Under the pieces are notes generated by a model. It saw only the letters and a program-made list of their open reading frames with translations, did not search any database and had not been told where the DNA came from. DNA of 64,000 bases, from NCBI RefSeq assembly GCF_013426895.1, contig NZ_AP023174.1:1550001-1614000 (forward strand). The letters run 5' to 3'. Shown in pieces: positions 1 to 64,000 of the stretch; the first letter of the stretch is position 1, and each line of letters starts with the position of its first letter. The position numbers were made by a program, and so were the translations under genes. The stretch comes from Paraburkholderia largidicola (GTDB lineage Bacteria; Pseudomonadota; Gammaproteobacteria; Burkholderiales; Burkholderiaceae).

Positions 1-2473
1 GCACGTCGGACTGCACGGTGATCGTCGGCTGGCGGTCGCGTTCCCAGATCACGCCATACTCCAGATCGTCGCGCATGCGGCCGAGTGCGCCGAGCGGCAC
101 GGAGCCGTTGGGCGTCGGCATCGCGAGCGTCAGCAGTTGCGACGGGTCGACGCGCTCGTTCTTCGGCGCGCGCAGATCGACGCTGATCAGCTTGTCGCGC
201 TCGCGGTACTGCGTGACCGTGTAGCCCGACAGCGTCATCGCCAGAAAGCTCGATACATCCGCCGACGTCACGCCCAACTCGCGCGCCTTCTTCTGATCAA
301 CCTCGAAGCGCACCGAGCGCTCAGCGGGTTCGTCCCAGTCGAACTGCACATTCGCCGTGCCCGGGTTCGCGCGCATCGTTGCGGCCACCTTTTCGGCAAT
401 CGAGCGCACCGTCGCGATGTCGTCGCCGCTTACGCGGAACTGCACGGGATAACCGACAGGCGGGCCGTTTTCGAGGCGCGACAGACGCGTGCGGATCGCG
501 GGGAAATCGTTGCGCAGTTTCGGTTCGAGCCAGCGCGCGAGCTTCTCGCGATCTTCGACCGACTTCGCGGTGATGACGAACTGCGCGAAGTTCGGCTGCT
601 GCAATTGCTGGTCGAGCGGCAGATAGAAGCGCGGCGCGCCCGAGCCGACGAAGTTCACCGAATGATCGATTTCGGGCCGGCCTTCAAGGGCTTTTTCGAT
701 GCGCTGCGCCTGGCGCAAGGTTGCCTGGAACGACGCGCCCTCGGGCAGCCGCACATCGACGAGCAGTTCGGGCCGGTCGGAACTCGGGAAGAACTGTTGT
801 GGCACGATCGAGAAGCCCGCGAGCGACACGACGAACAGAATCACCGTAATCGCGAGCACGACGAAGCGCCGCTCGATGCACCACGTGATCCAGCCTGACA
901 AACGTCGATAGAAGCGCGTTTCGTAGATGTCGTGTTCGTGGTCCTCGGGTTCGTGCGCCTGGCGTTTGCGCTCGGGCAGCAGGTGATAGCCGAGCATCGG
1001 AATCAGCACGACGGCCGCAAGCCATGACGCGATCAGCGCAATCGCCGACACCTCGAAAATCGAGCGCGTGTATTCGCCCGTGCTCGACTTCGCGAGCGCA
1101 ATGGGCAGAAAGCCGGACACGGTGACGAGGGTCCCCGTCAGCATCGGAAACGCGGTGCTCGTATAGGCGTACGCTGCGGCGCGCGTGCGCTTCCAGCCCT
1201 GTTCGAGTTTCACGGCCATCATTTCGACGGCGATGATGGCGTCGTCGACGAGCAGGCCGAGCGCGAGCACCAGCGTACCCAGCGACACCTTATGCAAGCC
1301 GATATCGAACAGATACATGCACAGCGCCGTCACGGCGAGCACGACGGGAATCGAGATCACGACCACCATCCCCGTGCGCACGCCCAGCGACACGAGACTC
1401 ACGACCAGCACGATTGCCACGGCTTCGGCGACGGCTTCTAGGAAGTCGTCGACGGAGTGCGCGACGGCGTGCGGCATGCTCGATACTTCGACGAGCTTCA
1501 ACCCTGCGGGCAGATGCGCCTGCAAGTCCTTCATCTTTTCGTCGAGCGACGTGCCGAGCCGGATCACGTCGCCGCCAGGCTGCATCGTCACGCCGATGCC
1601 GAGCACCGGCTTGCCCTGGAAACGCATCTGCGTGACGGGCGGATCATCGTAGCCGCGTTTGATGGTCGCGATATCGCCGAGCCGGAAGGAGCGGCCGTTG
1701 ATGCGGATCAGCGTGTCGGCGAGCGCGTTCAGGTCTTTGAATTGCCCCGTGGGGCGCACGAACACGCGGTCGTCGTAGGTCGTCAGCGTGCCGGAAGGCG
1801 AGACGCTGTTCTGCGAGTTGATCGCCTGCGCGAGCTGATTCGGCGAAATGCCGAGACGCGTCAACTGCGTGTTCGTGATCTCGACATAGATGTGCTGGTC
1901 GGGATCGCCGAAATAATCGACCTTGCCGACGCCCGGCACACGCAGCAGCACTGTGCGCAGTTCATCGGCGTAGTCGTGCAGTTGTGCGGACGAAAAGCCG
2001 TCGCCTTCGAGCGTATAGATGTTCGTGTAGACGTCGCCGAACTCGTCGTTGAAGAACGGGCCCTGAACGCCTTGCGGCAGCGTCTGCGCGATATCGCCGA
2101 CTTTCTTGCGCACCTGATACCAGGTTTCAGGCACGTCCTTGACGGGCGCCGAGTCCTTCATCGTAAAGAAGATCAGCGATTCACCGGGGCGCGAATAGCT
2201 GCGCAGAAAATCGATCGCTGGCGTTTCCTGGAGTTTCCGGCCGATGCGGTCGGTGACTTCTTCCTGTACCTGGCGCGCGGTCGCGCCGGGCCAGAACGTA
2301 CGGATCACCATCACGCGGAACGTGAACGGCGGATCTTCCGATTGCGCGAGCTTCGTATAGGCGAGGATGCCGAACGCCGTCGCCAGCGTGATCAGAAACA
2401 CGACCAGCGCCTGATGACGCAGCGCCCACGCGGACAGGTTGAAGCGTCCTTCTTCGTCATGCACTGCGCTCAT
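1..2473 (-). CDS. RND efflux transporter permease (partial, 3' end outside window)
   Basis: Inner-membrane proton-driven pump of the AcrB/HAE1 superfamily, which moves drugs or solvents outward with an adaptor and an outer-membrane channel. The first 824 residues are in the window; full members have about 1,000-1,050. The N-terminal transmembrane helix is followed by the porter-domain stretch beginning SEDPPFTFRVMVI. The TM4 motif GLLVDDAIIAVE carries the paired aspartates (residues 410-411) used for proton relay. The N-terminal wording resembles the TriC/MexK branch more than AcrB itself (from memory). The ATG overlaps the adaptor stop as ATGA, so the two genes are translationally coupled. 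No outer-membrane factor gene is visible. Substrate unknown. Confidence 0.93.
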   Translation of the reverse strand, partial: MSAVHDEEGRFNLSAWALRHQALVVFLITLATAFGILAYTKLAQSEDPPFTFRVMVIRTFWPGATARQVQEEVTDRIGRKLQETPAIDFLRSYSRPGESLIFFTMKDSAPVKDVPETWYQVRKKVGDIAQTLPQGVQGPFFNDEFGDVYTNIYTLEGDGFSSAQLHDYADELRTVLLRVPGVGKVDYFGDPDQHIYVEITNTQLTRLGISPNQLAQAINSQNSVSPSGTLTTYDDRVFVRPTGQFKDLNALADTLIRINGRSFRLGDIATIKRGYDDPPVTQMRFQGKPVLGIGVTMQPGGDVIRLGTSLDEKMKDLQAHLPAGLKLVEVSSMPHAVAHSVDDFLEAVAEAVAIVLVVSLVSLGVRTGMVVVISIPVVLAVTALCMYLFDIGLHKVSLGTLVLALGLLVDDAIIAVEMMAVKLEQGWKRTRAAAYAYTSTAFPMLTGTLVTVSGFLPIALAKSSTGEYTRSIFEVSAIALIASWLAAVVLIPMLGYHLLPERKRQAHEPEDHEHDIYETRFYRRLSGWITWCIERRFVVLAITVILFVVSLAGFSIVPQQFFPSSDRPELLVDVRLPEGASFQATLRQAQRIEKALEGRPEIDHSVNFVGSGAPRFYLPLDQQLQQPNFAQFVITAKSVEDREKLARWLEPKLRNDFPAIRTRLSRLENGPPVGYPVQFRVSGDDIATVRSIAEKVAATMRANPGTANVQFDWDEPAERSVRFEVDQKKARELGVTSADVSSFLAMTLSGYTVTQYRERDKLISVDLRAPKNERVDPSQLLTLAMPTPNGSVPLGALGRMRDDLEYGVIWERDRQPTITVQSDV

Positions 2474-3648
2474 GACGCGAAATCCTCGGGATGCAACGGC
2501 GGCACGACGCGGACTTTCTCGCCCGCCGTCACCGTGTGCACGCCTTGCCATACGACGCGCTCGCCTTCATTCAAACCCTGCGAGATCGCGACGGTCCGTT
2601 CAGCGTAATGCGCGACCTGCACGCGACGCAGTTCGAGCTGATCGCTGCCGCTCTTCACGATCCAGACTGCGGGCTGCGTGCCGTCATGAAAGAGCGCCGT
2701 GGCGGGCAATGTATACAGGCTTGCGTGCGCAGCGGCGTTGTCGTGCGTGAAGTCGATATCGGCCGTCATGCCGAGGCGCACATCGGGCCCCGGGTGATCG
2801 AGCGTGAGCTTCGCGCGATAGGTGCGGCTTTGCGGATCGGCGGCAGGCGACAGTTCGCGCACGCGCGCATTGAAGGTGCGGCCGGGCAGCGCGCCGAGCT
2901 TGACGGTCGCCATCTGTCCGACGCGCAGCGATGCGAGCGCGCCTTCAGGCACGTCGCAGACGACGTCGACATCGCCCGACCATGCGAGGTTGTAGACGGC
3001 CTGTCCCGCCGACACGTTCTGCCCCGTATCCGCCTGTTCGGCCGTGATGACGCCCGCGTGATCGGCGGTGAGGGTCGCGTATTGAAGCTGGTCTTTCGCG
3101 AGTGCGGCCTGTTGCTGCGCCTGATCGCGTTGCGCGGCGGCGGACGCGTATGCATCTTCCGTCTGCTCCAGTTGCGTCTGCGCAATCAGATTCTCGCGTG
3201 CCTGCGCGCGGTCGCGGTCGAGTTGCTGCTTCGCATAGACGAGCCGGTGCTGCGCCGCTTCGAGTTGCGCGGCGGCGCTGGCGGCGTTCTTCTGCGCGTC
3301 GGCGGGATCGAGCCGCGCGACGATCTGGCCGTTCTGCACGACGTCGCCCAGCCGCACGCGACGCTCGATGATCTTGCCGGCGATACGGAACGACAGCGGC
3401 GTCGAATAGCGCGCCTGCACTTCGCCCGGCAGCGACGCTGCGAGCGGCTGGCCGTCGGCATGCACGGCGACGGCGACGACAGGCCGCGGCGCGGGCGCAG
3501 CGGTTTCCTTGTTATGACACGCAGCGAGTGTCAGCGCGCCCACGAGGACGAGCACGCCAAGCGGGGTACGGCGAAACAACGGAGCAGAGGCGGACAGGCG
3601 GAACTGCTTGCGCGCGATGGATGGCGCGCCACGACGGGAACGATTCAC
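2470..3648 (-). CDS. RND efflux periplasmic adaptor (membrane fusion lipoprotein)
   Basis: Adaptor linking the RND pump to an outer-membrane channel. A short basic N-terminus and hydrophobic stretch end in the lipobox LTLAAC, so it should be a lipoprotein. It continues with an HlyD/AcrA-type barrel-sandwich region, an alpha-helical hairpin rich in Ala/Gln/Arg (about residues 100-180) and beta-barrel domains. I chose the GTG at 3648 because GGGGG lies about seven bases upstream. A TTG at 3684 in the same frame would add 12 residues but has no ribosome site. First gene of the operon; its stop overlaps the pump start. Probably repressed by the divergent TetR protein through the palindrome at 3771-3806. 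Confidence 0.92.
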   Translation of the reverse strand: MNRSRRGAPSIARKQFRLSASAPLFRRTPLGVLVLVGALTLAACHNKETAAPAPRPVVAVAVHADGQPLAASLPGEVQARYSTPLSFRIAGKIIERRVRLGDVVQNGQIVARLDPADAQKNAASAAAQLEAAQHRLVYAKQQLDRDRAQARENLIAQTQLEQTEDAYASAAAQRDQAQQQAALAKDQLQYATLTADHAGVITAEQADTGQNVSAGQAVYNLAWSGDVDVVCDVPEGALASLRVGQMATVKLGALPGRTFNARVRELSPAADPQSRTYRAKLTLDHPGPDVRLGMTADIDFTHDNAAAHASLYTLPATALFHDGTQPAVWIVKSGSDQLELRRVQVAHYAERTVAISQGLNEGERVVWQGVHTVTAGEKVRVVPPLHPEDFAS

Positions 3649-3770
3649 GATGCCCCCAGGCTGAGATGCAAACGGATACGGCAAGCCAGAGGCTACCGAC
3701 GGCGTGCAGCGAAGCGGGCCGCGAGTGATTCATAACGCATCGCGACGCGGCTCGTTGCTTCAGATGGTGA

Positions 3771-3806
3771 TTTGCATTCTAATACACACCTGTATCTGAA
3801 TGCAAA
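3771..3806. promoter_or_regulatory. Operator-like palindrome between tetR and efflux operon
   Basis: Two 16-base arms, TTTGCATTCTAATACA (3771-3786) and TGTATCTGAATGCAAA (3791-3806), match in 14 of 16 positions around the spacer CACC. It lies in the divergent intergenic region, 39 bases before the TetR ATG and about 120 bases before the adaptor start. TetR-family repressors commonly bind such sites and control both themselves and the pump. That this regulator binds here is inference. Confidence 0.8.
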
Positions 3807-3844
3807 ACTGAATCTTGTCGGGGAACGATGCTAGACTGTTAAAT

Positions 3845-4465
3845 ATGAAACGCAAACGACTCACACGCGAACAGAGCAAAGACCAGACGCGCCTGCGTCT
3901 GCTCGACGCTGCGCAGGCCATTTTCATGAAGAAGGGGTTCGTCGCGGCGAGCGTCGAAGACATCGCGGAGGCGGCGGGTTACACGCGCGGCGCGTTCTAT
4001 TCGAACTTCCGCAGCAAGCCCGAACTGTTCCTGGAGTTGTTGCGGCGCGATCACGAGTCGATGCAGGCGGATCTGCAGAACATCTTCGAAGAGAATGCGA
4101 CGCGCGAAGATATGGAAGCGAGCGTGCTGCGCTACTACAGCCGCATGCCGAGCGAGAACAAGTGCTTCCTGCTATGGGTGGAGGCGAAGCTGCTCGCCGC
4201 GCGCGATGTGCGATTCCGCGTGCGCTTCAATGCGTTCATGCATGAGAAGCTCGAGCAGCTGACGGCGTACATCACGGAGTTTTCGGTGCGCGTCGGCACG
4301 CCGCTGCCGCTGCCGGCCGAGACACTGGCGCTCGGCCTGATGGGTCTGTGCGACGGCATGCAGTTTTTCTTTACCGTCGATCCCCAACGGTTTTCAGGCG
4401 AGCGCGCAGAAGAAGTGCTCGGCAATTTCTTTGCGCGCGTCGTGTTCGGCAGGACGATGGAGTAG
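3845..4465 (+). CDS. TetR/AcrR-family transcriptional repressor
   Basis: 206-residue regulator. Residues about 12-60 form a TetR-type helix-turn-helix: RLRLLDAAQAIFMKKGF, then VEDIAEAAGYTRGAFYSNF, a classic recognition-helix stretch. The rest is a helical ligand-binding domain with no distinctive motif. The ATG at 3845 was preferred to an in-frame TTG at 3815, which would add ten residues unlike the family. Divergent orientation to the RND operon with a shared palindrome suggests it represses the pump and itself and is released by pump substrates. The ligand is unknown. Confidence 0.92.
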   Translation: MKRKRLTREQSKDQTRLRLLDAAQAIFMKKGFVAASVEDIAEAAGYTRGAFYSNFRSKPELFLELLRRDHESMQADLQNIFEENATREDMEASVLRYYSRMPSENKCFLLWVEAKLLAARDVRFRVRFNAFMHEKLEQLTAYITEFSVRVGTPLPLPAETLALGLMGLCDGMQFFFTVDPQRFSGERAEEVLGNFFARVVFGRTME

Positions 4466-4477
4466 GGAGCGGCCTGC

Positions 4478-4849
4478 TCAGATCCAGACGTCGTTGGCGG
4501 CCGTGCGCTCGCTGGTTTCGCTGCCCGTGTTCTTCACGCCGCGTGGCTCGATCAACAGCAGTTTCACTTCTTTCTCTGCGTAGGGCTTGTGCTCCTTGCC
4601 CTTCGGCACGACGAACATGTCTCCCGCTGAAAGCTTCACCGCGCCGTCGCGAAAGTCGATGCGCAGTTCGCCGTCGAGCACGATGAACGTCTCGTCCGTA
4701 TCGGCATGATCGTGCCAGATGAAATCGCCTTCTATCTTGACGAGCTTGAACTGGTAGTCGTTCATCTCGGCGACCACGCGCGCTTGCCACTGGTCGTTGA
4801 TCAGGTTCAGCTTGCTGGCGAAATTGATGGGGAGATAGGGGGTGGACAT
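4478..4849 (-). CDS. Cupin-domain protein
   Basis: 123-residue single-domain cupin, probably cytoplasmic. The metal-binding pattern is visible: H46 and H48 in WHDHADTDETF, E53, and H87 in GKEHKPY after the second cupin block (GDMFVVPKGKEH). AAGGA lies six bases before the ATG at 4849. It converges with the TetR gene only 12 bases away and is followed upstream by an AraC regulator on the same strand. Small cupins of this kind are annotated as isomerases, dioxygenases or binding proteins, and the sequence alone does not decide between these. Confidence 0.88.
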   Translation of the reverse strand: MSTPYLPINFASKLNLINDQWQARVVAEMNDYQFKLVKIEGDFIWHDHADTDETFIVLDGELRIDFRDGAVKLSAGDMFVVPKGKEHKPYAEKEVKLLLIEPRGVKNTGSETSERTAANDVWI

Positions 4850-4939
4850 CGCGTTTCCTTGTGTTGAAAGTCGATGCCACGGAGTGTAGTGACGCGACCG
4901 GGCGTCCGTCTTGAACGTTCGTGCAAGCGCGCCGTGTCC

Positions 4940-5803
4940 TCAGCGGGTCTGCGCCTTGAGCATCCGCAACCAGCGCGACGGCGTCACGCCGTACGCGGAC
5001 ACGAAGTGCCGCGTCATGTGGCTCTGATCCGCGAAGCCCGCAGCCGCGGCGGCGTCGACGAGCGCCATGCCGCCCAGCATCGATTGGCGCGCGGCGTCGA
5101 GGCGCCGCATCGTCAGATAGCGATGCGGGCTGGTGCCGAAGAACGCGCGGAAATCGCGCGACAGGCTCCAGCGGTCGCGGCCGCTTGCGGCGGCCAGTTC
5201 GTCGAGCGTCACGGGGCGTTCGAGCGCGCCATGCAGGTAATCGCGCGCCAGTTGCGCCGCGCGGAAATCGGCGGAAGCGCGCAGTGGCCGCGCGCCCGAT
5301 ACGGCGTCCAGCGCATGCGCAAGGTCGAACAGCGCGTCGTCCTGTTCGAGCGGGTCCATCGCGCGGTCGATGCCTTGCAGCAGCGCTTGCGTCGCGGCCG
5401 CGAGACGTGGATCGTCGGACAACCCGCCTTCGATGAACGGTAGCGGCTTGCCGCCCAGCGCCGCCTGGAACAGCGCGGGCTCGACGTAGATCATCCGGTA
5501 GCGAAAGCCTTCGTCGGTGCCGGCCTGGCCGTCGTGCGCTTCGTCGGGATGCAGCACCATCGTGCCGCCGGGCAGGCTGTTGCGCACGCTGCGCCGGTAA
5601 TGAAAGCTCTGCACGCCCGCGAGCGTGCAACCGATCGCGTAAGTATCGTGCCGGTGCAGTGCGTAGCCGTTGTGCTGAAAAAATGCCTCGATGCGCTCGA
5701 CGCCATCCTGCGCAGGTGCGCGGTGGATCCAGTCGTGGTTGCGCGGCGCGCTGTCCAAAGGCGTTTGCGTTGCCGTCATGGCGGTCGAACCAGGGTCCCG
5801 CAT
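4940..5803 (-). CDS. AraC-family transcriptional regulator
   Basis: 287-residue regulator with an N-terminal AraC-type cupin sensor (RHDTYAIGCTLAGVQSFHYR, about residues 50-70) and a C-terminal double helix-turn-helix (about 185-285). The second HTH shows GFADQSHMTRHFVSAYG followed by TPSRW, typical of the family. The ATG at 5803 is used; another in-frame ATG at 5779 is possible and neither has a strong ribosome site. The DUF2795 gene ends only ten bases upstream on the same strand, so co-transcription is likely. The target and effector are not evident. Confidence 0.92.
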   Translation of the reverse strand: MRDPGSTAMTATQTPLDSAPRNHDWIHRAPAQDGVERIEAFFQHNGYALHRHDTYAIGCTLAGVQSFHYRRSVRNSLPGGTMVLHPDEAHDGQAGTDEGFRYRMIYVEPALFQAALGGKPLPFIEGGLSDDPRLAAATQALLQGIDRAMDPLEQDDALFDLAHALDAVSGARPLRASADFRAAQLARDYLHGALERPVTLDELAAASGRDRWSLSRDFRAFFGTSPHRYLTMRRLDAARQSMLGGMALVDAAAAAGFADQSHMTRHFVSAYGVTPSRWLRMLKAQTR

Positions 5804-5813
5804 AGCTTCGCCG

Positions 5814-6044
5814 TCAGACGCCGAGGCCCGGTCCGAAATTGCTGCCGATCAGCTTCGTCACCGCATTGATATCCGCGTAGTCCTGCTCGGGCAGGCCGTC
5901 GAGCATCGACAGCACTTCGTTGCTTGCGCCGGCTTCGCGCGCGGCATCGACGAGCGCGTCCTTGTTCAGCGGGTAGGTGACGCCGCTCAGAATATCTGCG
6001 ATCTGCAGATCAATCGATTCACCCGGAATAGCCGATCCCGTCAT
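5814..6044 (-). CDS. DUF2795 family small protein
   Basis: 76 residues. The stretch ILSGVTYPLNKDALVDAARE followed by LSMLDGLPEQDYADINAVTK matches my recollection of DUF2795, a short helical domain of unknown function found in many soil bacteria. The ATG at 6044 is supported by GGAG eight bases upstream; the longer open frame upstream has no such support. It lies just before the AraC regulator on the same strand, a likely two-gene unit. Confidence 0.82.
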   Translation of the reverse strand: MTGSAIPGESIDLQIADILSGVTYPLNKDALVDAAREAGASNEVLSMLDGLPEQDYADINAVTKLIGSNFGPGLGV

Positions 6045-6126
6045 GCTCGCGCTCCATTGTTCTGAAAGTGGCCGGTGCGAGCGGGACGATCCGCCAGGCG
6101 AATCGAGGTCGACGTATCTCGCGCCG

Positions 6127-6378
6127 TCATGTCTGCAGATGTTCGTCCTGTGCCACGAAGCCCCGGTCCAGATGTCGAGACTTCGGCAGGGCGATGTGCT
6201 CCCATCGCTCGGGCCGGATATCGGTCTGGGCCGCGACGTCCGGCGCGGCGGGCGCGACGGGGGCAGCGTTGGCGCGGGCGGCAGCCGTGTCGATCGTGCC
6301 GTCCGTCGCCGTATGCACCGGCGCGGCAAAACACGAAGCGGACAACGTCACCATGATCAACAGCGTCGAGGTTTTCAT
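6127..6378 (-). CDS. Small secreted hypothetical protein
   Basis: 83 residues with a clear signal peptide (MKTSTLLIMVTLSASCFA, cleavage near APV), followed by an Ala/Pro/Thr-rich segment and a more charged C-terminus. The ribosome site TAAGGAGGT, six bases before the ATG, is close to perfect and is the main reason to accept the gene. A Cys near the end of the signal does not form a good lipobox. No family recognised; probably periplasmic. Confidence 0.7.
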   Translation of the reverse strand: MKTSTLLIMVTLSASCFAAPVHTATDGTIDTAAARANAAPVAPAAPDVAAQTDIRPERWEHIALPKSRHLDRGFVAQDEHLQT

Positions 6379-6732
6379 CGCTCGACCTCCTTATGCCTGG
6401 CAGCGCAGGAACTGCATGCAAGCGGTATGCCATTGCGAGGAAGATCGACAGGCGCCCGCCCCACGCGGTCGCCGTCTGCGAGCACCGCGCGTCCCCCACA
6501 TATTACGCCAGTTATTTTTACAAGCGCTGGTGAGGCACCGGGAAGCGCGGAAATCGGCTTCCGTTGATGGAGGTTTGAGGCGGTTTCGTGTCGCACGGGT
6601 GTGCCAGAGCCAGCGCCGAGGCGGGTCCGTGCGATGCGAAGCGCATCCTGTATGTAGAAAGCGGGTGGCGTTAACCCGGCTGGAACCGGCTTGCATCAAG
6701 GCGTGCGCCGGCGTCCCGCCGCGGGCCGACTG
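6379..6732. other. Intergenic, no gene supported
   Basis: 354 bases between the start of the small secreted protein and the end of the C45-type hydrolase, both on the minus strand. It should hold the promoter of the small gene next to its strong ribosome site. Open frames here have no start signals, no family resemblance and no host-like codon use. No hairpin terminator or repeat was seen. Confidence 0.5.
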
Positions 6733-8070
6733 TCAGCGCAGCACGTCGAAGCGCGTCCACGGCCACGAAGGCCGGTCGCGCATATAGCCGTTCAGCCAGT
6801 TCCACTGCGGATGGCGCTTCATGAACGCCTGCGCATCGAACGGCCGCCCGCACGGATGGCCCCAGCGCGCGAAGAACGCCATGTCGCGCGCCATGTCGCT
6901 GTCGACCACCTTGCCGTCGTTCGCGCCCCACGGATTGAACGGGCCATGATCGGAACTGCCGAAGCGCTGGTCGTCCAGTTCCAGGTGCCCGCAGATCGTC
7001 CGCGAGCACGGGTTGTCGGGGCGATCGAGATAGACGTCGTGATGGTCGGCGATCATCTGCTTCGCCAGTTCGACGTCGATCTTGCCGCGATGCGTCTCTT
7101 CCAGTTGCATGAAACGCAGACGACGCGCGCCGTTCCTGCGCACGTCGGTGTAGTCCTCGCCTTCGCCCGTGCATTCCTGATTGCGGATTTTCAGATCGGT
7201 GGCCGTGTTGTAGCCGCTGTAAAAGCCGTCCTTCGTGCTTTCGAAGCCGGAATAATGCAGGCCGAGTTCATAGCGCGCGATTTCGCCCGTTTTCGCATCG
7301 CCGAGCAGCCAGCTGTTCGCGTAGCCGCCGTTGTTCGCGAGCGCGAACATTTCGCACCATTCGCCGATGCTGTTCGCGTACTGCGTCGCGTGCCGCGAGC
7401 GGTAGAATTCCGGCGCGCCCGACGCGTTGTAGCCCGCGAAATTCGAAATCGTGGTTTCCGTCACCATCAGGCCCGCCGACGTCACCCAGAAATCCGTCAG
7501 GCTCGAAATGCAGCCGGGCAGCCCCTGCATCAGAATGCGGTTGCCCGCTGCGGGCACGATGTCGAACACGACGTTGAACGCGTCGCCCGCGGCGTAGCGG
7601 TCCCACGAGTTGTGTGCCATCACGATGCGGCCGTCCCGCGTCGCGCTGCCCGTCGCGATGAACGCGCTACAGTGATGTCCACGCCGGCCGCGCCACGGCT
7701 TCAGGCCGAGTTGCGGCTTCTGCTGCGCGGCGTGCTGCGGCCACCAGCTTTGTAGGAGGTCCATATAACCGTTCCACGCGAGCACTTCGGCGAACGTGAG
7801 TTTGGCGCCGTCGGCGATGCCCTGGATCTCGTCGGCGGATTCGCTGTCGATGCGCGGCGCGAACTGTTCGACGGCGGCATTGACGAACGTGTCGAATTCC
7901 TCGCCCGTGTCCCATTTCGCGAGATAGCGGGCGGTGTGGATTGCGTTCTTGATTTCGGCGGCAAGCAATGTGCCGTGCTGTTCGCCGCGCTCGTACGGCT
8001 CGCCTTCGATATGCACGAAGATCCAGCCGGCATGGTCGCGGCGCACGGCATCGATGGACGGTTTGCTCAT
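6733..8070 (-). CDS. C45-type Ntn-hydrolase (acyltransferase/phospholipase B-like)
   Basis: 445 residues. The central motif GHHCSAFIATGSATRDG with C134 resembles the autoproteolytic N-terminal-nucleophile cysteine of the C45 peptidase/acyl-CoA:6-aminopenicillanate acyltransferase and phospholipase B-like families. It is followed by VMAHNSWD and QGLPGCISSLTDFW, also shared by that fold. If so, residues 1-133 would be a propeptide removed on maturation. No signal peptide is evident. The ATG at 8070 has GGGAG upstream; an ATG at 8097 is possible but its purine tract abuts the start. It probably cleaves amide or ester bonds; substrate unknown. Confidence 0.82.
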   Translation of the reverse strand: MSKPSIDAVRRDHAGWIFVHIEGEPYERGEQHGTLLAAEIKNAIHTARYLAKWDTGEEFDTFVNAAVEQFAPRIDSESADEIQGIADGAKLTFAEVLAWNGYMDLLQSWWPQHAAQQKPQLGLKPWRGRRGHHCSAFIATGSATRDGRIVMAHNSWDRYAAGDAFNVVFDIVPAAGNRILMQGLPGCISSLTDFWVTSAGLMVTETTISNFAGYNASGAPEFYRSRHATQYANSIGEWCEMFALANNGGYANSWLLGDAKTGEIARYELGLHYSGFESTKDGFYSGYNTATDLKIRNQECTGEGEDYTDVRRNGARRLRFMQLEETHRGKIDVELAKQMIADHHDVYLDRPDNPCSRTICGHLELDDQRFGSSDHGPFNPWGANDGKVVDSDMARDMAFFARWGHPCGRPFDAQAFMKRHPQWNWLNGYMRDRPSWPWTRFDVLR

Positions 8071-8224
8071 CTTCGCTCCCGCTCGCAGAGCGGGCATCTC
8101 CGCCGGCGTTGCTCAGCGCCGTACATCGCGGGATGCGGCTTGCGGCTCGTTCATGGTCAATCCATTGTAGGGAACCTGACGCGCTTTGCCATGCGTCTGA
8201 CGCGTGCCGCAAAAGGGATGAACG

Positions 8225-9955
8225 CTAGCGAGGGTTCATCCGGAAATACGCATCGAGCAGCGAGGTCTTGTAGACCACGCCCGCGAGCGTCGGCCGCGCT
8301 GCGCTTTCGACGACGGGCAACCGCTCACCCTGGAACGCCATGAAGTGCTGGAGCGCGACGCCAATCGGCATGTCGGGCGTGAGCACGTCGAAATGCGGCT
8401 GCAGATAATCGGCCGCCGTTTTCCCCGACGTGTCGCGGTTGTCGAGCAGATCGGAGGTGATGTCCTTCAGCGCGACCACGCCGAGAAAGCAGCCGCTGTC
8501 GTCCGTCACATAGAGATACTTGACGGGGTATTCGAGGAACACGCGCGTCATGTCCTGCACGGTCGCGTCCGGTTGCACGACGGTTTGCGGCGGGCGGATC
8601 AGCTCGCGCATCTGCGTCGCGCGCAGCCGCATGCGCTCCTGTTCCTCGCGATTGCGGTGCAGCGTGACCTCGTACATCGACGTCTTGCCGATCGCGCGCG
8701 CCGCGAAGTACGCGACCACGCACGACACCATCAGCGGCAGCACGACCTGATAGCTCAAGGTCATTTCGAAGATCATCAGGATCGCCATCAGCGGCGCCTG
8801 GGTCGCACCTGCGAGAAACGCGCCCATGCCAACCATCGCGTAGGCGAACGGCGCGGACGTCCCGTGCGGCCACAGCGCGTTCATACCGAGCCCGAACAGC
8901 GAGCCGAGCACTGCACCAAAGAAGAGCGTCGGCGTGAAAATGCCGCCGACCGCGCCCGAGCCGACCGTTGCCGCCGTCGCAATCAGCTTGAACACGAGCA
9001 CGACGACGAGCGCCGACCATGTCCACGGCGAATGCAGGATCGAGTTGACGACGCTATAGCCGTTGCCCCACACCTCGGGCGTCCACACGGACAGAATGCC
9101 GACGATCAGCCCACCGAGCGCGAGCCGCACGGGGAGGGGAAGAGGCAGGCGCCGGAAGCCGGCCTTGGTGGTGTCCATCAGGCGCAGGAACTGCGGCGCG
9201 GCCGCGCCGCACAGCAGGCCGAGCGCGACGAACAGCAGCACTTCGAGTCCCGCGACAGGCGGGAACACGGGCATCTCGTAAGGCGGCTTGTATCCGGCGA
9301 ACTCGCGCATCAGGATGTTCGAGACCACCGACGCCACCACGACGGGCCCGAAACTTTCCATCGCGATCGAGCCGAGCACGAGTTCGGTGACGAAGAACGC
9401 GCCCGCGATGGGCGCGCTGTACGCGGACGTGATGCCCGCCGCCGCCCCGCATGCGACCAGCAGCTTCAGGCGCGGCGGATCGAAATGCACGACGCGTCCG
9501 ATCAGTGACGCACACAGCGCGGCCAGCTGCACCATCGGGCCTTCGCGGCCGATCGAGCCGCCGCTCGAAATCGTGAACAGCGACGACGCGCTGCGCCACA
9601 AGCTCAGGCGCACGGGCACGACGCCATCGCCGATCACGACGGCTTCCATGTAATCCGTATGCTGTTTCTTGTCGGCGCCGCGCTGCGCGATGACCAGCAG
9701 CACGCCGGCAGCCAGCCCGCCCAGCGCGGGCAACGCAATGCGCATCCCAATGGGCAGACGCCGCGCCATTTCGACGAGACTGCCGTCCTGTCCGGTGAAA
9801 GCGCGCTGCATCAGCGAGATGCCTTCGCGAAAGGCGATTGTCGCGAAGGCGCCCACGATGCCGACGATCACCGACCACACCAGCATCGTGTGCGCATCGG
9901 ACAGGCGGAAAAGATGGGCGGCGCGGGTGCGCAGTCTCAGCAGGAATGAAAGCAC
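8225..9955 (-). CDS. ClC-family chloride channel/antiporter with CBS domains
   Basis: 576 residues. ClC core with about ten hydrophobic segments over residues 25-435, then two CBS domains (about 450-570). Signature elements are present: GSIGREGPMVQ with the gating glutamate E138, an internal-glutamate candidate E191 in FFVTELVLG, and the GGIFTPTLFFGAV anion-pathway loop. Retention of both glutamates favours Cl-/H+ exchange over a passive channel (family knowledge). The CBS pair may sense adenine nucleotides. The start is a GTG at 9955 without an obvious ribosome site; an internal ATG 23 codons on is an alternative. Confidence 0.93.
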   Translation of the reverse strand: MLSFLLRLRTRAAHLFRLSDAHTMLVWSVIVGIVGAFATIAFREGISLMQRAFTGQDGSLVEMARRLPIGMRIALPALGGLAAGVLLVIAQRGADKKQHTDYMEAVVIGDGVVPVRLSLWRSASSLFTISSGGSIGREGPMVQLAALCASLIGRVVHFDPPRLKLLVACGAAAGITSAYSAPIAGAFFVTELVLGSIAMESFGPVVVASVVSNILMREFAGYKPPYEMPVFPPVAGLEVLLFVALGLLCGAAAPQFLRLMDTTKAGFRRLPLPLPVRLALGGLIVGILSVWTPEVWGNGYSVVNSILHSPWTWSALVVVLVFKLIATAATVGSGAVGGIFTPTLFFGAVLGSLFGLGMNALWPHGTSAPFAYAMVGMGAFLAGATQAPLMAILMIFEMTLSYQVVLPLMVSCVVAYFAARAIGKTSMYEVTLHRNREEQERMRLRATQMRELIRPPQTVVQPDATVQDMTRVFLEYPVKYLYVTDDSGCFLGVVALKDITSDLLDNRDTSGKTAADYLQPHFDVLTPDMPIGVALQHFMAFQGERLPVVESAARPTLAGVVYKTSLLDAYFRMNPR

Positions 9956-10113
9956 GGAAGGAGCGGGCGTTTAGGGTTGGTATGGGTGCGCAAGCCTTTG
10001 CATGGTATCGGCATTGCGCGACGACAGGTTGAAGAGGGGCGCGCTACCAGGCGTTCTCTGGCGTTAACCGGCATGCGCGCCGCAATGTGGGCGAAGGACG
10101 ATGTCAGTTCATC

Positions 10114-10851
10114 TCAGCGCACGTCCTTGTCGAGTTCGGGGTAATGCCGGAACACGCAGGTTTCGTTGTACGGCAGACGCCGTTCCGAATCGAGATAGGC
10201 GGCGATGTTCGGCCGCTTGAGCACCGCGTCGTGCAGTCTGGCAAGGCGCGGATGTCGCTCGCCGAAATGCTTCATCGCGCGTGGAAAGGCGTAATGCAGG
10301 CCGTCGATCAGCTGGAACATCGACAGATCGACATACGTCAGCGTGTCGCCGACCATGTGTTTGTCGCCAGCTGGGTTCTGCTTCAGCACGCGCTCGAAGT
10401 AGCCCATGAACTTCGGAATCCGGTTGTCGATGAAATCCGTCGAGCGGATTTTCGCGGCCTCTTTCTGTTCCTCGTAGTACATGCCCGACGCGAGCGGGTG
10501 ATGCGTATCGTGCGCTTCCGTGACCATGTCGGCGATGGTCAGTTGCAGGCCGTTCGCGACGTAGCGCAGGCTCTCGACCTTGGGCGCGAGATTGAGCTTC
10601 GGCCCGAGGTAGAACAGGATGTTCGCCGTCTGCGAAATGATCAGGTCGCCGTCCTGCAAAAAGGGCGGCGCGTACGGCAGGTACGCTTCCGACCGGCTGT
10701 CCATCACGTCGATCATCGCGCCCGTGCCGAGCCCGTCCTGTTCGTCGCCGCGCGCCACTTCCACGTAGTCCGCGCGGGCTTCCTCCAGCGCCAGCCGCAC
10801 GAATTCGCCACGGCCCTGCAAGCCATCCCAGTAATAGAGCTGATAAGTCAT
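10114..10851 (-). CDS. Glutathione S-transferase family protein
   Basis: 245 residues. An N-terminal thioredoxin-like domain begins TYQLYYWDGLQGRGEFVRLAL, as in sigma/alpha-like GSTs with Tyr near the start as candidate catalytic residue. The PP turn and SQTANILFYLG contact the glutathione gamma-glutamyl group. The helical C-terminal domain follows (about 95-230). The ATG at 10851 has GAGG eight bases upstream; the longer frame to 10905 is unsupported. Probable cytosolic detoxification enzyme. It stands alone between the ClC gene and the YeiH gene on the same strand. Confidence 0.92.
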   Translation of the reverse strand: MTYQLYYWDGLQGRGEFVRLALEEARADYVEVARGDEQDGLGTGAMIDVMDSRSEAYLPYAPPFLQDGDLIISQTANILFYLGPKLNLAPKVESLRYVANGLQLTIADMVTEAHDTHHPLASGMYYEEQKEAAKIRSTDFIDNRIPKFMGYFERVLKQNPAGDKHMVGDTLTYVDLSMFQLIDGLHYAFPRAMKHFGERHPRLARLHDAVLKRPNIAAYLDSERRLPYNETCVFRHYPELDKDVR

Positions 10852-11011
10852 CGGTCGGTCCTCATTCGGTTGTCGGCGGCGCGGGAGCGCGCCACGTTTG
10901 CACACGGAAGGGAGCTAGAAGTATGCCGCGCGACGCTTGCAGTTGGCGTGCCTGTCATAGTGCAAAAGAGCGCGCCGGCGCAATCTCGCCGGGACAGCCC
11001 GGAAAGCACAA

Positions 11012-11034
11012 AAGCCCCGCACGAGGCGGGGCTT
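11012..11034 (-). terminator. Rho-independent terminator of the yeiH-like gene
   Basis: Perfect 9-bp stem AAGCCCCGC / GCGGGGCTT with a 5-base loop, followed on the minus strand by TTTTG. It begins 20 bases after the stop codon of the exporter gene. Confidence 0.85.
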
Positions 11035-11053
11035 GTTCGGGAGAGGTGCCGGC

Positions 11054-12133
11054 TTAACCGAGCAGATGCTGGACGAGCCACGTGATGCCGAGACCACCTG
11101 CGAAGAGCCACACGTACAGGATCAGGCCCGTGGTCAGCGCGCGGGGACCGGCGTCGCGGATCTGCGAGAGGCGCGTTTCGATGCCGAGCGCCGTCATGGC
11201 CATGGTCAGCGCGAAGGTGTCGAGCATGTTGACCGTGCTGGTCGCGGCTTCGGGCAGGATATGCAGCGAGTTCACGGCGACACAGGCGAGGAAGCCGAGT
11301 GCGAACCAGGGCACGGCGAGCTTGCGCGGCGCTTGGGTGCCATCTTTCGAAGCGGCGCCACGCGCCGAGCGGTTCACCCACATGCCGACGATCAGCAGCA
11401 CGGGCACCAGCAGCATCACGCGCGTCATCTTGACGATGGTGGCGATATGCGTCGCTTCCGGGCTCACGTTGCTGGCTGCGCCGACCACCTGCGCAACTTC
11501 GTGAATCGTGCCGCCGAAGAACAGGCCCACGCCCGTCGTGTCCAGATGGAGGATGCCGGCGCGCAGCAGCGCGGGGTAGAGGAACATCGACAGCGTGCCG
11601 AACAGCACCACGCTGCCGACGGCCATCGCGCTCTTGTGCGGCTTCGATTGCAAGGTGGATTCGAACGCGAGCACGGCGGCGGCACCACAGATTGCGCTGC
11701 CTGCTGCCGTGAGCAACGCGCTGTCGCGGTCGAGCTTCATCAGCTTCATGCCAGCCCAGGTGCCGATCACGAGCGTGCTGACCACGATCAGCAGCGATTC
11801 GGCGAGACCCGGCAGGCCGACCTGCGCGATTTCCTGAATGCTCACGCGCAGCCCGAAGAATGCGACGGCGATGCGCAGCAGCTTACGGGCCGAGAAATTG
11901 ACGCCGGCGGCCCAGCTTTCGGGCATGCCGTCCTTGAGCGCGTTGCCGTAGATCATCCCGCCGACGATGCCGACGATCAGCGGGCTGATGCCCAGATTGG
12001 CAATCGACGGAATCGCGGCGATGCGGGTCACGGCGGCGGCGAACAGGGCGACGAACAGAATGCCGTTGATCTGACCGCGCGTCGATGACGCGGTCGAAAC
12101 GGCATGGGTGTGAGCGGTGTTAGCGGTGGACAT
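11054..12133 (-). CDS. YeiH/UPF0324 family putative sulfate exporter
   Basis: 359-residue integral membrane protein with about ten hydrophobic segments. Family-typical stretches include PLIVGIVGGMIYGNAL near residue 50, AVAFFGLRVSIQEIAQVG, the glycine-rich TAAGSAICGAAAVLAFE, and GLFFGGTIHEVAQVVGAA. The ATG at 12133 has GAGG upstream. It diverges from a LysR regulator, as yeiH and yeiE do in enterobacteria, so regulation by that protein is likely. The sulfate-export function is a family annotation, not proven by this sequence. Confidence 0.9.
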   Translation of the reverse strand: MSTANTAHTHAVSTASSTRGQINGILFVALFAAAVTRIAAIPSIANLGISPLIVGIVGGMIYGNALKDGMPESWAAGVNFSARKLLRIAVAFFGLRVSIQEIAQVGLPGLAESLLIVVSTLVIGTWAGMKLMKLDRDSALLTAAGSAICGAAAVLAFESTLQSKPHKSAMAVGSVVLFGTLSMFLYPALLRAGILHLDTTGVGLFFGGTIHEVAQVVGAASNVSPEATHIATIVKMTRVMLLVPVLLIVGMWVNRSARGAASKDGTQAPRKLAVPWFALGFLACVAVNSLHILPEAATSTVNMLDTFALTMAMTALGIETRLSQIRDAGPRALTTGLILYVWLFAGGLGITWLVQHLLG

Positions 12134-12190
12134 GGCTTCAACCTCTTCGGTAAAGGTTGGTTGACTCGATGGCCTTATCCTAATTTAGAT

Positions 12191-12200
12191 ATATCGATAT
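12191..12200. promoter_or_regulatory. Palindrome in yeiH-lysR divergent region
   Basis: Perfect 10-bp palindrome ATATCGATAT in an AT-rich stretch (about 12178-12250) between the two divergent starts. LysR regulators bind T-N11-A sites within such interrupted palindromes, so it is a reasonable operator candidate. The short length keeps confidence low. Confidence 0.45.
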
Positions 12201-12253
12201 GAGAAATCGTGATTTGGGATGAAACATATCGGCTAATCTGATACTTTACGGCC

Positions 12254-13168
12254 ATGACACCGGATCAGCTTATAACGTTCGCCGCCGTCGCCGAGCATCG
12301 CAATATCAGCCGTGCGGCGCTCGCATTGCATCTGTCGCAGCCCGCGGTCTCCGGCCAGTTGCGGCAATTGCAGGATGAGTTCGGCGAGCCGCTCTACTTG
12401 CGCGAAGGCCGCGGCGTGCGGCTCACGCCCGCAGGCGAGCAACTGGCCAGCTACGCCACGCGGTTGCGCGACACGTTCCGCCAGGCGTACGCGTATCGCG
12501 ACGCGCTGCGCGGCATGGAGCAGGGCACGCTGCGCATCGGCGCCAGCACGACGCCCGCCAGCTACCTGCTGCCGTATCTGATCGCCGCGTTCCAGCGCCG
12601 CCATCCCGACGTCACCGTGCATACGGACGACGGCAACACGGCGGATATCGTCGGCGCTTTGGCGTCGTTCGATATCGCGCTGGTCGAAGGGCAGGTCGGC
12701 GGCGATTTGCCGCCCGATACCGCCGTGCATCCCTGGCACGAGGACGAGATCGTCGCGATCATGCCGCGTTCGCATCCGCTTGCCGCCGCCGGGCTGCAGG
12801 CCGTCACGCTCGCCGGTCTGAGCGAACACGCGCTCGTACTGCGGGAGGAAGGCTCCGGGGTGCGGCAACTGATCGAGCGCGCGTTCGCGCGGGCGGGCGT
12901 GCCGATGCGCGTCGCGCTGGCGATCGCAGGCGTCGAGGGCGTCAAGGAGGCCGTGCGCGCGGGGATGGGCGTCGGTTTCGTGTCGGCCATGTCGATGCGC
13001 CACGAGAACGAGGCGCTGTGCCGTCTGCCGCTCGGCCCGGAGCCGCTCACACGGCGCTTTTCGGTCCTCGTGCCGCATGCAAGCGCGCCGTCGCGCCTCG
13101 TCGGACGCTTCCTCGAACTGTGCCTGACCGGCGATGCGCGGCCTGCGACGGGCGCGTCCGGCCGTTAG
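12254..13168 (+). CDS. LysR-family regulator, divergent from yeiH
   Basis: 304 residues. N-terminal winged HTH (residues 4-62: LITFAAVAEHRNISRAALAL then LSQPAVSGQLRQLQDEFGEP), followed by a periplasmic-binding-like effector domain (about 90-295). The ATG at 12254 gives the usual family length. It sits head-to-head with the YeiH exporter with 120 bases between starts, like yeiE/yeiH, and probably activates that gene. A terminator hairpin follows at 13218-13237. The effector is unknown. Confidence 0.93.
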   Translation: MTPDQLITFAAVAEHRNISRAALALHLSQPAVSGQLRQLQDEFGEPLYLREGRGVRLTPAGEQLASYATRLRDTFRQAYAYRDALRGMEQGTLRIGASTTPASYLLPYLIAAFQRRHPDVTVHTDDGNTADIVGALASFDIALVEGQVGGDLPPDTAVHPWHEDEIVAIMPRSHPLAAAGLQAVTLAGLSEHALVLREEGSGVRQLIERAFARAGVPMRVALAIAGVEGVKEAVRAGMGVGFVSAMSMRHENEALCRLPLGPEPLTRRFSVLVPHASAPSRLVGRFLELCLTGDARPATGASGR

Positions 13169-13217
13169 GGGATAACCACTATGGCGTGAGGCGCCGTGGC
13201 GCGGCAGTATTCGCAGC

Positions 13218-13237
13218 AAGCGCCAAGGCGCTTTTTT
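13218..13237 (+). terminator. Terminator after the LysR gene
   Basis: Stem AAGCG / CGCTT with a 6-base loop (formally AAGCGCC-AA-GGCGCTT), followed by TTTT. It lies 50 bases after the LysR stop and just before the kgu operator, so it separates the two transcription units. Confidence 0.75.
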
Positions 13238-13245
13238 GATACTCT

Positions 13246-13267
13246 TCTTTGGAACCGATTCCAAAGA
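13246..13267. promoter_or_regulatory. LacI/PtxS-type operator upstream of kguE
   Basis: 22-bp palindrome with 20 of 22 positions symmetric; its core is CTTTGGAACCGATTCCAAAG with the central CG usual for LacI-family sites. It ends 32 bases before the kguE ATG and just downstream of the terminator. The operon encodes a PtxS-like LacI repressor as its last gene, so this is the likely autoregulatory site relieved by 2-ketogluconate. Binding is inferred, not shown. Confidence 0.82.
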
Positions 13268-13299
13268 TCGTTTTCGAGCAATACAGCAAGGTGGACGGC

Positions 13300-14064
13300 A
13301 TGCCGGAAGTAGTTATCGTCGCGAGTGCGTTTGGGGCCGATGCGATCCGCAAGGACGGTCATCACGCGTGGCTGAAAACGGCGGCGCAAGCCGGCGCGGC
13401 CGGATTCGAAGTGCGCCGCGAGCTGTTCGCACTGGAAGCGGAGGCGTCGGCGGAAGCGCTGTCGGCGCTCGGCAAGTCGATCGCGGCGAAAGGCCTGTGG
13501 TCGGTCTACTCGACCCCCGCCGAGCTTTACACGCACGATGGCGCGCTCGACGAAGCCGCGCTGCGCGAAGCGCTGATCGAAGCGACGGCGCTCGGCGCAC
13601 GCTTCGTCAAGCTGCAACTGGGCGGTTTCGCGGGACGCGCGCACGGCGACGCAATCGCCACGTGCACGAAGGGCGTCGCGGCGCGGCTCGTGGTCGAGAA
13701 CGGGCAACTGGAGCGCGGCGGCTCGCTCGCGCAGTTCGACGGGCTGTTCAATGCGCTCGCGAAAGAAGGCCACCACAAGCGCATCGGCATGACCTTCGAT
13801 ATCGGCAACTGGCAATGGCCGGGCGTCGATCCCGTCGAGGCCGCGCACAAGCTCGCGGACCACGTCGAGTACATCCACTGCAAGGCGGTCGCGGGCGCCG
13901 GCGCGCGTCGTTTCGCCGTCGCGCCCGCCGCCGGCGATCCCGTTTTCGCGGCCGTGCTGGCGCTCCTGCCGCGCAACGTGCCGCGCGGCATCGAATTTCC
14001 GTTCGACGCGGCGCGCATCGCCGAGGACGCGTCGCATCACGTCGCACAGCTCGCGTCCATGTAA
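13300..14064 (+). CDS. kguE: KguE-like sugar phosphate isomerase/epimerase (TIM barrel)
   Basis: 254 residues of the xylose-isomerase-like TIM-barrel superfamily. Metal-binding type acidic positions are visible, such as E in LVVENGQ, D in MTFDIGNWQW, H in YIHCKAV and E in RGIEFPF. The ATG at 13300 is preceded by AAGGTGG at good spacing. A TTG at 13249 is open in frame but lies inside the operator palindrome, so it is rejected. First gene of a kguE-kguK-kguT-kguD-ptxS operon. The exact reaction of KguE is not settled; the family name rests on operon order. Confidence 0.88.
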   Translation: MPEVVIVASAFGADAIRKDGHHAWLKTAAQAGAAGFEVRRELFALEAEASAEALSALGKSIAAKGLWSVYSTPAELYTHDGALDEAALREALIEATALGARFVKLQLGGFAGRAHGDAIATCTKGVAARLVVENGQLERGGSLAQFDGLFNALAKEGHHKRIGMTFDIGNWQWPGVDPVEAAHKLADHVEYIHCKAVAGAGARRFAVAPAAGDPVFAAVLALLPRNVPRGIEFPFDAARIAEDASHHVAQLASM

Positions 14065-14101
14065 GACGGCGCAAACGCGCAGCGAATCATCAGGAGAAGT
14101 C

Positions 14102-15064
14102 ATGCATCCGACACTCGATGTCATTACCTACGGCGAAGCGATGGCAATGTTCGTCGCCGCCGAAACGGGCGCGCTCGCAGGCGTCGGCCAGTTCACGAAG
14201 CGCATCGCGGGCGCCGATCTCAATGTGGCGATCGGCCTGTCGCGCCTCGGTTTCAAGGTGGGCTACATGAGCCGCGTCGGCGACGATTCGTTCGGCCAGT
14301 ACGTGCGCGACACGCTGACCAGGGAAGGCATCGACGGGAGTTGCGTGACGACCGACGCGCGCTATCCGACCGGCTTCCAGCTGAAGTCGAAGAACGACGA
14401 CGGCAGCGATCCCGCCGTCGAATATTTCCGCAAGGGTTCGGCAGCGAGCCATCTGTCGCTCGAAGACTACGTGCCTGGCTATGTGCTGCCCGCGCGTCAC
14501 CTTCATCTGACGGGCGTGGCGCCTGCCATCTCCGCGACGTCGCGCGAGCTGGCGTTCCATCTGGCGCGCGAAATGCGGCAGGCAGGCAAGACGATTTCGT
14601 TCGACCCGAATCTGCGCCCGACGCTGTGGCCGTCGCGTGAAGCGATGGCGGCTGCATTGAACGAACTCGCGACGTTCGCCGACTGGGTGCTGCCCGGCAT
14701 CGGCGAAGGCGAGATTCTGACGGGCTACACGAAAGCAGAAGACATTGCGCAGTTTTACCTGGACCGCGGCGCGAAGGGCGTCGTCGTCAAGCTCGGCGCG
14801 CAAGGCGCGTATTACCGCACGGCGACCGATTCGGGCGTCGTCGCGGCGCAGCGCGTCGAGAAAGTCGTCGATACCGTCGGCGCGGGCGATGGCTTCGCCG
14901 TCGGCGTAGTGAGCGCATTGCTCGAAGGCCGCACGCTGCCGCAGGCGGTGGCGCGCGGCAATCGCATCGGCGCGCTCGCGATCCAGGTGATCGGCGATTC
15001 GGAAGGCCTGCCGACGCGCACCGAACTCGACGCGCTCGAACACGCCGACCCGCTTGCCGCATAA
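14102..15064 (+). CDS. kguK: 2-ketogluconate kinase (PfkB family)
   Basis: 320 residues. Ribokinase/PfkB fold with N-terminal GGADLNVAIGL-like substrate motif (AGADLNVAIGLSRLG, residues 37-50) and the C-terminal signature DTVGAGDGF (257-265), whose D263 is the catalytic base. It closely resembles 2-keto-3-deoxygluconate kinases, but the operon (KguE, KguT, KguD, PtxS) favours phosphorylation of 2-ketogluconate to 2-keto-6-phosphogluconate. ATG at 14102 has AGGAG upstream. It lies 37 bases after kguE. KDG kinase activity remains the main alternative. Confidence 0.9.
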   Translation: MHPTLDVITYGEAMAMFVAAETGALAGVGQFTKRIAGADLNVAIGLSRLGFKVGYMSRVGDDSFGQYVRDTLTREGIDGSCVTTDARYPTGFQLKSKNDDGSDPAVEYFRKGSAASHLSLEDYVPGYVLPARHLHLTGVAPAISATSRELAFHLAREMRQAGKTISFDPNLRPTLWPSREAMAAALNELATFADWVLPGIGEGEILTGYTKAEDIAQFYLDRGAKGVVVKLGAQGAYYRTATDSGVVAAQRVEKVVDTVGAGDGFAVGVVSALLEGRTLPQAVARGNRIGALAIQVIGDSEGLPTRTELDALEHADPLAA

Positions 15065-15186
15065 CGCTTCACGATTCAGCAGCACGACACGACAACAAGA
15101 TGCCCGGCCGCGTGAACGCTCTGACGAGCAAAGCGCGGCTCAACAGCACGCCACCCGACCGCCTCAGCCAGTCACAGGAGACATTC

Positions 15187-16467
15187 ATGTCCTCATCACT
15201 TGCGATTCGACGTTGGTGGACGATCATGCCGATCGTTTTCATCACCTACAGCCTCGCTTATCTCGACCGCGCGAACTACGGCTTTGCCGCTGCCGCGGGC
15301 ATCAATCAGGATCTGGGGATCAGCAAGGGGCTGTCGTCGCTGATCGGGGCGCTGTTCTTTCTCGGTTACTTCTTCTTCCAGATTCCCGGCGCGATCTACG
15401 CGGAACGCAAGAGCGTCAAGAAGCTCGTGTTCTGGAGCCTGGTGTTGTGGGGCGGCTGCGCGGCGCTGACGGGCGTGGTCAGCAACATTCCGTCGCTGAT
15501 GGTGATCCGCTTCGTGCTCGGCGTCGTCGAGGCGGCCGTGATGCCCGCGATGCTGATCTTCATCAGCAACTGGTTCACCAGGCGCGAACGCTCGCGCGCC
15601 AACACGTTCCTGATTCTCGGCAACCCGGTGACGGTGCTGTGGATGTCGGTCGTGTCGGGCTACCTGGTGCATTCGTTCGGCTGGCGCCATATGTTCATCG
15701 CGGAAGGCGTTCCGGCGATCGTCTGGGCCGTCTGCTGGTGGTTTATCGTGAAGGACAAGCCCGAGCAGGTGACATGGCTGTCGGACGCGGACAAGAAGCA
15801 ACTCGCCGACACGCTGCGCGCCGAGCAGGCCGCGATCAAGCCGATGCGCAACTACGGCGAAGCGTTCCGCTCGCCCGCCGTCATCAAGCTGTGCGCGCAG
15901 TACTTCTGCTGGAGCATCGGCGTGTACGGCTTCGTGCTGTGGCTGCCGTCCATTCTGAAGAACAGTTCGTCGCTCGGCATGGTCGAAACGGGCTGGCTGT
16001 CGGCGCTGCCGTATCTGGCTGCGACGATCGCGATGCTCGCGGCGTCGTGGGCGTCGGATAAACTGAATAACCGGCGGGCATTCGTGTGGCCGTTTTTGCT
16101 GATCGGCGCGGCGGCCTTCGCGGGTTCCTATGCGCTCGGCTCGACGCACTTCTGGATGTCGTATGCGCTGCTGGTGATTGCGGGCGCCGCGATGTACGCG
16201 CCGTACGGCCCGTTCTTCGCGATCGTGCCGGAGCTGCTGCCGAAGAACGTCGCGGGCGGCGCGATGGCGCTGATCAACAGCATGGGCGCGCTCGGCTCGT
16301 TCGTCGGTTCGTATGTGGTCGGTTATCTGAACGGCGCGACGGGCTCGCCCTCGGCGTCGTATGTGTTCATGAGCGTCGCGCTGATCGCCGCCGTGGTGTT
16401 GACGCTTGCCGTCAAGCCGCAGCCGATGCAGACTCCGGCTCTCGCCACCCCGTTGCAAGGAAAATGA
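15187..16467 (+). CDS. kguT: MFS transporter, probable 2-ketogluconate permease
   Basis: 426 residues with about twelve transmembrane segments, of the anion:cation symporter (ACS) family of sugar-acid transporters. N-terminal RWWTIMPIVFITYSLAYLDR and the loop-2/3 motif GAIYAERKSVKK fit the family. GGAG lies six bases before the ATG at 15187. The upstream in-frame GTG at 15100 is less plausible. Operon position between the kinase and the reductase identifies the cargo as 2-ketogluconate by comparison with Pseudomonas kguT; other hexonates cannot be excluded. Confidence 0.9.
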   Translation: MSSSLAIRRWWTIMPIVFITYSLAYLDRANYGFAAAAGINQDLGISKGLSSLIGALFFLGYFFFQIPGAIYAERKSVKKLVFWSLVLWGGCAALTGVVSNIPSLMVIRFVLGVVEAAVMPAMLIFISNWFTRRERSRANTFLILGNPVTVLWMSVVSGYLVHSFGWRHMFIAEGVPAIVWAVCWWFIVKDKPEQVTWLSDADKKQLADTLRAEQAAIKPMRNYGEAFRSPAVIKLCAQYFCWSIGVYGFVLWLPSILKNSSSLGMVETGWLSALPYLAATIAMLAASWASDKLNNRRAFVWPFLLIGAAAFAGSYALGSTHFWMSYALLVIAGAAMYAPYGPFFAIVPELLPKNVAGGAMALINSMGALGSFVGSYVVGYLNGATGSPSASYVFMSVALIAAVVLTLAVKPQPMQTPALATPLQGK

Positions 16468-16471
16468 TTCG

Positions 16472-17440
16472 ATGAAGCGAAAGATCGTCGCGTACAAGCC
16501 GCTGCCGGATGATGTGCTCGCGTATCTCCAGCAACATGCCGACGTCGTGCAGGCGGACGCCGCGCAGCACGACGCGTTCGTCGCCGCGCTGAAGGACGCC
16601 GACGGCGCGATCGGCGCGAGCGTGAAGATCACGCCCGCGATGCTCGATGGCGCGGCGAAGCTCAAGGCGCTGTCGACGATCTCGGTCGGCTACGACAACT
16701 TCGACGTCGCCGACCTGACGAAGCGCGGCATCGTGCTCGCGCACACGCCGGACGTGCTGACGGAATCGACGGCGGATACGGTGTTCTCGCTGATCCTCGC
16801 GAGCGCGCGGCGCGTCGTCGAACTGGCCGACTGGGTGAAGGCGGGCGAGTGGAAGGCGAGCATCGGCCCTGCACTGTTCGGCGTCGACGTGCAGGGCAAG
16901 ACGCTCGGCATCGTCGGTCTGGGGCGGATCGGTGGCGCGGTGGCGCGTCGTGCGGCACTCGGCTTCGACATGAAGGTGCAGTACACGAACCGCAGCGCGA
17001 ACGCGGAAGCCGAACAGCGCTACGGCGCGCGCCGCGTCGAACTGGACGAACTACTAGCGACCTCCGACTTCGTGTGCCTGCAAGTGCCGCTGACGCCGGA
17101 AACGCGTCACCTGATCGGCGCGAACGAACTGCGCAAGATGAAGAAGAGCGCGATTCTGATCAACGCGTCGCGCGGCCAGACGGTCGACGAGAACGCGCTG
17201 ACCGAAGCCCTGCAGGCGGGCACGATTCATGGCGCGGGCCTCGACGTGTTCGACCAGGAACCCGTCGATCCCCACTCGCCGCTGCTGAAAATGAAGAACG
17301 TGGTCGCGCTGCCGCACATCGGCTCGGCGACGCACGAGACGCGCCACGCGATGGCGCGCTGCGCAGCGGAAAACCTGGTCGGCGCGCTCGATGGCACGTT
17401 GGAGATCAACATCGTCAACCGCGAAGTCCTGTCGCAATGA
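16472..17440 (+). CDS. kguD: 2-keto-6-phosphogluconate reductase (D-2-hydroxyacid dehydrogenase family)
   Basis: 322 residues. Rossmann nucleotide motif GLGRIG (149-154) within the NAD(P)-binding domain. The catalytic trio of D-isomer 2-hydroxyacid dehydrogenases is present: R234 in NASRGQ, E263 in DQEP and H282 in LPHIGSAT. It resembles GhrB/TkrA 2-ketoaldonate reductases. In the kgu pathway it reduces 2-keto-6-phosphogluconate to 6-phosphogluconate for the Entner-Doudoroff or pentose routes. It starts four bases after kguT, and its stop overlaps the ptxS ATG as ATGA. Confidence 0.92.
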   Translation: MKRKIVAYKPLPDDVLAYLQQHADVVQADAAQHDAFVAALKDADGAIGASVKITPAMLDGAAKLKALSTISVGYDNFDVADLTKRGIVLAHTPDVLTESTADTVFSLILASARRVVELADWVKAGEWKASIGPALFGVDVQGKTLGIVGLGRIGGAVARRAALGFDMKVQYTNRSANAEAEQRYGARRVELDELLATSDFVCLQVPLTPETRHLIGANELRKMKKSAILINASRGQTVDENALTEALQAGTIHGAGLDVFDQEPVDPHSPLLKMKNVVALPHIGSATHETRHAMARCAAENLVGALDGTLEINIVNREVLSQ

Positions 17441-18495
17441 ACACGCCGCCGTCAGGCGCACCGCGCCGTGCCACGATCAGCGACGTCGCCCGCGAGGCGG
17501 GCACGGGCAAGACGAGCATCTCGCGCTATCTGAACGGCGAACTAAGCGTGCTGTCGCCGCAACTGCGCGCGCGCATCGAAGCCGCGATCGAACGGCTCGA
17601 CTATCAGCCGAACCAGATGGCGCGCGGCCTCAAGCGTGGGCGCAATCGCCTGATCGGCATGCTCGTCGCGGACCTGACGAACCCCTATTCCGTCGAAGTG
17701 CTGCAAGGTGTCGAGGCCGCGTGTCACGCGCTTGGCTATATGCCGCTGATCTGCCACGCGGCGAACGAAGTCGACATGGAGCGGCGCTTTCTGCAATTGC
17801 TGACCACGTATCGCGTGGAAGGCGTGATCGTCAATGCGCTCGGCGTCAGCGAAGAGACGCTGCGGCCTGTCGGCGAGGGCGGGATTCCGGCCGTGCTGGT
17901 CGACAGGTCCGTCGAGGGGCTCGTGACCGATATGGTCGGCCTCGATAACCAGGGCGCTACGACGCTCGCGACGCGGCATCTCGTCGAACGCGGGTTCGAC
18001 AAGCTGTGGTTCGTCGTGCAGCCGTTCGAGCACATCAGTTCGCGGCGTCAGCGCGAAGCGGCGTTTCACCAGGCACTCGAACAATATCCGCAGGTAAGCG
18101 GTCGCACTGTCGTGCTGGAACTGGGCGACGCCGACGAACTCGCTCAGACCTTGAGCGCGCTCGATGCCGAACTGGATGCAGCGATCGCCCCGCATGAACA
18201 GGATGCAGGGGCGCGCGTCGCGCTGTTTGCAGCGAATGGGCTGGTCGCGCTGGCGCTCGCGCGGCATTTGAACCAGCGGCATGGTGCGGACTGGCAGAAG
18301 CGCGTCGCGCTGCTGTCGATCGACGATCCCGAATGGGCCGAGCTTGCCGGCATCACGACGATTCGCCAGCCGACCTACGATATCGGCTATCGGGCCGTCG
18401 AGTTTCTGCATCAGCGCATCGATGGCGAGCAGACCAGCGCGCGCGACTGCGTGCTGCCGGGCGAACTGATCGAGCGCGCATCGACGGCGCGCTGA
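17437..18495 (+). CDS. ptxS: PtxS-like LacI-family repressor of the kgu operon
   Basis: 352 residues. N-terminal LacI HTH (TISDVAREAGTGKTSISRYL, then a hinge region) and a periplasmic-binding-like effector domain (about 65-345). It is translationally coupled to kguD (ATGA overlap) and so is the last gene of the operon. In Pseudomonas ptxS lies next to the kgu genes and 2-ketogluconate lifts repression. Here the candidate operator is the palindrome at 13246-13267, which would make it autoregulatory. The gene name rests on context plus family. Confidence 0.9.
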   Translation: MNTPPSGAPRRATISDVAREAGTGKTSISRYLNGELSVLSPQLRARIEAAIERLDYQPNQMARGLKRGRNRLIGMLVADLTNPYSVEVLQGVEAACHALGYMPLICHAANEVDMERRFLQLLTTYRVEGVIVNALGVSEETLRPVGEGGIPAVLVDRSVEGLVTDMVGLDNQGATTLATRHLVERGFDKLWFVVQPFEHISSRRQREAAFHQALEQYPQVSGRTVVLELGDADELAQTLSALDAELDAAIAPHEQDAGARVALFAANGLVALALARHLNQRHGADWQKRVALLSIDDPEWAELAGITTIRQPTYDIGYRAVEFLHQRIDGEQTSARDCVLPGELIERASTAR

Positions 18496-18585
18496 TCCGC
18501 GTCAATCCGCCGGGTTTCGGGCATCGCGCTTACAATGCGCGGCGAGTTCCGTTCTTTGCGCGTGCGACGCGCCGTCCCCAAGCCC

Positions 18586-19401
18586 ATGTCCGACTTGCCC
18601 GTTTCTCCCATCACGCTTGCCGTGCTCGCCGTCGCGACGATCTTCGTCGCGCTGCTTCCCGTCTATCTGTATCGCCGCTGGCGCACGCCGTTCGGCATGA
18701 ACCGGCGCGACGCGATCGCGGGGATCGCCGTATTCGCGCTGTCCGCGATGGTGATCGAGCGCGCGCTCAACGATTATCTGCTGCGCGGAAACGCGGCGAC
18801 GAGCGAGTGGCTGTCCGACCCGCTCGCGTTCGTCGTCTACGGCGCGCTGGTTGCGGGTATCTGCGAGGAAGTGGGGCGCTTCATTGCGATGCGCTGGCTC
18901 GCACGGCGCCAAACAGGCGGCGCGACGCACGACACGGCGCACGACGGCACCGCGCTTGCCTACGGTCTCGGTCACGGTGGCGCGGAGGCCTGGCTCATCG
19001 GCGTGATCGTGCAGGCGCAATGGATCGCGTTCGGCGTGCTCGAAAATCGCGGGCAACTCGACACCTATCTCAGCAACATGCCGGCGGGACCGCTGATGCG
19101 CATCCATTTGTTGCTGGCGAGCCTTTCGCCGGCGATGGCGGGTGTGTTCGTGCTCGAACGCGTGGCGGCGCTGGTATTCCAGCTCGGGCTGTCGGTGCTG
19201 ATGTGGCGCGGCGTGCGCGCCGGCTGGCGTGCCATACTGCCCGTCGCGATCGTCGCGCACGCGTTGATCGATGTGCCGGCTGCGATGTCGCAGGCGGGGT
19301 TGCTGTCGCTCGTGACCGTCGATGCCATCTATGCCGTCGCGGCGATCGCAGTGGCTGCTGCGCTGATCCGATTGCACCGGCGCGCGTCGCGCGCAGCCTG
19401 A
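18586..19401 (+). CDS. YhfC-like intramembrane glutamic protease
   Basis: 271-residue membrane protein with about seven hydrophobic segments. The pair of glutamates in CEEVGRF (E94, E95), the AYGLGHGGAEAW motif (about 125-136) and a later AHALIDVPAA histidine match the YhfC family, a relative of the CPBP/Abi glutamic intramembrane proteases. The ATG at 18586 is preferred to one at 18535, which lies inside a TACAAT that looks like a -10 box. Substrate unknown. It follows ptxS by 90 bases and may have its own promoter. Confidence 0.83.
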   Translation: MSDLPVSPITLAVLAVATIFVALLPVYLYRRWRTPFGMNRRDAIAGIAVFALSAMVIERALNDYLLRGNAATSEWLSDPLAFVVYGALVAGICEEVGRFIAMRWLARRQTGGATHDTAHDGTALAYGLGHGGAEAWLIGVIVQAQWIAFGVLENRGQLDTYLSNMPAGPLMRIHLLLASLSPAMAGVFVLERVAALVFQLGLSVLMWRGVRAGWRAILPVAIVAHALIDVPAAMSQAGLLSLVTVDAIYAVAAIAVAAALIRLHRRASRAA

Positions 19402-19454
19402 TCGTCAACGCGGATCAACAGATCAACAGAGTAAAAGGCCAGAGGCCAATCGAC

Positions 19455-19820
19455 ATGGAAGCCTATCAGTACGAATGCGCGAACGCGGAGATTGAAGAGC
19501 TCGCGCGCGTCATCAGCGATCTCTTTCCCGAGCAGACGCAGTTCATCGAGCGTGCCGACGAGAACGGCGTGCCGCAGATCGTCGTGCATTGGGTCGCGAT
19601 GCGTTTCGGCTCGACGGCGAAGCGCATGGAGTTGACGGTTGCCATCGCACCTGCCGCGCTCGCGCGTTATCGCGCGATGCCGCCGCGCGTGCGGGGCCGC
19701 AGCTTCGCCATCCTGCGCGCCTACGTGGAAGCGACGCTGGGGTCGCTCGAAGAAGAGTACGCGGAAGGCAAGACCATTCCGCGCGAAGTGACCGTCGAAC
19801 TCGGTGACGAGTTCGCGTGA
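19455..19820 (+). CDS. Small DUF3022-like hypothetical protein
   Basis: 121 residues, predicted cytoplasmic and acidic at the C-terminus. The pattern ELARVISDLFPEQTQFIERA and the later LARYRAMPPRVR recall the DUF3022 family of Burkholderiaceae proteins, but that is from memory and tentative. AGAGG lies about ten bases before the ATG at 19455. It follows the YhfC-like gene by 53 bases on the same strand and is convergent with the PGDYG protein. Function unknown. Confidence 0.75.
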   Translation: MEAYQYECANAEIEELARVISDLFPEQTQFIERADENGVPQIVVHWVAMRFGSTAKRMELTVAIAPAALARYRAMPPRVRGRSFAILRAYVEATLGSLEEEYAEGKTIPREVTVELGDEFA

Positions 19821-19836
19821 GCCGGAAGCGTTGCGC

Positions 19837-20274
19837 TCAGTCGGCGAGCCGGTAGACCTTGGCGAAGCGCGCGGCCTGCACGACGCCATAGTCGCCGGGT
19901 GCGTACTGCATGATCCAGTCGCCGGCCGTGCCCTTGAGGACATCGCCGCCTTGCTCCGAGCGCGCGAGCGAGAACGCTTCGTCCATCCGCTTCGCGAGCA
20001 CCACGGCGGGACGGTTGCGGTACGCGCCGGCTTCGCCATGTACGAGAGCGGCGTCGGCAGGCAGGTACTTCGCGTCGAAGCGTTCGCGCGACACGACCCA
20101 GCGGTCGCCCGTCGAGCCCGTGATCAGCGCGTCGCCGCGCGTGTAGCGGTTCGGCCCTTCGAGGCTCATCAGTTCGCCGTCATCCGCGGCAAATTGCACG
20201 GCGACGGTTTCGTCCTTGACGACGCGCTGGGCGGCGGGGTCCGTGAGCAGGTCGATGTTCTTCAGTTCGATCAT
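19837..20274 (-). CDS. PGDYG-domain protein
   Basis: 145 residues. The C-terminal stretch WIMQYAPGDYGVVQAARFAKVY carries the PGDYG motif that names this small domain family. An earlier AAQRVVKDETVAVQFAADDG and RYTRGDALITGSTGDRW fit the same family. The start is uncertain: the ATG at 20274 gives the usual N-terminus (IELKNIDLL) but has no ribosome site, and an ATG at 20346 would add 24 residues. Function unknown; these proteins seem to be cytoplasmic. Confidence 0.8.
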   Translation of the reverse strand: MIELKNIDLLTDPAAQRVVKDETVAVQFAADDGELMSLEGPNRYTRGDALITGSTGDRWVVSRERFDAKYLPADAALVHGEAGAYRNRPAVVLAKRMDEAFSLARSEQGGDVLKGTAGDWIMQYAPGDYGVVQAARFAKVYRLAD

Positions 20275-20403
20275 GAGGCGAGATAACGCTGAAATTGACA
20301 GGGGCGCGTAACGGAGCCCACCAATAAGCGGGCATCGATGCGACATGCAAACAGCATCGCATACGCGGCGCAGGCGCGCATGATGCCAGATTCTCGCGGC
20401 GCC

Positions 20404-20435
20404 TAATAAAAAACGCCTGCCGGTGAGGGCAGGCG
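20404..20435 (-). terminator. Terminator of the Spy-like gene
   Basis: Perfect 8-bp stem CGCCTGCC / GGCAGGCG with a 6-base loop, followed on the minus strand by TTTTTTATT. It lies about 20 bases beyond the stop codon. Confidence 0.88.
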
Positions 20436-20457
20436 CTGTGATTCTTCGTGATGTAGC

Positions 20458-20970
20458 TTACGGCTTGACGGTCGCATCCGAAGCCGGCGCGGCCGGCTTG
20501 CGCGAGCGGTTGTGATGCGGGCGGCCTTCGGGCGGCTGACGGCGGAAGGTCGTGTCGGCCAGCTTCTTCTGCTCCGGCGAGAAGCTGTTGTACAGCGGCT
20601 CGAACGCGTCGACGAGCTTTTTCGTGCCGTCGGCATGTGCCTGCGTGATCTCGGCGTACTGCTTCATATCGTCGAGCGCGGAGACGTTCGGATTCGCATG
20701 GCGTGCCTCGAACAGCTTGCCCATCGTTTCGCCGTTGTTACGCATGACGTCGGCGAACGCGTTCCACTGCGACTCTTGCGCCGAGGTGATCTTCAGTTGC
20801 GTGTGCAGATACTTGATCCGGTCTTCGACGCGCTGCTCGTGGCTAGCCTTGCCCGAAGGCTGCGAAGCGGCCGACATGGCCGGCGCGGAGGCGCCTGCGG
20901 GCGCAGCCGTCTGCGCGAATGCGGCACTCATGGTCAACGCGGAAGCGAGAATAGCGAGAGTTTTTTTCAT
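20458..20970 (-). CDS. Periplasmic Spy/CpxP (LTXXQ)-type protein
   Basis: 170 residues. Signal peptide KKTLAILASALTMSAAFAQ, then an Ala/Ser-rich linker and a helical region (about 45-140) with RIKYLHTQLKITSAQESQWN and YNSFSPEQKKLADTTF, the two LTXXQ-like segments of Spy/CpxP proteins. The C-terminus is basic and Pro-rich. AGGAG lies six bases before the ATG at 20970. Spy proteins are periplasmic chaperones or stress sensors; this role is inferred from the family. It is divergent from a LysR gene. Confidence 0.85.
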   Translation of the reverse strand: MKKTLAILASALTMSAAFAQTAAPAGASAPAMSAASQPSGKASHEQRVEDRIKYLHTQLKITSAQESQWNAFADVMRNNGETMGKLFEARHANPNVSALDDMKQYAEITQAHADGTKKLVDAFEPLYNSFSPEQKKLADTTFRRQPPEGRPHHNRSRKPAAPASDATVKP

Positions 20971-21123
20971 TGAGACTCCTGTTGTCTGTTCGTATGAGAC
21001 TAATTGCTGCAGGACGCGCCGTCTTCGACATGCATCATGCTGTGCGCTATTAGTATCACGATATCGCTTCATTGCGTCTCTATTGCGACAACTGCTTACA
21101 ACCGAAACGATCGGAAATAGCCG

Positions 21124-22008
21124 GTGGATAAATTCGTCAGCATGGAAGTTTTCGTTGCCGTCGTCGAAGCGGGCAGCCTCACGGCAGCCGCGGAGCGTTT
21201 CGATCTGTCTTCGGCGATGGTCGGCAAGCATATCCGCTCGCTCGAATCGCAACTCTCGACGCGTCTTCTGACGCGCACGACGCGCCGTCAAAGCCTTACC
21301 GAAATCGGCCGCCAGTATTACGAGCAGTGCCGGCGCATTCTCGCCGACGTAAAGGCGGCGGAGTCGCTCGCGGAAGCGATGACGTCGGCGCCGCGCGGCA
21401 CGTTGAAGGTGACGGTACCGCTGACGTACGGCGTCGAAGTGTTCTCGCCCGCGATGACCGATTACCTGAACCTGTATCCCGAGGTCAGTCTCGAACTCGA
21501 TCTGTCGAACCGTGTGTTCGATCTGGTCGAAGAGGGCTTCGATGCCGCTGTGCGGATTGGCCGCCTGCCCGATTCGAGTCTCGTCGCAAGGCCGTTGAAA
21601 CCTTACCGGATGCGCGCGTGCGCGTCGCCCGCCTATCTGCAGCGCATGGGCACGCCGAAGACGCCGGCCGACCTCGTGCATCACGAATGCCTCGGTTTTC
21701 TGCATTGGGGACGCGAAGGATTGTGGCGTCTGGACGGCGATGCCGAGAGCGACTATCAGTTGCGCCCCGGACGCTTTCGCGCGAACAACGGCCAGGCGCT
21801 CAAGATGGCGGCGCTGCGCGGCTTCGGTCTGGTGCTGCAGCCCGAAGCATTGCTGACGCGCGAGATCGAACAGGGCGAACTCGTGTCCGTACTCGAAGAC
21901 TATCTGCCCGACGGCGCGCCCGTGCATCTGATCTATCCGCGCGACCGGCAACCGACGCCGAAGCTGACCACTTTCATCGACTTCGTGATCGAGCGCTTCG
22001 GCGCCTGA
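21124..22008 (+). CDS. LysR-family transcriptional regulator
   Basis: 294 residues. The N-terminal HTH (MEVFVAVVEAGSLTAAAERF, then HIRSLESQLSTRLLTRTTRR) is of the CrgA/DntR-like subgroup that often starts with MDKF. A LysR effector domain follows (about 88-290). The start is a GTG at 21124; an ATG six codons on would trim conserved residues. It is divergent from the Spy-like gene, 153 bases apart, and may regulate it, though no clear operator was seen. Effector unknown. Confidence 0.9.
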   Translation: MDKFVSMEVFVAVVEAGSLTAAAERFDLSSAMVGKHIRSLESQLSTRLLTRTTRRQSLTEIGRQYYEQCRRILADVKAAESLAEAMTSAPRGTLKVTVPLTYGVEVFSPAMTDYLNLYPEVSLELDLSNRVFDLVEEGFDAAVRIGRLPDSSLVARPLKPYRMRACASPAYLQRMGTPKTPADLVHHECLGFLHWGREGLWRLDGDAESDYQLRPGRFRANNGQALKMAALRGFGLVLQPEALLTREIEQGELVSVLEDYLPDGAPVHLIYPRDRQPTPKLTTFIDFVIERFGA

Positions 22009-22140
22009 TGCACTCACTGCGCTGCTCGTACGATATGTGCAGCCCGCATGTATTCGCGCGGGCGTGCGCAAGGCGCATAATCCGCGTCATCGGCTCGCCG
22101 TACTCGGCGAGCGTCCGCTCTCAACCTTGACCTTGAATCG

Positions 22141-22605
22141 ATGAGACCACCGCGCCTCGATCAACTCGACGAACTCGACCGCAACCTCGTCGCGCTGCTG
22201 CAAGCCAATGCGCGCGAAAGCGTCGCGAATCTCGCGCGGCAACTGGGCGTTGCGCGCACCACGGTGATCGCGCGGATCGCGCGGCTCGAAAAGACCAACG
22301 TGATCGCCGGCTATAGCGTGCGGCTCGGGCAGGATGTGCTCGACGCGAGCATGCATGCGTATGTCGGCATCATCATCGCGCCGAAGTTCGGGGCGGACGT
22401 GCTGAAGAAACTGAACCGCATGCCCGAGGTGCAGCTGCTGTGCGCCGTGAGCGGCGAGTTCGATTACGTCGCGTGGCTGCGCGCCGATTCGCCCGAGCGG
22501 CTGAACGATCTGCTCGATCAGATCGGCGGGCTGGCGGGTGTCGAACGCACGACGACGTCGATCATCCTGTCGCGCAAGATCGACCGCGGCATGAGCAGTC
22601 CGTGA
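22141..22605 (+). CDS. Lrp/AsnC-family transcriptional regulator
   Basis: 154 residues. N-terminal AsnC-type HTH (LDELDRNLVALLQANARESV, then LARQLGVARTTVIARIARLE) and a C-terminal RAM/ACT-like effector domain (about 70-150). The gene directly precedes a lysine/saccharopine dehydrogenase-type gene on the same strand, with a 42-bp palindrome in the 207-base gap. It is therefore the likely regulator of that gene, with an amino acid as effector. Effector identity is inference. Confidence 0.92.
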   Translation: MRPPRLDQLDELDRNLVALLQANARESVANLARQLGVARTTVIARIARLEKTNVIAGYSVRLGQDVLDASMHAYVGIIIAPKFGADVLKKLNRMPEVQLLCAVSGEFDYVAWLRADSPERLNDLLDQIGGLAGVERTTTSIILSRKIDRGMSSP

Positions 22606-22653
22606 GCATGCCTGCGTCTGTCTGGCGGCGCGCGTTTACGCGGTTTTGACAGG

Positions 22654-22695
22654 TTTTCGACGAATCGACGAAATGCTTCGTCATTTCGTCGAAAA
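22654..22695. promoter_or_regulatory. 42-bp palindrome upstream of the lysine/saccharopine dehydrogenase gene
   Basis: Outer arms TTTTCGACGAA (22654-22664) and TTCGTCGAAAA (22685-22695) and inner arms GACGAA / TTCGTC (22667-22672, 22677-22682) share one centre, 17 of 21 pairs matching. A TATAAA -10 candidate follows at 22724-22729 without a good -35, which fits activator-dependent expression by the adjacent Lrp protein. Binding is inferred. Confidence 0.72.
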
Positions 22696-22812
22696 TCATG
22701 GTCATTGCGCAGCACTTTGCGCCTATAAACCGACTCACCTTCTCCATAAACTCTTGGGTAGAGGTTCGCTGCGGCGCGCCGACATCAACCAGAGAAAACA
22801 AAGGAGAAGCGC

Positions 22813-23910
22813 ATGAAAGTTGCCATCGTTGGCGCGGGTCTGATCGGTCACACCATCGCGCACATGCTGCGTGAGACGGGCGACTACGAAGTGCTCGCGC
22901 TGGACCGCGATCAGCACGCGCTCGACAAACTGGCCGCGCAAGGCATCCCGACGCGCCGCGTCGATTCCGCCGACGCCGCCGCGCTGCGCGCCGAAATCCA
23001 GGGCTTCGACGCGCTCGTCAATGCACTGCCGTATTACCTCGCGGTGAGCGTCGCGTCGGCGGCGAAGGGCGCGGGCGTGCATTACTTCGATCTGACGGAA
23101 GACGTGCGCGCAACACACGCCATCCGCGCGATCGCCGACGGCGCCGACCACGCGTTCATGCCGCAATGCGGTCTCGCGCCGGGTTTCATCGGCATTGCCG
23201 CGCATGAGCTGGCGAACCGTTTCACCGAAATCCGCGACGTGAAGATGCGCGTCGGCGCGCTGCCCGAGTTTCCGACCAATGCGCTGAAGTACAACCTGAC
23301 GTGGAGCGTCGACGGCCTCATCAACGAATACTGCCAGCCCTGCGAAGCGATCCGCGACAGCCGCACGCAATGGGTGCAGCCGCTCGAAGGCCTGGAGCAT
23401 TTCTCGCTCGACGGCACCGAGTATGAGGCGTTCAACACGTCGGGCGGCCTGGGCACGCTATGCGAGACGCTGTCGGGCCGCGTCGAAACGCTCGATTACA
23501 AGTCGGTGCGCTATCCGGGTCACCGTGACCTGATGCAGTTCCTGCTCGAAGACCTGCGCCTGTCCACCGACCGCGACACGCTGAAGACGATCATGCGTCG
23601 CTCGGTGCCGTCGACGGCTCAGGACGTCGTGCTCGTGTTCATTACCGTGACGGGTGTGCGCGACGGGCAGCTGGTACAGGAAGTGTTCACGCGCAAGATC
23701 TTCGCGAAGACGGTCTGCGGCGTGCCGATGAGCGCGATCCAGATCACCACGGCGGGCGCGATGTGCGCGGTGCTGGACCTGTTCCGCGAAAAGAAGCTGC
23801 CGCAAAGCGGCTTCGTGCGTCAGGAGCAGGTAGCCCTGCGCGATTTCCTCGCGAACCGCTTTGGCCAGTTGTACGAAGGCCGTGCGCTGGATGCAATGGC
23901 GACCGTCTGA
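22813..23910 (+). CDS. Saccharopine dehydrogenase family protein (probable lysine 6-dehydrogenase type)
   Basis: 365 residues. Rossmann motif VGAGLIG near the N-terminus, LVNALPYYLAVSVASAAKGA around residue 75, and a C-terminal saccharopine dehydrogenase-type domain. The length and the motif CGLAPGFIGIAAHEL are typical of bacterial NAD(P)-dependent lysine 6-dehydrogenase or saccharopine reductase-like enzymes. AAGGAGAAG lies just before the ATG at 22813. Neighbouring Lrp regulator supports a role in amino-acid catabolism. The exact substrate cannot be fixed from sequence alone. Confidence 0.88.
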   Translation: MKVAIVGAGLIGHTIAHMLRETGDYEVLALDRDQHALDKLAAQGIPTRRVDSADAAALRAEIQGFDALVNALPYYLAVSVASAAKGAGVHYFDLTEDVRATHAIRAIADGADHAFMPQCGLAPGFIGIAAHELANRFTEIRDVKMRVGALPEFPTNALKYNLTWSVDGLINEYCQPCEAIRDSRTQWVQPLEGLEHFSLDGTEYEAFNTSGGLGTLCETLSGRVETLDYKSVRYPGHRDLMQFLLEDLRLSTDRDTLKTIMRRSVPSTAQDVVLVFITVTGVRDGQLVQEVFTRKIFAKTVCGVPMSAIQITTAGAMCAVLDLFREKKLPQSGFVRQEQVALRDFLANRFGQLYEGRALDAMATV

Positions 23911-23991
23911 CTTCAGGCGAAACAGCCGCCTGACCGAGGGCCGGTTTGACCGATCGAGGCTTCAGAGAGAGCCGTTCATCATGCGATAACG

Positions 23992-24028
23992 AAGCGGGCG
24001 TCCGACCTTGGTGGTCGGACGCCCGCTT
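23992..24028. terminator. Strong hairpin between convergent genes
   Basis: Perfect 16-bp stem beginning AAGCGGGCGTCCGACC with a 5-base loop. It lies 80 bases after the dehydrogenase stop and before the stop of the convergent ATPase gene. The T-tract is weak on both strands, but position and stability suggest a shared terminator. Confidence 0.78.
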
Positions 24029-24073
24029 TGTCGTTTACCCCGTTGCACTTGCTGGAGGCGTGGACGGGTTGGG

Positions 24074-24694
24074 TTACACAGGCATCGGCGGCAGTGTCAT
24101 TCCTGATGGTTGTGGTGCCTGCACGATCCGCGCGAGCAGTGCGTCGTAATCGGCAGGTGTGGGCGCCGTGTTGTCGAACACCAGAAGGCCGTCGCACGCG
24201 TCACCCGACGGCACGAAGCGGCGCTGCCGGTATTCGTCCCAATGCGCGAGCTTGTAGGCGTCGTTCGGATTGCCGCGCGCGGCGATCCGCTCGCGCGCTG
24301 TTTCTTCGTCTGTCGACACCCACACGACGCTGATGTTGACCTCTGTCGGCACGCCGAGCCAAGCGTGATCGAACAGCTTGCGCTCGCGCACCTCGCGCGA
24401 CAGCGGGGCGACGGCGATCACGCCGATGCCGAGCCGGAGGTTCTCGGCGGCCGTGTCGAACAGTCCACGGTACTCCGGGTCGCGAAAGTGCTGCAGGAAG
24501 AGCGGGCTGTCGCGATCGTTCGGATCGCCCGTCAGTGCGCCGATCGCAGCCGCGCTATAGACGCCATAGAGCGTGTCCTTGTCGAGCAGGCAACAGGCCT
24601 GGCCGGTTGCCCTCATCAATGGGCTGATCAGGCGTTTGGCGAGCGTCGTCTTGCCGGTGCCCGCATGGCCACAGATAAAAACCAGATGCGTCAC
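24074..24694 (-). CDS. P-loop AAA-type ATP-binding protein/kinase
   Basis: 206 residues from the GTG at 24694. Walker A GHAGTGKTTLAK lies at the very N-terminus, followed by LLDKDTLYG and later VIAVAPLSREVRE and VVWVSTDEETARERI, as in small zeta-toxin/gluconate-kinase-like nucleotide kinases. An ATG at 24778 with AGGGG upstream would add 28 residues; remembered homologues begin near THLVFICGH, which favours the shorter form. It is convergent with the dehydrogenase and divergent from the toxin-antitoxin pair. Substrate unknown. Confidence 0.8.
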   Translation of the reverse strand: MTHLVFICGHAGTGKTTLAKRLISPLMRATGQACCLLDKDTLYGVYSAAAIGALTGDPNDRDSPLFLQHFRDPEYRGLFDTAAENLRLGIGVIAVAPLSREVRERKLFDHAWLGVPTEVNISVVWVSTDEETARERIAARGNPNDAYKLAHWDEYRQRRFVPSGDACDGLLVFDNTAPTPADYDALLARIVQAPQPSGMTLPPMPV

Positions 24695-24806
24695 GTCGAT
24701 GAATCCCGATGGTGAAAGTGAGGGGCGGTCGCGCCGTCCGCGAGCCGCCGCAAGCGATGTTGAAGGGGATGGCGGCATGCCGCAACCCCTATGCCATCCG
24801 GCCAGA

Positions 24807-24850
24807 TTGACTGTGCAAATCCGTTTGATATCATTGCTATCACACGTGTG
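24807..24850 (+). promoter_or_regulatory. Promoter and palindromes before the toxin-antitoxin pair
   Basis: TTGACT (24807-24812), 16 bases, TATCAT (24829-24834) forms a good sigma-70 promoter. Over and after the -10 lie TGATATCA (24826-24833), TGCTATCA (24835-24842) and the perfect palindrome CACACGTGTG (24841-24850). Such symmetric sites at the -10 suit autorepression by a ribbon-helix-helix antitoxin; TGCTATCA resembles the half-site I remember for FitA. Confidence 0.7.
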
Positions 24851-24863
24851 GCGGGGAATGGAA

Positions 24864-25109
24864 ATGGCAAATCTTTTGGTCCGAGGTCTGGACGATGCGC
24901 TGGTGCAGAACCTGCGTGAACAGGCCGCGGCTCACGGGCGCAGCGTCGAAGCAGAGCATCGGGAAATCCTGGCGCAGGCGCTTTTTCAGCCCAAAAAGCT
25001 CAGCTTCGCGGAGTGGCTGATGAGCATGCCCGACGTCGGCGATGACGCCGATTTCGAGCGCCGCAACGACGCAACTGACGATAGCGGGGGACCGGGTGTA
25101 TTTGATTGA
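24864..25109 (+). CDS. FitA-like ribbon-helix-helix antitoxin
   Basis: 81 residues. MANLLVRGLDDALVQNLREQ and AAAHGRSVEAEHREILAQAL form the ribbon-helix-helix DNA-binding domain of FitA/VapB-type antitoxins; the C-terminal half (FAEWLMSMPDVGDDADFERR) would wrap the toxin. The ATG at 24864 is used, with GGGGA six bases upstream; an ATG two codons earlier is possible. The stop overlaps the toxin start by 14 bases, the usual coupling. It likely represses its own promoter together with the toxin. Confidence 0.9.
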   Translation: MANLLVRGLDDALVQNLREQAAAHGRSVEAEHREILAQALFQPKKLSFAEWLMSMPDVGDDADFERRNDATDDSGGPGVFD

Positions 25110-25524
25110 CACCAATGTAATCAGCGAAATGCGCAAGAGCAGCCGCGCCAACCCCGGCGTGCAGGCTTTCTTTGAAACGGCGAGGGAAGGCGGGCATCGC
25201 CTGTATCTTTCGGTCGTGACCGTTGGCGAGTTGCGCCGTGGCGTCGACCTGATCCGGCATCGGGGCGACAAATTCCAGGCGTTGCGCCTCGAAGGCTGGC
25301 TCGACACGATCATCGACTCCTTCAGCAGCCACATTCTGAACGTCGGCACGGACGTCGCGCAGACATGGGGCCATCTGCGCGTGCCGGATCCCGCGCATTC
25401 GCTGGACAAACTGATCGCGGCGACGGCCCTGATCTACAACCTGACCGTCGTGACGCGCAACGTGGCAGACTTCGATGGCACGGGCGCGCAGGTGCTGAAC
25501 CCGTTCCGGGCCCTGGACGCATGA
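25096..25524 (+). CDS. PIN-domain toxin (FitB/VapC-like ribonuclease)
   Basis: 142 residues. The start is a GTG inside the antitoxin 3' end, with GGGGG upstream. The PIN catalytic acids are visible: D5 in YLIDTNVISE, E45 in VTVGELRRG, D104 in HSLDKLIAAT and D125 in NVADFDGTG. These are expected to bind magnesium in an RNase active site. The length and motifs match FitB more closely than short VapC proteins. The pair is intact, with no visible inactivating change. Confidence 0.92.
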   Translation: MYLIDTNVISEMRKSSRANPGVQAFFETAREGGHRLYLSVVTVGELRRGVDLIRHRGDKFQALRLEGWLDTIIDSFSSHILNVGTDVAQTWGHLRVPDPAHSLDKLIAATALIYNLTVVTRNVADFDGTGAQVLNPFRALDA

Positions 25525-25621
25525 CGTTCGGCGTGGCACCGCGCAGCGGGCGCATGACGGCACAATGACTCGACCCATCGACCAGGCAGCGAAGGCAAAC
25601 CATGCAACGGGGAGACGAACG

Positions 25622-26095
25622 ATGACACGCCCGCAAAGCCGCGCGTCGGGGGTAGCGAGCAAGGTCAGGGCGGCGGCCCCAGGCGCTGTCGTCGCTGCCG
25701 TCGTCGCCGTGCTTCTGTCCAGTTGCGCAGCAACACCCGCCGACAAGGTGCCGTTCAAGGACGTCCCCGCCGAGCGCATCGTCAAGCAGGGCTACACGCA
25801 GCCAGGCGCCGACAAGGTCGCCGTCGATCTGCGTCGCGAGCGGAGCGATAACGTGATCGTGCGGTTTCGCGACGCGCTCGTGTATGTCGACGGTGAGCGG
25901 GTCGCGGACATCATGAACGGCGAGCACATCGTTTTCTGGCTTACGCCCGGCACGCATCGCATCGGGGTGTCGACGCAGTTCGACCCCGTCGTCGAGATCA
26001 ACTTCATCGTTACGCCCGACAGCCGCTACTCGAATCGCGCCAGCGTCTCGTTCAACGACGACCACCGCATCATGCTGCGGCGCGTCGCCAACTGA
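25622..26095 (+). CDS. Putative lipoprotein, function unknown
   Basis: 157 residues. Basic N-terminus, hydrophobic AVVAAVVAVLLSSC with the lipobox LLSSC, so probably lipidated at Cys about 36. The mature part contains VRFRDALVYVDGERVADIMN and TPGTHRIGVSTQFDPVVEI, which suggests a small beta-rich domain. GGAG lies eight bases before the ATG at 25622. It stands alone between the toxin gene and corA. No family recognised with confidence. Confidence 0.8.
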   Translation: MTRPQSRASGVASKVRAAAPGAVVAAVVAVLLSSCAATPADKVPFKDVPAERIVKQGYTQPGADKVAVDLRRERSDNVIVRFRDALVYVDGERVADIMNGEHIVFWLTPGTHRIGVSTQFDPVVEINFIVTPDSRYSNRASVSFNDDHRIMLRRVAN

Positions 26096-26298
26096 TCGAC
26101 AGTCAGGGATCGAGCCAGGTGCGGCGCAGCGTTGACAATTCGACACAGCGTAGCGGTTCAACTCCACGTAACATCGCAGCTTGACACCGCGCGCCGCGCG
26201 GCTTTGCATTGGGATGAGACCGACGGAGACATCGGCTCGCCCATCGCGACTAACACTTTGTAATCCGCAAAGCCGATTCGTATTCAAGGTATTCAATC

Positions 26299-27276
26299 AT
26301 GCTGATCAACTGCGCCGCGTACCAGGACGGCCGCAAACTGGCCGACATCGAAATCGACGACATCAGCGTCTATGTCGCCAAACCCGAATGCTTCGTCTGG
26401 GTCGCGCTGAAAGATCCCGGCCCCGGCGAACTCGAAGTGATGAAACACGAGTTCGGACTGCACGAACTGGCCGTCGAGGACGTACGCCATGGTCACCAGC
26501 GTCCGAAGATCGAGGAGTACGGCGACTCGCTGTTCGCCGTCATGCACACCATCGAAACCGACGACGACGGCGAATTCGTGATCGGCGAAGTCGATGTGTT
26601 CGTCGGCTCGAACTATGTGCTGTCGGTGCGGCGCGGCACACGTCACGGGTTTCAGGAGGTCCGCGCCCGTTGCGAGCGCGAGCCGCAGTTGTTGAAGGAA
26701 GGCTCGGCGTTCGTGCTGTATGCGCTTGCGGACAACGTCGTCGACCGGTACTTCCCGATTCTCGAAGCGATCGGCACCGAGATCGAGGAAATCGAAGACC
26801 GCATCTTCGACAAGCACGACCTGGCCTCGTCCCGCGCGATCATCGAAGACCTGTACTCGTTGAAGCGCCGTCTCGTGATGCTCCAGCATCACATCGCGCC
26901 GTTGCTCGAAGGCATCAGCAAGCTGACGGGCGGGCGCATTCCCGCCATCTGCGTCGGCATGCAGGCGTATTTCCGCGACGTGTACGACCATCTGGACCGC
27001 AGCGTACGGACCATCGAAGGCCGCCGTGAAATGATCGTCACGGCCATCCAGGTCAACCTCGGCATGATCTCGCTGGCGGAGAACGAGGTGACCAAGCGGC
27101 TCGGCTCGTTCGCCGCGCTGTTCGCCGTGCCGACCATGATTGCCGGCATCTACGGGATGAATTTCCAGGAGATCCCAGAACTGCACTTCAAGTACGGTTA
27201 TCCCATCTGCCTGCTCGTGATGCTGCTGATCGACTTCGGGTTGTACCGCGGCTTCAAGAAGGCGAACTGGCTTTGA
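26299..27276 (+). CDS. corA: CorA family magnesium/cobalt transporter
   Basis: 325 residues. A large N-terminal cytoplasmic domain, long helix with KRRLVMLQHHIAPL, then two C-terminal transmembrane helices with the signature GMN at 286-288 (IYGMNFQEIPELHF) and a basic tail (GFKKANWL). These are the defining features of CorA/MIT channels, which import Mg2+ as pentamers. The length is normal for the family. About 200 bases of untranslated DNA precede it; no Mg-sensing leader could be recognised by eye. Confidence 0.95.
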   Translation: MLINCAAYQDGRKLADIEIDDISVYVAKPECFVWVALKDPGPGELEVMKHEFGLHELAVEDVRHGHQRPKIEEYGDSLFAVMHTIETDDDGEFVIGEVDVFVGSNYVLSVRRGTRHGFQEVRARCEREPQLLKEGSAFVLYALADNVVDRYFPILEAIGTEIEEIEDRIFDKHDLASSRAIIEDLYSLKRRLVMLQHHIAPLLEGISKLTGGRIPAICVGMQAYFRDVYDHLDRSVRTIEGRREMIVTAIQVNLGMISLAENEVTKRLGSFAALFAVPTMIAGIYGMNFQEIPELHFKYGYPICLLVMLLIDFGLYRGFKKANWL

Positions 27277-27318
27277 CGCACGTGGGTCGCCTTGACGAGT
27301 ACGTCACCGACGAATTGC

Positions 27319-27957
27319 TCAGCGCTTCGTCAACGCGAGCCGCACACCGAGGCCGATAAAGCCCGCGCCGACCACCCGGTCGATCCACCGCCGCACGGAA
27401 GGCCGCGAGTTCACGGCGCGCGCCGCCGTCGCAGCGAGCCACGCGATCACGCAGTCGTTGATGAGTCCGAGCGTCACGAACACGGCGCCCAGCAGGAGAA
27501 ACGCGAGCGTCTTGTGCGGGCTGTCGGCGCTGACGAACTGCGGGAAGAACGCGACATAGAACAGCAGCACCTTCGGGTTCGACGCGTTGGTCACGAAGCC
27601 GCGAAACAGCAGCGTGCCACGCGACAGACGCGGTGCGGCAGGTGCTGCTTCTCCCTTGACCACGGCGGTCGCCGCGGGCCACAGCATGCGCAAGCCGAGA
27701 TACATCAGATAGGCGGCGCCGATCCACTTGATCGCATTGAAGGCGCCCGGTGATGCCGCCAGCAGCGCCGTGATGCCGAGCGCGCACGCGACGGTATGCA
27801 TGCAGCCGCCGAACGCGACACCCAGCGCGGAAAGCATGCCTGCGCGCCGGCCTTGTGCGATGCTCTGGCCCGCCACATACGCGATGTCGGGCCCCGGCGT
27901 CAGATTGAGCACGGTGACGGCGATGAGAAACAGCGGGAACTGACTGATACCTAACAT
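27319..27957 (-). CDS. LysE/RhtB family amino-acid exporter
   Basis: 212 residues with about six transmembrane helices. The N-terminal NLTPGPDIAYVAGQSIAQGR is the LysE/RhtB signature, followed by GCMHTVACALGITALL and a later TNASNPKVLLFYVAFFPQF, also conserved. The ATG at 27957 has GGGG six bases upstream. It is convergent with corA, 42 bases apart. Exporters of this family pump out amino acids such as homoserine, threonine or lysine; the specificity cannot be read from sequence. Confidence 0.92.
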   Translation of the reverse strand: MLGISQFPLFLIAVTVLNLTPGPDIAYVAGQSIAQGRRAGMLSALGVAFGGCMHTVACALGITALLAASPGAFNAIKWIGAAYLMYLGLRMLWPAATAVVKGEAAPAAPRLSRGTLLFRGFVTNASNPKVLLFYVAFFPQFVSADSPHKTLAFLLLGAVFVTLGLINDCVIAWLAATAARAVNSRPSVRRWIDRVVGAGFIGLGVRLALTKR

Positions 27958-28410
27958 GGCAACCCCGTGGCAACTCCGCAGATGAATACACGGCCAGGCC
28001 GCGATGCCGCGCGCAACGGCAAGCGCCGACCGCGCCATCCGCTTCATGATACCCACGTCCCATCTGTTGCGCAGACCCCGATGACAAGCGCTATTTAACT
28101 TGCAGCACGCGCAATTAAGCGCCAGCATATGCGACCTGCTTGCCACATAACTTGCGGCTCGCGGGAAGATAGGGAAGCAGCAGTAAGGCCATACCGGCGC
28201 GTTCCAGCGCCGGGCAGCAACGAGCGCCGCTGCGAACAGGACGCGAGCCTTTGCACAGGCCGCGCGGTTCGCACGGCCAACCAACGCAGAACAAGCGAGC
28301 CATTCTTGCAACGACGTCATTCGCCGTACCGCCGAAGCTCGACGGCACACCGTGCGTCCGGCCGCGCGCCGGGCGTCGCGGCGTGCTGTGCAGCGCAGCA
28401 CCGTCAGTCG
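27958..28410. other. Intergenic, no gene supported
   Basis: About 450 bases between the exporter start and the rbs promoter. Open frames on both strands are Arg/Cys-rich, lack ribosome sites and resemble no family. The exporter promoter must lie at the left end. No repeat, terminator or RNA structure was recognised. Confidence 0.5.
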
Positions 28411-28460
28411 TTGACACTGCGAACAGGCGCCGCCGAGAATAGCGCTCGCAAACGTTTGCG
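28411..28460 (+). promoter_or_regulatory. rbs operon promoter and RbsR operator
   Basis: TTGACA (28411-28416) and GAGAAT (28435-28440) with an 18-base spacer form a promoter candidate. Immediately downstream is a perfect 14-bp palindrome CGCAAACGTTTGCG (28447-28460) with the central ACGT/CG step typical of LacI-family operators, overlapping the expected transcription start. RbsR is encoded inside the same operon, so ribose-relieved autorepression is likely. Confidence 0.85.
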
Positions 28461-28508
28461 GACAATCAAAAAACGGGCTCGCACGAGTCCAACAACTGGA
28501 GATACTGC

Positions 28509-29465
28509 ATGAACCTACGCATTCGCCGCCGCGTTTTGACCACCGCCGTCGTGCTCACGGCAGCCGCCGCGATGCCGTTTTCTTCGGCGTGGGCCCAGGC
28601 CGCGAAGAAACCTAAAGTCGCGCTCGTGATGAAGTCGCTCGCCAACGAGTTCTTCCTGACGATGGAAACGGGCGCGAAGGACTACCAGAAGCACAACGCC
28701 AACCAGTTCGATCTGATCACGAACGGCATCAAGGACGAGACCGACACGGCCAATCAGATCCGCATCGTCGAGCAGATGATCGTGTCGAAGGTCGATGCAA
28801 TCGTGCTCGCGCCGGCTGATTCGAAGGCGCTCGTGCCCGTGGTCAAGAAGGCGGTCGATGCCGGCATCATCGTGGTCAACATCGACAACCGGCTCGATCC
28901 GGAAGTGCTGAAGTCGAAAGATCTGAACGTGCCGTTCGTCGGCCCGGACAACGCGAAGGGCGCCGAGAAGGTCGGCGACTATCTGGCCAAGAAGCTGAAG
29001 TCGGGCGACGAGGTCGGCATCATCGAAGGCGTGTCGACCACGACCAACGCGCAACAGCGCACGGCCGGCTTCAAGACGGCGATGCAGAAGGTCGGCGCGA
29101 AGATCGACTCGGTGCAATCGGGCGAATGGGAAATCGACAAGGGCAATGCGATCGCGTCGTCGATGCTCAATGCATACCCGAACATCAAGGCGCTGCTGTG
29201 CGGCAACGACAACATGGCGATCGGTGCGGTGTCGGCGGTGCGCGCGGCGGGCAAGCAGGGCAAGGTCTATGTGGTCGGCTACGACAACATCAACGCAATC
29301 AAGCCGATGCTGAAGGATGGCCGCGTGCTCGCCACGGCTGACCAGTACGCAGCCAAGCAGGCCGTGTTCGGCATCGACGTCGCGCTCAAGGCGATCTCCG
29401 AGCACAAGAAGCAGTCGGACCTGTTGGGCGTCGTCGAAACGCCGGTCGATCTCGTCACGAAGTAA
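28509..29465 (+). CDS. rbsB: Ribose ABC transporter substrate-binding protein
   Basis: 318 residues. Signal peptide with VLTTAVVLTAAAAMPFSSAWA and cleavage near AQA, then a type-I periplasmic sugar-binding fold: KVALVMKSLANEFFLTMETG, DAIVLAPADSKALVP and NVPFVGPDNAKGA. Binds ribose in the periplasm and docks to RbsC. First gene of the operon, directly after promoter and operator. Specificity is inferred from the operon, especially the ribokinase and RbsR; related pentose or hexose binding is the alternative. Confidence 0.93.
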   Translation: MNLRIRRRVLTTAVVLTAAAAMPFSSAWAQAAKKPKVALVMKSLANEFFLTMETGAKDYQKHNANQFDLITNGIKDETDTANQIRIVEQMIVSKVDAIVLAPADSKALVPVVKKAVDAGIIVVNIDNRLDPEVLKSKDLNVPFVGPDNAKGAEKVGDYLAKKLKSGDEVGIIEGVSTTTNAQQRTAGFKTAMQKVGAKIDSVQSGEWEIDKGNAIASSMLNAYPNIKALLCGNDNMAIGAVSAVRAAGKQGKVYVVGYDNINAIKPMLKDGRVLATADQYAAKQAVFGIDVALKAISEHKKQSDLLGVVETPVDLVTK

Positions 29466-29794
29466 CGGCCCGCGCGGGTGTCGGCCGGCACGCTGCCAGT
29501 GGTGCGTGCCGGCCTCGCGCGAATGTTAACCAAACGCTCAAGAAATTCGCCGCGCCGCCGTTATGCCAGAGGTAAGCGTCATGACGGCGGGCGATTCGCG
29601 CGAGGAAGCGGACGGGCTACGCGCAACCCGAGGCATTCTGCTTCGGAATGCGCAGGGTTGTGTCTTGCTTGTGGCCTTGTTCGTGCCCGCTTGCCGCATG
29701 ACGTGCGCGGCCGCCAGCCAGCGCCGCCCGACGTGATGCCGGCCTTGCCGGGTTCGCGCAGGCGCCGCGCGGCGGCTACGAGATCTGGATCACG
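29466..29794. other. Intergenic, rbsB-rbsA gap without a gene
   Basis: 329 bases separate rbsB from rbsA, long for genes normally close together. Open frames here are Arg-rich and out of character with host codon use. No clear terminator, promoter or riboswitch was found. GTTAAC and nearby bases around 29524 are AT-rich but too short to call. Confidence 0.5.
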
Positions 29795-31381
29795 ATGGCA
29801 TCAACCGACCAAGAAACATTGCCTGCCGTGCTGTCCGTGAAAGGCATAGGCAAGACCTACGTCGAGCCTGTGCTGGCCGACGTTTCGCTGGCGTTGCACG
29901 CCGGGGAGGCGCTCGCGCTGACGGGCGAGAACGGCGCGGGCAAGAGCACGCTGTCGAAGATCATTGGCGGGCTGGTCGATCCGACGACGGGCACGATGCA
30001 GCTCGAAGGCCGGCCGTATGCACCCGCGAGCCGCACGGAAGCGGAAGCGCTCGGCATCCGGATGGTGATGCAGGAACTGAATCTGCTGCCGACCTTGTCG
30101 GTCGCGGAGAACCTGTTCCTGAACCGTCTCCCGCGCAACGGTTTCGGCTGGATCGATCGCGGCAAGTTGCGCGAGGACGCGCGCGGCGCGATGGCGCAAG
30201 TCGGGCTGGAGGCGATCGACCCGGATACGCTGGTCGGCGAGCTGGGCATCGGCCATCAGCAGATGGTCGAGATTGCGCGAAACCTGATCGGCGACTGCCG
30301 CGTGCTGATTCTGGATGAGCCGACGGCGATGCTGACAGCGCGCGAAGTCGACCTGCTGTTCGAGCAGATCGACGCGCTGAAGGCGCGCGGCGTCGCGCTC
30401 GTCTATATCTCGCACCGGCTCGAAGAGCTGGCGCGCGTGGCCGAGCGGATCGCCGTGCTGCGCGACGGCAAGCTGGTGCGCGTCGATGCGATGGCGAACC
30501 TGACGAGCGACCAGATCGTCACGCTGATGGTCGGGCGCGAGCTCGGCGAACGGATCGATCTGGGCGTGCGCAATATCGGCGCGACGCTGTTGAAGGTCGA
30601 GCGCATGAGTCGCGCGCCCGTGGTGCGCGACGTGTCGTTCGAGGTGAAGGCGGGCGAGATTTTTGGGGTCAGCGGGCTGATCGGCGCGGGCCGCACGGAA
30701 CTGATGCGGCTCATCTACGGCGCGGACCCGAAGGATGGCGGGACGGTGTCGCTGGCGGCTGCGCCGGGCTCTGCGCCCACGCCCGTGCAAATCGATACGC
30801 CCGCCGACGCCGTGAAGCACGGCATTGCGCTGATCACGGAAGACCGCAAGGGCGAAGGCCTGCTGCTGCCGCAGCCGATCGCGGCGAACGTGTCGCTGGG
30901 CAATCTGCGCAGCGTCGCGCGGCATGGCATCGTCGACGCGAGGCGCGAGAACGCACTGGCGAAGAAACAGATCGACGCGATGCGCATCCGCACGTCGGGG
31001 CCGGCGCAGCCGGTCGGCGAGTTGTCGGGCGGCAACCAGCAGAAGGTCGTGATCGGCCGGTGGCTGGCGCGCGATTGCAGGGTATTGCTATTCGACGAAC
31101 CGACGCGCGGCATCGATGTCGGCGCGAAGTTCGATATTTATGGATTGATGGGCGCGCTGGCTCGTGATGGGCGCGCACTGGTGGTCGTGTCGAGCGACCT
31201 GCGCGAACTGATGCTGATCTGCGACCGGATCGGCGTGATGTCGGCGGGACGCATGACGGGTGTGTTCGAACGGGACGAGTGGACGCAGGACGCGCTGCTC
31301 GCGGCGGCATTCGCGGGCTATCGCAATCGCGAGGCGCTGCTGCACACGCACGACACCGATCAAGGAGAGACTCAGTCATGA
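29795..31381 (+). CDS. rbsA: Ribose ABC transporter ATP-binding protein
   Basis: 528 residues with two fused ABC domains, as usual for sugar importers of this class. The first has Walker A GENGAGKST (about 43-51), signature LGIGHQQMVEIARNL and Walker B VLILDEPTAML. The second has a degenerate Walker A GLIGAGRTEL, signature LSGGNQQKV and LLFDEPTRGIDV. The second, degenerate site is normal for RbsA. It energises uptake with RbsB and RbsC. The stop overlaps the rbsC ATG as ATGA. Confidence 0.95.
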   Translation: MASTDQETLPAVLSVKGIGKTYVEPVLADVSLALHAGEALALTGENGAGKSTLSKIIGGLVDPTTGTMQLEGRPYAPASRTEAEALGIRMVMQELNLLPTLSVAENLFLNRLPRNGFGWIDRGKLREDARGAMAQVGLEAIDPDTLVGELGIGHQQMVEIARNLIGDCRVLILDEPTAMLTAREVDLLFEQIDALKARGVALVYISHRLEELARVAERIAVLRDGKLVRVDAMANLTSDQIVTLMVGRELGERIDLGVRNIGATLLKVERMSRAPVVRDVSFEVKAGEIFGVSGLIGAGRTELMRLIYGADPKDGGTVSLAAAPGSAPTPVQIDTPADAVKHGIALITEDRKGEGLLLPQPIAANVSLGNLRSVARHGIVDARRENALAKKQIDAMRIRTSGPAQPVGELSGGNQQKVVIGRWLARDCRVLLFDEPTRGIDVGAKFDIYGLMGALARDGRALVVVSSDLRELMLICDRIGVMSAGRMTGVFERDEWTQDALLAAAFAGYRNREALLHTHDTDQGETQS

Positions 31382-32421
31382 ACGACCAAAGGGTCACGGA
31401 CAAGGATTCGACGGCGAGCGCGGGCGCCGCCTCGGCGCCCGCCGCCGATCCGTCGGCGCCGCTCGCAAGCGGCAAGCCGGCGGGCACGCGTTTGGGCTTT
31501 TCGAACTATCTTGGTCTGGCGGGCGCGCTGATCGCGATGATCGCGCTGTTTTCGGTGCTGAGTTCGCACTTCCTGACGTACGACACGTTCGTCACGATCG
31601 CGAACCAGATTCCCGATCTCGTCGTGATGTCGGTGGGCATGACCTTCGTGCTGATCATCGCGGGCATCGACCTGTCGGTGGGCTCGGTGCTGGCGCTCGG
31701 CGCGTCGGTCGTGAGCGTCGCGGCGCTGAAGTGGCAGCTTGGTCCGTTCGCGGCGGCGGTGCTGGGTCTCGCCGCGGCGGCGTTGACGGGCACCGTCACG
31801 GGCGCGGTGACGGTGGGCTGGCGGATTCCGTCGTTCATCGTCTCGCTCGGCGTGCTGGAAGCGGCGCGCGGCCTGGCGTATCAGATGACGAACTCGCGCA
31901 CCGCCTATATCGGCGACGCGTTCGACTTCCTGTCGAACCCGATCGCCGTCGGCATTTCGCCGGCGTTCCTGATCGCGGTGGCCGTGATGATCGTCGCGCA
32001 ACTGGTGTTGACGCGTACGGTGTTCGGCCGCTATCTGGTCGGCATCGGCACGAACGAGGAAGCGGTGCGGCTCGCGGGCGTGAACCCGAAGCCGTACAAG
32101 GTGATCGTATTCGCGTTGATGGGCGCGCTGTCCGGGCTCGCGGCGCTGTTTCAGATCTCGCGCCTGGAAGCGGCCGACCCGAACGCGGGCGCCGGCGTGG
32201 AGCTGCAGGTGATCGCGGCTGTCGTGATCGGCGGCACGAGTCTGATGGGCGGACGCGGTTCGGTGATCAGCACGTTTTTTGGGGTGTTGATCATTTCGGT
32301 GCTGGCGGCGGGCCTCGCGCAGATCGGCGCGAACGAGCCGACCAAGCGGATCATCACGGGTGCCGTGATCGTGGTCGCGGTCGTGCTGGACACGTACCGC
32401 AGCAGGCGCAAGCGCAGTTGA
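31378..32421 (+). CDS. rbsC: Ribose ABC transporter permease
   Basis: 347 residues with eight to ten transmembrane segments. Conserved stretch MTFVLIIAGIDLSVGSVLAL and later TNEEAVRLAGVNPKPYKV, the coupling loop of sugar permeases of this class, then AAVVIGGTSLMGGRG. The N-terminus carries an Ala/Pro-rich extension of about 35 residues before the first helix. AGGAG precedes the ATG, which overlaps the end of rbsA. Forms the membrane channel for ribose with RbsA and RbsB. Confidence 0.95.
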   Translation: MNDQRVTDKDSTASAGAASAPAADPSAPLASGKPAGTRLGFSNYLGLAGALIAMIALFSVLSSHFLTYDTFVTIANQIPDLVVMSVGMTFVLIIAGIDLSVGSVLALGASVVSVAALKWQLGPFAAAVLGLAAAALTGTVTGAVTVGWRIPSFIVSLGVLEAARGLAYQMTNSRTAYIGDAFDFLSNPIAVGISPAFLIAVAVMIVAQLVLTRTVFGRYLVGIGTNEEAVRLAGVNPKPYKVIVFALMGALSGLAALFQISRLEAADPNAGAGVELQVIAAVVIGGTSLMGGRGSVISTFFGVLIISVLAAGLAQIGANEPTKRIITGAVIVVAVVLDTYRSRRKRS

Positions 32422-32482
32422 AACGGGGCCGCCGTGGCGCGGGACGGCGGACACCCAGTAAGAACTAACGAGAGCACCGCGG

Positions 32483-32500
32483 ATGCAGCATAAGCTGCAT
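32483..32500. repeat. Short hairpin between rbsC and rbsR
   Basis: ATGCAGC (32483-32489), ATAA loop, GCTGCAT (32494-32500): a perfect 7-bp inverted repeat, 37 bases before the rbsR ATG. It has no T-tract. It could be an RNA processing or attenuation hairpin that tunes rbsR relative to the transporter genes, or chance. Confidence 0.5.
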
Positions 32501-32537
32501 TGGCCAGCAATAAGAACAGGCAGGGGGTTTTCAGCTT

Positions 32538-33581
32538 ATGGCGACGATCAAGGATGTGGCGGCCATCGCCGGCGTGTCGTTCACGACGGTGTCGCATGTC
32601 GTGAACAATACGCGGCCGGTGTCGGCGGATGTGCGCTCGAAGGTCGAACTGGCGATCCGCCAGCTCAACTACGTGCCATCCGCCGTCGCGCGGTCGCTGA
32701 AGGCGCGCTCGACGACGACGATCGGCCTCGTGGTGCCCAACAGCACGAACCCGTATTTCGCAGAACTCGCGCGCGGGATCGAGGACGGTTGCGCGCGCAA
32801 TGGCTATTGCCTGTTCTTTTGCAACTCGGACGACGATCCTGCGAAGCAGCGCAATTACTTGCGCGTGCTGCAGGAAAAGCGGATCGACGGACTGATCGTC
32901 GCATCGGCGGGCGACGACGCGACGCTCGCCAGGACGTTGGCCGATTCGCGCGAGCCGCTGGTGATCGTCGACCGGAACATCGAAGGCGTTTCCGCCGATC
33001 TCGTGCAGATCGACCACGAAAAGGGCGCCTATCTCGCTACGCGCCATCTGCTGCAACTCGGGCATTCGAAGATCGGCTGCATCACCGGCCCGGTCGAGAC
33101 GGCCGTCAGCGCGATGCGCGTGCACGGCTTCATTCGCGCGATGGCCGAGCGCGGCATCGAGATCGCGCCGAACGGCATCGTCGAAAGCGATTTTTCGGGC
33201 AGCGGCGGTTACCGCGCGGCGGGACAGCTGTTCGACACCGTGCAGCCGACCGCGATTTTCGCGGGCAACGACATGATGGGCATCGGCGCGCTGCGCGCGG
33301 CGGCCGAGCGCGGCCTGCGCGTGCCGCAGGACGTCTCGGTAATCGGCTTCGACGACATCGAACTGGGGCGCTTCACGTACCCGGCGCTGTCGACGGTCGG
33401 CCAGTCGGTGCGCGCGCTCGGCGAAATGGCGGCGCAGACACTGATCGAACGCATCAGCGGCACGCCGGCGGGCGCGCCCACGGGCGCCGCGTTCCGCCGC
33501 CGCGTAATCGCGCCGCGCCTGATCCTGCGCGAATCGACGGCGGCTTTTGCGGGCGCGCGTCGCGGCGTCAAAGCGGCCTGA
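32538..33581 (+). CDS. rbsR: Ribose operon repressor (LacI family)
   Basis: 347 residues. LacI HTH (ATIKDVAAIAGVSFTTVSHV, then hinge helix with PSAVARSLKAR) and ribose-binding-protein-like effector domain (about 62-330; STTTIGLVVPNSTNPYFAEL). It lies inside the rbs operon between permease and ribokinase, and its probable site is the palindrome at 28447-28460. It should release DNA on binding ribose. Confidence in family is high, in the ligand good because of context. Confidence 0.93.
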   Translation: MATIKDVAAIAGVSFTTVSHVVNNTRPVSADVRSKVELAIRQLNYVPSAVARSLKARSTTTIGLVVPNSTNPYFAELARGIEDGCARNGYCLFFCNSDDDPAKQRNYLRVLQEKRIDGLIVASAGDDATLARTLADSREPLVIVDRNIEGVSADLVQIDHEKGAYLATRHLLQLGHSKIGCITGPVETAVSAMRVHGFIRAMAERGIEIAPNGIVESDFSGSGGYRAAGQLFDTVQPTAIFAGNDMMGIGALRAAAERGLRVPQDVSVIGFDDIELGRFTYPALSTVGQSVRALGEMAAQTLIERISGTPAGAPTGAAFRRRVIAPRLILRESTAAFAGARRGVKAA

Positions 33582-33656
33582 GCGCAGCCGCGCCGCGCGC
33601 ATGATGCATGCGGGCGCAACGAGGCGGCGCCCGGTTGGCAACCACAGGAGGCAACC

Positions 33657-34586
33657 GTGGCAACGAACGAAGCGCGTGGCCATGTAACCGTGGTCGGCAG
33701 TCTGAATATGGATCTCGTCGCGCGTGCGCCGCGTCTGCCCCAGCCGGGCGAAACGCTCGCGGGCCACGCGTTCGCGCAGGTCGCGGGCGGCAAGGGCGGC
33801 AATCAGGCCGTTGCTGCGGCCCGGCTCGGCGCGCAGGTGTCGATGCTCGGCTGTGTCGGCGCCGATCCCAACGGCGCGCAACTGCGCGCGGGTCTCGAAG
33901 CGGAAGGCATCGACTGCACGGCGCTGGAAACGAGCACGACGGAACCGACGGGCGTTGCCCTCATCATCGTCGACGACGGCAGCCAGAACGCGATCGTCAT
34001 CATCGCGGGCAGCAACGGCGAGGTGACGCCTGCGACGCTCGCGCGGCACGAGGCCGCGCTGGCGGCGGCGCAGGTCGTGATCTGCCAGCTGGAGACGCCG
34101 CCCGCCGCCGTGCACGCAGCGCTCGCTGCCGCGCGAAGGCTCGGCAAAACCGTCATTCTCAATCCCGCGCCCGCTACCGGCCCGCTGCCCGCAGACTGGC
34201 TGCCTCTCATCGACTATCTGATTCCGAACGAACTCGAAGCCGCGACGCTGACGGGGCTGCCCGTCACGTCTCCCGCTGAGGCGAACGCCGCCGCCGACGC
34301 ATTGCGCCGCGCGGGCGCCCGCAACGCGATCGTCACGCTTGGCGCGCAAGGCCTCGTGGCCGCGCTCGGCGAGGCGGCACCCCAGCATTTCGATGCGCCG
34401 CGCGTGAAGGCCGTCGATACGACGGCTGCGGGCGACACGTTCATCGGCGGCTTTGCTGCGCAACTGGCGTGCGGCGCGGATGTTGCCGATGCGATCCGCT
34501 TCGCGCAGCGCGCTGCGTCGCTGTCGGTGACGCGCGCCGGCGCGCAGCCTTCCATTCCCACTCGCGCCGAAGTCGGCGGCGCCTGA
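33657..34586 (+). CDS. rbsK: Ribokinase
   Basis: 309 residues, PfkB family. Starts at a GTG with AGGAGG six bases upstream. The ribokinase motifs are present: VVGSLNMDLVARAPRLPQPG, AQVAGGKGGNQAVAAARLGA near residue 40-60, and DTTAAGDTFIGG with the catalytic Asp near the C-terminus. Phosphorylates ribose to ribose 5-phosphate for the pentose phosphate pathway. Last gene of the rbs operon, 75 bases after rbsR. Confidence 0.95.
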   Translation: MATNEARGHVTVVGSLNMDLVARAPRLPQPGETLAGHAFAQVAGGKGGNQAVAAARLGAQVSMLGCVGADPNGAQLRAGLEAEGIDCTALETSTTEPTGVALIIVDDGSQNAIVIIAGSNGEVTPATLARHEAALAAAQVVICQLETPPAAVHAALAAARRLGKTVILNPAPATGPLPADWLPLIDYLIPNELEAATLTGLPVTSPAEANAAADALRRAGARNAIVTLGAQGLVAALGEAAPQHFDAPRVKAVDTTAAGDTFIGGFAAQLACGADVADAIRFAQRAASLSVTRAGAQPSIPTRAEVGGA

Positions 34587-34812
34587 CGCGCGCGGTCCTC
34601 GAAGCCCGGCGGGTCGCCGCCCGCCGCGACTTGTAATACTTACAATTCCTTCCGAGCTATTTCATCAGACCATATAGAAGCTTCAAGTCTTCCGTCGATG
34701 TGCCGTAAACGCAGTCAGAGCGTCACGATCCATAGCAAACGGCGCCGCGCACAACCACCGCATACGCAATGCGTTACCAAGCGCCTCTCATCGACATCTC
34801 ACAGGAAGAAGC

Positions 34813-36561
34813 ATGAACAAGGGCATCACCATCAAGGCGCGAATCGGCCTGACGATGGCTTTTCTCGCCGCGTTGCTGGTCGCGATCGGCCTTCTCGGGC
34901 TGTTCGGCCTGAGCCGCTCGAACGAATCGATGCGCGACATGTACACGAACCAGATGCCGAGCGCCGTCGATATCGGCAACGCCGAGATCTATGCGGCGCG
35001 CGAGCGTCTCGCGCTGGATCGCGCGGCGTTCATGATCGGCACGCCGGAAGCCGCCTCGACGCTGGAGCGCGCGCGCTCGATGCGCACGCTGTCGGACGAA
35101 TGGTGGAAACGCTATCTGTCGCTGCCGCGCGGAAGCGAAGAAGATCGCCTCGCGCAGGAAGCCTCGGGCAAGCGGGACGCGCTGCATCAGGTGATGGAGT
35201 CCTTTTACGCAACCGTTAGCGCAAACGATCAACCGAAAATCCTCGACGGCGCGAAGCGACTGCAAGCCGCCTACAACGAACTCTCCACGGCCGACGACAC
35301 GCTGCGCAAATATCAGTTCGAACAGGCGAAAGACGGTTTCGACAGCGCGCAGTCGAGCTTCTCGACGTTCCGTGTGATCAGCATCATCGGCCTTGCCGCG
35401 GGCGTGCTGGCGGCGCTGTTCTCGTACTTCACGCTGCGCAGCGCGATTGCGCGGCCGCTGTCGGAAGCGCTCGGGCACTTCGACGCAATCGCTTCCGGCG
35501 ATCTGCGCCGCCCCGTCGTGCCGACCTCGCGTGACGAAATGGGCCAGCTGATCGACGGCATCGGCAAGATGCAGCGCAGCCTGACGGAGACCGTGCGTTC
35601 CGTGCGTTCGGGCAGCGAGTCGATCGCGACGGCCACCCGCCAGATCGCGGCGGGCAATATCGACCTGTCGTCGCGTACGGAAGAACAGGCGTCGGCGCTG
35701 CAGGAAACGGCGTCGAGCATGGAAGAACTGACGGGCACCGTGAAGCAGAATGCCGACAATGCCCGCCAGGCGAGCGCGCTCGCGGCGAACGCGTCGGACA
35801 TCGCCAACAAGGGCAGCTCGGTGGTCAGCCAGGTGGTCGGCACGATGGGCGACATCAACCAGAGCTCGGCGAAGATCGCGGACATCATCGCGATCATCGA
35901 AGGCATTGCGTTCCAGACCAACATCCTTGCGCTGAACGCGGCCGTCGAAGCGGCACGCGCGGGCGAGGAAGGCCGCGGCTTCGCGGTGGTCGCGGGCGAG
36001 GTGCGCAGCCTCGCGCAGCGCTCGTCGGCGGCGGCGAAGGAGATCAAGGAACTGATCGATACGTCGGTCGAGCGGGTGCAGGCGGGCTCGGCGCTGGTCG
36101 ACGAAGCAGGCCGCACGATGACGGAGATCATCAGCGCCGTGCAGCGCGTGACCGACATCATGGGCGAAATCGCCGCAGCTTCCGAAGAGCAGAGCAGCGG
36201 CATCGACCAGGTCGCCCGCGCCGTCACGCAGATGGACGAAGTGACGCAGCAAAACGCGGCGCTCGTCGAGGAAGCGGCGGCGGCTGCGTCGTCACTGGAA
36301 GAGCAGGCGGCCAAGCTGCGTACGACCGTTTCCGTGTTCCAGGTCGACGACGCAGGCGGCGCATTCGCCGCCACGCCGGCCAAGCGGCCCGTGCGCCACG
36401 CCGCGCCCGTCAGCGCGCCCCGCAGGATCGCGCCGTCCATGCCCGCGGTGAGCCCGGCGCCCGCAGCGCCCGTCGCTTCGCCCGCATCCGCGCCTGCCCG
36501 TGCGGCAGCGGCGCCGCAAAAAGCAGCGGCGACATCGGATGCGGATTGGGAAACTTTCTGA
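34813..36561 (+). CDS. Methyl-accepting chemotaxis protein with CheR/CheB tether
   Basis: 582 residues. TM1 at about 13-35, periplasmic four-helix ligand-binding domain of Tar/TarH type (about 36-190), TM2 at about 193-212, HAMP (about 213-265) and a long coiled-coil signalling domain with the hairpin tip motif [21 protein letters not shown] Pro/Ala-rich linker ends in DWETF, the C-terminal pentapeptide that tethers CheR and CheB. It follows the rbs operon on the same strand after about 225 bases, so a link with ribose sensing is possible but unproven. Confidence 0.95.
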
Positions 36562-36658
36562 CGCACCAAAACCGGGCTTGCGAGGCGGCATGCGCCGCCG
36601 TGCGTGAGCGAGCGCTTCGTCCGCTGATGCGAACGGTTGCGAAGTGATGCAGAACCGG

Positions 36659-36691
36659 GACGACTGCCCATGCCAGGGCAGTCGTCTTTTT
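36659..36691 (+). terminator. Terminator after the chemoreceptor gene
   Basis: Perfect 11-bp stem GACGACTGCCC / GGGCAGTCGTC with a 6-base loop, followed by TTTTTCG. It lies about 100 bases after the chemoreceptor stop, within a 366-base intergenic stretch (36562-36927) that otherwise shows no gene and must contain the promoter of the hydratase. Confidence 0.9.
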
Positions 36692-36927
36692 CGTTTTGGC
36701 GCACACCGAACCCGACCCGGCGCGTAATTGTTCCGGTACATTGACGGACGCGGTGGCGAACCGGCCACCCGATGCCGTCATGCATCGTCCCAGGCCGCAT
36801 GACGGCATGCAGACCGTATTACGTGAAGGCCGTGCGGCATCCCTCGTCGCGGTCTTTGCCTTGCCGCAACGTGATGCGCCGTTGCATCTGCCTCGCCACG
36901 CCCCAACACAGCCAACAGGGAAACGAC

Positions 36928-37689
36928 ATGACGGATCACGACCTCGCGCAACGCATCGTGCATGCGCGCCGCCAGCACCGCGCCATCGGCACGCTGCCGC
37001 TCGACAGCCTTCCGCCCGATGCGGCCACGGCCTACGCGATCCAGCAGGCGGTGATCGCGGGCCTGGGCGGCGAGACGGGCGCCTGGAAAATCGGTGCCAA
37101 AGCCCCGGGCGGCCCGACCTCGGGTGCGCCGATTCCTGCCGCGCTGACGGTTGCATCGCCGGCGAGGCTCGAACATGGTGCGTTTTTCCGCGTACTGCTG
37201 GAACTGGAGGTCGCGTTCCGCTTTGCCGAGCCGATCGAGCCGCAAGGCCAGGCCTATGCGCGCGATGAAGTGCTTGCGCGCGTGGGGTCGGTGCTCCCCA
37301 CTATCGAGATCGTCGACAGCCGTTTTGCCGAATGGCCGAACATCGCGCCGCTCGCGCAACTCGCCGACGCCCAGAACAATGGTGCACTGGTGACGGGGCA
37401 TCCCGTGTCTTATGCGTCGATCGCGCGTTCGTTCGATTTTGTTTCGCCCGAACTCGAACTGACGTTCGACGGCAAGTCGCTCGTGCCCGAATCGCCGGGC
37501 AACCCGGCAGGCGACCCGCGCGAGCTGCTGGTGTGGTTCGTCAACCATTGCGCGGCCATGGGTATCACGATCGAGCCGGAATGGACCATTACGACGGGCT
37601 CGTATGTGGGCGCACATCGCGTCGATGGGCCGGGCCGCGTCTATGGCCATATCGACGGGCTCGGCGAAGTCGAAGTCGAATTGACGTAA
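36928..37689 (+). CDS. 2-keto-4-pentenoate hydratase/fumarylacetoacetase-like protein
   Basis: 253 residues. Fits the 2-keto-4-pentenoate hydratase (MhpD/DmpE) family: ATAYAIQQAVIAG near residue 30-43, GAWKIGAKAPGGPTSGAP, LLELEVAFRFAEP with the acidic metal ligands and TIEIVDSRFAEW. These hydratases add water to 2-hydroxypentadienoates in meta-cleavage pathways. No other aromatic-degradation gene is nearby, so the native substrate is unclear. ATG at 36928 was chosen over longer in-frame starts because family similarity begins there. Confidence 0.85.
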   Translation: MTDHDLAQRIVHARRQHRAIGTLPLDSLPPDAATAYAIQQAVIAGLGGETGAWKIGAKAPGGPTSGAPIPAALTVASPARLEHGAFFRVLLELEVAFRFAEPIEPQGQAYARDEVLARVGSVLPTIEIVDSRFAEWPNIAPLAQLADAQNNGALVTGHPVSYASIARSFDFVSPELELTFDGKSLVPESPGNPAGDPRELLVWFVNHCAAMGITIEPEWTITTGSYVGAHRVDGPGRVYGHIDGLGEVEVELT

Positions 37690-38616
37690 ACCACTAAACG
37701 TCCCCACCGGCGACGAACCCCACCTTCATTCCACCCCATGCGGCAGCGGCACGTCGATGACGTCCGCTGCATGTGCATGCACTCATGCCCGCCTGCACCG
37801 GCACTATTGGCCATCGATCGCAGGCGAAGACGGGCAAACACCTGGCTACATCCACCTATTCAGACACGCACTGCGCAGGCCGTCATATAGACATGAACGA
37901 GCGTGCATGCCGACCCTGCCGACGTCATGGATTTTGATGTCGCGCATTGCTTGCGACGTCCGAAGCATGCATGGGTGCGTATGCAGGTTTGTGCTGATCG
38001 TGTTGAACGAAATGACATACGCGCTGACGAACAGCAGGAAATGCGCGTTGGCGCACATGCGAAACATGTAACACAGCGAGCGCGTTGTCGTCGCAAGCAC
38101 CGATGCGCGCGTTATGGCGGAAACGGCGGCAGCAGCGCTGTCGAAGCACGAAGCATCGCGACGATGGAAGTGAGTCACATGCACTGCACGTACATGAAAG
38201 ACGAAGTAATGTGTCGACGTAATGTGGTCAGGCAGACAGCGTGCTATGTGGGTCTTTTGCGAATGTGCGTAAAAGTGCAGGAAACGCGAGTGCAGGAAAC
38301 GCGAGTGCAGGAGAGGCAAGTGCAGGGAACCGCGCGATGCCGCATGGTTCGTATGTCATGCGACAGATGAAGTGCGGGGAAGGAACGCGAGATGCGATGC
38401 AGCACTGCCCGTCGTGTTTCTCGCGGTGTGGGCAACGATTGTAGGTGACCGAATTTGCGTCATCAAGCAGGGGTAGGACAGTGCTAGCTGTGGCGCGATT
38501 TTCACAACGTAGTTCGTGAAAAAAAATTTAAAAGGGTTTAGGATGAATTCGAGCGATGTCGTTTCCTGATAGCGCGCCGCGCACGACATCGTCCCAGACT
38601 TCGGCGAGGAGGTAGC
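37690..38616. other. Atypical 0.9-kb region with no supportable gene
   Basis: Between the hydratase and prkA. It is less GC-biased than its surroundings and full of GCATGC/TGCATG-like words (for example near 37770, 37905 and 37965). Open frames on both strands (about 37903-38370 plus, 37846-38319 minus) are rich in Cys, His, Met and Arg, and lack host-like third-position GC. The right end is AT-rich (38518-38540) and should hold the prkA promoter. A 15-bp tandem repeat lies at 38275-38334. It may be decayed coding DNA, a long leader or an unrecognised RNA. Confidence 0.6.
38275..38334. repeat. 15-bp direct tandem repeat, four units
   Basis: Units start at 38275, 38290, 38305 and 38320. The first two are identical (GTGCAGGAAACGCGA); the third and fourth diverge but keep GTGCAGG. 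Such repeats often vary in copy number between strains. It lies about 280 bases before prkA. Confidence 0.85.
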
Positions 38617-40539
38617 ATGGATATCTACAGCAGTTTCGCGACCCGCTTCGAGAAAACGCGAGAGGAGGAACTTTCGCTCGAGGAGTATCTCGCGCTCTGC
38701 AAAGACAATCCCGCCGCGTACGCCACAGCCGGCGAACGCATGTTGACGGCAATTGGGGAACCGGAACAGATCGACACTCGTAACGATCCGCGTCTTTCGC
38801 GCATCTTCGCGAACAAGGTCATCAAGGTATACCCCGCGTTCCGTGAGTTCTACGGAATGGAAGACGTGATCGAGCAGGTGGTCGCCTACTTCAGGCATGC
38901 TGCCCAGGGGCTCGAAGAAAAGAAGCAGATTCTCTATCTGTTGGGCCCGGTGGGCGGCGGCAAGTCGTCGATCGCCGAACGGCTCAAGCAACTGATGGAA
39001 CGCGTGCCGTTCTATTCGATCAAGGGTTCGCCCGTCAACGAGTCGCCCCTCGGGCTATTCGATTACGACGAGGACGGTCCCATCCTCGAAGAGCAATACG
39101 GCATACCGCGCCGCTACCTGAAGAGCATCCTCAGCCCGTGGGCGGTCAAGCGTCTGCACGAATACAACGGCGATATCCGCAAGTTCCGCGTGGTGCGCCG
39201 CTATCCGTCCATCCTGCGGCAGATCGGCATTGCGAAGACCGAGCCTGGTGACGAAAACAATCAGGATATTTCGTCGCTCGTCGGCAAGGTCGATATCCGC
39301 AAGCTCGAGCAATATGCGCAGGACGATGCGGACGCATACAGCTATTCCGGCGGCCTGTGCCTCGCTAACCAGGGCTTGCTCGAATTCGTCGAAATGTTCA
39401 AGGCGCCGATCAAGGTGCTGCACCCGCTGCTCACGGCAACCCAGGAAGGCAACTTCAAGGGCACGGAAGGCTTCGGAGCGATCCCGTTCGACGGCGTCAT
39501 TCTCGCGCACTCGAACGAGTCCGAATGGAAGGCTTTCCGCAACAACCGCAACAACGAAGCACTGCTCGATCGTATCTTCGTGGTGAAGGTGCCGTACTGC
39601 CTGCGCTACTCGGAAGAGATGAAGATCTACGAGAAGCTGCTGCGCAATTCGTCGCTGGCCAATGCGGTCTGTGCGCCCGGCACGTTGAAGATGATGTCGC
39701 AGATGTCGGTGCTCACGCGCCTGCAGGAGCCCGAGAATTCGAGCCTATTTTCGAAGATGCAGGTGTATGACGGCGAGAACCTGAAGGACACCGATCCGAA
39801 GGCGAAGTCGTATCAGGAGTATCGCGATTTCGCGGGCGTCGACGAAGGCATGACGGGTGTGTCCACCCGCTTTGCGTTCAAGATCCTGTCGCGCGTGTTC
39901 AACTTCGACACGACGGAAGTCGCGGCGAACCCGGTGCATCTGATGTACGTGCTCGAACAGCAGATCGAGCGCGAGCAGTTCCCACCGGAAACCGAGCAGA
40001 AGTATCTGTCGTTCATCAAGGACGTGCTCGCGTCGCGTTATGCGGAATTCATCGGTAAGGAGATTCAGACTGCGTATCTGGAGTCGTATTCCGAGTATGG
40101 GCAGAACATTTTCGATCGCTATGTGACGTACGCCGACTTCTGGATTCAGGACCAGGAGTTCCGCGACCACGACACGGGCGAGAGCTTCGACCGCGCGGCG
40201 CTCAATGCCGAACTGGAGAAGATCGAGAAGCCTGCCGGCATCAGTAACCCGAAGGACTTCCGCAACGAGATCGTCAATTTCGTGTTGCGCGCGCGTGCCG
40301 CGAACGGGGGCAAGAATCCCGCGTGGATCAGCTATGAAAAGCTGCGCGTCGTGATCGAAAAGAAGATGTTCTCGAATACGGAAGAACTTCTGCCCGTCAT
40401 CTCGTTCAATGCGAAAGGGTCGGCGGAGGAACAGCGCAAGCACGAGGACTTCGTCAATCGCATGGTCACCAAGGGCTATACGCCGAAGCAGGTGCGGCTC
40501 TTGTGCGACTGGTATCTGCGGGTGCGCAAGTCGTCATGA
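38617..40539 (+). CDS. prkA: PrkA/YeaG family serine protein kinase
   Basis: 640 residues. N-terminal AAA-like PrkA domain with Walker A GPVGGGKSS (110-118), followed by a C-terminal PrkA kinase-like domain. The length and the block SIKGSPVNESPLGLFDYDED match YeaG. In enterobacteria yeaG-yeaH form a stress/nitrogen-starvation operon. Here prkA is followed by yeaH and spoVR on the same strand, the usual proteobacterial cluster. A sigma-54 site was looked for upstream and not convincingly found. Confidence 0.96.
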   Translation: MDIYSSFATRFEKTREEELSLEEYLALCKDNPAAYATAGERMLTAIGEPEQIDTRNDPRLSRIFANKVIKVYPAFREFYGMEDVIEQVVAYFRHAAQGLEEKKQILYLLGPVGGGKSSIAERLKQLMERVPFYSIKGSPVNESPLGLFDYDEDGPILEEQYGIPRRYLKSILSPWAVKRLHEYNGDIRKFRVVRRYPSILRQIGIAKTEPGDENNQDISSLVGKVDIRKLEQYAQDDADAYSYSGGLCLANQGLLEFVEMFKAPIKVLHPLLTATQEGNFKGTEGFGAIPFDGVILAHSNESEWKAFRNNRNNEALLDRIFVVKVPYCLRYSEEMKIYEKLLRNSSLANAVCAPGTLKMMSQMSVLTRLQEPENSSLFSKMQVYDGENLKDTDPKAKSYQEYRDFAGVDEGMTGVSTRFAFKILSRVFNFDTTEVAANPVHLMYVLEQQIEREQFPPETEQKYLSFIKDVLASRYAEFIGKEIQTAYLESYSEYGQNIFDRYVTYADFWIQDQEFRDHDTGESFDRAALNAELEKIEKPAGISNPKDFRNEIVNFVLRARAANGGKNPAWISYEKLRVVIEKKMFSNTEELLPVISFNAKGSAEEQRKHEDFVNRMVTKGYTPKQVRLLCDWYLRVRKSS

Positions 40540-40680
40540 AATGCGTAGCGCAAAGCTCGCGCAAACGGGTTCGCTTCACCCGATTCGCGCGAGCCTCCTG
40601 CGAGGCGCGAGCCGCATGGACATAAGATTGCATGCGCAACTTGCGCCCCGCGTATTCCAAATCGGAGCGGGAGACTGGAT

Positions 40681-41952
40681 GTGCTTCATCAAATCATCGA
40701 CCGCAGGCTGGCAGGCAAGAACAAGAGCATTGCAAATCGCGAACGCTTTCTGCGTCGCGTGAAGGGATACATTCGGCGCGCTGTTTCGGAAGCGGTGCGC
40801 GACCGTAGCATCAAGGACATTCAAAACACCCAGAGCATCACGATTCCGCGCAAGGACATCGCTGAGCCGTCGTTCCGGCATGGTCCGGGCGGCAAGCGCG
40901 AAATGGTGCACCCGGGTAACGCGGACTATATCCGCGGCGACAAGATCCCGCGTCCGCAAGGAGGCGGCGGTAGCGGCGGCGGTGGCAGCGCCAGCAACGA
41001 AGGCGAAGGGCAGGACGATTTCGTCTTCGAACTGAGCCGCGAAGAGTTCATGCAGTACTTCTTCGACGATCTCGAACTGCCGCGTCTCGTCAAAACCCAT
41101 CTGCTTGCCGTGCCGACGTGGAAGAGCATCCGCGCGGGCTGGGCGGCGGAGGGCACGCCGAACAACATCGATGTGGTGCGTTCGCTGCGCAGCGCATTGG
41201 GCCGGCGTATCGCGCTCGGCGCGCCGCTCGTCAACGAACTGCACGAACTCGAAAAGCAGCTCGAAGAGATGAAGGCGGACCCCGCCGACCGTCGCGAAGA
41301 CATCAAGCTGCTGGAAGACGAGATCCATCATCTGCGCGGCCGCATCTGGCGCATTCCATTTATCGACCCATTCGATCTGCGTTACGTGAATCGCGTGAAG
41401 CAGCCGCAGCCGTCGAGCCAGGCCGTGATGTTTTGTCTGATGGATGTGTCGGGCTCGATGGACGAGCAGCGCAAGGATCTCGCCAAGCGCTTCTTCATCC
41501 TGCTGTATCTGTTCCTCAAGCGTAACTACGAGAAGATCGAGGTGGTGTTCATCCGCCACCATACGCGTGCCGAAGAAGTCGACGAAGACACGTTCTTCCA
41601 TTCGACGGAGAGCGGCGGCACGGTCGTGTCGAGCGCACTGGAACTGATGCAGAAGATTCTCGACGAACGCTACTCGCCGACTGAATGGAATATTTACGGC
41701 GCGCAGGCTTCGGACGGCGACAACTGGACGGACGACTCGCCGAAGTGCCGCAAGATACTCGCAGATGACATTCTCGAGAAGGTGCGGTATTTTGCGTACA
41801 TTCAGGTGACGCCTGAAGAGCAGAACCTGTGGCTCGAATATGCGCAACTCGCGCTGTCGCAGCCGCATATGGCGATGAAGAAGGTTGAGACGGCTGCGGA
41901 TATCTATCCCGTGTTCCGCGAGCTGTTTGAAAAGCAGGTGGAAGCCGCATGA
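40681..41952 (+). CDS. yeaH: YeaH (DUF444) von Willebrand-like protein
   Basis: 423 residues. The start is a GTG with GGGAG eight bases upstream. N-terminal IIDRRLAGKNKSIANRERFL matches YeaH. A glycine-rich linker (about 93-104) precedes the DUF444/VWA domain with the MIDAS-like DVSGS at 255-259. DUF444 proteins accompany PrkA and SpoVR and probably act with the kinase; the molecular role is not established. The stop overlaps an ATG of the spoVR frame as ATGA. Confidence 0.95.
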   Translation: MLHQIIDRRLAGKNKSIANRERFLRRVKGYIRRAVSEAVRDRSIKDIQNTQSITIPRKDIAEPSFRHGPGGKREMVHPGNADYIRGDKIPRPQGGGGSGGGGSASNEGEGQDDFVFELSREEFMQYFFDDLELPRLVKTHLLAVPTWKSIRAGWAAEGTPNNIDVVRSLRSALGRRIALGAPLVNELHELEKQLEEMKADPADRREDIKLLEDEIHHLRGRIWRIPFIDPFDLRYVNRVKQPQPSSQAVMFCLMDVSGSMDEQRKDLAKRFFILLYLFLKRNYEKIEVVFIRHHTRAEEVDEDTFFHSTESGGTVVSSALELMQKILDERYSPTEWNIYGAQASDGDNWTDDSPKCRKILADDILEKVRYFAYIQVTPEEQNLWLEYAQLALSQPHMAMKKVETAADIYPVFRELFEKQVEAA

Positions 41953-42161
41953 CGACTCGCCACCTGCACAACGAGGCGCGAGGGTACGAGCCCGAGCGCA
42001 AGAAAGGCGTGCCGAAGCAGAGTGAGGCCGGGCATGCCGAGGCGAACACGGCACACGCGCAGGACGCGCGTGCGCCCGATGCCGGAGCAGGCGTAGCGCC
42101 TGACGCAGCTGCAGCACGGGGACCCACCGGGGCGCCCACCAAAGGGCAAAGGGAAGTCCGT

Positions 42162-43685
42162 ATGAACGTTGCCGACAGAAGGCCGTTGCCGTGTCCGTCC
42201 GACTGGACCTTCGAGCTGATCGAAGAGTACGACACACATATTGCGCATGTTGCGGAGCAATATGAACTAGATGTCTATCCAATCCAGCTCGAGCTTATCA
42301 GCGCTGAACAGATGATGGACGCGTACGCGTCTGTCGGCATGCCGGTCAATTACCGGCACTGGTCGTTCGGCAAACACTTTCTCGCCACGGAAAAAAGCTA
42401 CAGACGCGGGCAAATGGGCCTCGCGTATGAGATCGTCATCAACTCCAACCCCTGCATCGCGTATCTGATGGAAGAGAACACGATGACGATGCAGGCGCTC
42501 GTCATCGCGCACGCGGCCTATGGCCACAACTCGTTCTTCAAGGGGAATTACCTGTTCCGCCTGTGGACGGATGCGCACGCGATCATCGATTACCTCGTCT
42601 ACGCGAAGAACTACATCGCGGAGTGCGAAGAGCGTTTTGGCCTCGACCGCGTCGAGGAACTGCTCGACTCGTGCCATGCGCTGATGAACTACGGCGTGGA
42701 TCGCTACAAGCGTCCGCAGAAGCTGTCTCTGCAGAAGGAGTTCGCGGCGCGCCGCGAGCGCGAAGCGTATCTGCAGTCGCAGGTGAATGAACTGTGGCGC
42801 ACGCTGCCGAATCGTCACACGCCTTTGCCCGAAGAAGTGGAGGAGCGTTATCCGCCGGAGCCGCAGGAGAACCTGCTGTATTTCGCGGAGAAGAACGCAC
42901 CGCTGCTCGAACCGTGGGAGCGTGAAGTCATCCGTATCGTGCGGAAGATCGGCCAGTACTTCTATCCGCAGCGTCAGACGCAGGTGATGAACGAAGGTTG
43001 GGCCACGTTCTGGCACTACACGCTGCTCAACACGATGTACAACGAGGGCAAGCTCGAAGACGGCTTCATGATGGAGTTTCTCCATTCGCACAGCAACGTC
43101 GTGTATCAGCCGCCCGTGACAAAGCCGTATTACAGCGGCATCAATCCGTATGCGCTTGGCTTTTCGATGATGAGCGACATCCGGCGCATCTGCGAGAACC
43201 CCACGGAAGAGGACCGCAAGTGGTTTCCGGATCTCGCGGGTAGTCCGTGGCTGCAGGCGCTGCATTACGCCATGCGTAACTTCAAGGACGAGAGCTTCGT
43301 CGCGCAGTATCTGTCGCCCCATCTGATCCGTGAAATGCGGCTTTTCTCGGTGCTCGACGATGATATGCGCGATGCGCTCGAAGTTTCCGCGATTCACGAT
43401 GACAGTGGCTATCGGTATGTGCGGCAGGCATTGTCGCGGCAGTACGATATGCATCATCGCGAGCCGAATATTCAGGTGTATTCGGTCAATACGCGCGGTG
43501 ACCGCAGTCTCACATTGCGCCATTTCATGAGCGATAACCGGCACCTTTCCGGGGATAGCGATGAAGTGCTCAAGCACATGGCCAGGTTGTGGCAGTTTGA
43601 TGTGTATCTCGAGAGCGTCGATGAAAATGGTACGGTGAGGAAACGCTACGAGTGTCGATATACGGCACCTGCGGTGCGGGTTTAG
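42162..43685 (+). CDS. spoVR: SpoVR family protein (YcgB-like)
   Basis: 507 residues from the ATG at 42162, which has AAGGGAAG upstream and matches the length and N-terminus of YcgB (about 510). Conserved blocks include SAEQMMDAYASVGMPVNYRH, NSNPCIAYLMEENTMTMQAL and VMNEGWATFWHY with HSHSNVV, a possible metal site. The same frame is open to an ATG at 41949 that overlaps the yeaH stop and would add 71 Ala/Gly/Glu-rich residues. The extension has partly host-like codons, so coupled translation from 41949 is possible. Role in stress or stationary phase is inferred. Confidence 0.92.
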   Translation: MNVADRRPLPCPSDWTFELIEEYDTHIAHVAEQYELDVYPIQLELISAEQMMDAYASVGMPVNYRHWSFGKHFLATEKSYRRGQMGLAYEIVINSNPCIAYLMEENTMTMQALVIAHAAYGHNSFFKGNYLFRLWTDAHAIIDYLVYAKNYIAECEERFGLDRVEELLDSCHALMNYGVDRYKRPQKLSLQKEFAARREREAYLQSQVNELWRTLPNRHTPLPEEVEERYPPEPQENLLYFAEKNAPLLEPWEREVIRIVRKIGQYFYPQRQTQVMNEGWATFWHYTLLNTMYNEGKLEDGFMMEFLHSHSNVVYQPPVTKPYYSGINPYALGFSMMSDIRRICENPTEEDRKWFPDLAGSPWLQALHYAMRNFKDESFVAQYLSPHLIREMRLFSVLDDDMRDALEVSAIHDDSGYRYVRQALSRQYDMHHREPNIQVYSVNTRGDRSLTLRHFMSDNRHLSGDSDEVLKHMARLWQFDVYLESVDENGTVRKRYECRYTAPAVRV

Positions 43686-43766
43686 TCCGGTTTTTTCTTT
43701 TCTTTACTGGCTTTGTGGCTCTGCCGGCTTGCTTTTGTTTTTGCTGGCATCCGCGATTTGTTATTG

Positions 43767-44376
43767 GTGCTTCAAGCGTCGCCCCTGTGCGGGGCGGCAC
43801 CTACTTTTCTTTGCCGCCGCAAAGAAAAGTAGGCAAAAGAAAGCGGCTCACACCACCAATCCTTGTTACTGCCTGAGGGCCCCCACAGGTTCTTACACTT
43901 CAAACGGTAACCACGTGACCCACGTTCGTTGCCAGCGCTCTCGCAGTGCGCCTCACCTGCATCTGCTCCCGCATTCCAGCATGCCGCGCCAGACCTTCCA
44001 CGGCCGCCCAGGCGGCAAACTGTGTGTCGGCCGTAGTGCATCACACGCCTCACTCCGGACCGATAGCGCACGCGTTCCACCCTGCAAGAGCGCTACCCTT
44101 AACGACGCGACAACCTACACACAGTTTGCCACCTGGGCGGCACATACCGTTCGCTGCCGTAGGCCCAGGTACGGGTATGCGAGGCGGGTGAGGCGTTCAT
44201 TCGAAGCGTTGGCAACGGGCAATGAACAACGCGTTATCGTGTGACGTGTGGGGACGTTGGGGGCCCGTGGATGAGAACACGGGCTGGCGGTGTGAGCCGC
44301 TTTCTTTTGCCTACTTTTCTTTGCGGCGGCAAAGAAAAGTAGGTGCCGCCCCGCACAGGGGCGACGCTTGAAGCAC
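43767..44376. repeat. 610-bp nested palindromic element
   Basis: Outer arms 43767-43854 and 44289-44376 are perfect 88-bp inverted repeats. Inner pairs share the same centre near 44072: GGGCCCCCA (43877-43885 / 44258-44266), 13 bp with one mismatch (43927-43939 / 44205-44217), and 25 bp with one mismatch (44003-44027 / 44117-44141). Each outer arm also holds a perfect 14-bp hairpin (43801-43832; 44311-44342) and a CGCCCC/GGGGCG hairpin. It looks like two head-to-head copies of one repeat of about 305 bp. No transposase and no credible gene inside. It fills most of the 952-base gap between spoVR and kgtP. Confidence 0.93.
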
Positions 44377-44410
44377 GAAAACAAAACGCGGATGCCAACG
44401 AAATCCCGAG

Positions 44411-44444
44411 CAAACCAAACCAAAACCAAAAACCAAACCAAACC
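44411..44444. repeat. CCAAA-type low-complexity tract
   Basis: Irregular run of CAAAC/CCAAA words just outside the right end of the palindrome and about 190 bases before kgtP. T-rich DNA lies beyond the left end (43691-43706), giving a weak mirror of the tract. The kgtP promoter should lie between here and 44637. Confidence 0.7.
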
Positions 44445-44637
44445 GCATCCACATGCGGCCCGCTCCTGATATCCGTTAAGATACCGACCGCGCCCAACCT
44501 TACATATCTATACAATCTCGCAGGCGCGCTGCAACCCACTTGCAACCAGCCCGAAACCTGTCTGCAATTCCGGCGGCAGCAATAGAAAGCACAAAGCGGC
44601 GTCGACCGCTAAAAACCTTCAGAAGGGACCGACCAGC

Positions 44638-45933
44638 ATGACCGACACGACCATCTTCACTCCCTCCGACACCCGGCGCCGCATCTTCGCGATCGTCGGC
44701 GCTTCGTCGGGCAATCTCGTCGAGTGGTTCGATTTCTACGTCTACTCGTTTTGCGCGCTGTACTTCGCGCCGGCGTTCTTTCCGAAAGGCGATACCACAG
44801 CGCAACTGCTGAATACAGCAGGCGTGTTCGCCGCGGGCTTCCTGATGCGCCCGATCGGCGGCTGGTTCTTCGGACGCCTCGCCGACAAACGCGGGCGCCG
44901 CTTCGCGATGATGGTGTCGGTGTTCATGATGTGCGGCGGCTCGCTCGTGATCGCCATGCTGCCGACCTATGCACAGATCGGCGCGCTCGCTCCCGCGTTG
45001 CTGCTTGTTGCGCGCCTGTTCCAGGGTTTGTCGGTGGGCGGCGAGTACGGCACCAGCGCAACCTACATGAGTGAAGTCGCCCTGAAGGGCCGCCGCGGTT
45101 TCTTCGCGTCGTTCCAGTACGTGACGCTGATCGGTGGCCAGCTGTTCGCGCTTCTGGTGCTCGTGATCCTGCAGCAACTGCTGACGACGGAAGAACTGAA
45201 GGCCTGGGGCTGGCGCGTTCCGTTCGTGGTCGGTGCGCTTGCCGCGCTGGTCGCGCTGTACCTGCGCCGCTCGCTCGATGAAACAACCACGGCCGAGACG
45301 CGTCAGCGCAAGGAAGCGGGCACGCTGCGCGGCATGTGGCAGCACAAGGGCGCGTTCTTCACGGTGCTCGGCTTCACGGCAGGCGGCTCGCTGATTTTCT
45401 ACACGTTCACGACCTACATGCAGAAGTACCTCGTCAACACGGCAGGCATGCATGCCAAGACAGCCAGCAACGTGATGACGGCGGCGCTCTTCGTGTACAT
45501 GATCATGCAGCCTGCGTTCGGCGCGCTGTCGGATCGCATCGGCCGCCGTCAGTCGATGCTGCTGTTCGGCTTCTTTGCGACGATCGGCACGGTGCCGTTG
45601 CTGCACGCACTGAAGGACGTGACAAGCCCTGTGATGGCGTTCGTGCTGGTGGTGATCGCGCTGGCCATCGTGAGTTTCTATACGTCGATCAGCGGCCTCA
45701 TCAAGGCCGAGATGTTCCCGCCGGAAGTGCGCGCGCTCGGCGTCGGCCTGTCGTATGCCGTTGCCAATGCAATCTTCGGCGGCTCGGCGGAATACGTCGC
45801 GCTGTGGCTCAAGCAGGCGGGCAGCGAATCGATGTTCTACTGGTACGTGACCGTGCTGTGCGCGATTGCCGGCCTCGTGTCGTTCCGTATGCGCGATCCG
45901 TCGAAGGTAGGCTACCTGCGTAACGAGCCGTGA
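44638..45933 (+). CDS. kgtP: Alpha-ketoglutarate permease (MHS family MFS)
   Basis: 431 residues with twelve predicted transmembrane segments. It matches E. coli KgtP closely in remembered blocks: [40 protein letters not shown] (MFS motif A) and [20 protein letters not shown]. Imports 2-oxoglutarate with protons. GAAGGGACC precedes the ATG at 44638. A bidirectional terminator follows. It is a single-gene unit bordered on the left by the palindromic element. Confidence 0.93.
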
Positions 45934-45967
45934 TGCGTCCGGCTTTGCAACGCCAACGCTGAAACGC

Positions 45968-45998
45968 AAAAAGCGGCTCTTTCAAAGAGCCGCTTTTT
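45968..45998. terminator. Bidirectional terminator
   Basis: Stem AAAAAGCGGCTCTTT / AAAGAGCCGCTTTTT, 15 bp and perfect around one base (in practice a 9-bp stem with a 7-base loop), with T-runs on both strands. It serves kgtP and the convergent glycosyltransferase gene. Confidence 0.93.
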
Positions 45999-46025
45999 AA
46001 TTCTGCGCGATGTCGGGAAAGGTAC

Positions 46026-47003
46026 TCAAGGAAAGCGCGGCGCCGAAGGCGGCAGCCCACGCCACTTCATGGTGATGAACGCGCGCGCGATCAGCGACAG
46101 GTGATAGTAGAAGCGTGCGTCGAAACCGTAGGCGTACGCATACGGATGCTCGAAGGCCACACGTAGCGCCGCAAGCGGTGCATCGTTCTTCGCGTACAAC
46201 GACACGACGATAGGCGCGAGCCTTCGCAACGCGAGACGCCGGGCAGGTTCGAGCGATGCGTCGAGTTCGAGTGCCGTCACGAACTCGAAGGCCGTCAGCG
46301 AAGCCGCGAAAGTCGAGCCGCGCGTGCTGTGCGAAATCGACACATCGGTCTTGCGGTAGTACGACACATAGCGATGCAGGTAATACACCTGCGAAGCGGC
46401 CAGGCACAACTCCGAGCCGAACACGTAATCGCAGCACATGCCGACATCGTCGCGATAGCTGATCCGTTTGACGAGATCCGCGTTCGCCATCCAGCCGTTG
46501 TTCGGGAACATCTGCACGAGACCCGTGCGCCCCGGCTGCTTCTGCAAGCCTTGCGCGAGCGCGGTGCGATGGAAGTCGGCGTTCAGCTCCGCGCTTTTCG
46601 ACGTATCGACGTTGCCTTGCGCATCCACTTCATACTGGTCTGCGAATGCGACTTCGAGTTGCGGATGCTGCTGCCATAGTTCCAGCAAACTCGCGATGCC
46701 GTCGTTGGCGAAGTAGTCGTCGTCGTGAATCAATGCGATCTTGTCGCCGCTCGCGCGCGCAAAAAGGCTCGCAACGTTGCGCGCCTGGCCGAGCGATGGC
46801 TCGTTCTTCACATAGCGCACGCGCGCGTCGTGCGCATAGCGCGTTTCGATCAGCGCTTGCGTACGGCTGTCGCTCGAATCGTCGCCGATCAGGATTTCGA
46901 TGTTGGTATGTGTCTGAGCCAGACACGAGTCCAGACATTCGACGATCAGCTCAGGCCGATTGCATGTCGGGACGCAAATGGAAACCTTGCAGGATGTCGT
47001 CAT
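46026..47003 (-). CDS. Family 2 glycosyltransferase
   Basis: 325 residues. GT-A fold: N-terminal KVSICVPTCNRPELIVECLD, then IEILIGDDSSDSRTQ and the DXD-type metal site in ALIHDDDYFAND. The C-terminal half is helical with aromatic clusters and no transmembrane anchor, so it is probably cytoplasmic and adds a sugar to a glycan or surface polymer. It is isolated, without other polysaccharide genes, so the acceptor is unknown. Start ATG at 47003. Confidence 0.9.
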   Translation of the reverse strand: MTTSCKVSICVPTCNRPELIVECLDSCLAQTHTNIEILIGDDSSDSRTQALIETRYAHDARVRYVKNEPSLGQARNVASLFARASGDKIALIHDDDYFANDGIASLLELWQQHPQLEVAFADQYEVDAQGNVDTSKSAELNADFHRTALAQGLQKQPGRTGLVQMFPNNGWMANADLVKRISYRDDVGMCCDYVFGSELCLAASQVYYLHRYVSYYRKTDVSISHSTRGSTFAASLTAFEFVTALELDASLEPARRLALRRLAPIVVSLYAKNDAPLAALRVAFEHPYAYAYGFDARFYYHLSLIARAFITMKWRGLPPSAPRFP

Positions 47004-47177
47004 TGTTTTCCGCTCGCTCCATTAAACGGATGGCAGCGAACGCTTCACATTACGAAATCTTTCGCTGCAAGCGGAAAGGTAGATGAAGGGGGCAGAAAAA
47101 TAACCAGAAATAATTCAGTAAAAAATGCGGGGCGCGTCGGGTCGAACGGCACACAATGCGCACGCCGCGCCGAAAAA

Positions 47178-47216
47178 AATACGGCGGCCCTGCAAAATGT
47201 GCAGACCGCCGTATTT
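47178..47216 (-). terminator. Terminator of the small hydrophilic gene
   Basis: AAATACGGCGG (47178-47188) pairs with CCGCCGTATTT (47206-47216), with a CTGCA/TGCAG inner stem and a small internal mismatch. On the minus strand it is followed by a run of seven T. It lies about 60 bases after the stop of the 47274-47462 gene. Confidence 0.85.
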
Positions 47217-47273
47217 CTTGCCACAAATGACCGCGCTTGCGCGCAGTTTGAATCAGCCGCTGTCCAGTCCCGC

Positions 47274-47462
47274 TCAGCCGACGGGAGGCTCACCTTCGCC
47301 GGGTTTCTTGCCGGGTCGATCCGCTGGCGACTGCTTGCGGCTTTCGTCGTCACGCTCGGGCATCTTGCTGTTTTCGTTATCGCTATGGACCGGGTGCTTC
47401 GGGTGTTCGATGTCGCCGCCCGGGCTGGTTGTGGCTGCCTTTTGCTGCTTTTCGCTGCTCAT
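47274..47462 (-). CDS. Small hydrophilic hypothetical protein
   Basis: 62 residues, rich in Lys, Glu, Asp, Pro, Ser and Gly, with no hydrophobic stretch; probably disordered. The ATG at 47462 has AGGAGGGAG upstream and the gene is followed by a good terminator, which supports expression. Such proteins are often stress- or stationary-phase-induced, but nothing here proves that. It is divergent from the 76-residue gene at 47578. Confidence 0.7.
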   Translation of the reverse strand: MSSEKQQKAATTSPGGDIEHPKHPVHSDNENSKMPERDDESRKQSPADRPGKKPGEGEPPVG

Positions 47463-47577
47463 GAGACGCTCCCTCCTGACAAGACCTGTCGATGATCGAG
47501 CAATTGCCGCTCCCGTCCCGCCATTGATAGACTCATCGACAGGCGCCAACCATTAAAAACAGCCGACGGAGACAATT

Positions 47578-47808
47578 ATGAGCAAAATCGCGTTTCAGGA
47601 TTTCGAACGCCAGGTCTTGCAACGCCACATGATCCGCGGACACGTGTACGAGAACGCCGCCGCGCTCGTCGAGCGGGCGAACGCGTGGCTTGCGGAGCAC
47701 AACGTCGACGTGATCAACGTCGAAAGCCTGTCGACGTTCGGTTCCGGCGACGATACGAGCGTGAGCCACTGGTACTCGGGTATCCGGGTCTGGTATCGGG
47801 TCGAATAG
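47578..47808 (+). CDS. Small hypothetical protein
   Basis: 76 residues: SKIAFQDFERQVLQRHMIRG, then an amphipathic helix (AALVERANAWLAEHNVDVIN) and an aromatic C-terminus ending WYSGIRVWYRVE. Compact alpha/beta character, no signal peptide. ACGGAGAC precedes the ATG at 47578. No family recognised. It lies alone between divergent small genes. Confidence 0.7.
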   Translation: MSKIAFQDFERQVLQRHMIRGHVYENAAALVERANAWLAEHNVDVINVESLSTFGSGDDTSVSHWYSGIRVWYRVE

Positions 47809-47844
47809 CGGCGGGGCGACTGCGCGGTTTCGGCGGCTTTCTCG

Positions 47845-48309
47845 CTACTTACCCGAGACGACCAGCTTCACCTTGTTCGCGCCGGCGGGCATCGCGGTGA
47901 TCTGCGTGCGCCTTTCGCGCGGACCGATATAGAAGTGCTGACGCGCAGGCGAATTCACGTCATGCGTCGCGTCGGGCAGGCACGAAGCGATGTCCGCCGC
48001 GACGGCCTGCAACGCCGTCGTGCTCGATCCTGCGCCGCCGCTCGGCGTCCATGAGCATTCGTAGCTGCCTTTGGCCGCGCCGCAATGCGCGTCGTCGCCA
48101 TAGGGCTGCGCGATGCCTTTGCCGTCCTCCGGCGTCAGTTGAGAAAAGCCCGTGGGCGCGGCCGCGACGATGCGCTTGAGCGCCGTGCAAGGGCTGGGCG
48201 CGTCGTCGGCGCGCGCTGATAGCGGCATCAGCGTCGCGGCTGCGAGCGCGGTGATGGCGAAGATTCCATGGATTGGATGAATGCGACGGGCGTGTCGGCT
48301 CGGGTGCAT
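47845..48309 (-). CDS. Secreted hypothetical protein
   Basis: 154 residues. N-terminal signal peptide (GIFAITALAAATLMPLSARA, cleavage near ADD), then a mature domain with four cysteines (in SPCTALK, AHCGAAK, YECSWT and ASCLPDA) that could form two disulfides. AAGGAG lies six to seven bases before the ATG at 48309. Convergent with the small gene at 47578. Probably periplasmic; no family recognised. Confidence 0.78.
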   Translation of the reverse strand: MHPSRHARRIHPIHGIFAITALAAATLMPLSARADDAPSPCTALKRIVAAAPTGFSQLTPEDGKGIAQPYGDDAHCGAAKGSYECSWTPSGGAGSSTTALQAVAADIASCLPDATHDVNSPARQHFYIGPRERRTQITAMPAGANKVKLVVSGK

Positions 48310-48447
48310 GTGCGTCTCCTTGGCATGGATGGCTGCGGAGCGTGCGTTCGCAGCCGATCTGTCCAGAGCTTTGCAATGAACGCGCCTGATCGTGCACGCA
48401 TGCCCGAGGCGCCTGGCTGACGCGGCGCGTCGATCACAGGAGAAGCG

Positions 48448-49803
48448 TCACGCCGTCACTTCATGCTGCTCTTCGCGTTCGAGGGAGCGCGTGCGGTGCA
48501 ATTCCGGAAACAGCTTCATCCATAGCAGCGCGATCGCGATCGTCGCGCATCCGCCGACGAGCACGGCTGTTTGCGCGCCCCACCAGCCCGCCGTCACGCC
48601 CGACTCGAACTCGCCGAGCTGATTCGACGTGCCGATGAACAGCGAATTGACGGCGCTGACGCGACCGAGCATCTCGTCGGGCGTGCGCAATTGCACGAGC
48701 GACAGCCGCACGACCACGCTGATCACATCCGATGCGCCGAGCGCCATCAGCGCGAGCAGCGACACGATGAACGAATGCGACAGTCCGAACACGAGCGTCG
48801 CCATGCCGAACGCGATCACGCCGCCGAACATCGCCGCGCCGGGCCGCTTGCGTAACGGGAAATGCGCCAGCCAGATCGTGCCGCCAAGCGCGCCGACGGC
48901 CGATGCGGACCGCAGCAGGCCGAGACCGAGCGGCCCGGCATGCAGCACGTCGCGCGCGAAGATCGGCAGCAACGCGGTCGCGCCGCCGAACAGCACCGCG
49001 AAAAGATCGAGCGACAGCGCGCCGAGAATCACCGGCTGGCTGCGGATGAAACGCACGCCCGAGAACACCGATTCGAGCGTGACGGGCGCGCGCGGCACGG
49101 GCTTCGTGCGCAGCGGGATCGTGCTGACGGCAGCCGACGCCAGCGCGAACGACAGCGTGCATGCGAGATACGCCGCGCCCGGCCCGATGCCGTAGAGCAG
49201 ACCGCCTAGCGCCGGCCCGCCGATCTGCGCGGCCTGGTTCGCGGAGGTGGCCCACGCCGTTGCCTGCGAGAGTTGGGCGCGCGGCACGACGCCGGGCAGC
49301 AGCGACGCGACCGCGGGCGATTCGAACGCGCGCGCCGCGCCGACGCAGGCAGCGAGCACGTAGATCACGGGCGCGCTGATCCAGCCGCCGAAGGTGCCCC
49401 ACGCGAACAGCGCCGCGGCCACGCATTCGAGCCCCTGGCAGATCGACGCGATGCGTCGCCGGTCATAGCGGTCCGCGACCTGGCCGACCACGAGCGTCAG
49501 CACGAACATCGGCAGGAACTGCGCGAGGCCGACGAGGCCGAGCGCGAATGCGCTGTGGGTGAGCGCATAGATGTGCCAGCCCATCGCGACGGCGAGCATC
49601 TGGAACGACAGCGACGACAGCACACGCGTACACCAGAAGCGCTGGAACGGCGTCTGTCGAGGCAGACTGATTTCGGGTTCTCGCTCGGCTTCGCCGACGA
49701 GTTTGTCGAATGCGTCGGGGGTGGCCTGGGCGGTCGGGTCGTTGGTGGGGCTGACCTGTTCGCTGGTGTCGGCGGGTGGTGTTTTCATCGATAGAGGGAT
49801 CAT
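48448..49803 (-). CDS. MFS transporter (EntS/MFS_3-like)
   Basis: 451 residues. After an 55-residue polar N-terminus come about twelve transmembrane helices; GLVGLAQFLPMFVLTLVVGQ then VADRYDRRRIASICQG is the MFS motif A region of EntS-like exporters, and VVPRAQLSQATAWATSANQA is the conserved central loop of that group. Start codon uncertain: ATGs at 49803 and 49788 are both possible and neither has a good ribosome site. Cargo unknown; siderophore or drug export are family examples. Divergent from the MscS gene. Confidence 0.88.
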   Translation of the reverse strand: MIPLSMKTPPADTSEQVSPTNDPTAQATPDAFDKLVGEAEREPEISLPRQTPFQRFWCTRVLSSLSFQMLAVAMGWHIYALTHSAFALGLVGLAQFLPMFVLTLVVGQVADRYDRRRIASICQGLECVAAALFAWGTFGGWISAPVIYVLAACVGAARAFESPAVASLLPGVVPRAQLSQATAWATSANQAAQIGGPALGGLLYGIGPGAAYLACTLSFALASAAVSTIPLRTKPVPRAPVTLESVFSGVRFIRSQPVILGALSLDLFAVLFGGATALLPIFARDVLHAGPLGLGLLRSASAVGALGGTIWLAHFPLRKRPGAAMFGGVIAFGMATLVFGLSHSFIVSLLALMALGASDVISVVVRLSLVQLRTPDEMLGRVSAVNSLFIGTSNQLGEFESGVTAGWWGAQTAVLVGGCATIAIALLWMKLFPELHRTRSLEREEQHEVTA

Positions 49804-50048
49804 CGTCCCATATAACGGGCGCGATTTGCGTCGCGCATGCGCGCCTGCCCTCAGGCACCGCATTTGCACGCGCATTGTCGGGCAATAGCTCAACGGAACC
49901 GCGGGTTCTGTCGAGGCTTCGTTCGGGCCGCCAGTGTAGAGCAAGTCGGCTGTGCTTGCCGCGCCGTACCCGAACGTGTCCGGCATGACTCGTTACTTGC
50001 CGTTACGGCGACGTTGCGCTGCACCTTTTCAAACTACCGATATGAACC

Positions 50049-50918
50049 ATGGATGATCTGCTCGCCCGTATGTTTCACCTCCAGCCGTCGCTGCTCGTAA
50101 CGCTCACGCATGACCTGATGCATGCGGGCGTGGCGATACTGATCCTGATCGTCGGATGGTGGCTATCCAACCGGCTCGGCGCGCTGCTGTCGAAGGCGAT
50201 GTCGCGTACGCACGCGGACCCGACGCTCGCGCCGATGATCAACGCGATCGGCACATGGACCGTGCGTGTGCTGGTGCTGTTCGCCGCGCTCAGCGAAGTC
50301 GGCGTCGCGACGGCGAGCGTGCTGGCCGTGCTCGGCGCGGCCGGTCTCGCCATCGGCCTTGCGCTCCAGGGGACGCTGCAGAATATTGCAGCCGGCATTA
50401 TGTTGCTGATGCTAAGGCCGTTCCGGGCTGGCGACGTGATCGAAGGCTCCGGCGCGACGGCAGGCATCGTGCGCGAAGTGGGGCTCTTCACGACGCGCAT
50501 CGAACGCAGTGACGGTAATGACGTTTTCGTGCCGAACAGTCAGATCTGGAGCAATCCCGTCATCAACTACAGCAGCGGCGGCACGCAGCGCGTCGAGGTG
50601 AAGGTGGACATTGCGCAGCGCAAGGACGTCGCCTGCGCCATCGAGGCGCTCAAGAAGATGGTCGCCGGCGACCCGCGTGTGCTGGCGGGCGCGACGCTCG
50701 CGCCTGTCGTGACGGCAGCGGATTACCAGCGCGGCGGTGGCGCGGCGGTGCGTGTGGCCGTCTGGGTCAGCGGGGCGGATGCCCAGCTCGCCGCCGACGA
50801 TATGCGTGATCGTGCGCGGGCCGTCCTGGAAGAGGCGGGCTGCAAGACGACGGAAACGTCCCGTGCGCAGCCGACGGAACCGGGGCGCATGCGCCAGTCC
50901 GAAACGCCTTATGCCTGA
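50049..50918 (+). CDS. Small-conductance mechanosensitive channel (MscS family)
   Basis: 289 residues. Three transmembrane helices (about 22-120), with the glycine/alanine-rich pore helix VLAVLGAAGLAIGLALQGTL followed by QNIAAGIMLLMLRPFRAGD. The cytosolic beta domain carries TTRIERSDGNDVFVPNSQIW, highly typical of MscS. The cytoplasmic C-terminus ends in a short polar tail. Opens under membrane tension to release solutes during hypo-osmotic shock. ATG at 50049. Confidence 0.94.
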   Translation: MDDLLARMFHLQPSLLVTLTHDLMHAGVAILILIVGWWLSNRLGALLSKAMSRTHADPTLAPMINAIGTWTVRVLVLFAALSEVGVATASVLAVLGAAGLAIGLALQGTLQNIAAGIMLLMLRPFRAGDVIEGSGATAGIVREVGLFTTRIERSDGNDVFVPNSQIWSNPVINYSSGGTQRVEVKVDIAQRKDVACAIEALKKMVAGDPRVLAGATLAPVVTAADYQRGGGAAVRVAVWVSGADAQLAADDMRDRARAVLEEAGCKTTETSRAQPTEPGRMRQSETPYA

Positions 50919-51199
50919 TCGATAACCCTTCAGCAGGCGCCGTTTGACCCACTGCGGGCAGACGCGCCTGACCATCTTCTGCAAGCCTCGACCCTGCGCC
51001 AATGCGCGCAAGGCACGCACTGTTTCATCGCCAGATTTGCCCGATTTTCGAGCCTTTCTCTCAGCATCGCTTCTTTTCCACGCCTGGCGGCACGCACCCG
51101 AGCGTGCATTTCCGCACTGGCATGTTGCAAAGCCGCAATTCGACCTAGGTACAAACCCTAGTATTGAGATAAAATAGCGGCTTAAAGGAAGAGATTGCC

Positions 51200-51412
51200 A
51201 TGTCGCCCCGTTTTCAGATCTTTGAAAAAATTGCGTTTTCGCTGGTTGTAATGTCCGCCGTGATGTGTTCCGGCTATATCGCCTGGGAAACGTCGCCCGG
51301 TTTCCAGGATGCCGTGCACGCGAGCGCCGCCGCCGTACGCTGGAGCGGCGACTACTCGTTCATCTGCGCGTCGACGGCTACCAACGCCTGCGATCAGTTG
51401 CCCATCGACTGA
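51200..51412 (+). CDS. Small single-span membrane protein
   Basis: 70 residues with one hydrophobic segment (IAFSLVVMSAVMCSGYIAW, about 11-29) near the N-terminus and a short polar tail with two Cys. AAAGGAAG lies before the ATG at 51200. An AT-rich stretch upstream (51150-51180, with TTGAGATAAAAT) may hold the promoter. Family unknown; it could also be a signal-anchored periplasmic peptide. Confidence 0.65.
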   Translation: MSPRFQIFEKIAFSLVVMSAVMCSGYIAWETSPGFQDAVHASAAAVRWSGDYSFICASTATNACDQLPID

Positions 51413-51718
51413 CTCCTCGATACCGAACGGCATACGAAGCTGGCGCGTCTCTCGGCGCAGGCCAGCGAGCAGCGTCGCGTAATTTTCACTCCTTCCGTTC
51501 GCCTTTTTTTCAACGCGCCAACTGGTCATCCCGCCTGAGCCGCGTCCCGTCTCGAACATGCATCTGGAATGCCGCTTGCTTTCAATCAAGCGGCTGGGCT
51601 TCGTCTGTCCTGGTGACACGTTGCCCCGTTCCATCGAAAACCGTCGTCGCAGCCCGTTCATCATGCTGGTTCGGACTGCACGGTCTAGAACAATTCCGAT
51701 GCATTCAGGAGCCGCGCC
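51413..51718. other. Intergenic, no gene supported
   Basis: 306 bases between two small plus-strand genes. Open frames crossing it have no ribosome site and no family match. No repeat or hairpin terminator was seen. Confidence 0.5.
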
Positions 51719-51979
51719 ATGACGCCCACCACCCGGTATGAAATGCAGATCCTGCAGACGGACATGCGCATGCTGATCGCCGACGACACTGCAATCGAGT
51801 TCATTCCCGGTACGGCCGCAGGCGACGACATCGCGGGCAAGCCGTACGCCGTTCTGCACACGGATTCGCTCGCGACGCTGAGCGGCTGGCGCGAGGTGAT
51901 GCAGGCAGGCGGCCGCCCGCATCGGCTCGTCAATACCGCCTATGGCTACCGTCAGGAAGTCAACAATCCCGACTGGTAA
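51719..51979 (+). CDS. Small hypothetical protein
   Basis: 86 residues: TRYEMQILQTDMRMLIADDT at the N-terminus, then IEFIPGTAAGDDIAGKPYAV and a C-terminal RLVNTAYGYRQEVNNPDW. Soluble, mixed alpha/beta. AGGAG lies eight bases before the ATG at 51719, which supports the call. Located 78 bases before the cardiolipin synthase gene on the same strand. No family recognised. Confidence 0.68.
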   Translation: MTPTTRYEMQILQTDMRMLIADDTAIEFIPGTAAGDDIAGKPYAVLHTDSLATLSGWREVMQAGGRPHRLVNTAYGYRQEVNNPDW

Positions 51980-52057
51980 CCTCACCGACCGGACGCGCCT
52001 CGCCGTGGCCACGCGGCGAGGCGCGCTTCGGCTCCTTCCCCCCGCTGAACGCGGCGC

Positions 52058-53320
52058 ATGCTGACGATCCTGCTCACGGCCGTCGTCACGCTCGTCGTCG
52101 TGCTCGCGATCGCCAATCTGTCGACGGGCGAAAAGAAGATCGAGCACAAGATCGAGCGCCGCTACGGCAGCGACGATCCCCAGTTCATCCGCTCGATGGG
52201 TCTGCTGCTGGGCCCGCCCGTCACATCCGGCAACTGTTTCGACGTGCTCCTCAACGGCGACGAAATTTTTCCGTCGATGCTCGAAGGCATTGCGAGCGCG
52301 CAGAAAACCATCACCTTCGAAACGTTCATCTACTGGTCCGGCGCGATCGGCGAGCAGTTCGCCAGCGCTTTATCTGAAAAGGCGCGCTCAGGAGTCGCAG
52401 TGCATGTGCTGCTCGACTGGGTCGGATCGCAGAAGATGGATCGGCGCTACCTCGAGATGCTCAAAACTGCAGGTGCTGAAGTCATCCAGTACCACAAGCC
52501 GCACTGGACGGGACTTGGCCGCATGAACGATCGCACGCATCGGAAGCTGCTGGTGATCGACGGACGAATCGGCTTCACGGGCGGCGTCGGCATCGCGCAG
52601 GAATGGACAGGACATGCACAGGACGACAAGCACTGGCGCGACTCGCATTTTCGCGTGAGGGGCCCCGTGGTCGGACATATGCAGGCCGTCTTCATGGACA
52701 ACTGGATCAAGGCGACGGGCAATGTATTGCATGGGCCCAACTATTTTCCTGAGGCGGATGAAGTGGGCGACGGTCTCGCGCACATGTTCAGCAGTTCACC
52801 GTCGGGCGGCAGCGACGACATGCAGTTGATGTATCTGATGGCGATCACGGCCGCGACGCGTTCGATCCATCTTGCAAGCGCCTATTTCGTGCCCGACAAG
52901 CTGACGATCAACGCGATCATCGAAGCAGCGAAGCGGGGCGTCGACGTGCGGATACTCACGCCCGGCAAGCACATCGATACGCATACCGTGCGCGAGGCGT
53001 CTCGCGCATGCTGGGGGCCGCTGCTCGAAGCAGGCGTGCAGATGTTCGAGTACCAACCGACGATGTTCCACGTCAAGCTGCTCGTGGTCGACGAATACCT
53101 GGTGTCGGTCGGCTCGACCAATTTCGATTCGCGCTCGTTCAAGCTGAACGACGAAGCCAACCTCAATATCTACGACGCCGCATTTGCACGCCGTCAGACG
53201 CAGATCTTCGCCGACGATCTCGCGAAGTCCAAACGCATCACGCTCGACGACTGGAACAGACGCCCCTGGACCAGGAAACTCGTCGATCGCGTGGTCGCGC
53301 TGCTCGATTCCCAGCTTTGA
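52058..53320 (+). CDS. cls: Cardiolipin synthase/phospholipase D family protein
   Basis: 420 residues. One N-terminal transmembrane segment (about 2-20), then two PLD domains with HKD motifs: H161-K163-D168 in THRKLLVIDGR and H338-K340-D345 in FHVKLLVVDE followed by GSTNFDSRS. Spacing and length fit bacterial ClsB/ClsA-like enzymes that join phosphatidylglycerol molecules into cardiolipin. A single N-terminal helix suits the shorter branch. Exact donor lipid is not decided by sequence. Confidence 0.92.
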   Translation: MLTILLTAVVTLVVVLAIANLSTGEKKIEHKIERRYGSDDPQFIRSMGLLLGPPVTSGNCFDVLLNGDEIFPSMLEGIASAQKTITFETFIYWSGAIGEQFASALSEKARSGVAVHVLLDWVGSQKMDRRYLEMLKTAGAEVIQYHKPHWTGLGRMNDRTHRKLLVIDGRIGFTGGVGIAQEWTGHAQDDKHWRDSHFRVRGPVVGHMQAVFMDNWIKATGNVLHGPNYFPEADEVGDGLAHMFSSSPSGGSDDMQLMYLMAITAATRSIHLASAYFVPDKLTINAIIEAAKRGVDVRILTPGKHIDTHTVREASRACWGPLLEAGVQMFEYQPTMFHVKLLVVDEYLVSVGSTNFDSRSFKLNDEANLNIYDAAFARRQTQIFADDLAKSKRITLDDWNRRPWTRKLVDRVVALLDSQL

Positions 53321-53334
53321 CGGGCAAGCACGGC

Positions 53335-53601
53335 TTATGACGCCCGTGCGAGTGGCAGGCGGAGGTGCACCGCATGCATAGGCGGCGCACGTTCGGGTGG
53401 ATCGCCTGCGGGCGGCTCCTGGCTGGGCGGCGCGCGATCCGGCTCACGTCCTGGAATGGGCGGCGAACTCGGGTCCGGGGCGGGATCGTCGTCGGGCGGC
53501 GGCGCTGGATCGGGTTCGACTTCGGGTGGCATCGGCGTATGCAGGCGAGTGCCAATGCGAGTCGGTGAAATAGAAAACACGGGAAACACGGTTTGGTTCA
53601 T
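53335..53601 (-). CDS. Proline-rich hypothetical protein
   Basis: 88 residues from the ATG at 53601, with GAGAG before it. The middle is dominated by Pro/Asp/Glu (for example PEVEPDPAPPPDDDPAPDPS). Low-complexity, probably disordered, no signal peptide. Longer in-frame starts to 53706 have no ribosome site. Weak gene evidence: compositional bias could also produce such a frame by chance. Confidence 0.45.
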   Translation of the reverse strand: MNQTVFPVFSISPTRIGTRLHTPMPPEVEPDPAPPPDDDPAPDPSSPPIPGREPDRAPPSQEPPAGDPPERAPPMHAVHLRLPLARAS

Positions 53602-53737
53602 CGTGAGGATCTCTCGCATGCAGTTTGATACAACGACGGAGTCCGCAATGCATGTGCCATCCATCCGCGCATCTTGATGCATGCGTCGGGACACCGACGC
53701 CTGCACGACAGTTCAACGCGCACGATAGTGCATCGTG

Positions 53738-54826
53738 CTAGAACCGTTCGATCATCCCGATCTGTATGCCCCGAACGGGTGCCCCCGGATAAGCGACGGG
53801 GATGCCCGTCACGTTCACGCCGCGCAGCGTGAAGGTCGCCTGTCCGCGGTTTTCGAGGTCGGCGGCGCTGAGATAGAGCAACAGTGCCTTCGACACCTGA
53901 TAGTCGAACGCGATGCTGAACTGGTCGGCATCGTTGTCGCCGCCGCTGCGGTCACGCGCGTGCGCATAGCCGACGGATGCACTTGCTTGCGGCGTGATCT
54001 GCCATAGGGCGGACACGGAGAGGCCGTCGTCGTGATAGCGCGGCGTCCCGCCGTCGCCGTTGAAGTACGCAACGAAGCCCGTGAGCGCGCCCCACTGGTA
54101 CGACGCGCCCGCGAAGTTCGCGCGCAACGCGCCGTCGCCATGTGTCTGCTGGTGCGCGTAGAGCAGTTTCATGCCGCCGAGCGCCCATTCGGCCGTCACG
54201 TAGTAGCCGCCGATGCCGTTGCCGTCACCCGGATCGCGCAGCGCGACCATACCCGTGGCGCTGAAGCCGGCAATGGTCGGCGACAGATAGGCGAACGCAT
54301 TGTCGGTATAGGGCGTGATCTTCGACAGGTTGTTCAGGCCGGATGCGATCGTGCCGGCGCCGAAAGCGTCGAGCTGCCCCTTGAACGGGATGTAGAGAGG
54401 CGAATACTGACGGCCGGCGCGCAACTCGCCCCATGCGCCGTGTGCACCGATCCACGCCTGCCGGTTGAAGATGCTGCCCGGCACCGAGAACGCGCCGCCT
54501 GCCGAATCGAAACCGTTCTCCAGCGTGAAGACGAGGCTGTTGCCATCGCCGAGCGGCTCGCTGCCGTGCAGGCCGAAGCGCGTGCCGCGATACGCGCCCG
54601 AGTCCATGCGCGCGACGTAGCCGCTGCCGGGATTGGTCACTTCGATGCTGGTGTCGATCAGCCCGTAGAGCGTGACGGAGCCTTGTGCACGGGATGGCGA
54701 CGCAATGACGAGCAGACAGGCGAGGGCAAGCAGACGCCACACGACGATGGACGCTGCAAAGCGTCGCCGCGAAGGGGAGCGTGGATCAGGAAGCGGCAGC
54801 CGGCTGGACGTGGCGAACGTTGGCAT
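53738..54826 (-). CDS. Gram-negative outer-membrane porin
   Basis: 362 residues from the ATG at 54826. Signal segment with WRLLALACLLVIASPSRAQ and cleavage near AQG, then SVTLYGLIDTSIEV, the classic opening of Burkholderia general porins. Conserved RFGLHGSEPLGDGNSLVFTL follows, and the last residue is Phe (MIERF), as required for beta-barrel assembly. The N-terminus before the signal is long and start choice is uncertain (54826 or 54877). Diffusion channel for small solutes. Confidence 0.92.
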   Translation of the reverse strand: MPTFATSSRLPLPDPRSPSRRRFAASIVVWRLLALACLLVIASPSRAQGSVTLYGLIDTSIEVTNPGSGYVARMDSGAYRGTRFGLHGSEPLGDGNSLVFTLENGFDSAGGAFSVPGSIFNRQAWIGAHGAWGELRAGRQYSPLYIPFKGQLDAFGAGTIASGLNNLSKITPYTDNAFAYLSPTIAGFSATGMVALRDPGDGNGIGGYYVTAEWALGGMKLLYAHQQTHGDGALRANFAGASYQWGALTGFVAYFNGDGGTPRYHDDGLSVSALWQITPQASASVGYAHARDRSGGDNDADQFSIAFDYQVSKALLLYLSAADLENRGQATFTLRGVNVTGIPVAYPGAPVRGIQIGMIERF

Positions 54827-54931
54827 CTCTCGGGCGATTGTTATGGAGCCGCGACGGCGCAACACCATCGACGACACTGCCGCATGCAGATACCCGCGAA
54901 TACTAACCGAACATCGAGCCCGCGAGGCGCG

Positions 54932-55249
54932 TTACATGTTCGTGTAAGAACTGCACCAGCCGCCGGCCGCCACCTGCTTCGTCCCGAACAGCGTGCAGCC
55001 GCCCCATGCATCCGTCGGGTTGCCCTGGAACAGCGAGCAGTTGTTGCAGGTCTGTCCCGCCTGGTAGGCCGGAAAGCGCGCCTTGTCGACTTTCGCCGCG
55101 ACGCTCACGTAGCCGACTGCTTGCGCTGCGGGATCGCTTTCGCTCAGCTTGTCGTCGGCGCGTGCGTCGCGGCTCGTGGCGAGCACTGCGCACAGGCCGA
55201 CGGCGGAGCCGAGGCCCGCGACGATGAACTCACGCCGGGTTGTTGTCAT
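54932..55249 (-). CDS. High-potential iron-sulfur protein (HiPIP), Tat-exported
   Basis: 105 residues. Twin-arginine signal (TTTRREFIVAGLGSAVGLCA). The mature part has the four HiPIP cysteines C68, C71, C85 and C99 (CNNC, GGCTLFG, GGWCSSY) that hold a 4Fe-4S cluster. Periplasmic electron carrier. Its ATG lies inside the 3' end of the Pr6Pr gene (20-base overlap), so the two are co-transcribed and probably coupled. Confidence 0.95.
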   Translation of the reverse strand: MTTTRREFIVAGLGSAVGLCAVLATSRDARADDKLSESDPAAQAVGYVSVAAKVDKARFPAYQAGQTCNNCSLFQGNPTDAWGGCTLFGTKQVAAGGWCSSYTNM

Positions 55250-56009
55250 GATCGGTCTCTCGTGGGCGAGGCGGTGAGGCGGATGGGAAGGACGGCATCG
55301 GCCGGCGCTGATTGATCGCAGCGAACACGGCCATCAGCAGCACGAAGGCAAGCACGAGCAGGCTCGCGTTGAGTAGCGCGCGTTCGTAGCCAAGCTCACC
55401 GACGTCGATGAACGGATAGGGATAGAAGTCCGACAGCGCGCCGCGCAACAGGGTCAGCGCCAGATAGCCGAGCGGGAACACGAGCCACCCCAGCAGATGG
55501 CGCAGCGTCAGATGAAAGCGCGGCACGAACAGCAGCCAGTAGAGCGCGGCGAGCAGCGGCACGACGGTGTGAAGGCTTTCGTTGAGCACCATGCGCCAGC
55601 CCGACGGCGTCCACAGATGGCGCAGCAGAAGGTTGTAGGCGACGCCGACGAACACGATATAGCAGGTCACGGCCGTCACGACCGTGGGTTGCCGGAAAAA
55701 GCGCACGAGCGGCGGGCCGCGGCGCGTGAAGCAGGCGACGCTGGTGAAGCACAGCGCGCAGACGAAGATGGTCAGATTGGTCAGATAGCTGGTGAGCCGC
55801 TCGATGCCATCGAGCACGCCAAAGCCGCGCGACAGCATGCGGTGCACGGTGATGTCCGTCTGCGCGGCAAACGCTAGCCACGCAATCAGCGCGATCGACA
55901 TGGCCAGCGCGACGGATGCCATGCTCGGCGCGTGCAGCGGCAGCTCGGGCTCGATGATGCCGGCCAGTGGCGTATGGGGACGCGCGGCGGGGGACACGGG
56001 CTTCTTCAT
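55230..56009 (-). CDS. Pr6Pr family membrane protein
   Basis: 259 residues with six transmembrane segments. The signature ALSDFYPYPFIDVGELG with surrounding helices fits the Pr6Pr (FAR-17a/AIG1-like) family, whose members are predicted integral membrane hydrolases or transporters of unknown function. The gene overlaps the HiPIP start by 20 bases. ATG at 56009. Why it is paired with a HiPIP is unknown. Confidence 0.88.
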   Translation of the reverse strand: MKKPVSPAARPHTPLAGIIEPELPLHAPSMASVALAMSIALIAWLAFAAQTDITVHRMLSRGFGVLDGIERLTSYLTNLTIFVCALCFTSVACFTRRGPPLVRFFRQPTVVTAVTCYIVFVGVAYNLLLRHLWTPSGWRMVLNESLHTVVPLLAALYWLLFVPRFHLTLRHLLGWLVFPLGYLALTLLRGALSDFYPYPFIDVGELGYERALLNASLLVLAFVLLMAVFAAINQRRPMPSFPSASPPRPRETDHDNNPA

Positions 56010-56093
56010 GCGTCGATTCTATACGCGTGAAGCGACGCGTGCAGGCGCTGCGCGTGCCGAAGCGCAGCCGGGCTATCAGCCGAAATCAGCCCC

Positions 56094-56129
56094 AAAAAAA
56101 GAGCCGGTCCGCGGATTGCCGCGGCCGGC
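56094..56129 (-). terminator. Terminator of the phytase-like gene
   Basis: Stem GCCGG-CCGCGG / CCGCGG-CCGGC (56103-56114, 56119-56129, one bulged base) with an ATTG loop. On the minus strand it is followed by seven T (56094-56100). It lies 55 bases beyond the stop codon. Confidence 0.88.
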
Positions 56130-56184
56130 CCGTTACGTCGTCCCGTCACTGTTGATCGGGGACCCAGGAACTCAATGCACGATG

Positions 56185-57690
56185 TCAGTGACCGTGACCA
56201 TCATGATCGTGATCGTGATCGTCGTCATCGCGGCCGCACACGTCGTCATGATCGTGATCGCGGCCGTTCTTCGACACACCCGGCAGGCGCTGCGCGACAT
56301 AGTCGGGCAGATCCGACGTGTCGATCGCGAACACGAAGAACTGGTTCGGATTCGCGATGCCTGCCGGATGGTTCGAGTCGGTGACGGTCGCGATGAAGTC
56401 GTTGTCGTTCGCGACGTAGAGCGTGTGTTTCTTCACGCCGTGCACCGTCACGTCCGGACCGAACGCGATGCCTTCGAGCTTCGCGGGAATGTCGTTCGCG
56501 CTGTAGCCGTAGGCCGTCAATGCCGCGACGATATCGAGGAACAACGTCTTCTTCACTGCAAACGGCGCAAGGCCGCTTGCGCCGCTTGCCTGGCTCACGT
56601 CCTGCGCACCCGTCAGGTCGATGCGGTTGAGCTGCTTGAACACAGCCGTCGAGTTGTCGCCGAGCCCCTTGCCGTCGCGTTCGTCGACGAGCAGTTCATG
56701 ATCGTTGATGGCCAGCACGTCGCTGATCGTCGGGTACTTCGGCTTGGACGCCGAGCCGATGTTCGTCAGCGGATACGCGTACTGCGTCGTGCGGCCCGTG
56801 CGAATGTCGATCTTCACGATGCGCGTGTACGGGCCGTCCGTGCCGCCGTCCTGGATGAGCGGGCTTTGCATCGCGCCGAACAGCGTAGTGCCGTCGGGCG
56901 AGATTGCGAGACCTTCCATGCCCTTGTTCGCGACGCGGCCCGACGTGTTGATGCTGATCTCGGTGTCGCCGACAGGCGAGAGCGTCGACACGGCGAACGT
57001 GTCGGGCAGCTTGTACGTCGCAATGCGGCGGCCGCTCTTGCGGTCGAAGCGATAGACGTAAGGGCCGTATTCGTCGGAAATGAACACGCTGTCGCCGTCG
57101 TTCGCGATGCGGATGCTTTCGGGATCGAAGCGGCCGTCGAGCGGATAGGTCGACAGATGCGTCGGATCGAAGTTGTCCGAGCGGCCCGTGAAGTAGTTCG
57201 TGTGGTTATCGCGGTTGAGCTTCGGCGCGCCGTTCGGCACGCCATACGCGGAGCCCGTGCCGTAGACGAGGCGGTCGGACGTATGCAGCAGCGTCGTGTC
57301 GACGAGCTTCGGCGTCAGCGTGAACGGCAGCGCCGCACCCTTCGGCGCGTCCTTCAGGTGCAGGCGCAGCGTCTGGAAGCGGTTGATGTACGACGCGGTG
57401 TCGTCGATCGCCTTGTTGTACGAGATCGCGTTCGGGCCGCGATCGGGCACGGCGAGGAACGTATGGCAACCCGCGTAGCCGATGCCCGAGCCGAGACCGC
57501 CGAGCAGGTTGCCCGGCGCGCCGTTTTCGAGCTTGCCCGACGTCTCTTTCGACTTGTCGGGCAGATTGCCGTCGAGCTTGCCGATGGCGATCAGATCGAC
57601 AGTAGCGTGAGCGGCGGGCGCAGCGGCGAGGGCCGCAAGCGAGGCGATGGCACCGATCATGGTGCGGGTGAAGAGCGATGAGCGCAGCAC
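56185..57690 (-). CDS. Phytase-like esterase, secreted, with His/Asp-rich tail
   Basis: 501 residues from the GTG at 57690, chosen because AGGGA lies eight bases upstream and a normal signal peptide follows (TMIGAIASLAALAAAPAAHA). The mature protein shows the phytase-like esterase (PF13449-type) pattern, with repeated beta-propeller-like blocks such as GMEGLAISPDGTTLFG and FDPESIRIANDGDSVF. The C-terminus, from RDHDHDDVCGRDDDD on, is an extraordinary run of Asp and His with one Cys, likely metal-binding. Catalytic activity is not proven for most family members. Confidence 0.88.
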   Translation of the reverse strand: MLRSSLFTRTMIGAIASLAALAAAPAAHATVDLIAIGKLDGNLPDKSKETSGKLENGAPGNLLGGLGSGIGYAGCHTFLAVPDRGPNAISYNKAIDDTASYINRFQTLRLHLKDAPKGAALPFTLTPKLVDTTLLHTSDRLVYGTGSAYGVPNGAPKLNRDNHTNYFTGRSDNFDPTHLSTYPLDGRFDPESIRIANDGDSVFISDEYGPYVYRFDRKSGRRIATYKLPDTFAVSTLSPVGDTEISINTSGRVANKGMEGLAISPDGTTLFGAMQSPLIQDGGTDGPYTRIVKIDIRTGRTTQYAYPLTNIGSASKPKYPTISDVLAINDHELLVDERDGKGLGDNSTAVFKQLNRIDLTGAQDVSQASGASGLAPFAVKKTLFLDIVAALTAYGYSANDIPAKLEGIAFGPDVTVHGVKKHTLYVANDNDFIATVTDSNHPAGIANPNQFFVFAIDTSDLPDYVAQRLPGVSKNGRDHDHDDVCGRDDDDHDHDHDGHGH

Positions 57691-57971
57691 AGGAATGTCC
57701 CTTTGAAAAAGGAGAAATGCGGGAGCAATGCGATGAAGGCGGCGCCGGGCGCGTACGAAAAAAGAAAGCAGGTGAGCGGCCGGACGCAAGGTTTCTTACT
57801 TTTTATTTCCGGGGACCGATACTGCGGGACATGTATGTCCGAATTGTGACGGCGTGCCCCACGCGCGGCGCGCTGTGTGCGCAAGCGCACATTCGTATGA
57901 GCAACCGTCATCGATGAAAACGCGCTCAGACCCGTGCCGCATGAACGGGCGCGGTGCAGCGTACGCTGCGA

Positions 57972-58880
57972 TCAGCGCCGCTCACTGATTTCCGGCGCGA
58001 TGGCCGCGTGGTTCAGCAGCGCGACGAGCGACATGCCGCCCACCACGTTGCCCGCGAGCGTCGGCAGCAGGAAGCGGCCGAAGTAGTCGGCGAACGACGC
58101 GTCGCCCGCCAGCACGGCATACGCCACTTCCGTCGATCCCGCGATGATGTGCGACAGCTTCGCCACCGCGACGACCCACGTGATCAACACCACGGTCAAG
58201 AGACGCGCGGAACGCGCGCTCGGCAGCAGCCACACCATCAGTGCGATCAGCCATCCGCCGAGCACGGCGCGTATGAAGGTGGGAAAGGTATTGACGGGAC
58301 CGACGGCGGCGCGCGCCGTCTCGTCGAGCGCATCGACGACTTCCGTGTCGAACACGCCGGGCAGGCGCAGCATCGCGGCGAAAGCCCACGAACTGAGCAG
58401 ATTGCAGAACAGCACGACGACCCACAGCCGCAGCGCCTTCAGCAGGCAGTCGAGATCGCGTCGCGTCAGCACGGGCAGCACGACAGTCAGCGTGCTTTCG
58501 CTGAAAAGCTGCTGACGCCCCATGATGACGAGCACGAAGCCCGTCGTGTAGCCGAAGCTCGACACGAGATGGCGCCACGACGTATCGGGCAGGCCGGCCT
58601 GGAGGACGGCTGTCGTGAGAAACGAAAATCCCATCGACAGTCCCGCCGCGAGCGACGACCACACGAGCGCCATGACAGTGCGCTCCAGTGCCGCTTCGCC
58701 TTCTTCGCGCACGATCTCGTGCAACATCAACGCATGCGGCGCCGTATGTTGCGCGGCCTGGTCCTTCTCGCCCGCATCGAGATGCGGTGATTCCGCGCCG
58801 GCTTTTTCCGGGTGATCGGGCGGCGTGGCACGATCGGTCGTGTCAGGATGTCGTTCGTGCTGGATGGTGTCTTTCGTCAT
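57972..58880 (-). CDS. Formate/nitrite transporter family channel
   Basis: 302 residues from the ATG at 58880. A polar N-terminus of about 60 residues with His/Asp/Glu-rich stretches precedes six transmembrane helices. The family's GGWLIALMVWLL and AGNVVGGMSLVALLNHA segments are visible, along with GFVLVIMGRQQLFSESTL. FNT proteins form pentameric channels for formate, nitrite or hydrosulfide. Longer open frame to 59066 lacks support. Its cargo is unknown, and there is no fdh or nir gene nearby. Divergent from the DnaJ-domain gene. Confidence 0.88.
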   Translation of the reverse strand: MTKDTIQHERHPDTTDRATPPDHPEKAGAESPHLDAGEKDQAAQHTAPHALMLHEIVREEGEAALERTVMALVWSSLAAGLSMGFSFLTTAVLQAGLPDTSWRHLVSSFGYTTGFVLVIMGRQQLFSESTLTVVLPVLTRRDLDCLLKALRLWVVVLFCNLLSSWAFAAMLRLPGVFDTEVVDALDETARAAVGPVNTFPTFIRAVLGGWLIALMVWLLPSARSARLLTVVLITWVVAVAKLSHIIAGSTEVAYAVLAGDASFADYFGRFLLPTLAGNVVGGMSLVALLNHAAIAPEISERR

Positions 58881-59059
58881 GGCCGCTCGCTCGTGCGCGG
58901 TACGCGCGCATCCCATGGCCGTCGCAAAAACGGTGCCCGAAAAGCGCGGGCGTGTCCGCGCTTTTTGTCGGACCAGCGTCGTTCGAGCGACGCGGAGCGC
59001 CGTGCTACGATGAACGCGACCGTCATCTGCAACCGTCTGCAAGCGAGACTCAACGCGAC

Positions 59060-59722
59060 ATGGCAACCCTTTACGCGAAGCTTGGCGTGTCTCAAGACGC
59101 CACCCCGGAAGAGATCAAACGGGCGTACCGGAAGGCCGCGATGAAGTGGCATCCGGACCGCAACGCCGGACAGGAAGAGGTCGCACGCGCGGCCTTCCAG
59201 GAGATCAAGGACGCGTACGCGATCCTCTCCGACGACAATCAGCGCAAGGTCTACGACGCTGTCTACGCGCAGGAGATGCGCCAGTACGAGGCGCTCGAAA
59301 GGCGTCAACGCGAAGTCGAGGCGGCGCGGGCGCGCAAGGCCAAGGCCGAAGCCGAGGCAAAGTACACGCAGATGGTCGGCGTGGCAATGCGCTATGCCGA
59401 CGAAGGCCATAACCGCGACGTACTGTTCGGCGTGCTGCTCGGACGCGATTGCGATGCGGACGTGGCGCAGCGCATCGCCGATAGCGTGTGGGCTTTGCAG
59501 CAGTCGCGGCGCGCGGCACAGGCAGGTGAATCCGCCCATCCGGCTGAGGCCGATGCTGCAGACCCTGTCGCCACGGCTGCGTCATCACGCGAACCTGTTG
59601 CAGAAGACGCGCCTTCGCAATCTCAGCCCGCAGCTACGAAACAGGACAAGCCTGCGCAGGAACCGCGCAGTGCGGGTCTGTTCGATTCGCTGTGGCAGGG
59701 CTTTTTCGGCGTACGCTCATAG
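59060..59722 (+). CDS. DnaJ-domain protein
   Basis: 220 residues. Residues 2-65 are a J domain with the essential HPD at 31-33 (AAMKWHPDRNAG) and ATLYAKLGVSQDATPEEIKR before it. A charged Arg/Glu/Ala coiled coil follows (about 75-105), then an acidic linker and a C-terminal RSAGLFDSLWQGFFG. Not canonical DnaJ: no Gly/Phe or zinc-finger domains. A likely specialised DnaK co-chaperone. It is 73 bases upstream of the next hypothetical gene. Confidence 0.9.
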   Translation: MATLYAKLGVSQDATPEEIKRAYRKAAMKWHPDRNAGQEEVARAAFQEIKDAYAILSDDNQRKVYDAVYAQEMRQYEALERRQREVEAARARKAKAEAEAKYTQMVGVAMRYADEGHNRDVLFGVLLGRDCDADVAQRIADSVWALQQSRRAAQAGESAHPAEADAADPVATAASSREPVAEDAPSQSQPAATKQDKPAQEPRSAGLFDSLWQGFFGVRS

Positions 59723-59795
59723 CGCGCCGCGATTTTTGCTTCACGCCGCGCGCCGTTCAGTATGGCGCGTCGGCCTCACGCACGGACATGCTTCG

Positions 59796-60335
59796 ATGAA
59801 AGACGCTTTTGAACGACGCGCGTTGCTGCTGCATCTCGGCGACGCGCTGCACACCCTCTCCACGGCGCTCGCCGCCGACGCAAAACATCACACTGTGCAT
59901 CATCTGCTGGACGCCCATCCGGAACTGGCCGCACACGCATGGCTCAAGGCCGTCTCGCCGAAGATGAAGGCGGCGGAGTTTGCGAAACGCGCGAGCGTAT
60001 CGTTTGCGCAATGGCCTGCGCTGCTGCTCGAAGAGCAGGTGGACTACATGCGCCTCGCGCTCGCCGTCCACGACCATCTGTTCGCGGACGATCGCGCCGG
60101 CTGGCGCACCTATGTCGATGCGATGAAGCATGAGGTCGAATGGTTCGGCGATGGGCTGCCGTTCACGGAAGAACCTGCACAGGCGGCCGACACGGCGCAG
60201 GCATCCGATGAACCCGATCCACGCGCAGGCAATGCCGATATCGAACGTGCCAATGAAGGCAGCGATCCGCAGCGCGAGAGCGTCGAGAGCAACGGCGGTT
60301 TGTATCCTGCGTGGCCGTGGAAGCCGGGCGCGTGA
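59796..60335 (+). CDS. Hypothetical protein downstream of DnaJ-domain gene
   Basis: 179 residues. N-terminal helical part (KDAFERRALLLHLGDALHTL and AWLKAVSPKMKAAEFAKRAS), then an acidic, Glu/Asp/Ala-rich C-terminal third (disordered-looking) ending in GGLYPAWPWKPGA. No signal peptide or membrane segment. ATG at 59796 is reached in a longer open frame but upstream starts overlap the dnaJ-like gene. No family recognised. Proximity suggests co-expression with the J protein. Confidence 0.65.
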   Translation: MKDAFERRALLLHLGDALHTLSTALAADAKHHTVHHLLDAHPELAAHAWLKAVSPKMKAAEFAKRASVSFAQWPALLLEEQVDYMRLALAVHDHLFADDRAGWRTYVDAMKHEVEWFGDGLPFTEEPAQAADTAQASDEPDPRAGNADIERANEGSDPQRESVESNGGLYPAWPWKPGA

Positions 60336-60351
60336 TACAGCAGGAACGACA

Positions 60352-60393
60352 TCGCCTCGCGATAACCGGTTCATTCCGGCTATAGCGAGGCGA
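60352..60393. repeat. 18-bp arm hairpin between convergent genes
   Basis: TCGCCTCGC (60352-60360) and GCGAGGCGA (60385-60393) are perfectly complementary, and inner ATA-CCGG / CCGG-TAT segments extend the stem to 18 bp with two mismatches around a 6-base loop. No T-run on either strand. It could be a Rho-dependent terminator structure or a REP-like element. Confidence 0.75.
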
Positions 60394-60440
60394 GGGAAGA
60401 TCACGCATTCAACGACACAACGCGCGATCGGACGAGACGA

Positions 60441-60734
60441 TCAATAACCCCAGCGTTCGCGTCGACGCTCGTGCCACTCATGCTCACGCCACGCTTCGTG
60501 ACGGCGCCATTCGCGTTCACGCCACTCATGCTCGCGCCATTCGCGACGCGCGCGCCAGTCGTCGCCGTAGCCATAGCCGACGGCAACGGGGGCGGGGGCA
60601 GCGTACACAGGCTGAGCGGGTACGATCACACCCGGCACCCCGAGACCGACGGCGACATCGACATGCGCCGAAGCCGCTGCGGAAGCCGCCAGCATCGCCA
60701 CACCAATCGCTGCACCAAGCATCATCTTCTTCAT
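60441..60734 (-). CDS. Secreted WREHEW-repeat hypothetical protein
   Basis: 97 residues. Signal peptide (MLGAAIGVAMLAASAAASA, cleavage near HVD) then a Val/Pro/Ala linker and a C-terminus of repeated Trp/Arg/Glu/His units (REWREHEWRER, EWRRHEAWREHEW). GGGAG lies six bases before the ATG at 60734. The repeat is strongly basic and aromatic, so it could bind nucleic acid, metal or polysaccharide; nothing proves this. Burkholderiaceae genomes carry short secreted proteins of similar type, from memory. Confidence 0.75.
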   Translation of the reverse strand: MKKMMLGAAIGVAMLAASAAASAHVDVAVGLGVPGVIVPAQPVYAAPAPVAVGYGYGDDWRARREWREHEWREREWRRHEAWREHEWHERRRERWGY

Positions 60735-60857
60735 TTTTTGCTCCCTGCGCATGGATGCGCGTCACTGAATTCGGCTTCAGTCTAGGGGCGCGTGCCGGAC
60801 ACAGGTGCTACAGCAGTGCGAGAAAAGTAACGCAGGGTAACAACGCTCAGGCAGCGC

Positions 60858-61391
60858 TCACGCCGCACACAGCCTCGGCACGCGATGAAACTGGCGGTCG
60901 AAGTAGATGAGGCTGTCGCCGTCGGCGCACACGCGAATCTGCGTGGCCTCGACGAACATCACCGAGTGGGAACCCACTTCCTTCAGATCGACGATCTTTC
61001 CCTGCAGGCTCGCGAGCGCGTCGCGCAGCACGGGCACGCCGTGCGGGCCTTCATCCCAGATCGGCAGGCTGAAACGTGCTTCCATCGGCAGTTGCGTGAG
61101 ACCGGCGAAGTGCCGCGCGAGCAGTTCGTGATGACCCGGCAGCACGTTGATGCAGACGTTGCGATTGCGTTCGAACACGGCATGCATCGCACTCGAACGG
61201 TTCATGCAAACGAGCAGTGTGGGTGGTGAATCCGTCACGGAGCAGACCGCGCTCGCGGTGATGCCACAGCGCCCGGACTCGCCGGAGGTCGTGATGATGT
61301 TGACGGCCGCGCCCAGATGCGCCATTGCCTGGCGGAACTGCTTGCGCGCGTCGTCGGGGTCGAGCTTGGTCGGGCGTTGCATATCGGACAT
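60858..61391 (-). CDS. Flavin reductase family protein (HpaC-like)
   Basis: 177 residues. Flavin reductase-like FMN-binding split barrel with AMAHLGAAVNIITTSGESGR, GITASAVCSVTDSPPTLLVC and a C-terminal YFDRQFHRV. Such proteins reduce FMN or FAD with NAD(P)H for a partner monooxygenase (HpaB, for example). No such monooxygenase is in the window. ATG at 61391 has AGGGAG upstream. Divergent from the FixJ-like regulator, 361 bases apart. Confidence 0.88.
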   Translation of the reverse strand: MSDMQRPTKLDPDDARKQFRQAMAHLGAAVNIITTSGESGRCGITASAVCSVTDSPPTLLVCMNRSSAMHAVFERNRNVCINVLPGHHELLARHFAGLTQLPMEARFSLPIWDEGPHGVPVLRDALASLQGKIVDLKEVGSHSVMFVEATQIRVCADGDSLIYFDRQFHRVPRLCAA

Positions 61392-61644
61392 GTGAGTGGC
61401 TCCCTGCACGGTGGTCGCTGTGAGTCGACCGCTTGAATCGACCGCTCGCACGCGATGGTTGTGCGCGCGACGATCCCATGCATCAAGCGTACGGGATGCG
61501 TCGCATGAAAAAAATCCGCGCGACTGGCACCCGTGTTGGCACGCTTCCCGACCCGTCTAAAGGTTTTACCAGGTTGCATTTGCCATGCATCTGCGCATCG
61601 CGAGCCGGTCCGTACCATAACGCCGTCAGCCCTGAAATAAAGGC

Positions 61645-61673
61645 TTTGCACGCGAATTTGCGCTGGTTATGAT
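61645..61673 (+). promoter_or_regulatory. Candidate promoter of the response regulator
   Basis: TTTGCA (61645-61650), a 17-base spacer and TATGAT (61668-61673). It lies 80 bases before the ATG at 61753 and argues against the upstream in-frame ATG at 61669, which falls inside the -10 box. The remaining intergenic DNA (61392-61644) shows no gene. Confidence 0.55.
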
Positions 61674-61752
61674 GAGCTTTCTCAAAATTAAACAGCTAAC
61701 GCGTGGAGACAGCCGGTCGACGTACGGCGCGCGTTGCAGACAGGTTCAAGAC

Positions 61753-62412
61753 ATGAGTCCAGCCAGCAAGATCTCACCCGTTCATTCGCCCGCGCCCGTC
61801 GTGTATATCGTCGATGACGACAATGGCATGCGCACCTCGCTGGCGTGGCTGCTGGAGTCGGTCGGCGTGAAGTCGGAAGGATTTGCGAACGCCGCGGATT
61901 TCCTGCGGGCCTTCGACGCGAACGTACCGGCGTGTCTCGTGCTCGACGTGCGGATGCCGGAGACGAGCGGCTTCGACGTACAGGCCGAACTCAACAAGCG
62001 CGGCGCGACCTTGCCGATCATTTTCGTCAGTGGACACGGCGATATTCCGATGTCCGTGCGCGCATTGCAGAACGGCGCGATCGATTTCGTCGAAAAGCCG
62101 TACAACTCGCAGCAGATGCTCGAACGCATCCAGCGCGCGATGAAGCTCGCGACGCAACGTCATGCGGCGGATCAGAAGCTTCGCGATCTGCGTCAACGGA
62201 TCGAATCGCTGACGGCGCGGGAAAAAGAAGTCTTGCGCGGCGTGCTGGACGGAAAGGGCAGCAAGCGCATCGCGTCGGATCTGTCGATCAGCGTAAAAAC
62301 CGTCGACGTGCATCGCGCGAGCATCAAGGACAAGCTCGGCGCGTCGTCGATCGCGACGCTGGTGCGCGATGTGATGGCCGTGTGGAGTCCGGGCGAGGGC
62401 GGGCGCGAATGA
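61753..62412 (+). CDS. FixJ/LuxR-type response regulator
   Basis: 219 residues. Receiver domain (about 14-130) with acidic pocket IVDDDNG, phosphoacceptor D65 in CLVLDVRMPE, the SGHGD switch and K115. A LuxR-type helix-turn-helix follows (about 145-210; LTAREKEVLRGVLDGKGSKR, then VKTVDVHRASIKDKL). The domain order matches FixJ-type regulators. No histidine kinase is in the window, so its partner is unknown. A terminator hairpin follows the stop. Confidence 0.93.
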   Translation: MSPASKISPVHSPAPVVYIVDDDNGMRTSLAWLLESVGVKSEGFANAADFLRAFDANVPACLVLDVRMPETSGFDVQAELNKRGATLPIIFVSGHGDIPMSVRALQNGAIDFVEKPYNSQQMLERIQRAMKLATQRHAADQKLRDLRQRIESLTAREKEVLRGVLDGKGSKRIASDLSISVKTVDVHRASIKDKLGASSIATLVRDVMAVWSPGEGGRE

Positions 62413-62418
62413 TATCGG

Positions 62419-62454
62419 ACGGCACGGCTCAAGTGACAGGTGCCGTGCCGTTTT
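62419..62454 (+). terminator. Terminator of the response regulator gene
   Basis: Perfect 10-bp stem ACGGCACGGC / GCCGTGCCGT with a 13-base loop, ending in TTTT. It lies a few bases after the stop and between convergent genes, so it may act for both. Confidence 0.83.
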
Positions 62455-62463
62455 CTGCAGGTT

Positions 62464-63207
62464 CTATCGCATGTAAAGCCCGCCGTTCACATCCCAGCAC
62501 GCGCCGTTAGCGAAGTACGCATCGCCCGATGCAAGCAGCACGGCAACCTGTGCAACGTAATCCGCCGACCCGAGACGTCCGACGGGAATGCTCGAGATGA
62601 CCTTGTCGAGTTTATCGGCGGGCACGCTTTCGTGAACGATGGGCAGATCGAGCGGTCCCGGCGAGATGGCATTGACGGTCACGCCGTGCGCGGCGAGATC
62701 GCGCGCGAATACCTTGGTCAACGTGATCGCGCCGCCTTTCGCCGCCGCATAGTGCGCGCCCGTTGCCGAGCCGCCGTTCTGCCCCGCCAGCGAAGCGATA
62801 TTGACGATGCGCCCCGCACCGCGATCGGCGAAGTACTGGCCGAACACCTGGCAGCCAAACAGCACGCTGCGCAGATTGATGTCGATCACGCGGTCGAACT
62901 GTTCGGCCGTGATCTCCATCACGGGCACGACTTTCGAGGCGCCCGCGTTGTTGACGAGCACATCGACACGGCCCCAGCGGGCGATCAACGCATCGCGCGC
63001 CGCTTCGAAGTCCGCCTTGTTCGCGACATCGAGCGCGATTGCGCAGGCTGTTTCGTGACCGGCGCTCAACTCGGTGGCCAGCGCGTTCGCGGCATCGAAT
63101 GCGATATCGGCGAGTGCGACCTTGTAACCCGCGCTGTGAAATTGCTTCGCGACGACGGCGCCCAGTCCGCGCGCCGCGCCCGTCACGATGACGACTCTGT
63201 TCGACAT
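62464..63207 (-). CDS. Short-chain dehydrogenase/reductase (FabG-like)
   Basis: 247 residues, classical SDR. TGAARGLG (TGxxxGxG, residues 9-16) binds NAD(P). Downstream are LVNNAGAS and IASLAGQNG with the catalytic serine, then YAAAKGG (YxxxK). The C-terminus shows the active-site SPGPLD. Oxidoreductase of unknown substrate. The amidase gene follows on the same strand upstream, so it may share a degradation function. Start ATG at 63207. Confidence 0.93.
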   Translation of the reverse strand: MSNRVVIVTGAARGLGAVVAKQFHSAGYKVALADIAFDAANALATELSAGHETACAIALDVANKADFEAARDALIARWGRVDVLVNNAGASKVVPVMEITAEQFDRVIDINLRSVLFGCQVFGQYFADRGAGRIVNIASLAGQNGGSATGAHYAAAKGGAITLTKVFARDLAAHGVTVNAISPGPLDLPIVHESVPADKLDKVISSIPVGRLGSADYVAQVAVLLASGDAYFANGACWDVNGGLYMR

Positions 63208-63258
63208 GAATAACGATTCCTTCGGTGCGTGCGTTCACCTGAACGCACGCCGTTGATC

Positions 63259-64000
63259 TCAAGAGGCAGCAAGCGCCGCTTCGAAGTGCGCGGCGACAGC
63301 GCAGACCTCTTCGTCCGCGCCTTTACGCCCGACGATCTGCAAGCCTGCCTTCATCGGCGAGCCTTCAATCGGGATCGGCAAGCTCAGCGCGGGATGCCCG
63401 CTCAGATTGAACGGACGGATCAGCGACGACATCGTGAGCACGGGCGTGCCGTTGCGCGCGGCTTCGATCGTGATCGGCAAGGCGGGCAAGGTCGGCAGCA
63501 CCAGAACGTCGGTGTTCTCGAGCGCGCGATCGACGGCGGCCGTGAATGCGCGCCGTGCGCGCTCGGCAGCGTCGAGTTGCGCCTGGGTCGTTTGCACCGC
63601 GACGCGCAGGCGTGCGTCGACATCCGCGCCAAGCTTGCCCGTTTCGACGAGATGCGCGAATGCGCGCGCCGTCTCCACATTGATGACGGCGAGGCCCGCT
63701 TCGAAGGCTTCTTTCAGGTGGTCCAGCTCGATCGCGCGTGACGCAAAAGCCGCGACCTGCACCGCGCGTTCCACGCCCTGGCGGATGGCCTCATCTGCGT
63801 CGACGGAAACGATCGCGACGTTTGCGCTTGCGTTCAGGCGTTTTGCGGCGTTCGTATCGAACGCGGGTGCGATGGCCGCCATTGCATCGACCATCGTGGC
63901 GATATCGCGAGTGAACGGGCCCACGCAATCGAGCGTGGATTCACGCGGCACGGCGCCTTTGCGTGACACGCGTCCGAATGTGGGCTTGAGGCCGATCACG
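63259..64000 (-). CDS. Amidase family protein (partial, 5' part outside window)
   Basis: The C-terminal 246 residues are in the window. The internal VIGLKPTFGRVSRKGAVP segment follows the catalytic Ser-cisSer-Lys region (which lies outside) and is a strong amidase-signature family mark. LPIPIEGSPMKAGLQIVGRK and the final FEAALAAS are typical of the C-terminus. It is upstream of the SDR on the same strand, 51 bases away, and probably co-transcribed. Amide or nitrile-derived substrates are possible; the specificity is unknown. Confidence 0.9.
   Translation of the reverse strand, partial: VIGLKPTFGRVSRKGAVPRESTLDCVGPFTRDIATMVDAMAAIAPAFDTNAAKRLNASANVAIVSVDADEAIRQGVERAVQVAAFASRAIELDHLKEAFEAGLAVINVETARAFAHLVETGKLGADVDARLRVAVQTTQAQLDAAERARRAFTAAVDRALENTDVLVLPTLPALPITIEAARNGTPVLTMSSLIRPFNLSGHPALSLPIPIEGSPMKAGLQIVGRKGADEEVCAVAAHFEAALAAS

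Follow-up and report, generated by a model that had tools for sequence, protein, structure and literature searches.

A long REPIN-like palindromic repeat behind spoVR in Paraburkholderia largidicola and its predicted role as a two-way terminator

The palindrome behind spoVR

In the 64-kb stretch of the P. largidicola genome analysed here (the window), a gene of the SpoVR family ends about 90 bp before the left REP-like unit of a long nested palindrome, and a transporter gene follows on the same strand. The features of the locus, with the evidence for each in brackets, are listed below; inner inverted runs were counted if they were at least 7 bp long and lay on the same or an adjacent half-base centre.

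41949..43685, plus strand: upstream gene, SpoVR family (Pfam PF04293, 586.6 bits)
43741..44404, no strand: whole element (alignment of 43 host copies; end-to-end fold)
43767..43854, no strand: left perfect arm, 88 bp (inverted-repeat search)
43776..43804, minus strand: REP-like unit of the left tip, GTAG inward and hairpin outward (0 mismatches to the tip pattern)
43778..43798, plus strand: terminator-like hairpin followed by ACCTACTTTT, met by spoVR transcripts (terminator scan)
43800..43833, no strand: left inner hairpin, CCTACTTTTCTTTGC...GCAAAGAAAAGTAGG (inverted-repeat search)
43877-43885/44258-44266: inner inverted run, 9 bp
43927-43934/44210-44217: inner inverted run, 8 bp
43949-43957/44187-44195: inner inverted run, 9 bp
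44003-44012 + 44014-44027 / 44117-44130 + 44132-44141: inner runs of 10 and 14 bp with one mismatch between them
44003..44030, no strand: central inverted pair, left half (pair 93% over 28 nt)
44114..44141, no strand: central inverted pair, right half (pair 93% over 28 nt)
44289..44376, no strand: right perfect arm, 88 bp (inverted-repeat search)
44310..44343, no strand: right inner hairpin (94% direct repeat of the left inner hairpin)
44339..44367, plus strand: REP-like unit of the right tip, GTAG inward (tip-pattern match)
44345..44365, minus strand: mirror-image terminator-like hairpin with ACCTACTTTT behind it, read by transcripts that enter from the right (terminator scan)
44638..45933, plus strand: downstream gene, MFS transporter (Pfam PF00083 and PF07690)

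The Pfam matches agree with the first-pass annotation of the downstream gene as far as the MFS/sugar transporter family is concerned; the name kgtP is that annotation's own.

The perfect arms share a symmetry centre at 44071.5. Complementarity extends past them (43757-43867/44276-44386, 93% over 111 nt), and a weaker outer pair lies at 43726-43762/44380-44416 (78% complementary). The whole 64-kb window has 76 inverted 16-mer pairs whose members are under 900 bp apart, and all but three of them (73) start at the palindrome. Folded as RNA, the segment 43741-44404 closes end to end with a minimum free energy (MFE) of -441.9 kcal/mol, compared with -251.5 +/- 6.9 in 20 dinucleotide shuffles (z about -27), and the other strand folded as DNA gives -259.8 against -132.6 +/- 4.7 in its shuffles. 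The first-pass annotation had described one symmetric element, nested about a single centre and beyond chance, and these results bear it out in each respect. Of the four inverted pairs it reported (88, 25, 13 and 9 bp), those of 88 and 9 bp were recovered, that of 25 bp corresponds to the 10 and 14 bp runs with their one mismatch, and a separate 13-bp pair was not found. Its limits, 43767-44376, prove too narrow, the conserved unit being about 43741-44404. In the alignment of 43 host copies the unit is about 665 bp long and its edges fade, T/G-rich on the left and A/C-rich on the right.

From each tip inward there follow a REP-like unit GTAGGTGCCGCCCCGCACAGGGGCRACGC, in which GTAG stands beside an imperfect palindrome, a 34-nt hairpin, and a conserved asymmetric interior that holds the central inverted pair. 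The tips are inverted and about 565 bp apart, and minus/plus tip pairs recur at near constant spacing in the host genome; some host copies (e.g., L023 and L027) carry additional tip REPs in tandem, about 102 bp apart. An earlier proposal that the palindrome consists of two head-to-head copies of a 305-bp repeat does not fit, and the replicating unit is the whole element, because the halves are only about 72% alike and the interior asymmetry is conserved in 43 copies. No lone 305-bp half was seen among the 48 host loci inspected, a set picked mostly by full-length match and thus under-sampling halves. The two inner hairpins are 94% direct repeats 510 bp apart, and recombination between them would therefore yield an interior-less unit of tip, hairpin and tip such as L196. 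This unit, at 183-1537 of its locus in genome G291, consists of two tips around a single hairpin, and nothing in it matches the interior; without its IS481-type insertion it would measure about 75 bp, the size of an ordinary REPIN (one case), which makes it a relative of the giant element on the scale of a REPIN.

Between stop codon and element, the motif GTCTGCGACGC (up to 2 substitutions) occurs at 25 of 54 element-facing gene ends, mostly after a T-run, while the outer motif TTTTGTCTGCGACGCTGG has 60+72 matches in the host genome (up to 2 mismatches). Together they may mark the true outer end in less decayed copies. The same stretch in the 54 gene ends is strikingly T/G-rich on the coding strand, and short repeats such as GGGTTT or TTTGC are frequent in it.

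The five spurious open reading frames read from the element have no Pfam match up to E = 1, and no transposase was found inside, as had been stated before. An assembly artefact, a possibility raised by the first-pass annotation, is unlikely because about 178 copies lie at different sites of the same assembly and because three other assemblies have a copy at the same site, with a fourth partly aligned.

Copies, range and conservation of form

Among 225 candidates in the host genome the best 40 were scored, and all 40 are near full length, one of them being the query. The others are 86-92% identical, lie on three contigs in both orientations, and, like the query, each also matches the reversed query at 69-74%. 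The tip pattern has 195+187 matches in the host genome (up to 3 mismatches), a shorter tip pattern 193+183 and the arm pattern 180+176, while reversed control patterns have 0. Among the first 100 places listed for the tip pattern the strands are, by eye, unevenly represented, so that only totals and pairs were used. With 376-382 tip matches, the suspicion of many dispersed copies is confirmed, and the approximately 178 elements, at 665 bp each, make up about 1.2% of the 9.47-Mb genome. Because there is no transposase match inside, many copies are dispersed, and relatives lack the element at the site, the element is non-autonomous. The best reading places it in a large population of outsized REP/REPIN-type palindromes within this genome, a kind of repeat that is abundant in the genomes of some soil bacteria.

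The arm pattern was found in 105 of 144 genomes of the genus, the host included, with more than 200 matches in eight of them; within an order-wide sample of 200 genomes it occurs in the host alone. The tip pattern is present in 39 of 249 genomes of the family, distributed over 3 of 25 genera, which agrees with the occurrence in Burkholderiaceae suggested by the first-pass annotation. Twenty annotated plasmid or chromid records match (Paraburkholderia 10, Burkholderia 7, Caballeronia 3), those from Burkholderia covering only about 12% of the query. One host locus has 99.8% identity in Paraburkholderia sp. 22B1P, to which the host is close, and about 98% in P. largidicola. A comparison of 197 kb between two chromids of near relatives, which hold just 2 and 3 elements in that stretch, revealed no pair of empty and filled sites, and none of the insertions seen was both recent and cleanly bounded. 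A search of open-access papers brought up no description of the element among the entries listed, and none contains the repeat's own letters. The word Burkholderia is absent from the main texts of PMC3733652, PMC2267715, PMC6006769, PMC2817692, PMC1525189 and PMC12306157. REPIN, RAYT and Burkholderia occur together in PMC3390384.

For comparison across species, 32 elements of 442-726 bp were taken from 14 genomes and trimmed by 100 nt at each end; L117, L129, L130 and L132, which have no tip pair, were left out. In 31 of the 32, the interior matches its own reverse complement better than all 20 of its own shuffles. The single failure is L126, whose limits had been misplaced onto an outer tandem REP; its 571-bp unit has a whole-length self-complementarity of 0.74. 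Between species, interior similarity ranges from clearly related (host vs G019, 0.66) down to chance level (host vs G247, 0.41-0.42, with lengths differing). In 14 elements of the host type, 61 interior pairs are paired in 90.9% of cells, compared with a maximum of 88.9% in 300 shuffles. There are 45 compensatory cells (maximum 34 in the 300 shuffles, 3-15 in slid controls) in 21 pairs (maximum 19 in the shuffles), although the interior structure was derived from the same rows, which biases the test in the structure's favour.

Arm-to-arm compensation within the host genome is mixed and at most weak. In the 43 copies there are 123 compensatory cells against 45-79 in slid controls, but pairs with a compensatory cell number 36 against 28-36, and doubly changed complementary cells 52 against 16-53. 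Almost half of those 36 pairs (17) are found left of 43781, at the outer edge. Ongoing intramolecular correction of one arm by the other in the interior was considered and rejected, the mirrored copy-specific changes in the 43 copies being mixed or weak and largely confined to the outer edge. Pairing is thus renewed or selected on the time scale of species, and at most weakly from one copy to the next, and we infer selection on the palindromic form. At the spoVR site, the interior of the host copy is about 82% identical to its orthologues in G254 and G313 and to the aligned part of that in G335; its identity to 42 host paralogues has a median of 83.9% (best 89.5%), and the flanking genes are 90-96% identical to their orthologues. 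Because the spoVR-site copy is no closer to orthologues than to paralogues, the copies behave as a population.

Gene ends and terminators

Forty-two of the 48 host loci could be classified with a home-made gene caller; the loci are a non-random set of the 40 best matches and 8 others. The copies lie between convergent genes in 23 cases, tandem genes in 18 and divergent genes in 1, whereas the 48 neighbouring gene pairs of the window include 8 convergent, 32 tandem and 8 divergent (5, 27 and 8 when gaps are at least 50 bp). The convergent excess has a Fisher p of 0.0003 against all pairs and 0.00006 against pairs with gaps of at least 50 bp; the corresponding values for the divergent class are 0.03 and 0.01. 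One annotated P. largidicola copy also lies between two convergent genes. The distance from stop codon to REP tip has a median of 106.5 nt over 54 gene ends. Only ends within 250 nt of the tip belong to this set, and L079, L080 and the four copies that bear an IS are left out of it. In this sample, then, the element settles just behind stop codons, preferably between convergent genes. The main pattern, i.e., this position together with a missing native terminator, had escaped the first-pass annotation.

At the spoVR site the element is present in G254, G313 and G314, and partly aligned in G335. It is absent from G004, G019, G020 and G291, in which about 125-175 bp of intergenic sequence separates the gene from the next anchor and a GC-rich hairpin with a T-run follows spoVR. 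Counting one row per genome, and bearing in mind that orthologous rows are related and not independent, 13 of 14 element-free rows have a scored intrinsic terminator at the spoVR end, and none of the 7 rows with a palindromic element has one outside the element. In 4 of these 7 a terminator-like match occurs within the first 130 nt after the stop, inside the element, and in the remaining 3 there is none within 130 nt; two of these three, G254 and G313, have the tip hairpin about 115 nt past the stop, with the T-tract beyond the 130-nt limit. The seven element-bearing rows comprise one clade (host, G254, G313 and G314), G002 and G034 with another inner hairpin or outer arm, and G262 with other outer arms. 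Because different palindromic elements stand at the spoVR end in different lineages, replacement of a terminator probably happened there more than once. Other classes of long palindrome (L045, L049, L166, L199 and L200), in which hairpins or outer arms differ and the overall design is the same, were observed at the same gene ends in G002, G034, G262 and G241.

The second site, L009, lies between convergent genes. A terminator was scored in 7 of its 11 element-free rows, in 6 of them readable in both directions, and none was scored in the other 4; the host allele, which carries the element, is the single element-bearing row. At the L008 site all 4 scorable rows carry a palindrome. Rows were skipped if the gene match ended more than 25 nt before the stop codon or the gap was shorter than 40 nt, which removed L201 and L202 (a terminator-like hairpin by eye) and several filled rows of the L008 site; the L042 row was too short to score. 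Comparison thus shows the element in the place of the native intrinsic terminator, from several lineages at the spoVR site and from a single element-bearing row at the L009 site. The case for replacement rests on these orthologous sites because the scorer shows no difference within the host genome: a strong terminator was called at 3 of 38 ordinary ends in the window and at 3 of 54 element-facing flanks, so that no loss of native terminators was detected by it. A looser scorer, which flagged 43 of the 54 element-facing flanks, was rejected as noise. The three element-facing ends that keep a strong native-looking terminator are L032, L065 and L082; by eye, one can also be made out at L020. An ordinary two-way terminator (AAGCGGCTCTTTGAAAGAGCCGCTTTTT) lies at 45933-46026, between the genes of the convergent pair that comes next in the window, and offers a natural comparison for the element.

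The arms themselves carry terminator-like signals. In each arm the incoming transcript reads the tip REP hairpin followed by ACCTACTTTTCTTT, and the scan found this on both strands; 8 terminator-like sites were counted in 1.5 kb, compared with 1.9 in shuffles. A GC-rich hairpin closely followed by a T-tract, as in intrinsic terminators, is present on both strands of the spoVR-site copy (L033), although the bases that separate the two (ACC UAC) make the spacing less than ideal. A polymerase arriving from either side would transcribe the tip REP hairpin, then the CCUACUUUUCUUU tract, and stop. The element would thereby act as a two-way terminator or insulator, which we consider its likeliest role because arm hairpins, position and replacement come together; the roles first suggested, a non-autonomous repeat and an insulator, were fair guesses. 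Termination alone leaves a 600-bp palindrome unexplained. The palindromic form would be accounted for if spreading passed through single-stranded DNA, a route that PMC3116915 suggests for REPINs. The long self-complementary form would serve spreading via single-stranded DNA, protection of RNA 3' ends, or both, and spread would follow a REPIN-like single-strand route driven by some enzyme. Taken as a whole, the reading we put slightly above even is that of an outsized, non-autonomous REPIN-like repeat which inserts at the 3' ends of genes and there stops transcription from both sides.

A possible but doubtful alternative is that of a purely selfish REPIN-like repeat without a role, found at gene 3' ends since insertions elsewhere were purged, with native terminators having decayed later. 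It is in keeping with the population behaviour of the copies, including the spoVR-site copy that resembles orthologues no more than paralogues, with the at most weak maintenance of arm pairing within the host genome, and with REPs in general, which according to sections of PMC3733652 lie downstream of genes, between convergent or unidirectional ORFs. However, losing a terminator with nothing to take its place should do harm where genes converge, both arms bear terminator-like signals, and separate lineages have different palindromic elements at the same gene end.

Less probable, and in our view improbable, is a source or processing site of structured RNA, in which the very long duplex made by read-through would serve RNase III or another nuclease in defining the 3' ends of mRNAs or in reducing read-through between convergent genes. 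The MFE of the fold, the compensated changes across species and the location of copies where convergent transcripts meet are in its favour, but the Rfam scan of the 64-kb window returned no family at its threshold and the promoter scan of 43300-44800 no promoter-like site.

Mobility and relation to known repeats

Two RAYT-like genes were found in the host genome by Y1_Tnp profile match:

L017, 1465-2172, minus strand: RAYT-like gene
L018, 1399-2115, minus strand: RAYT-like gene

Their products (235 and 238 aa) score 53.4 and 44.6 bits against NF047646/PF01797, for which the cut-off is 80, and no REP-like tip occurs in the surrounding loci (up to 6 mismatches). At least one Y1_Tnp match is present in 39 of 39 genus genomes searched, and since these include genomes without the arm pattern (e.g., G008, G010, G023, G032 and G033), the presence of a RAYT-like protein does not follow the element. 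The HUH motif of canonical RAYTs reads NHVH and is accompanied by a tyrosine motif. Of 7997 candidate homologues of the two proteins 7688 were scored; among the 120 best, NHVH stands at the HUH place in 0 of 36 parsable sequences, which mostly have GAVQL, GAVHL or SAVQL, some keeping the second histidine, and a tyrosine in the six residues before PVR in 0 of 102 parsable ones. Conservation of a histidine-hydrophobic-histidine motif and a catalytic tyrosine in RAYTs is described in parts of PMC2817692. The two host proteins are thus distant relatives of RAYT/TnpA-REP (NF047646, PF01797) that differ in that the HUH and tyrosine motifs are not seen. They may bind, but should not cut, because these motifs deviate from those expected, and they have possibly been tamed for another role. 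No active mobiliser was found.

Transposase genes are present in four host copies (L013-L016). They represent three types of IS (IS481; rve with HTH_38; Mutator) and interrupt the element at three different points; they were considered as autonomous partners and rejected as passengers, given the three types and the different insertion points. In L013 (1196-2335) and L014 (752-1891) the right inner hairpin has its loop occupied by an IS481-type element that encodes a transposase of 379 aa; these two are 99% identical, and an insertion with the same terminal letters lies in the hairpin loop of L196 at 222-1498 in G291, which suggests that IS481-type insertions may target the hairpin loop. In L015 (670-1686) an rve/HTH_38 transposase gene, IS30-like by appearance, lies at the edge of the left inner hairpin, and in L016 (883-2160) one of the Mutator type lies in the central part. 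Passages of PMC1525189 name several IS families known to target REPs. A MITE, left by deletion within a classical DDE insertion sequence and mobilised in trans by the parent IS, is very improbable: the inverted ends, the recurrence of TTTTGTCTGCGACGCTGG and the element-borne transposase genes of the four inspected copies would suit it, but transposase genes of three IS types at three points are what passengers would show, the fading edges revealed neither a target duplication nor a sharp end, and no IS sharing the outer ends was seen among the inspected copies.

The closest known systems include REPINs, REP doublets that form hairpins as set out in portions of Bertels and Rainey 2011 (PMC3116915). 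As in the REPINs described there, two inverted REPs and a spacer fold into one hairpin as the replicating unit and occur in many copies; also shared are extra REPs in tandem, an extragenic location, and ISs that target REPs. Size differs: doublets of group GI have 71 bp between 16-mer starts (same portions of PMC3116915), whereas the tips of the element are about 565 bp apart, and its units of 442-726 bp stand against REPIN units of about 100 bp with a short spacer, the one exception being the G291 unit without interior. Unlike a REPIN spacer, that of the element is itself a nested palindrome, with a sequence that varies from species to species. REPINs are accompanied by a RAYT; for the element none with an intact active site was found, and in place of a cognate RAYT beside the REPs the host has two weak Y1_Tnp proteins with no tip in their loci.

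GTAG-REPs and BIMEs, as presented in parts of Di Nocera 2013 (PMC3733652) and Nunvar 2010 (PMC2817692), likewise have GTAG next to an imperfect hairpin, reach high copy number, and lie behind genes, between convergent or same-direction ORFs, and the element shares with them GTAG beside an imperfect palindrome and a high-copy, intergenic location behind genes. Single REPs measure 20-40 bp in those parts of PMC3733652 and PMC2817692, while the element is more than 10 times longer and of near constant length in the host genome. A further parallel is found in repeats with another function. In Neisseria and Haemophilus, uptake signals are dispersed short repeats which form an intrinsic terminator when inverted. 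They are short, and no uptake role is suggested for the element. Such uptake-signal terminators are dealt with in parts of PMC1852404.

A more far-reaching proposal, which we advance tentatively and hold to be rather unlikely, is a mobile terminator system in which giant palindromes would have swept gene ends and repeatedly displaced native terminators. The palindromes would be interchangeable two-way terminators inherited and selected for form and not for sequence, so that species could come to have unrelated interiors under a lasting palindromic form, and their spread would depend on an undescribed enzyme or on a catalytically altered RAYT relative as binding partner.

The arms of the element are read as spurious short ORFs and can litter annotations. 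Short bacterial repeats that a tame transposase maintains are usually exemplified by REPINs; the element is several times longer, has about 178 copies and no evident transposase, and conserves its shape while its sequence is free. If native terminators have truly been replaced, a population of repeats would have taken over part of the transcription punctuation of this genome.
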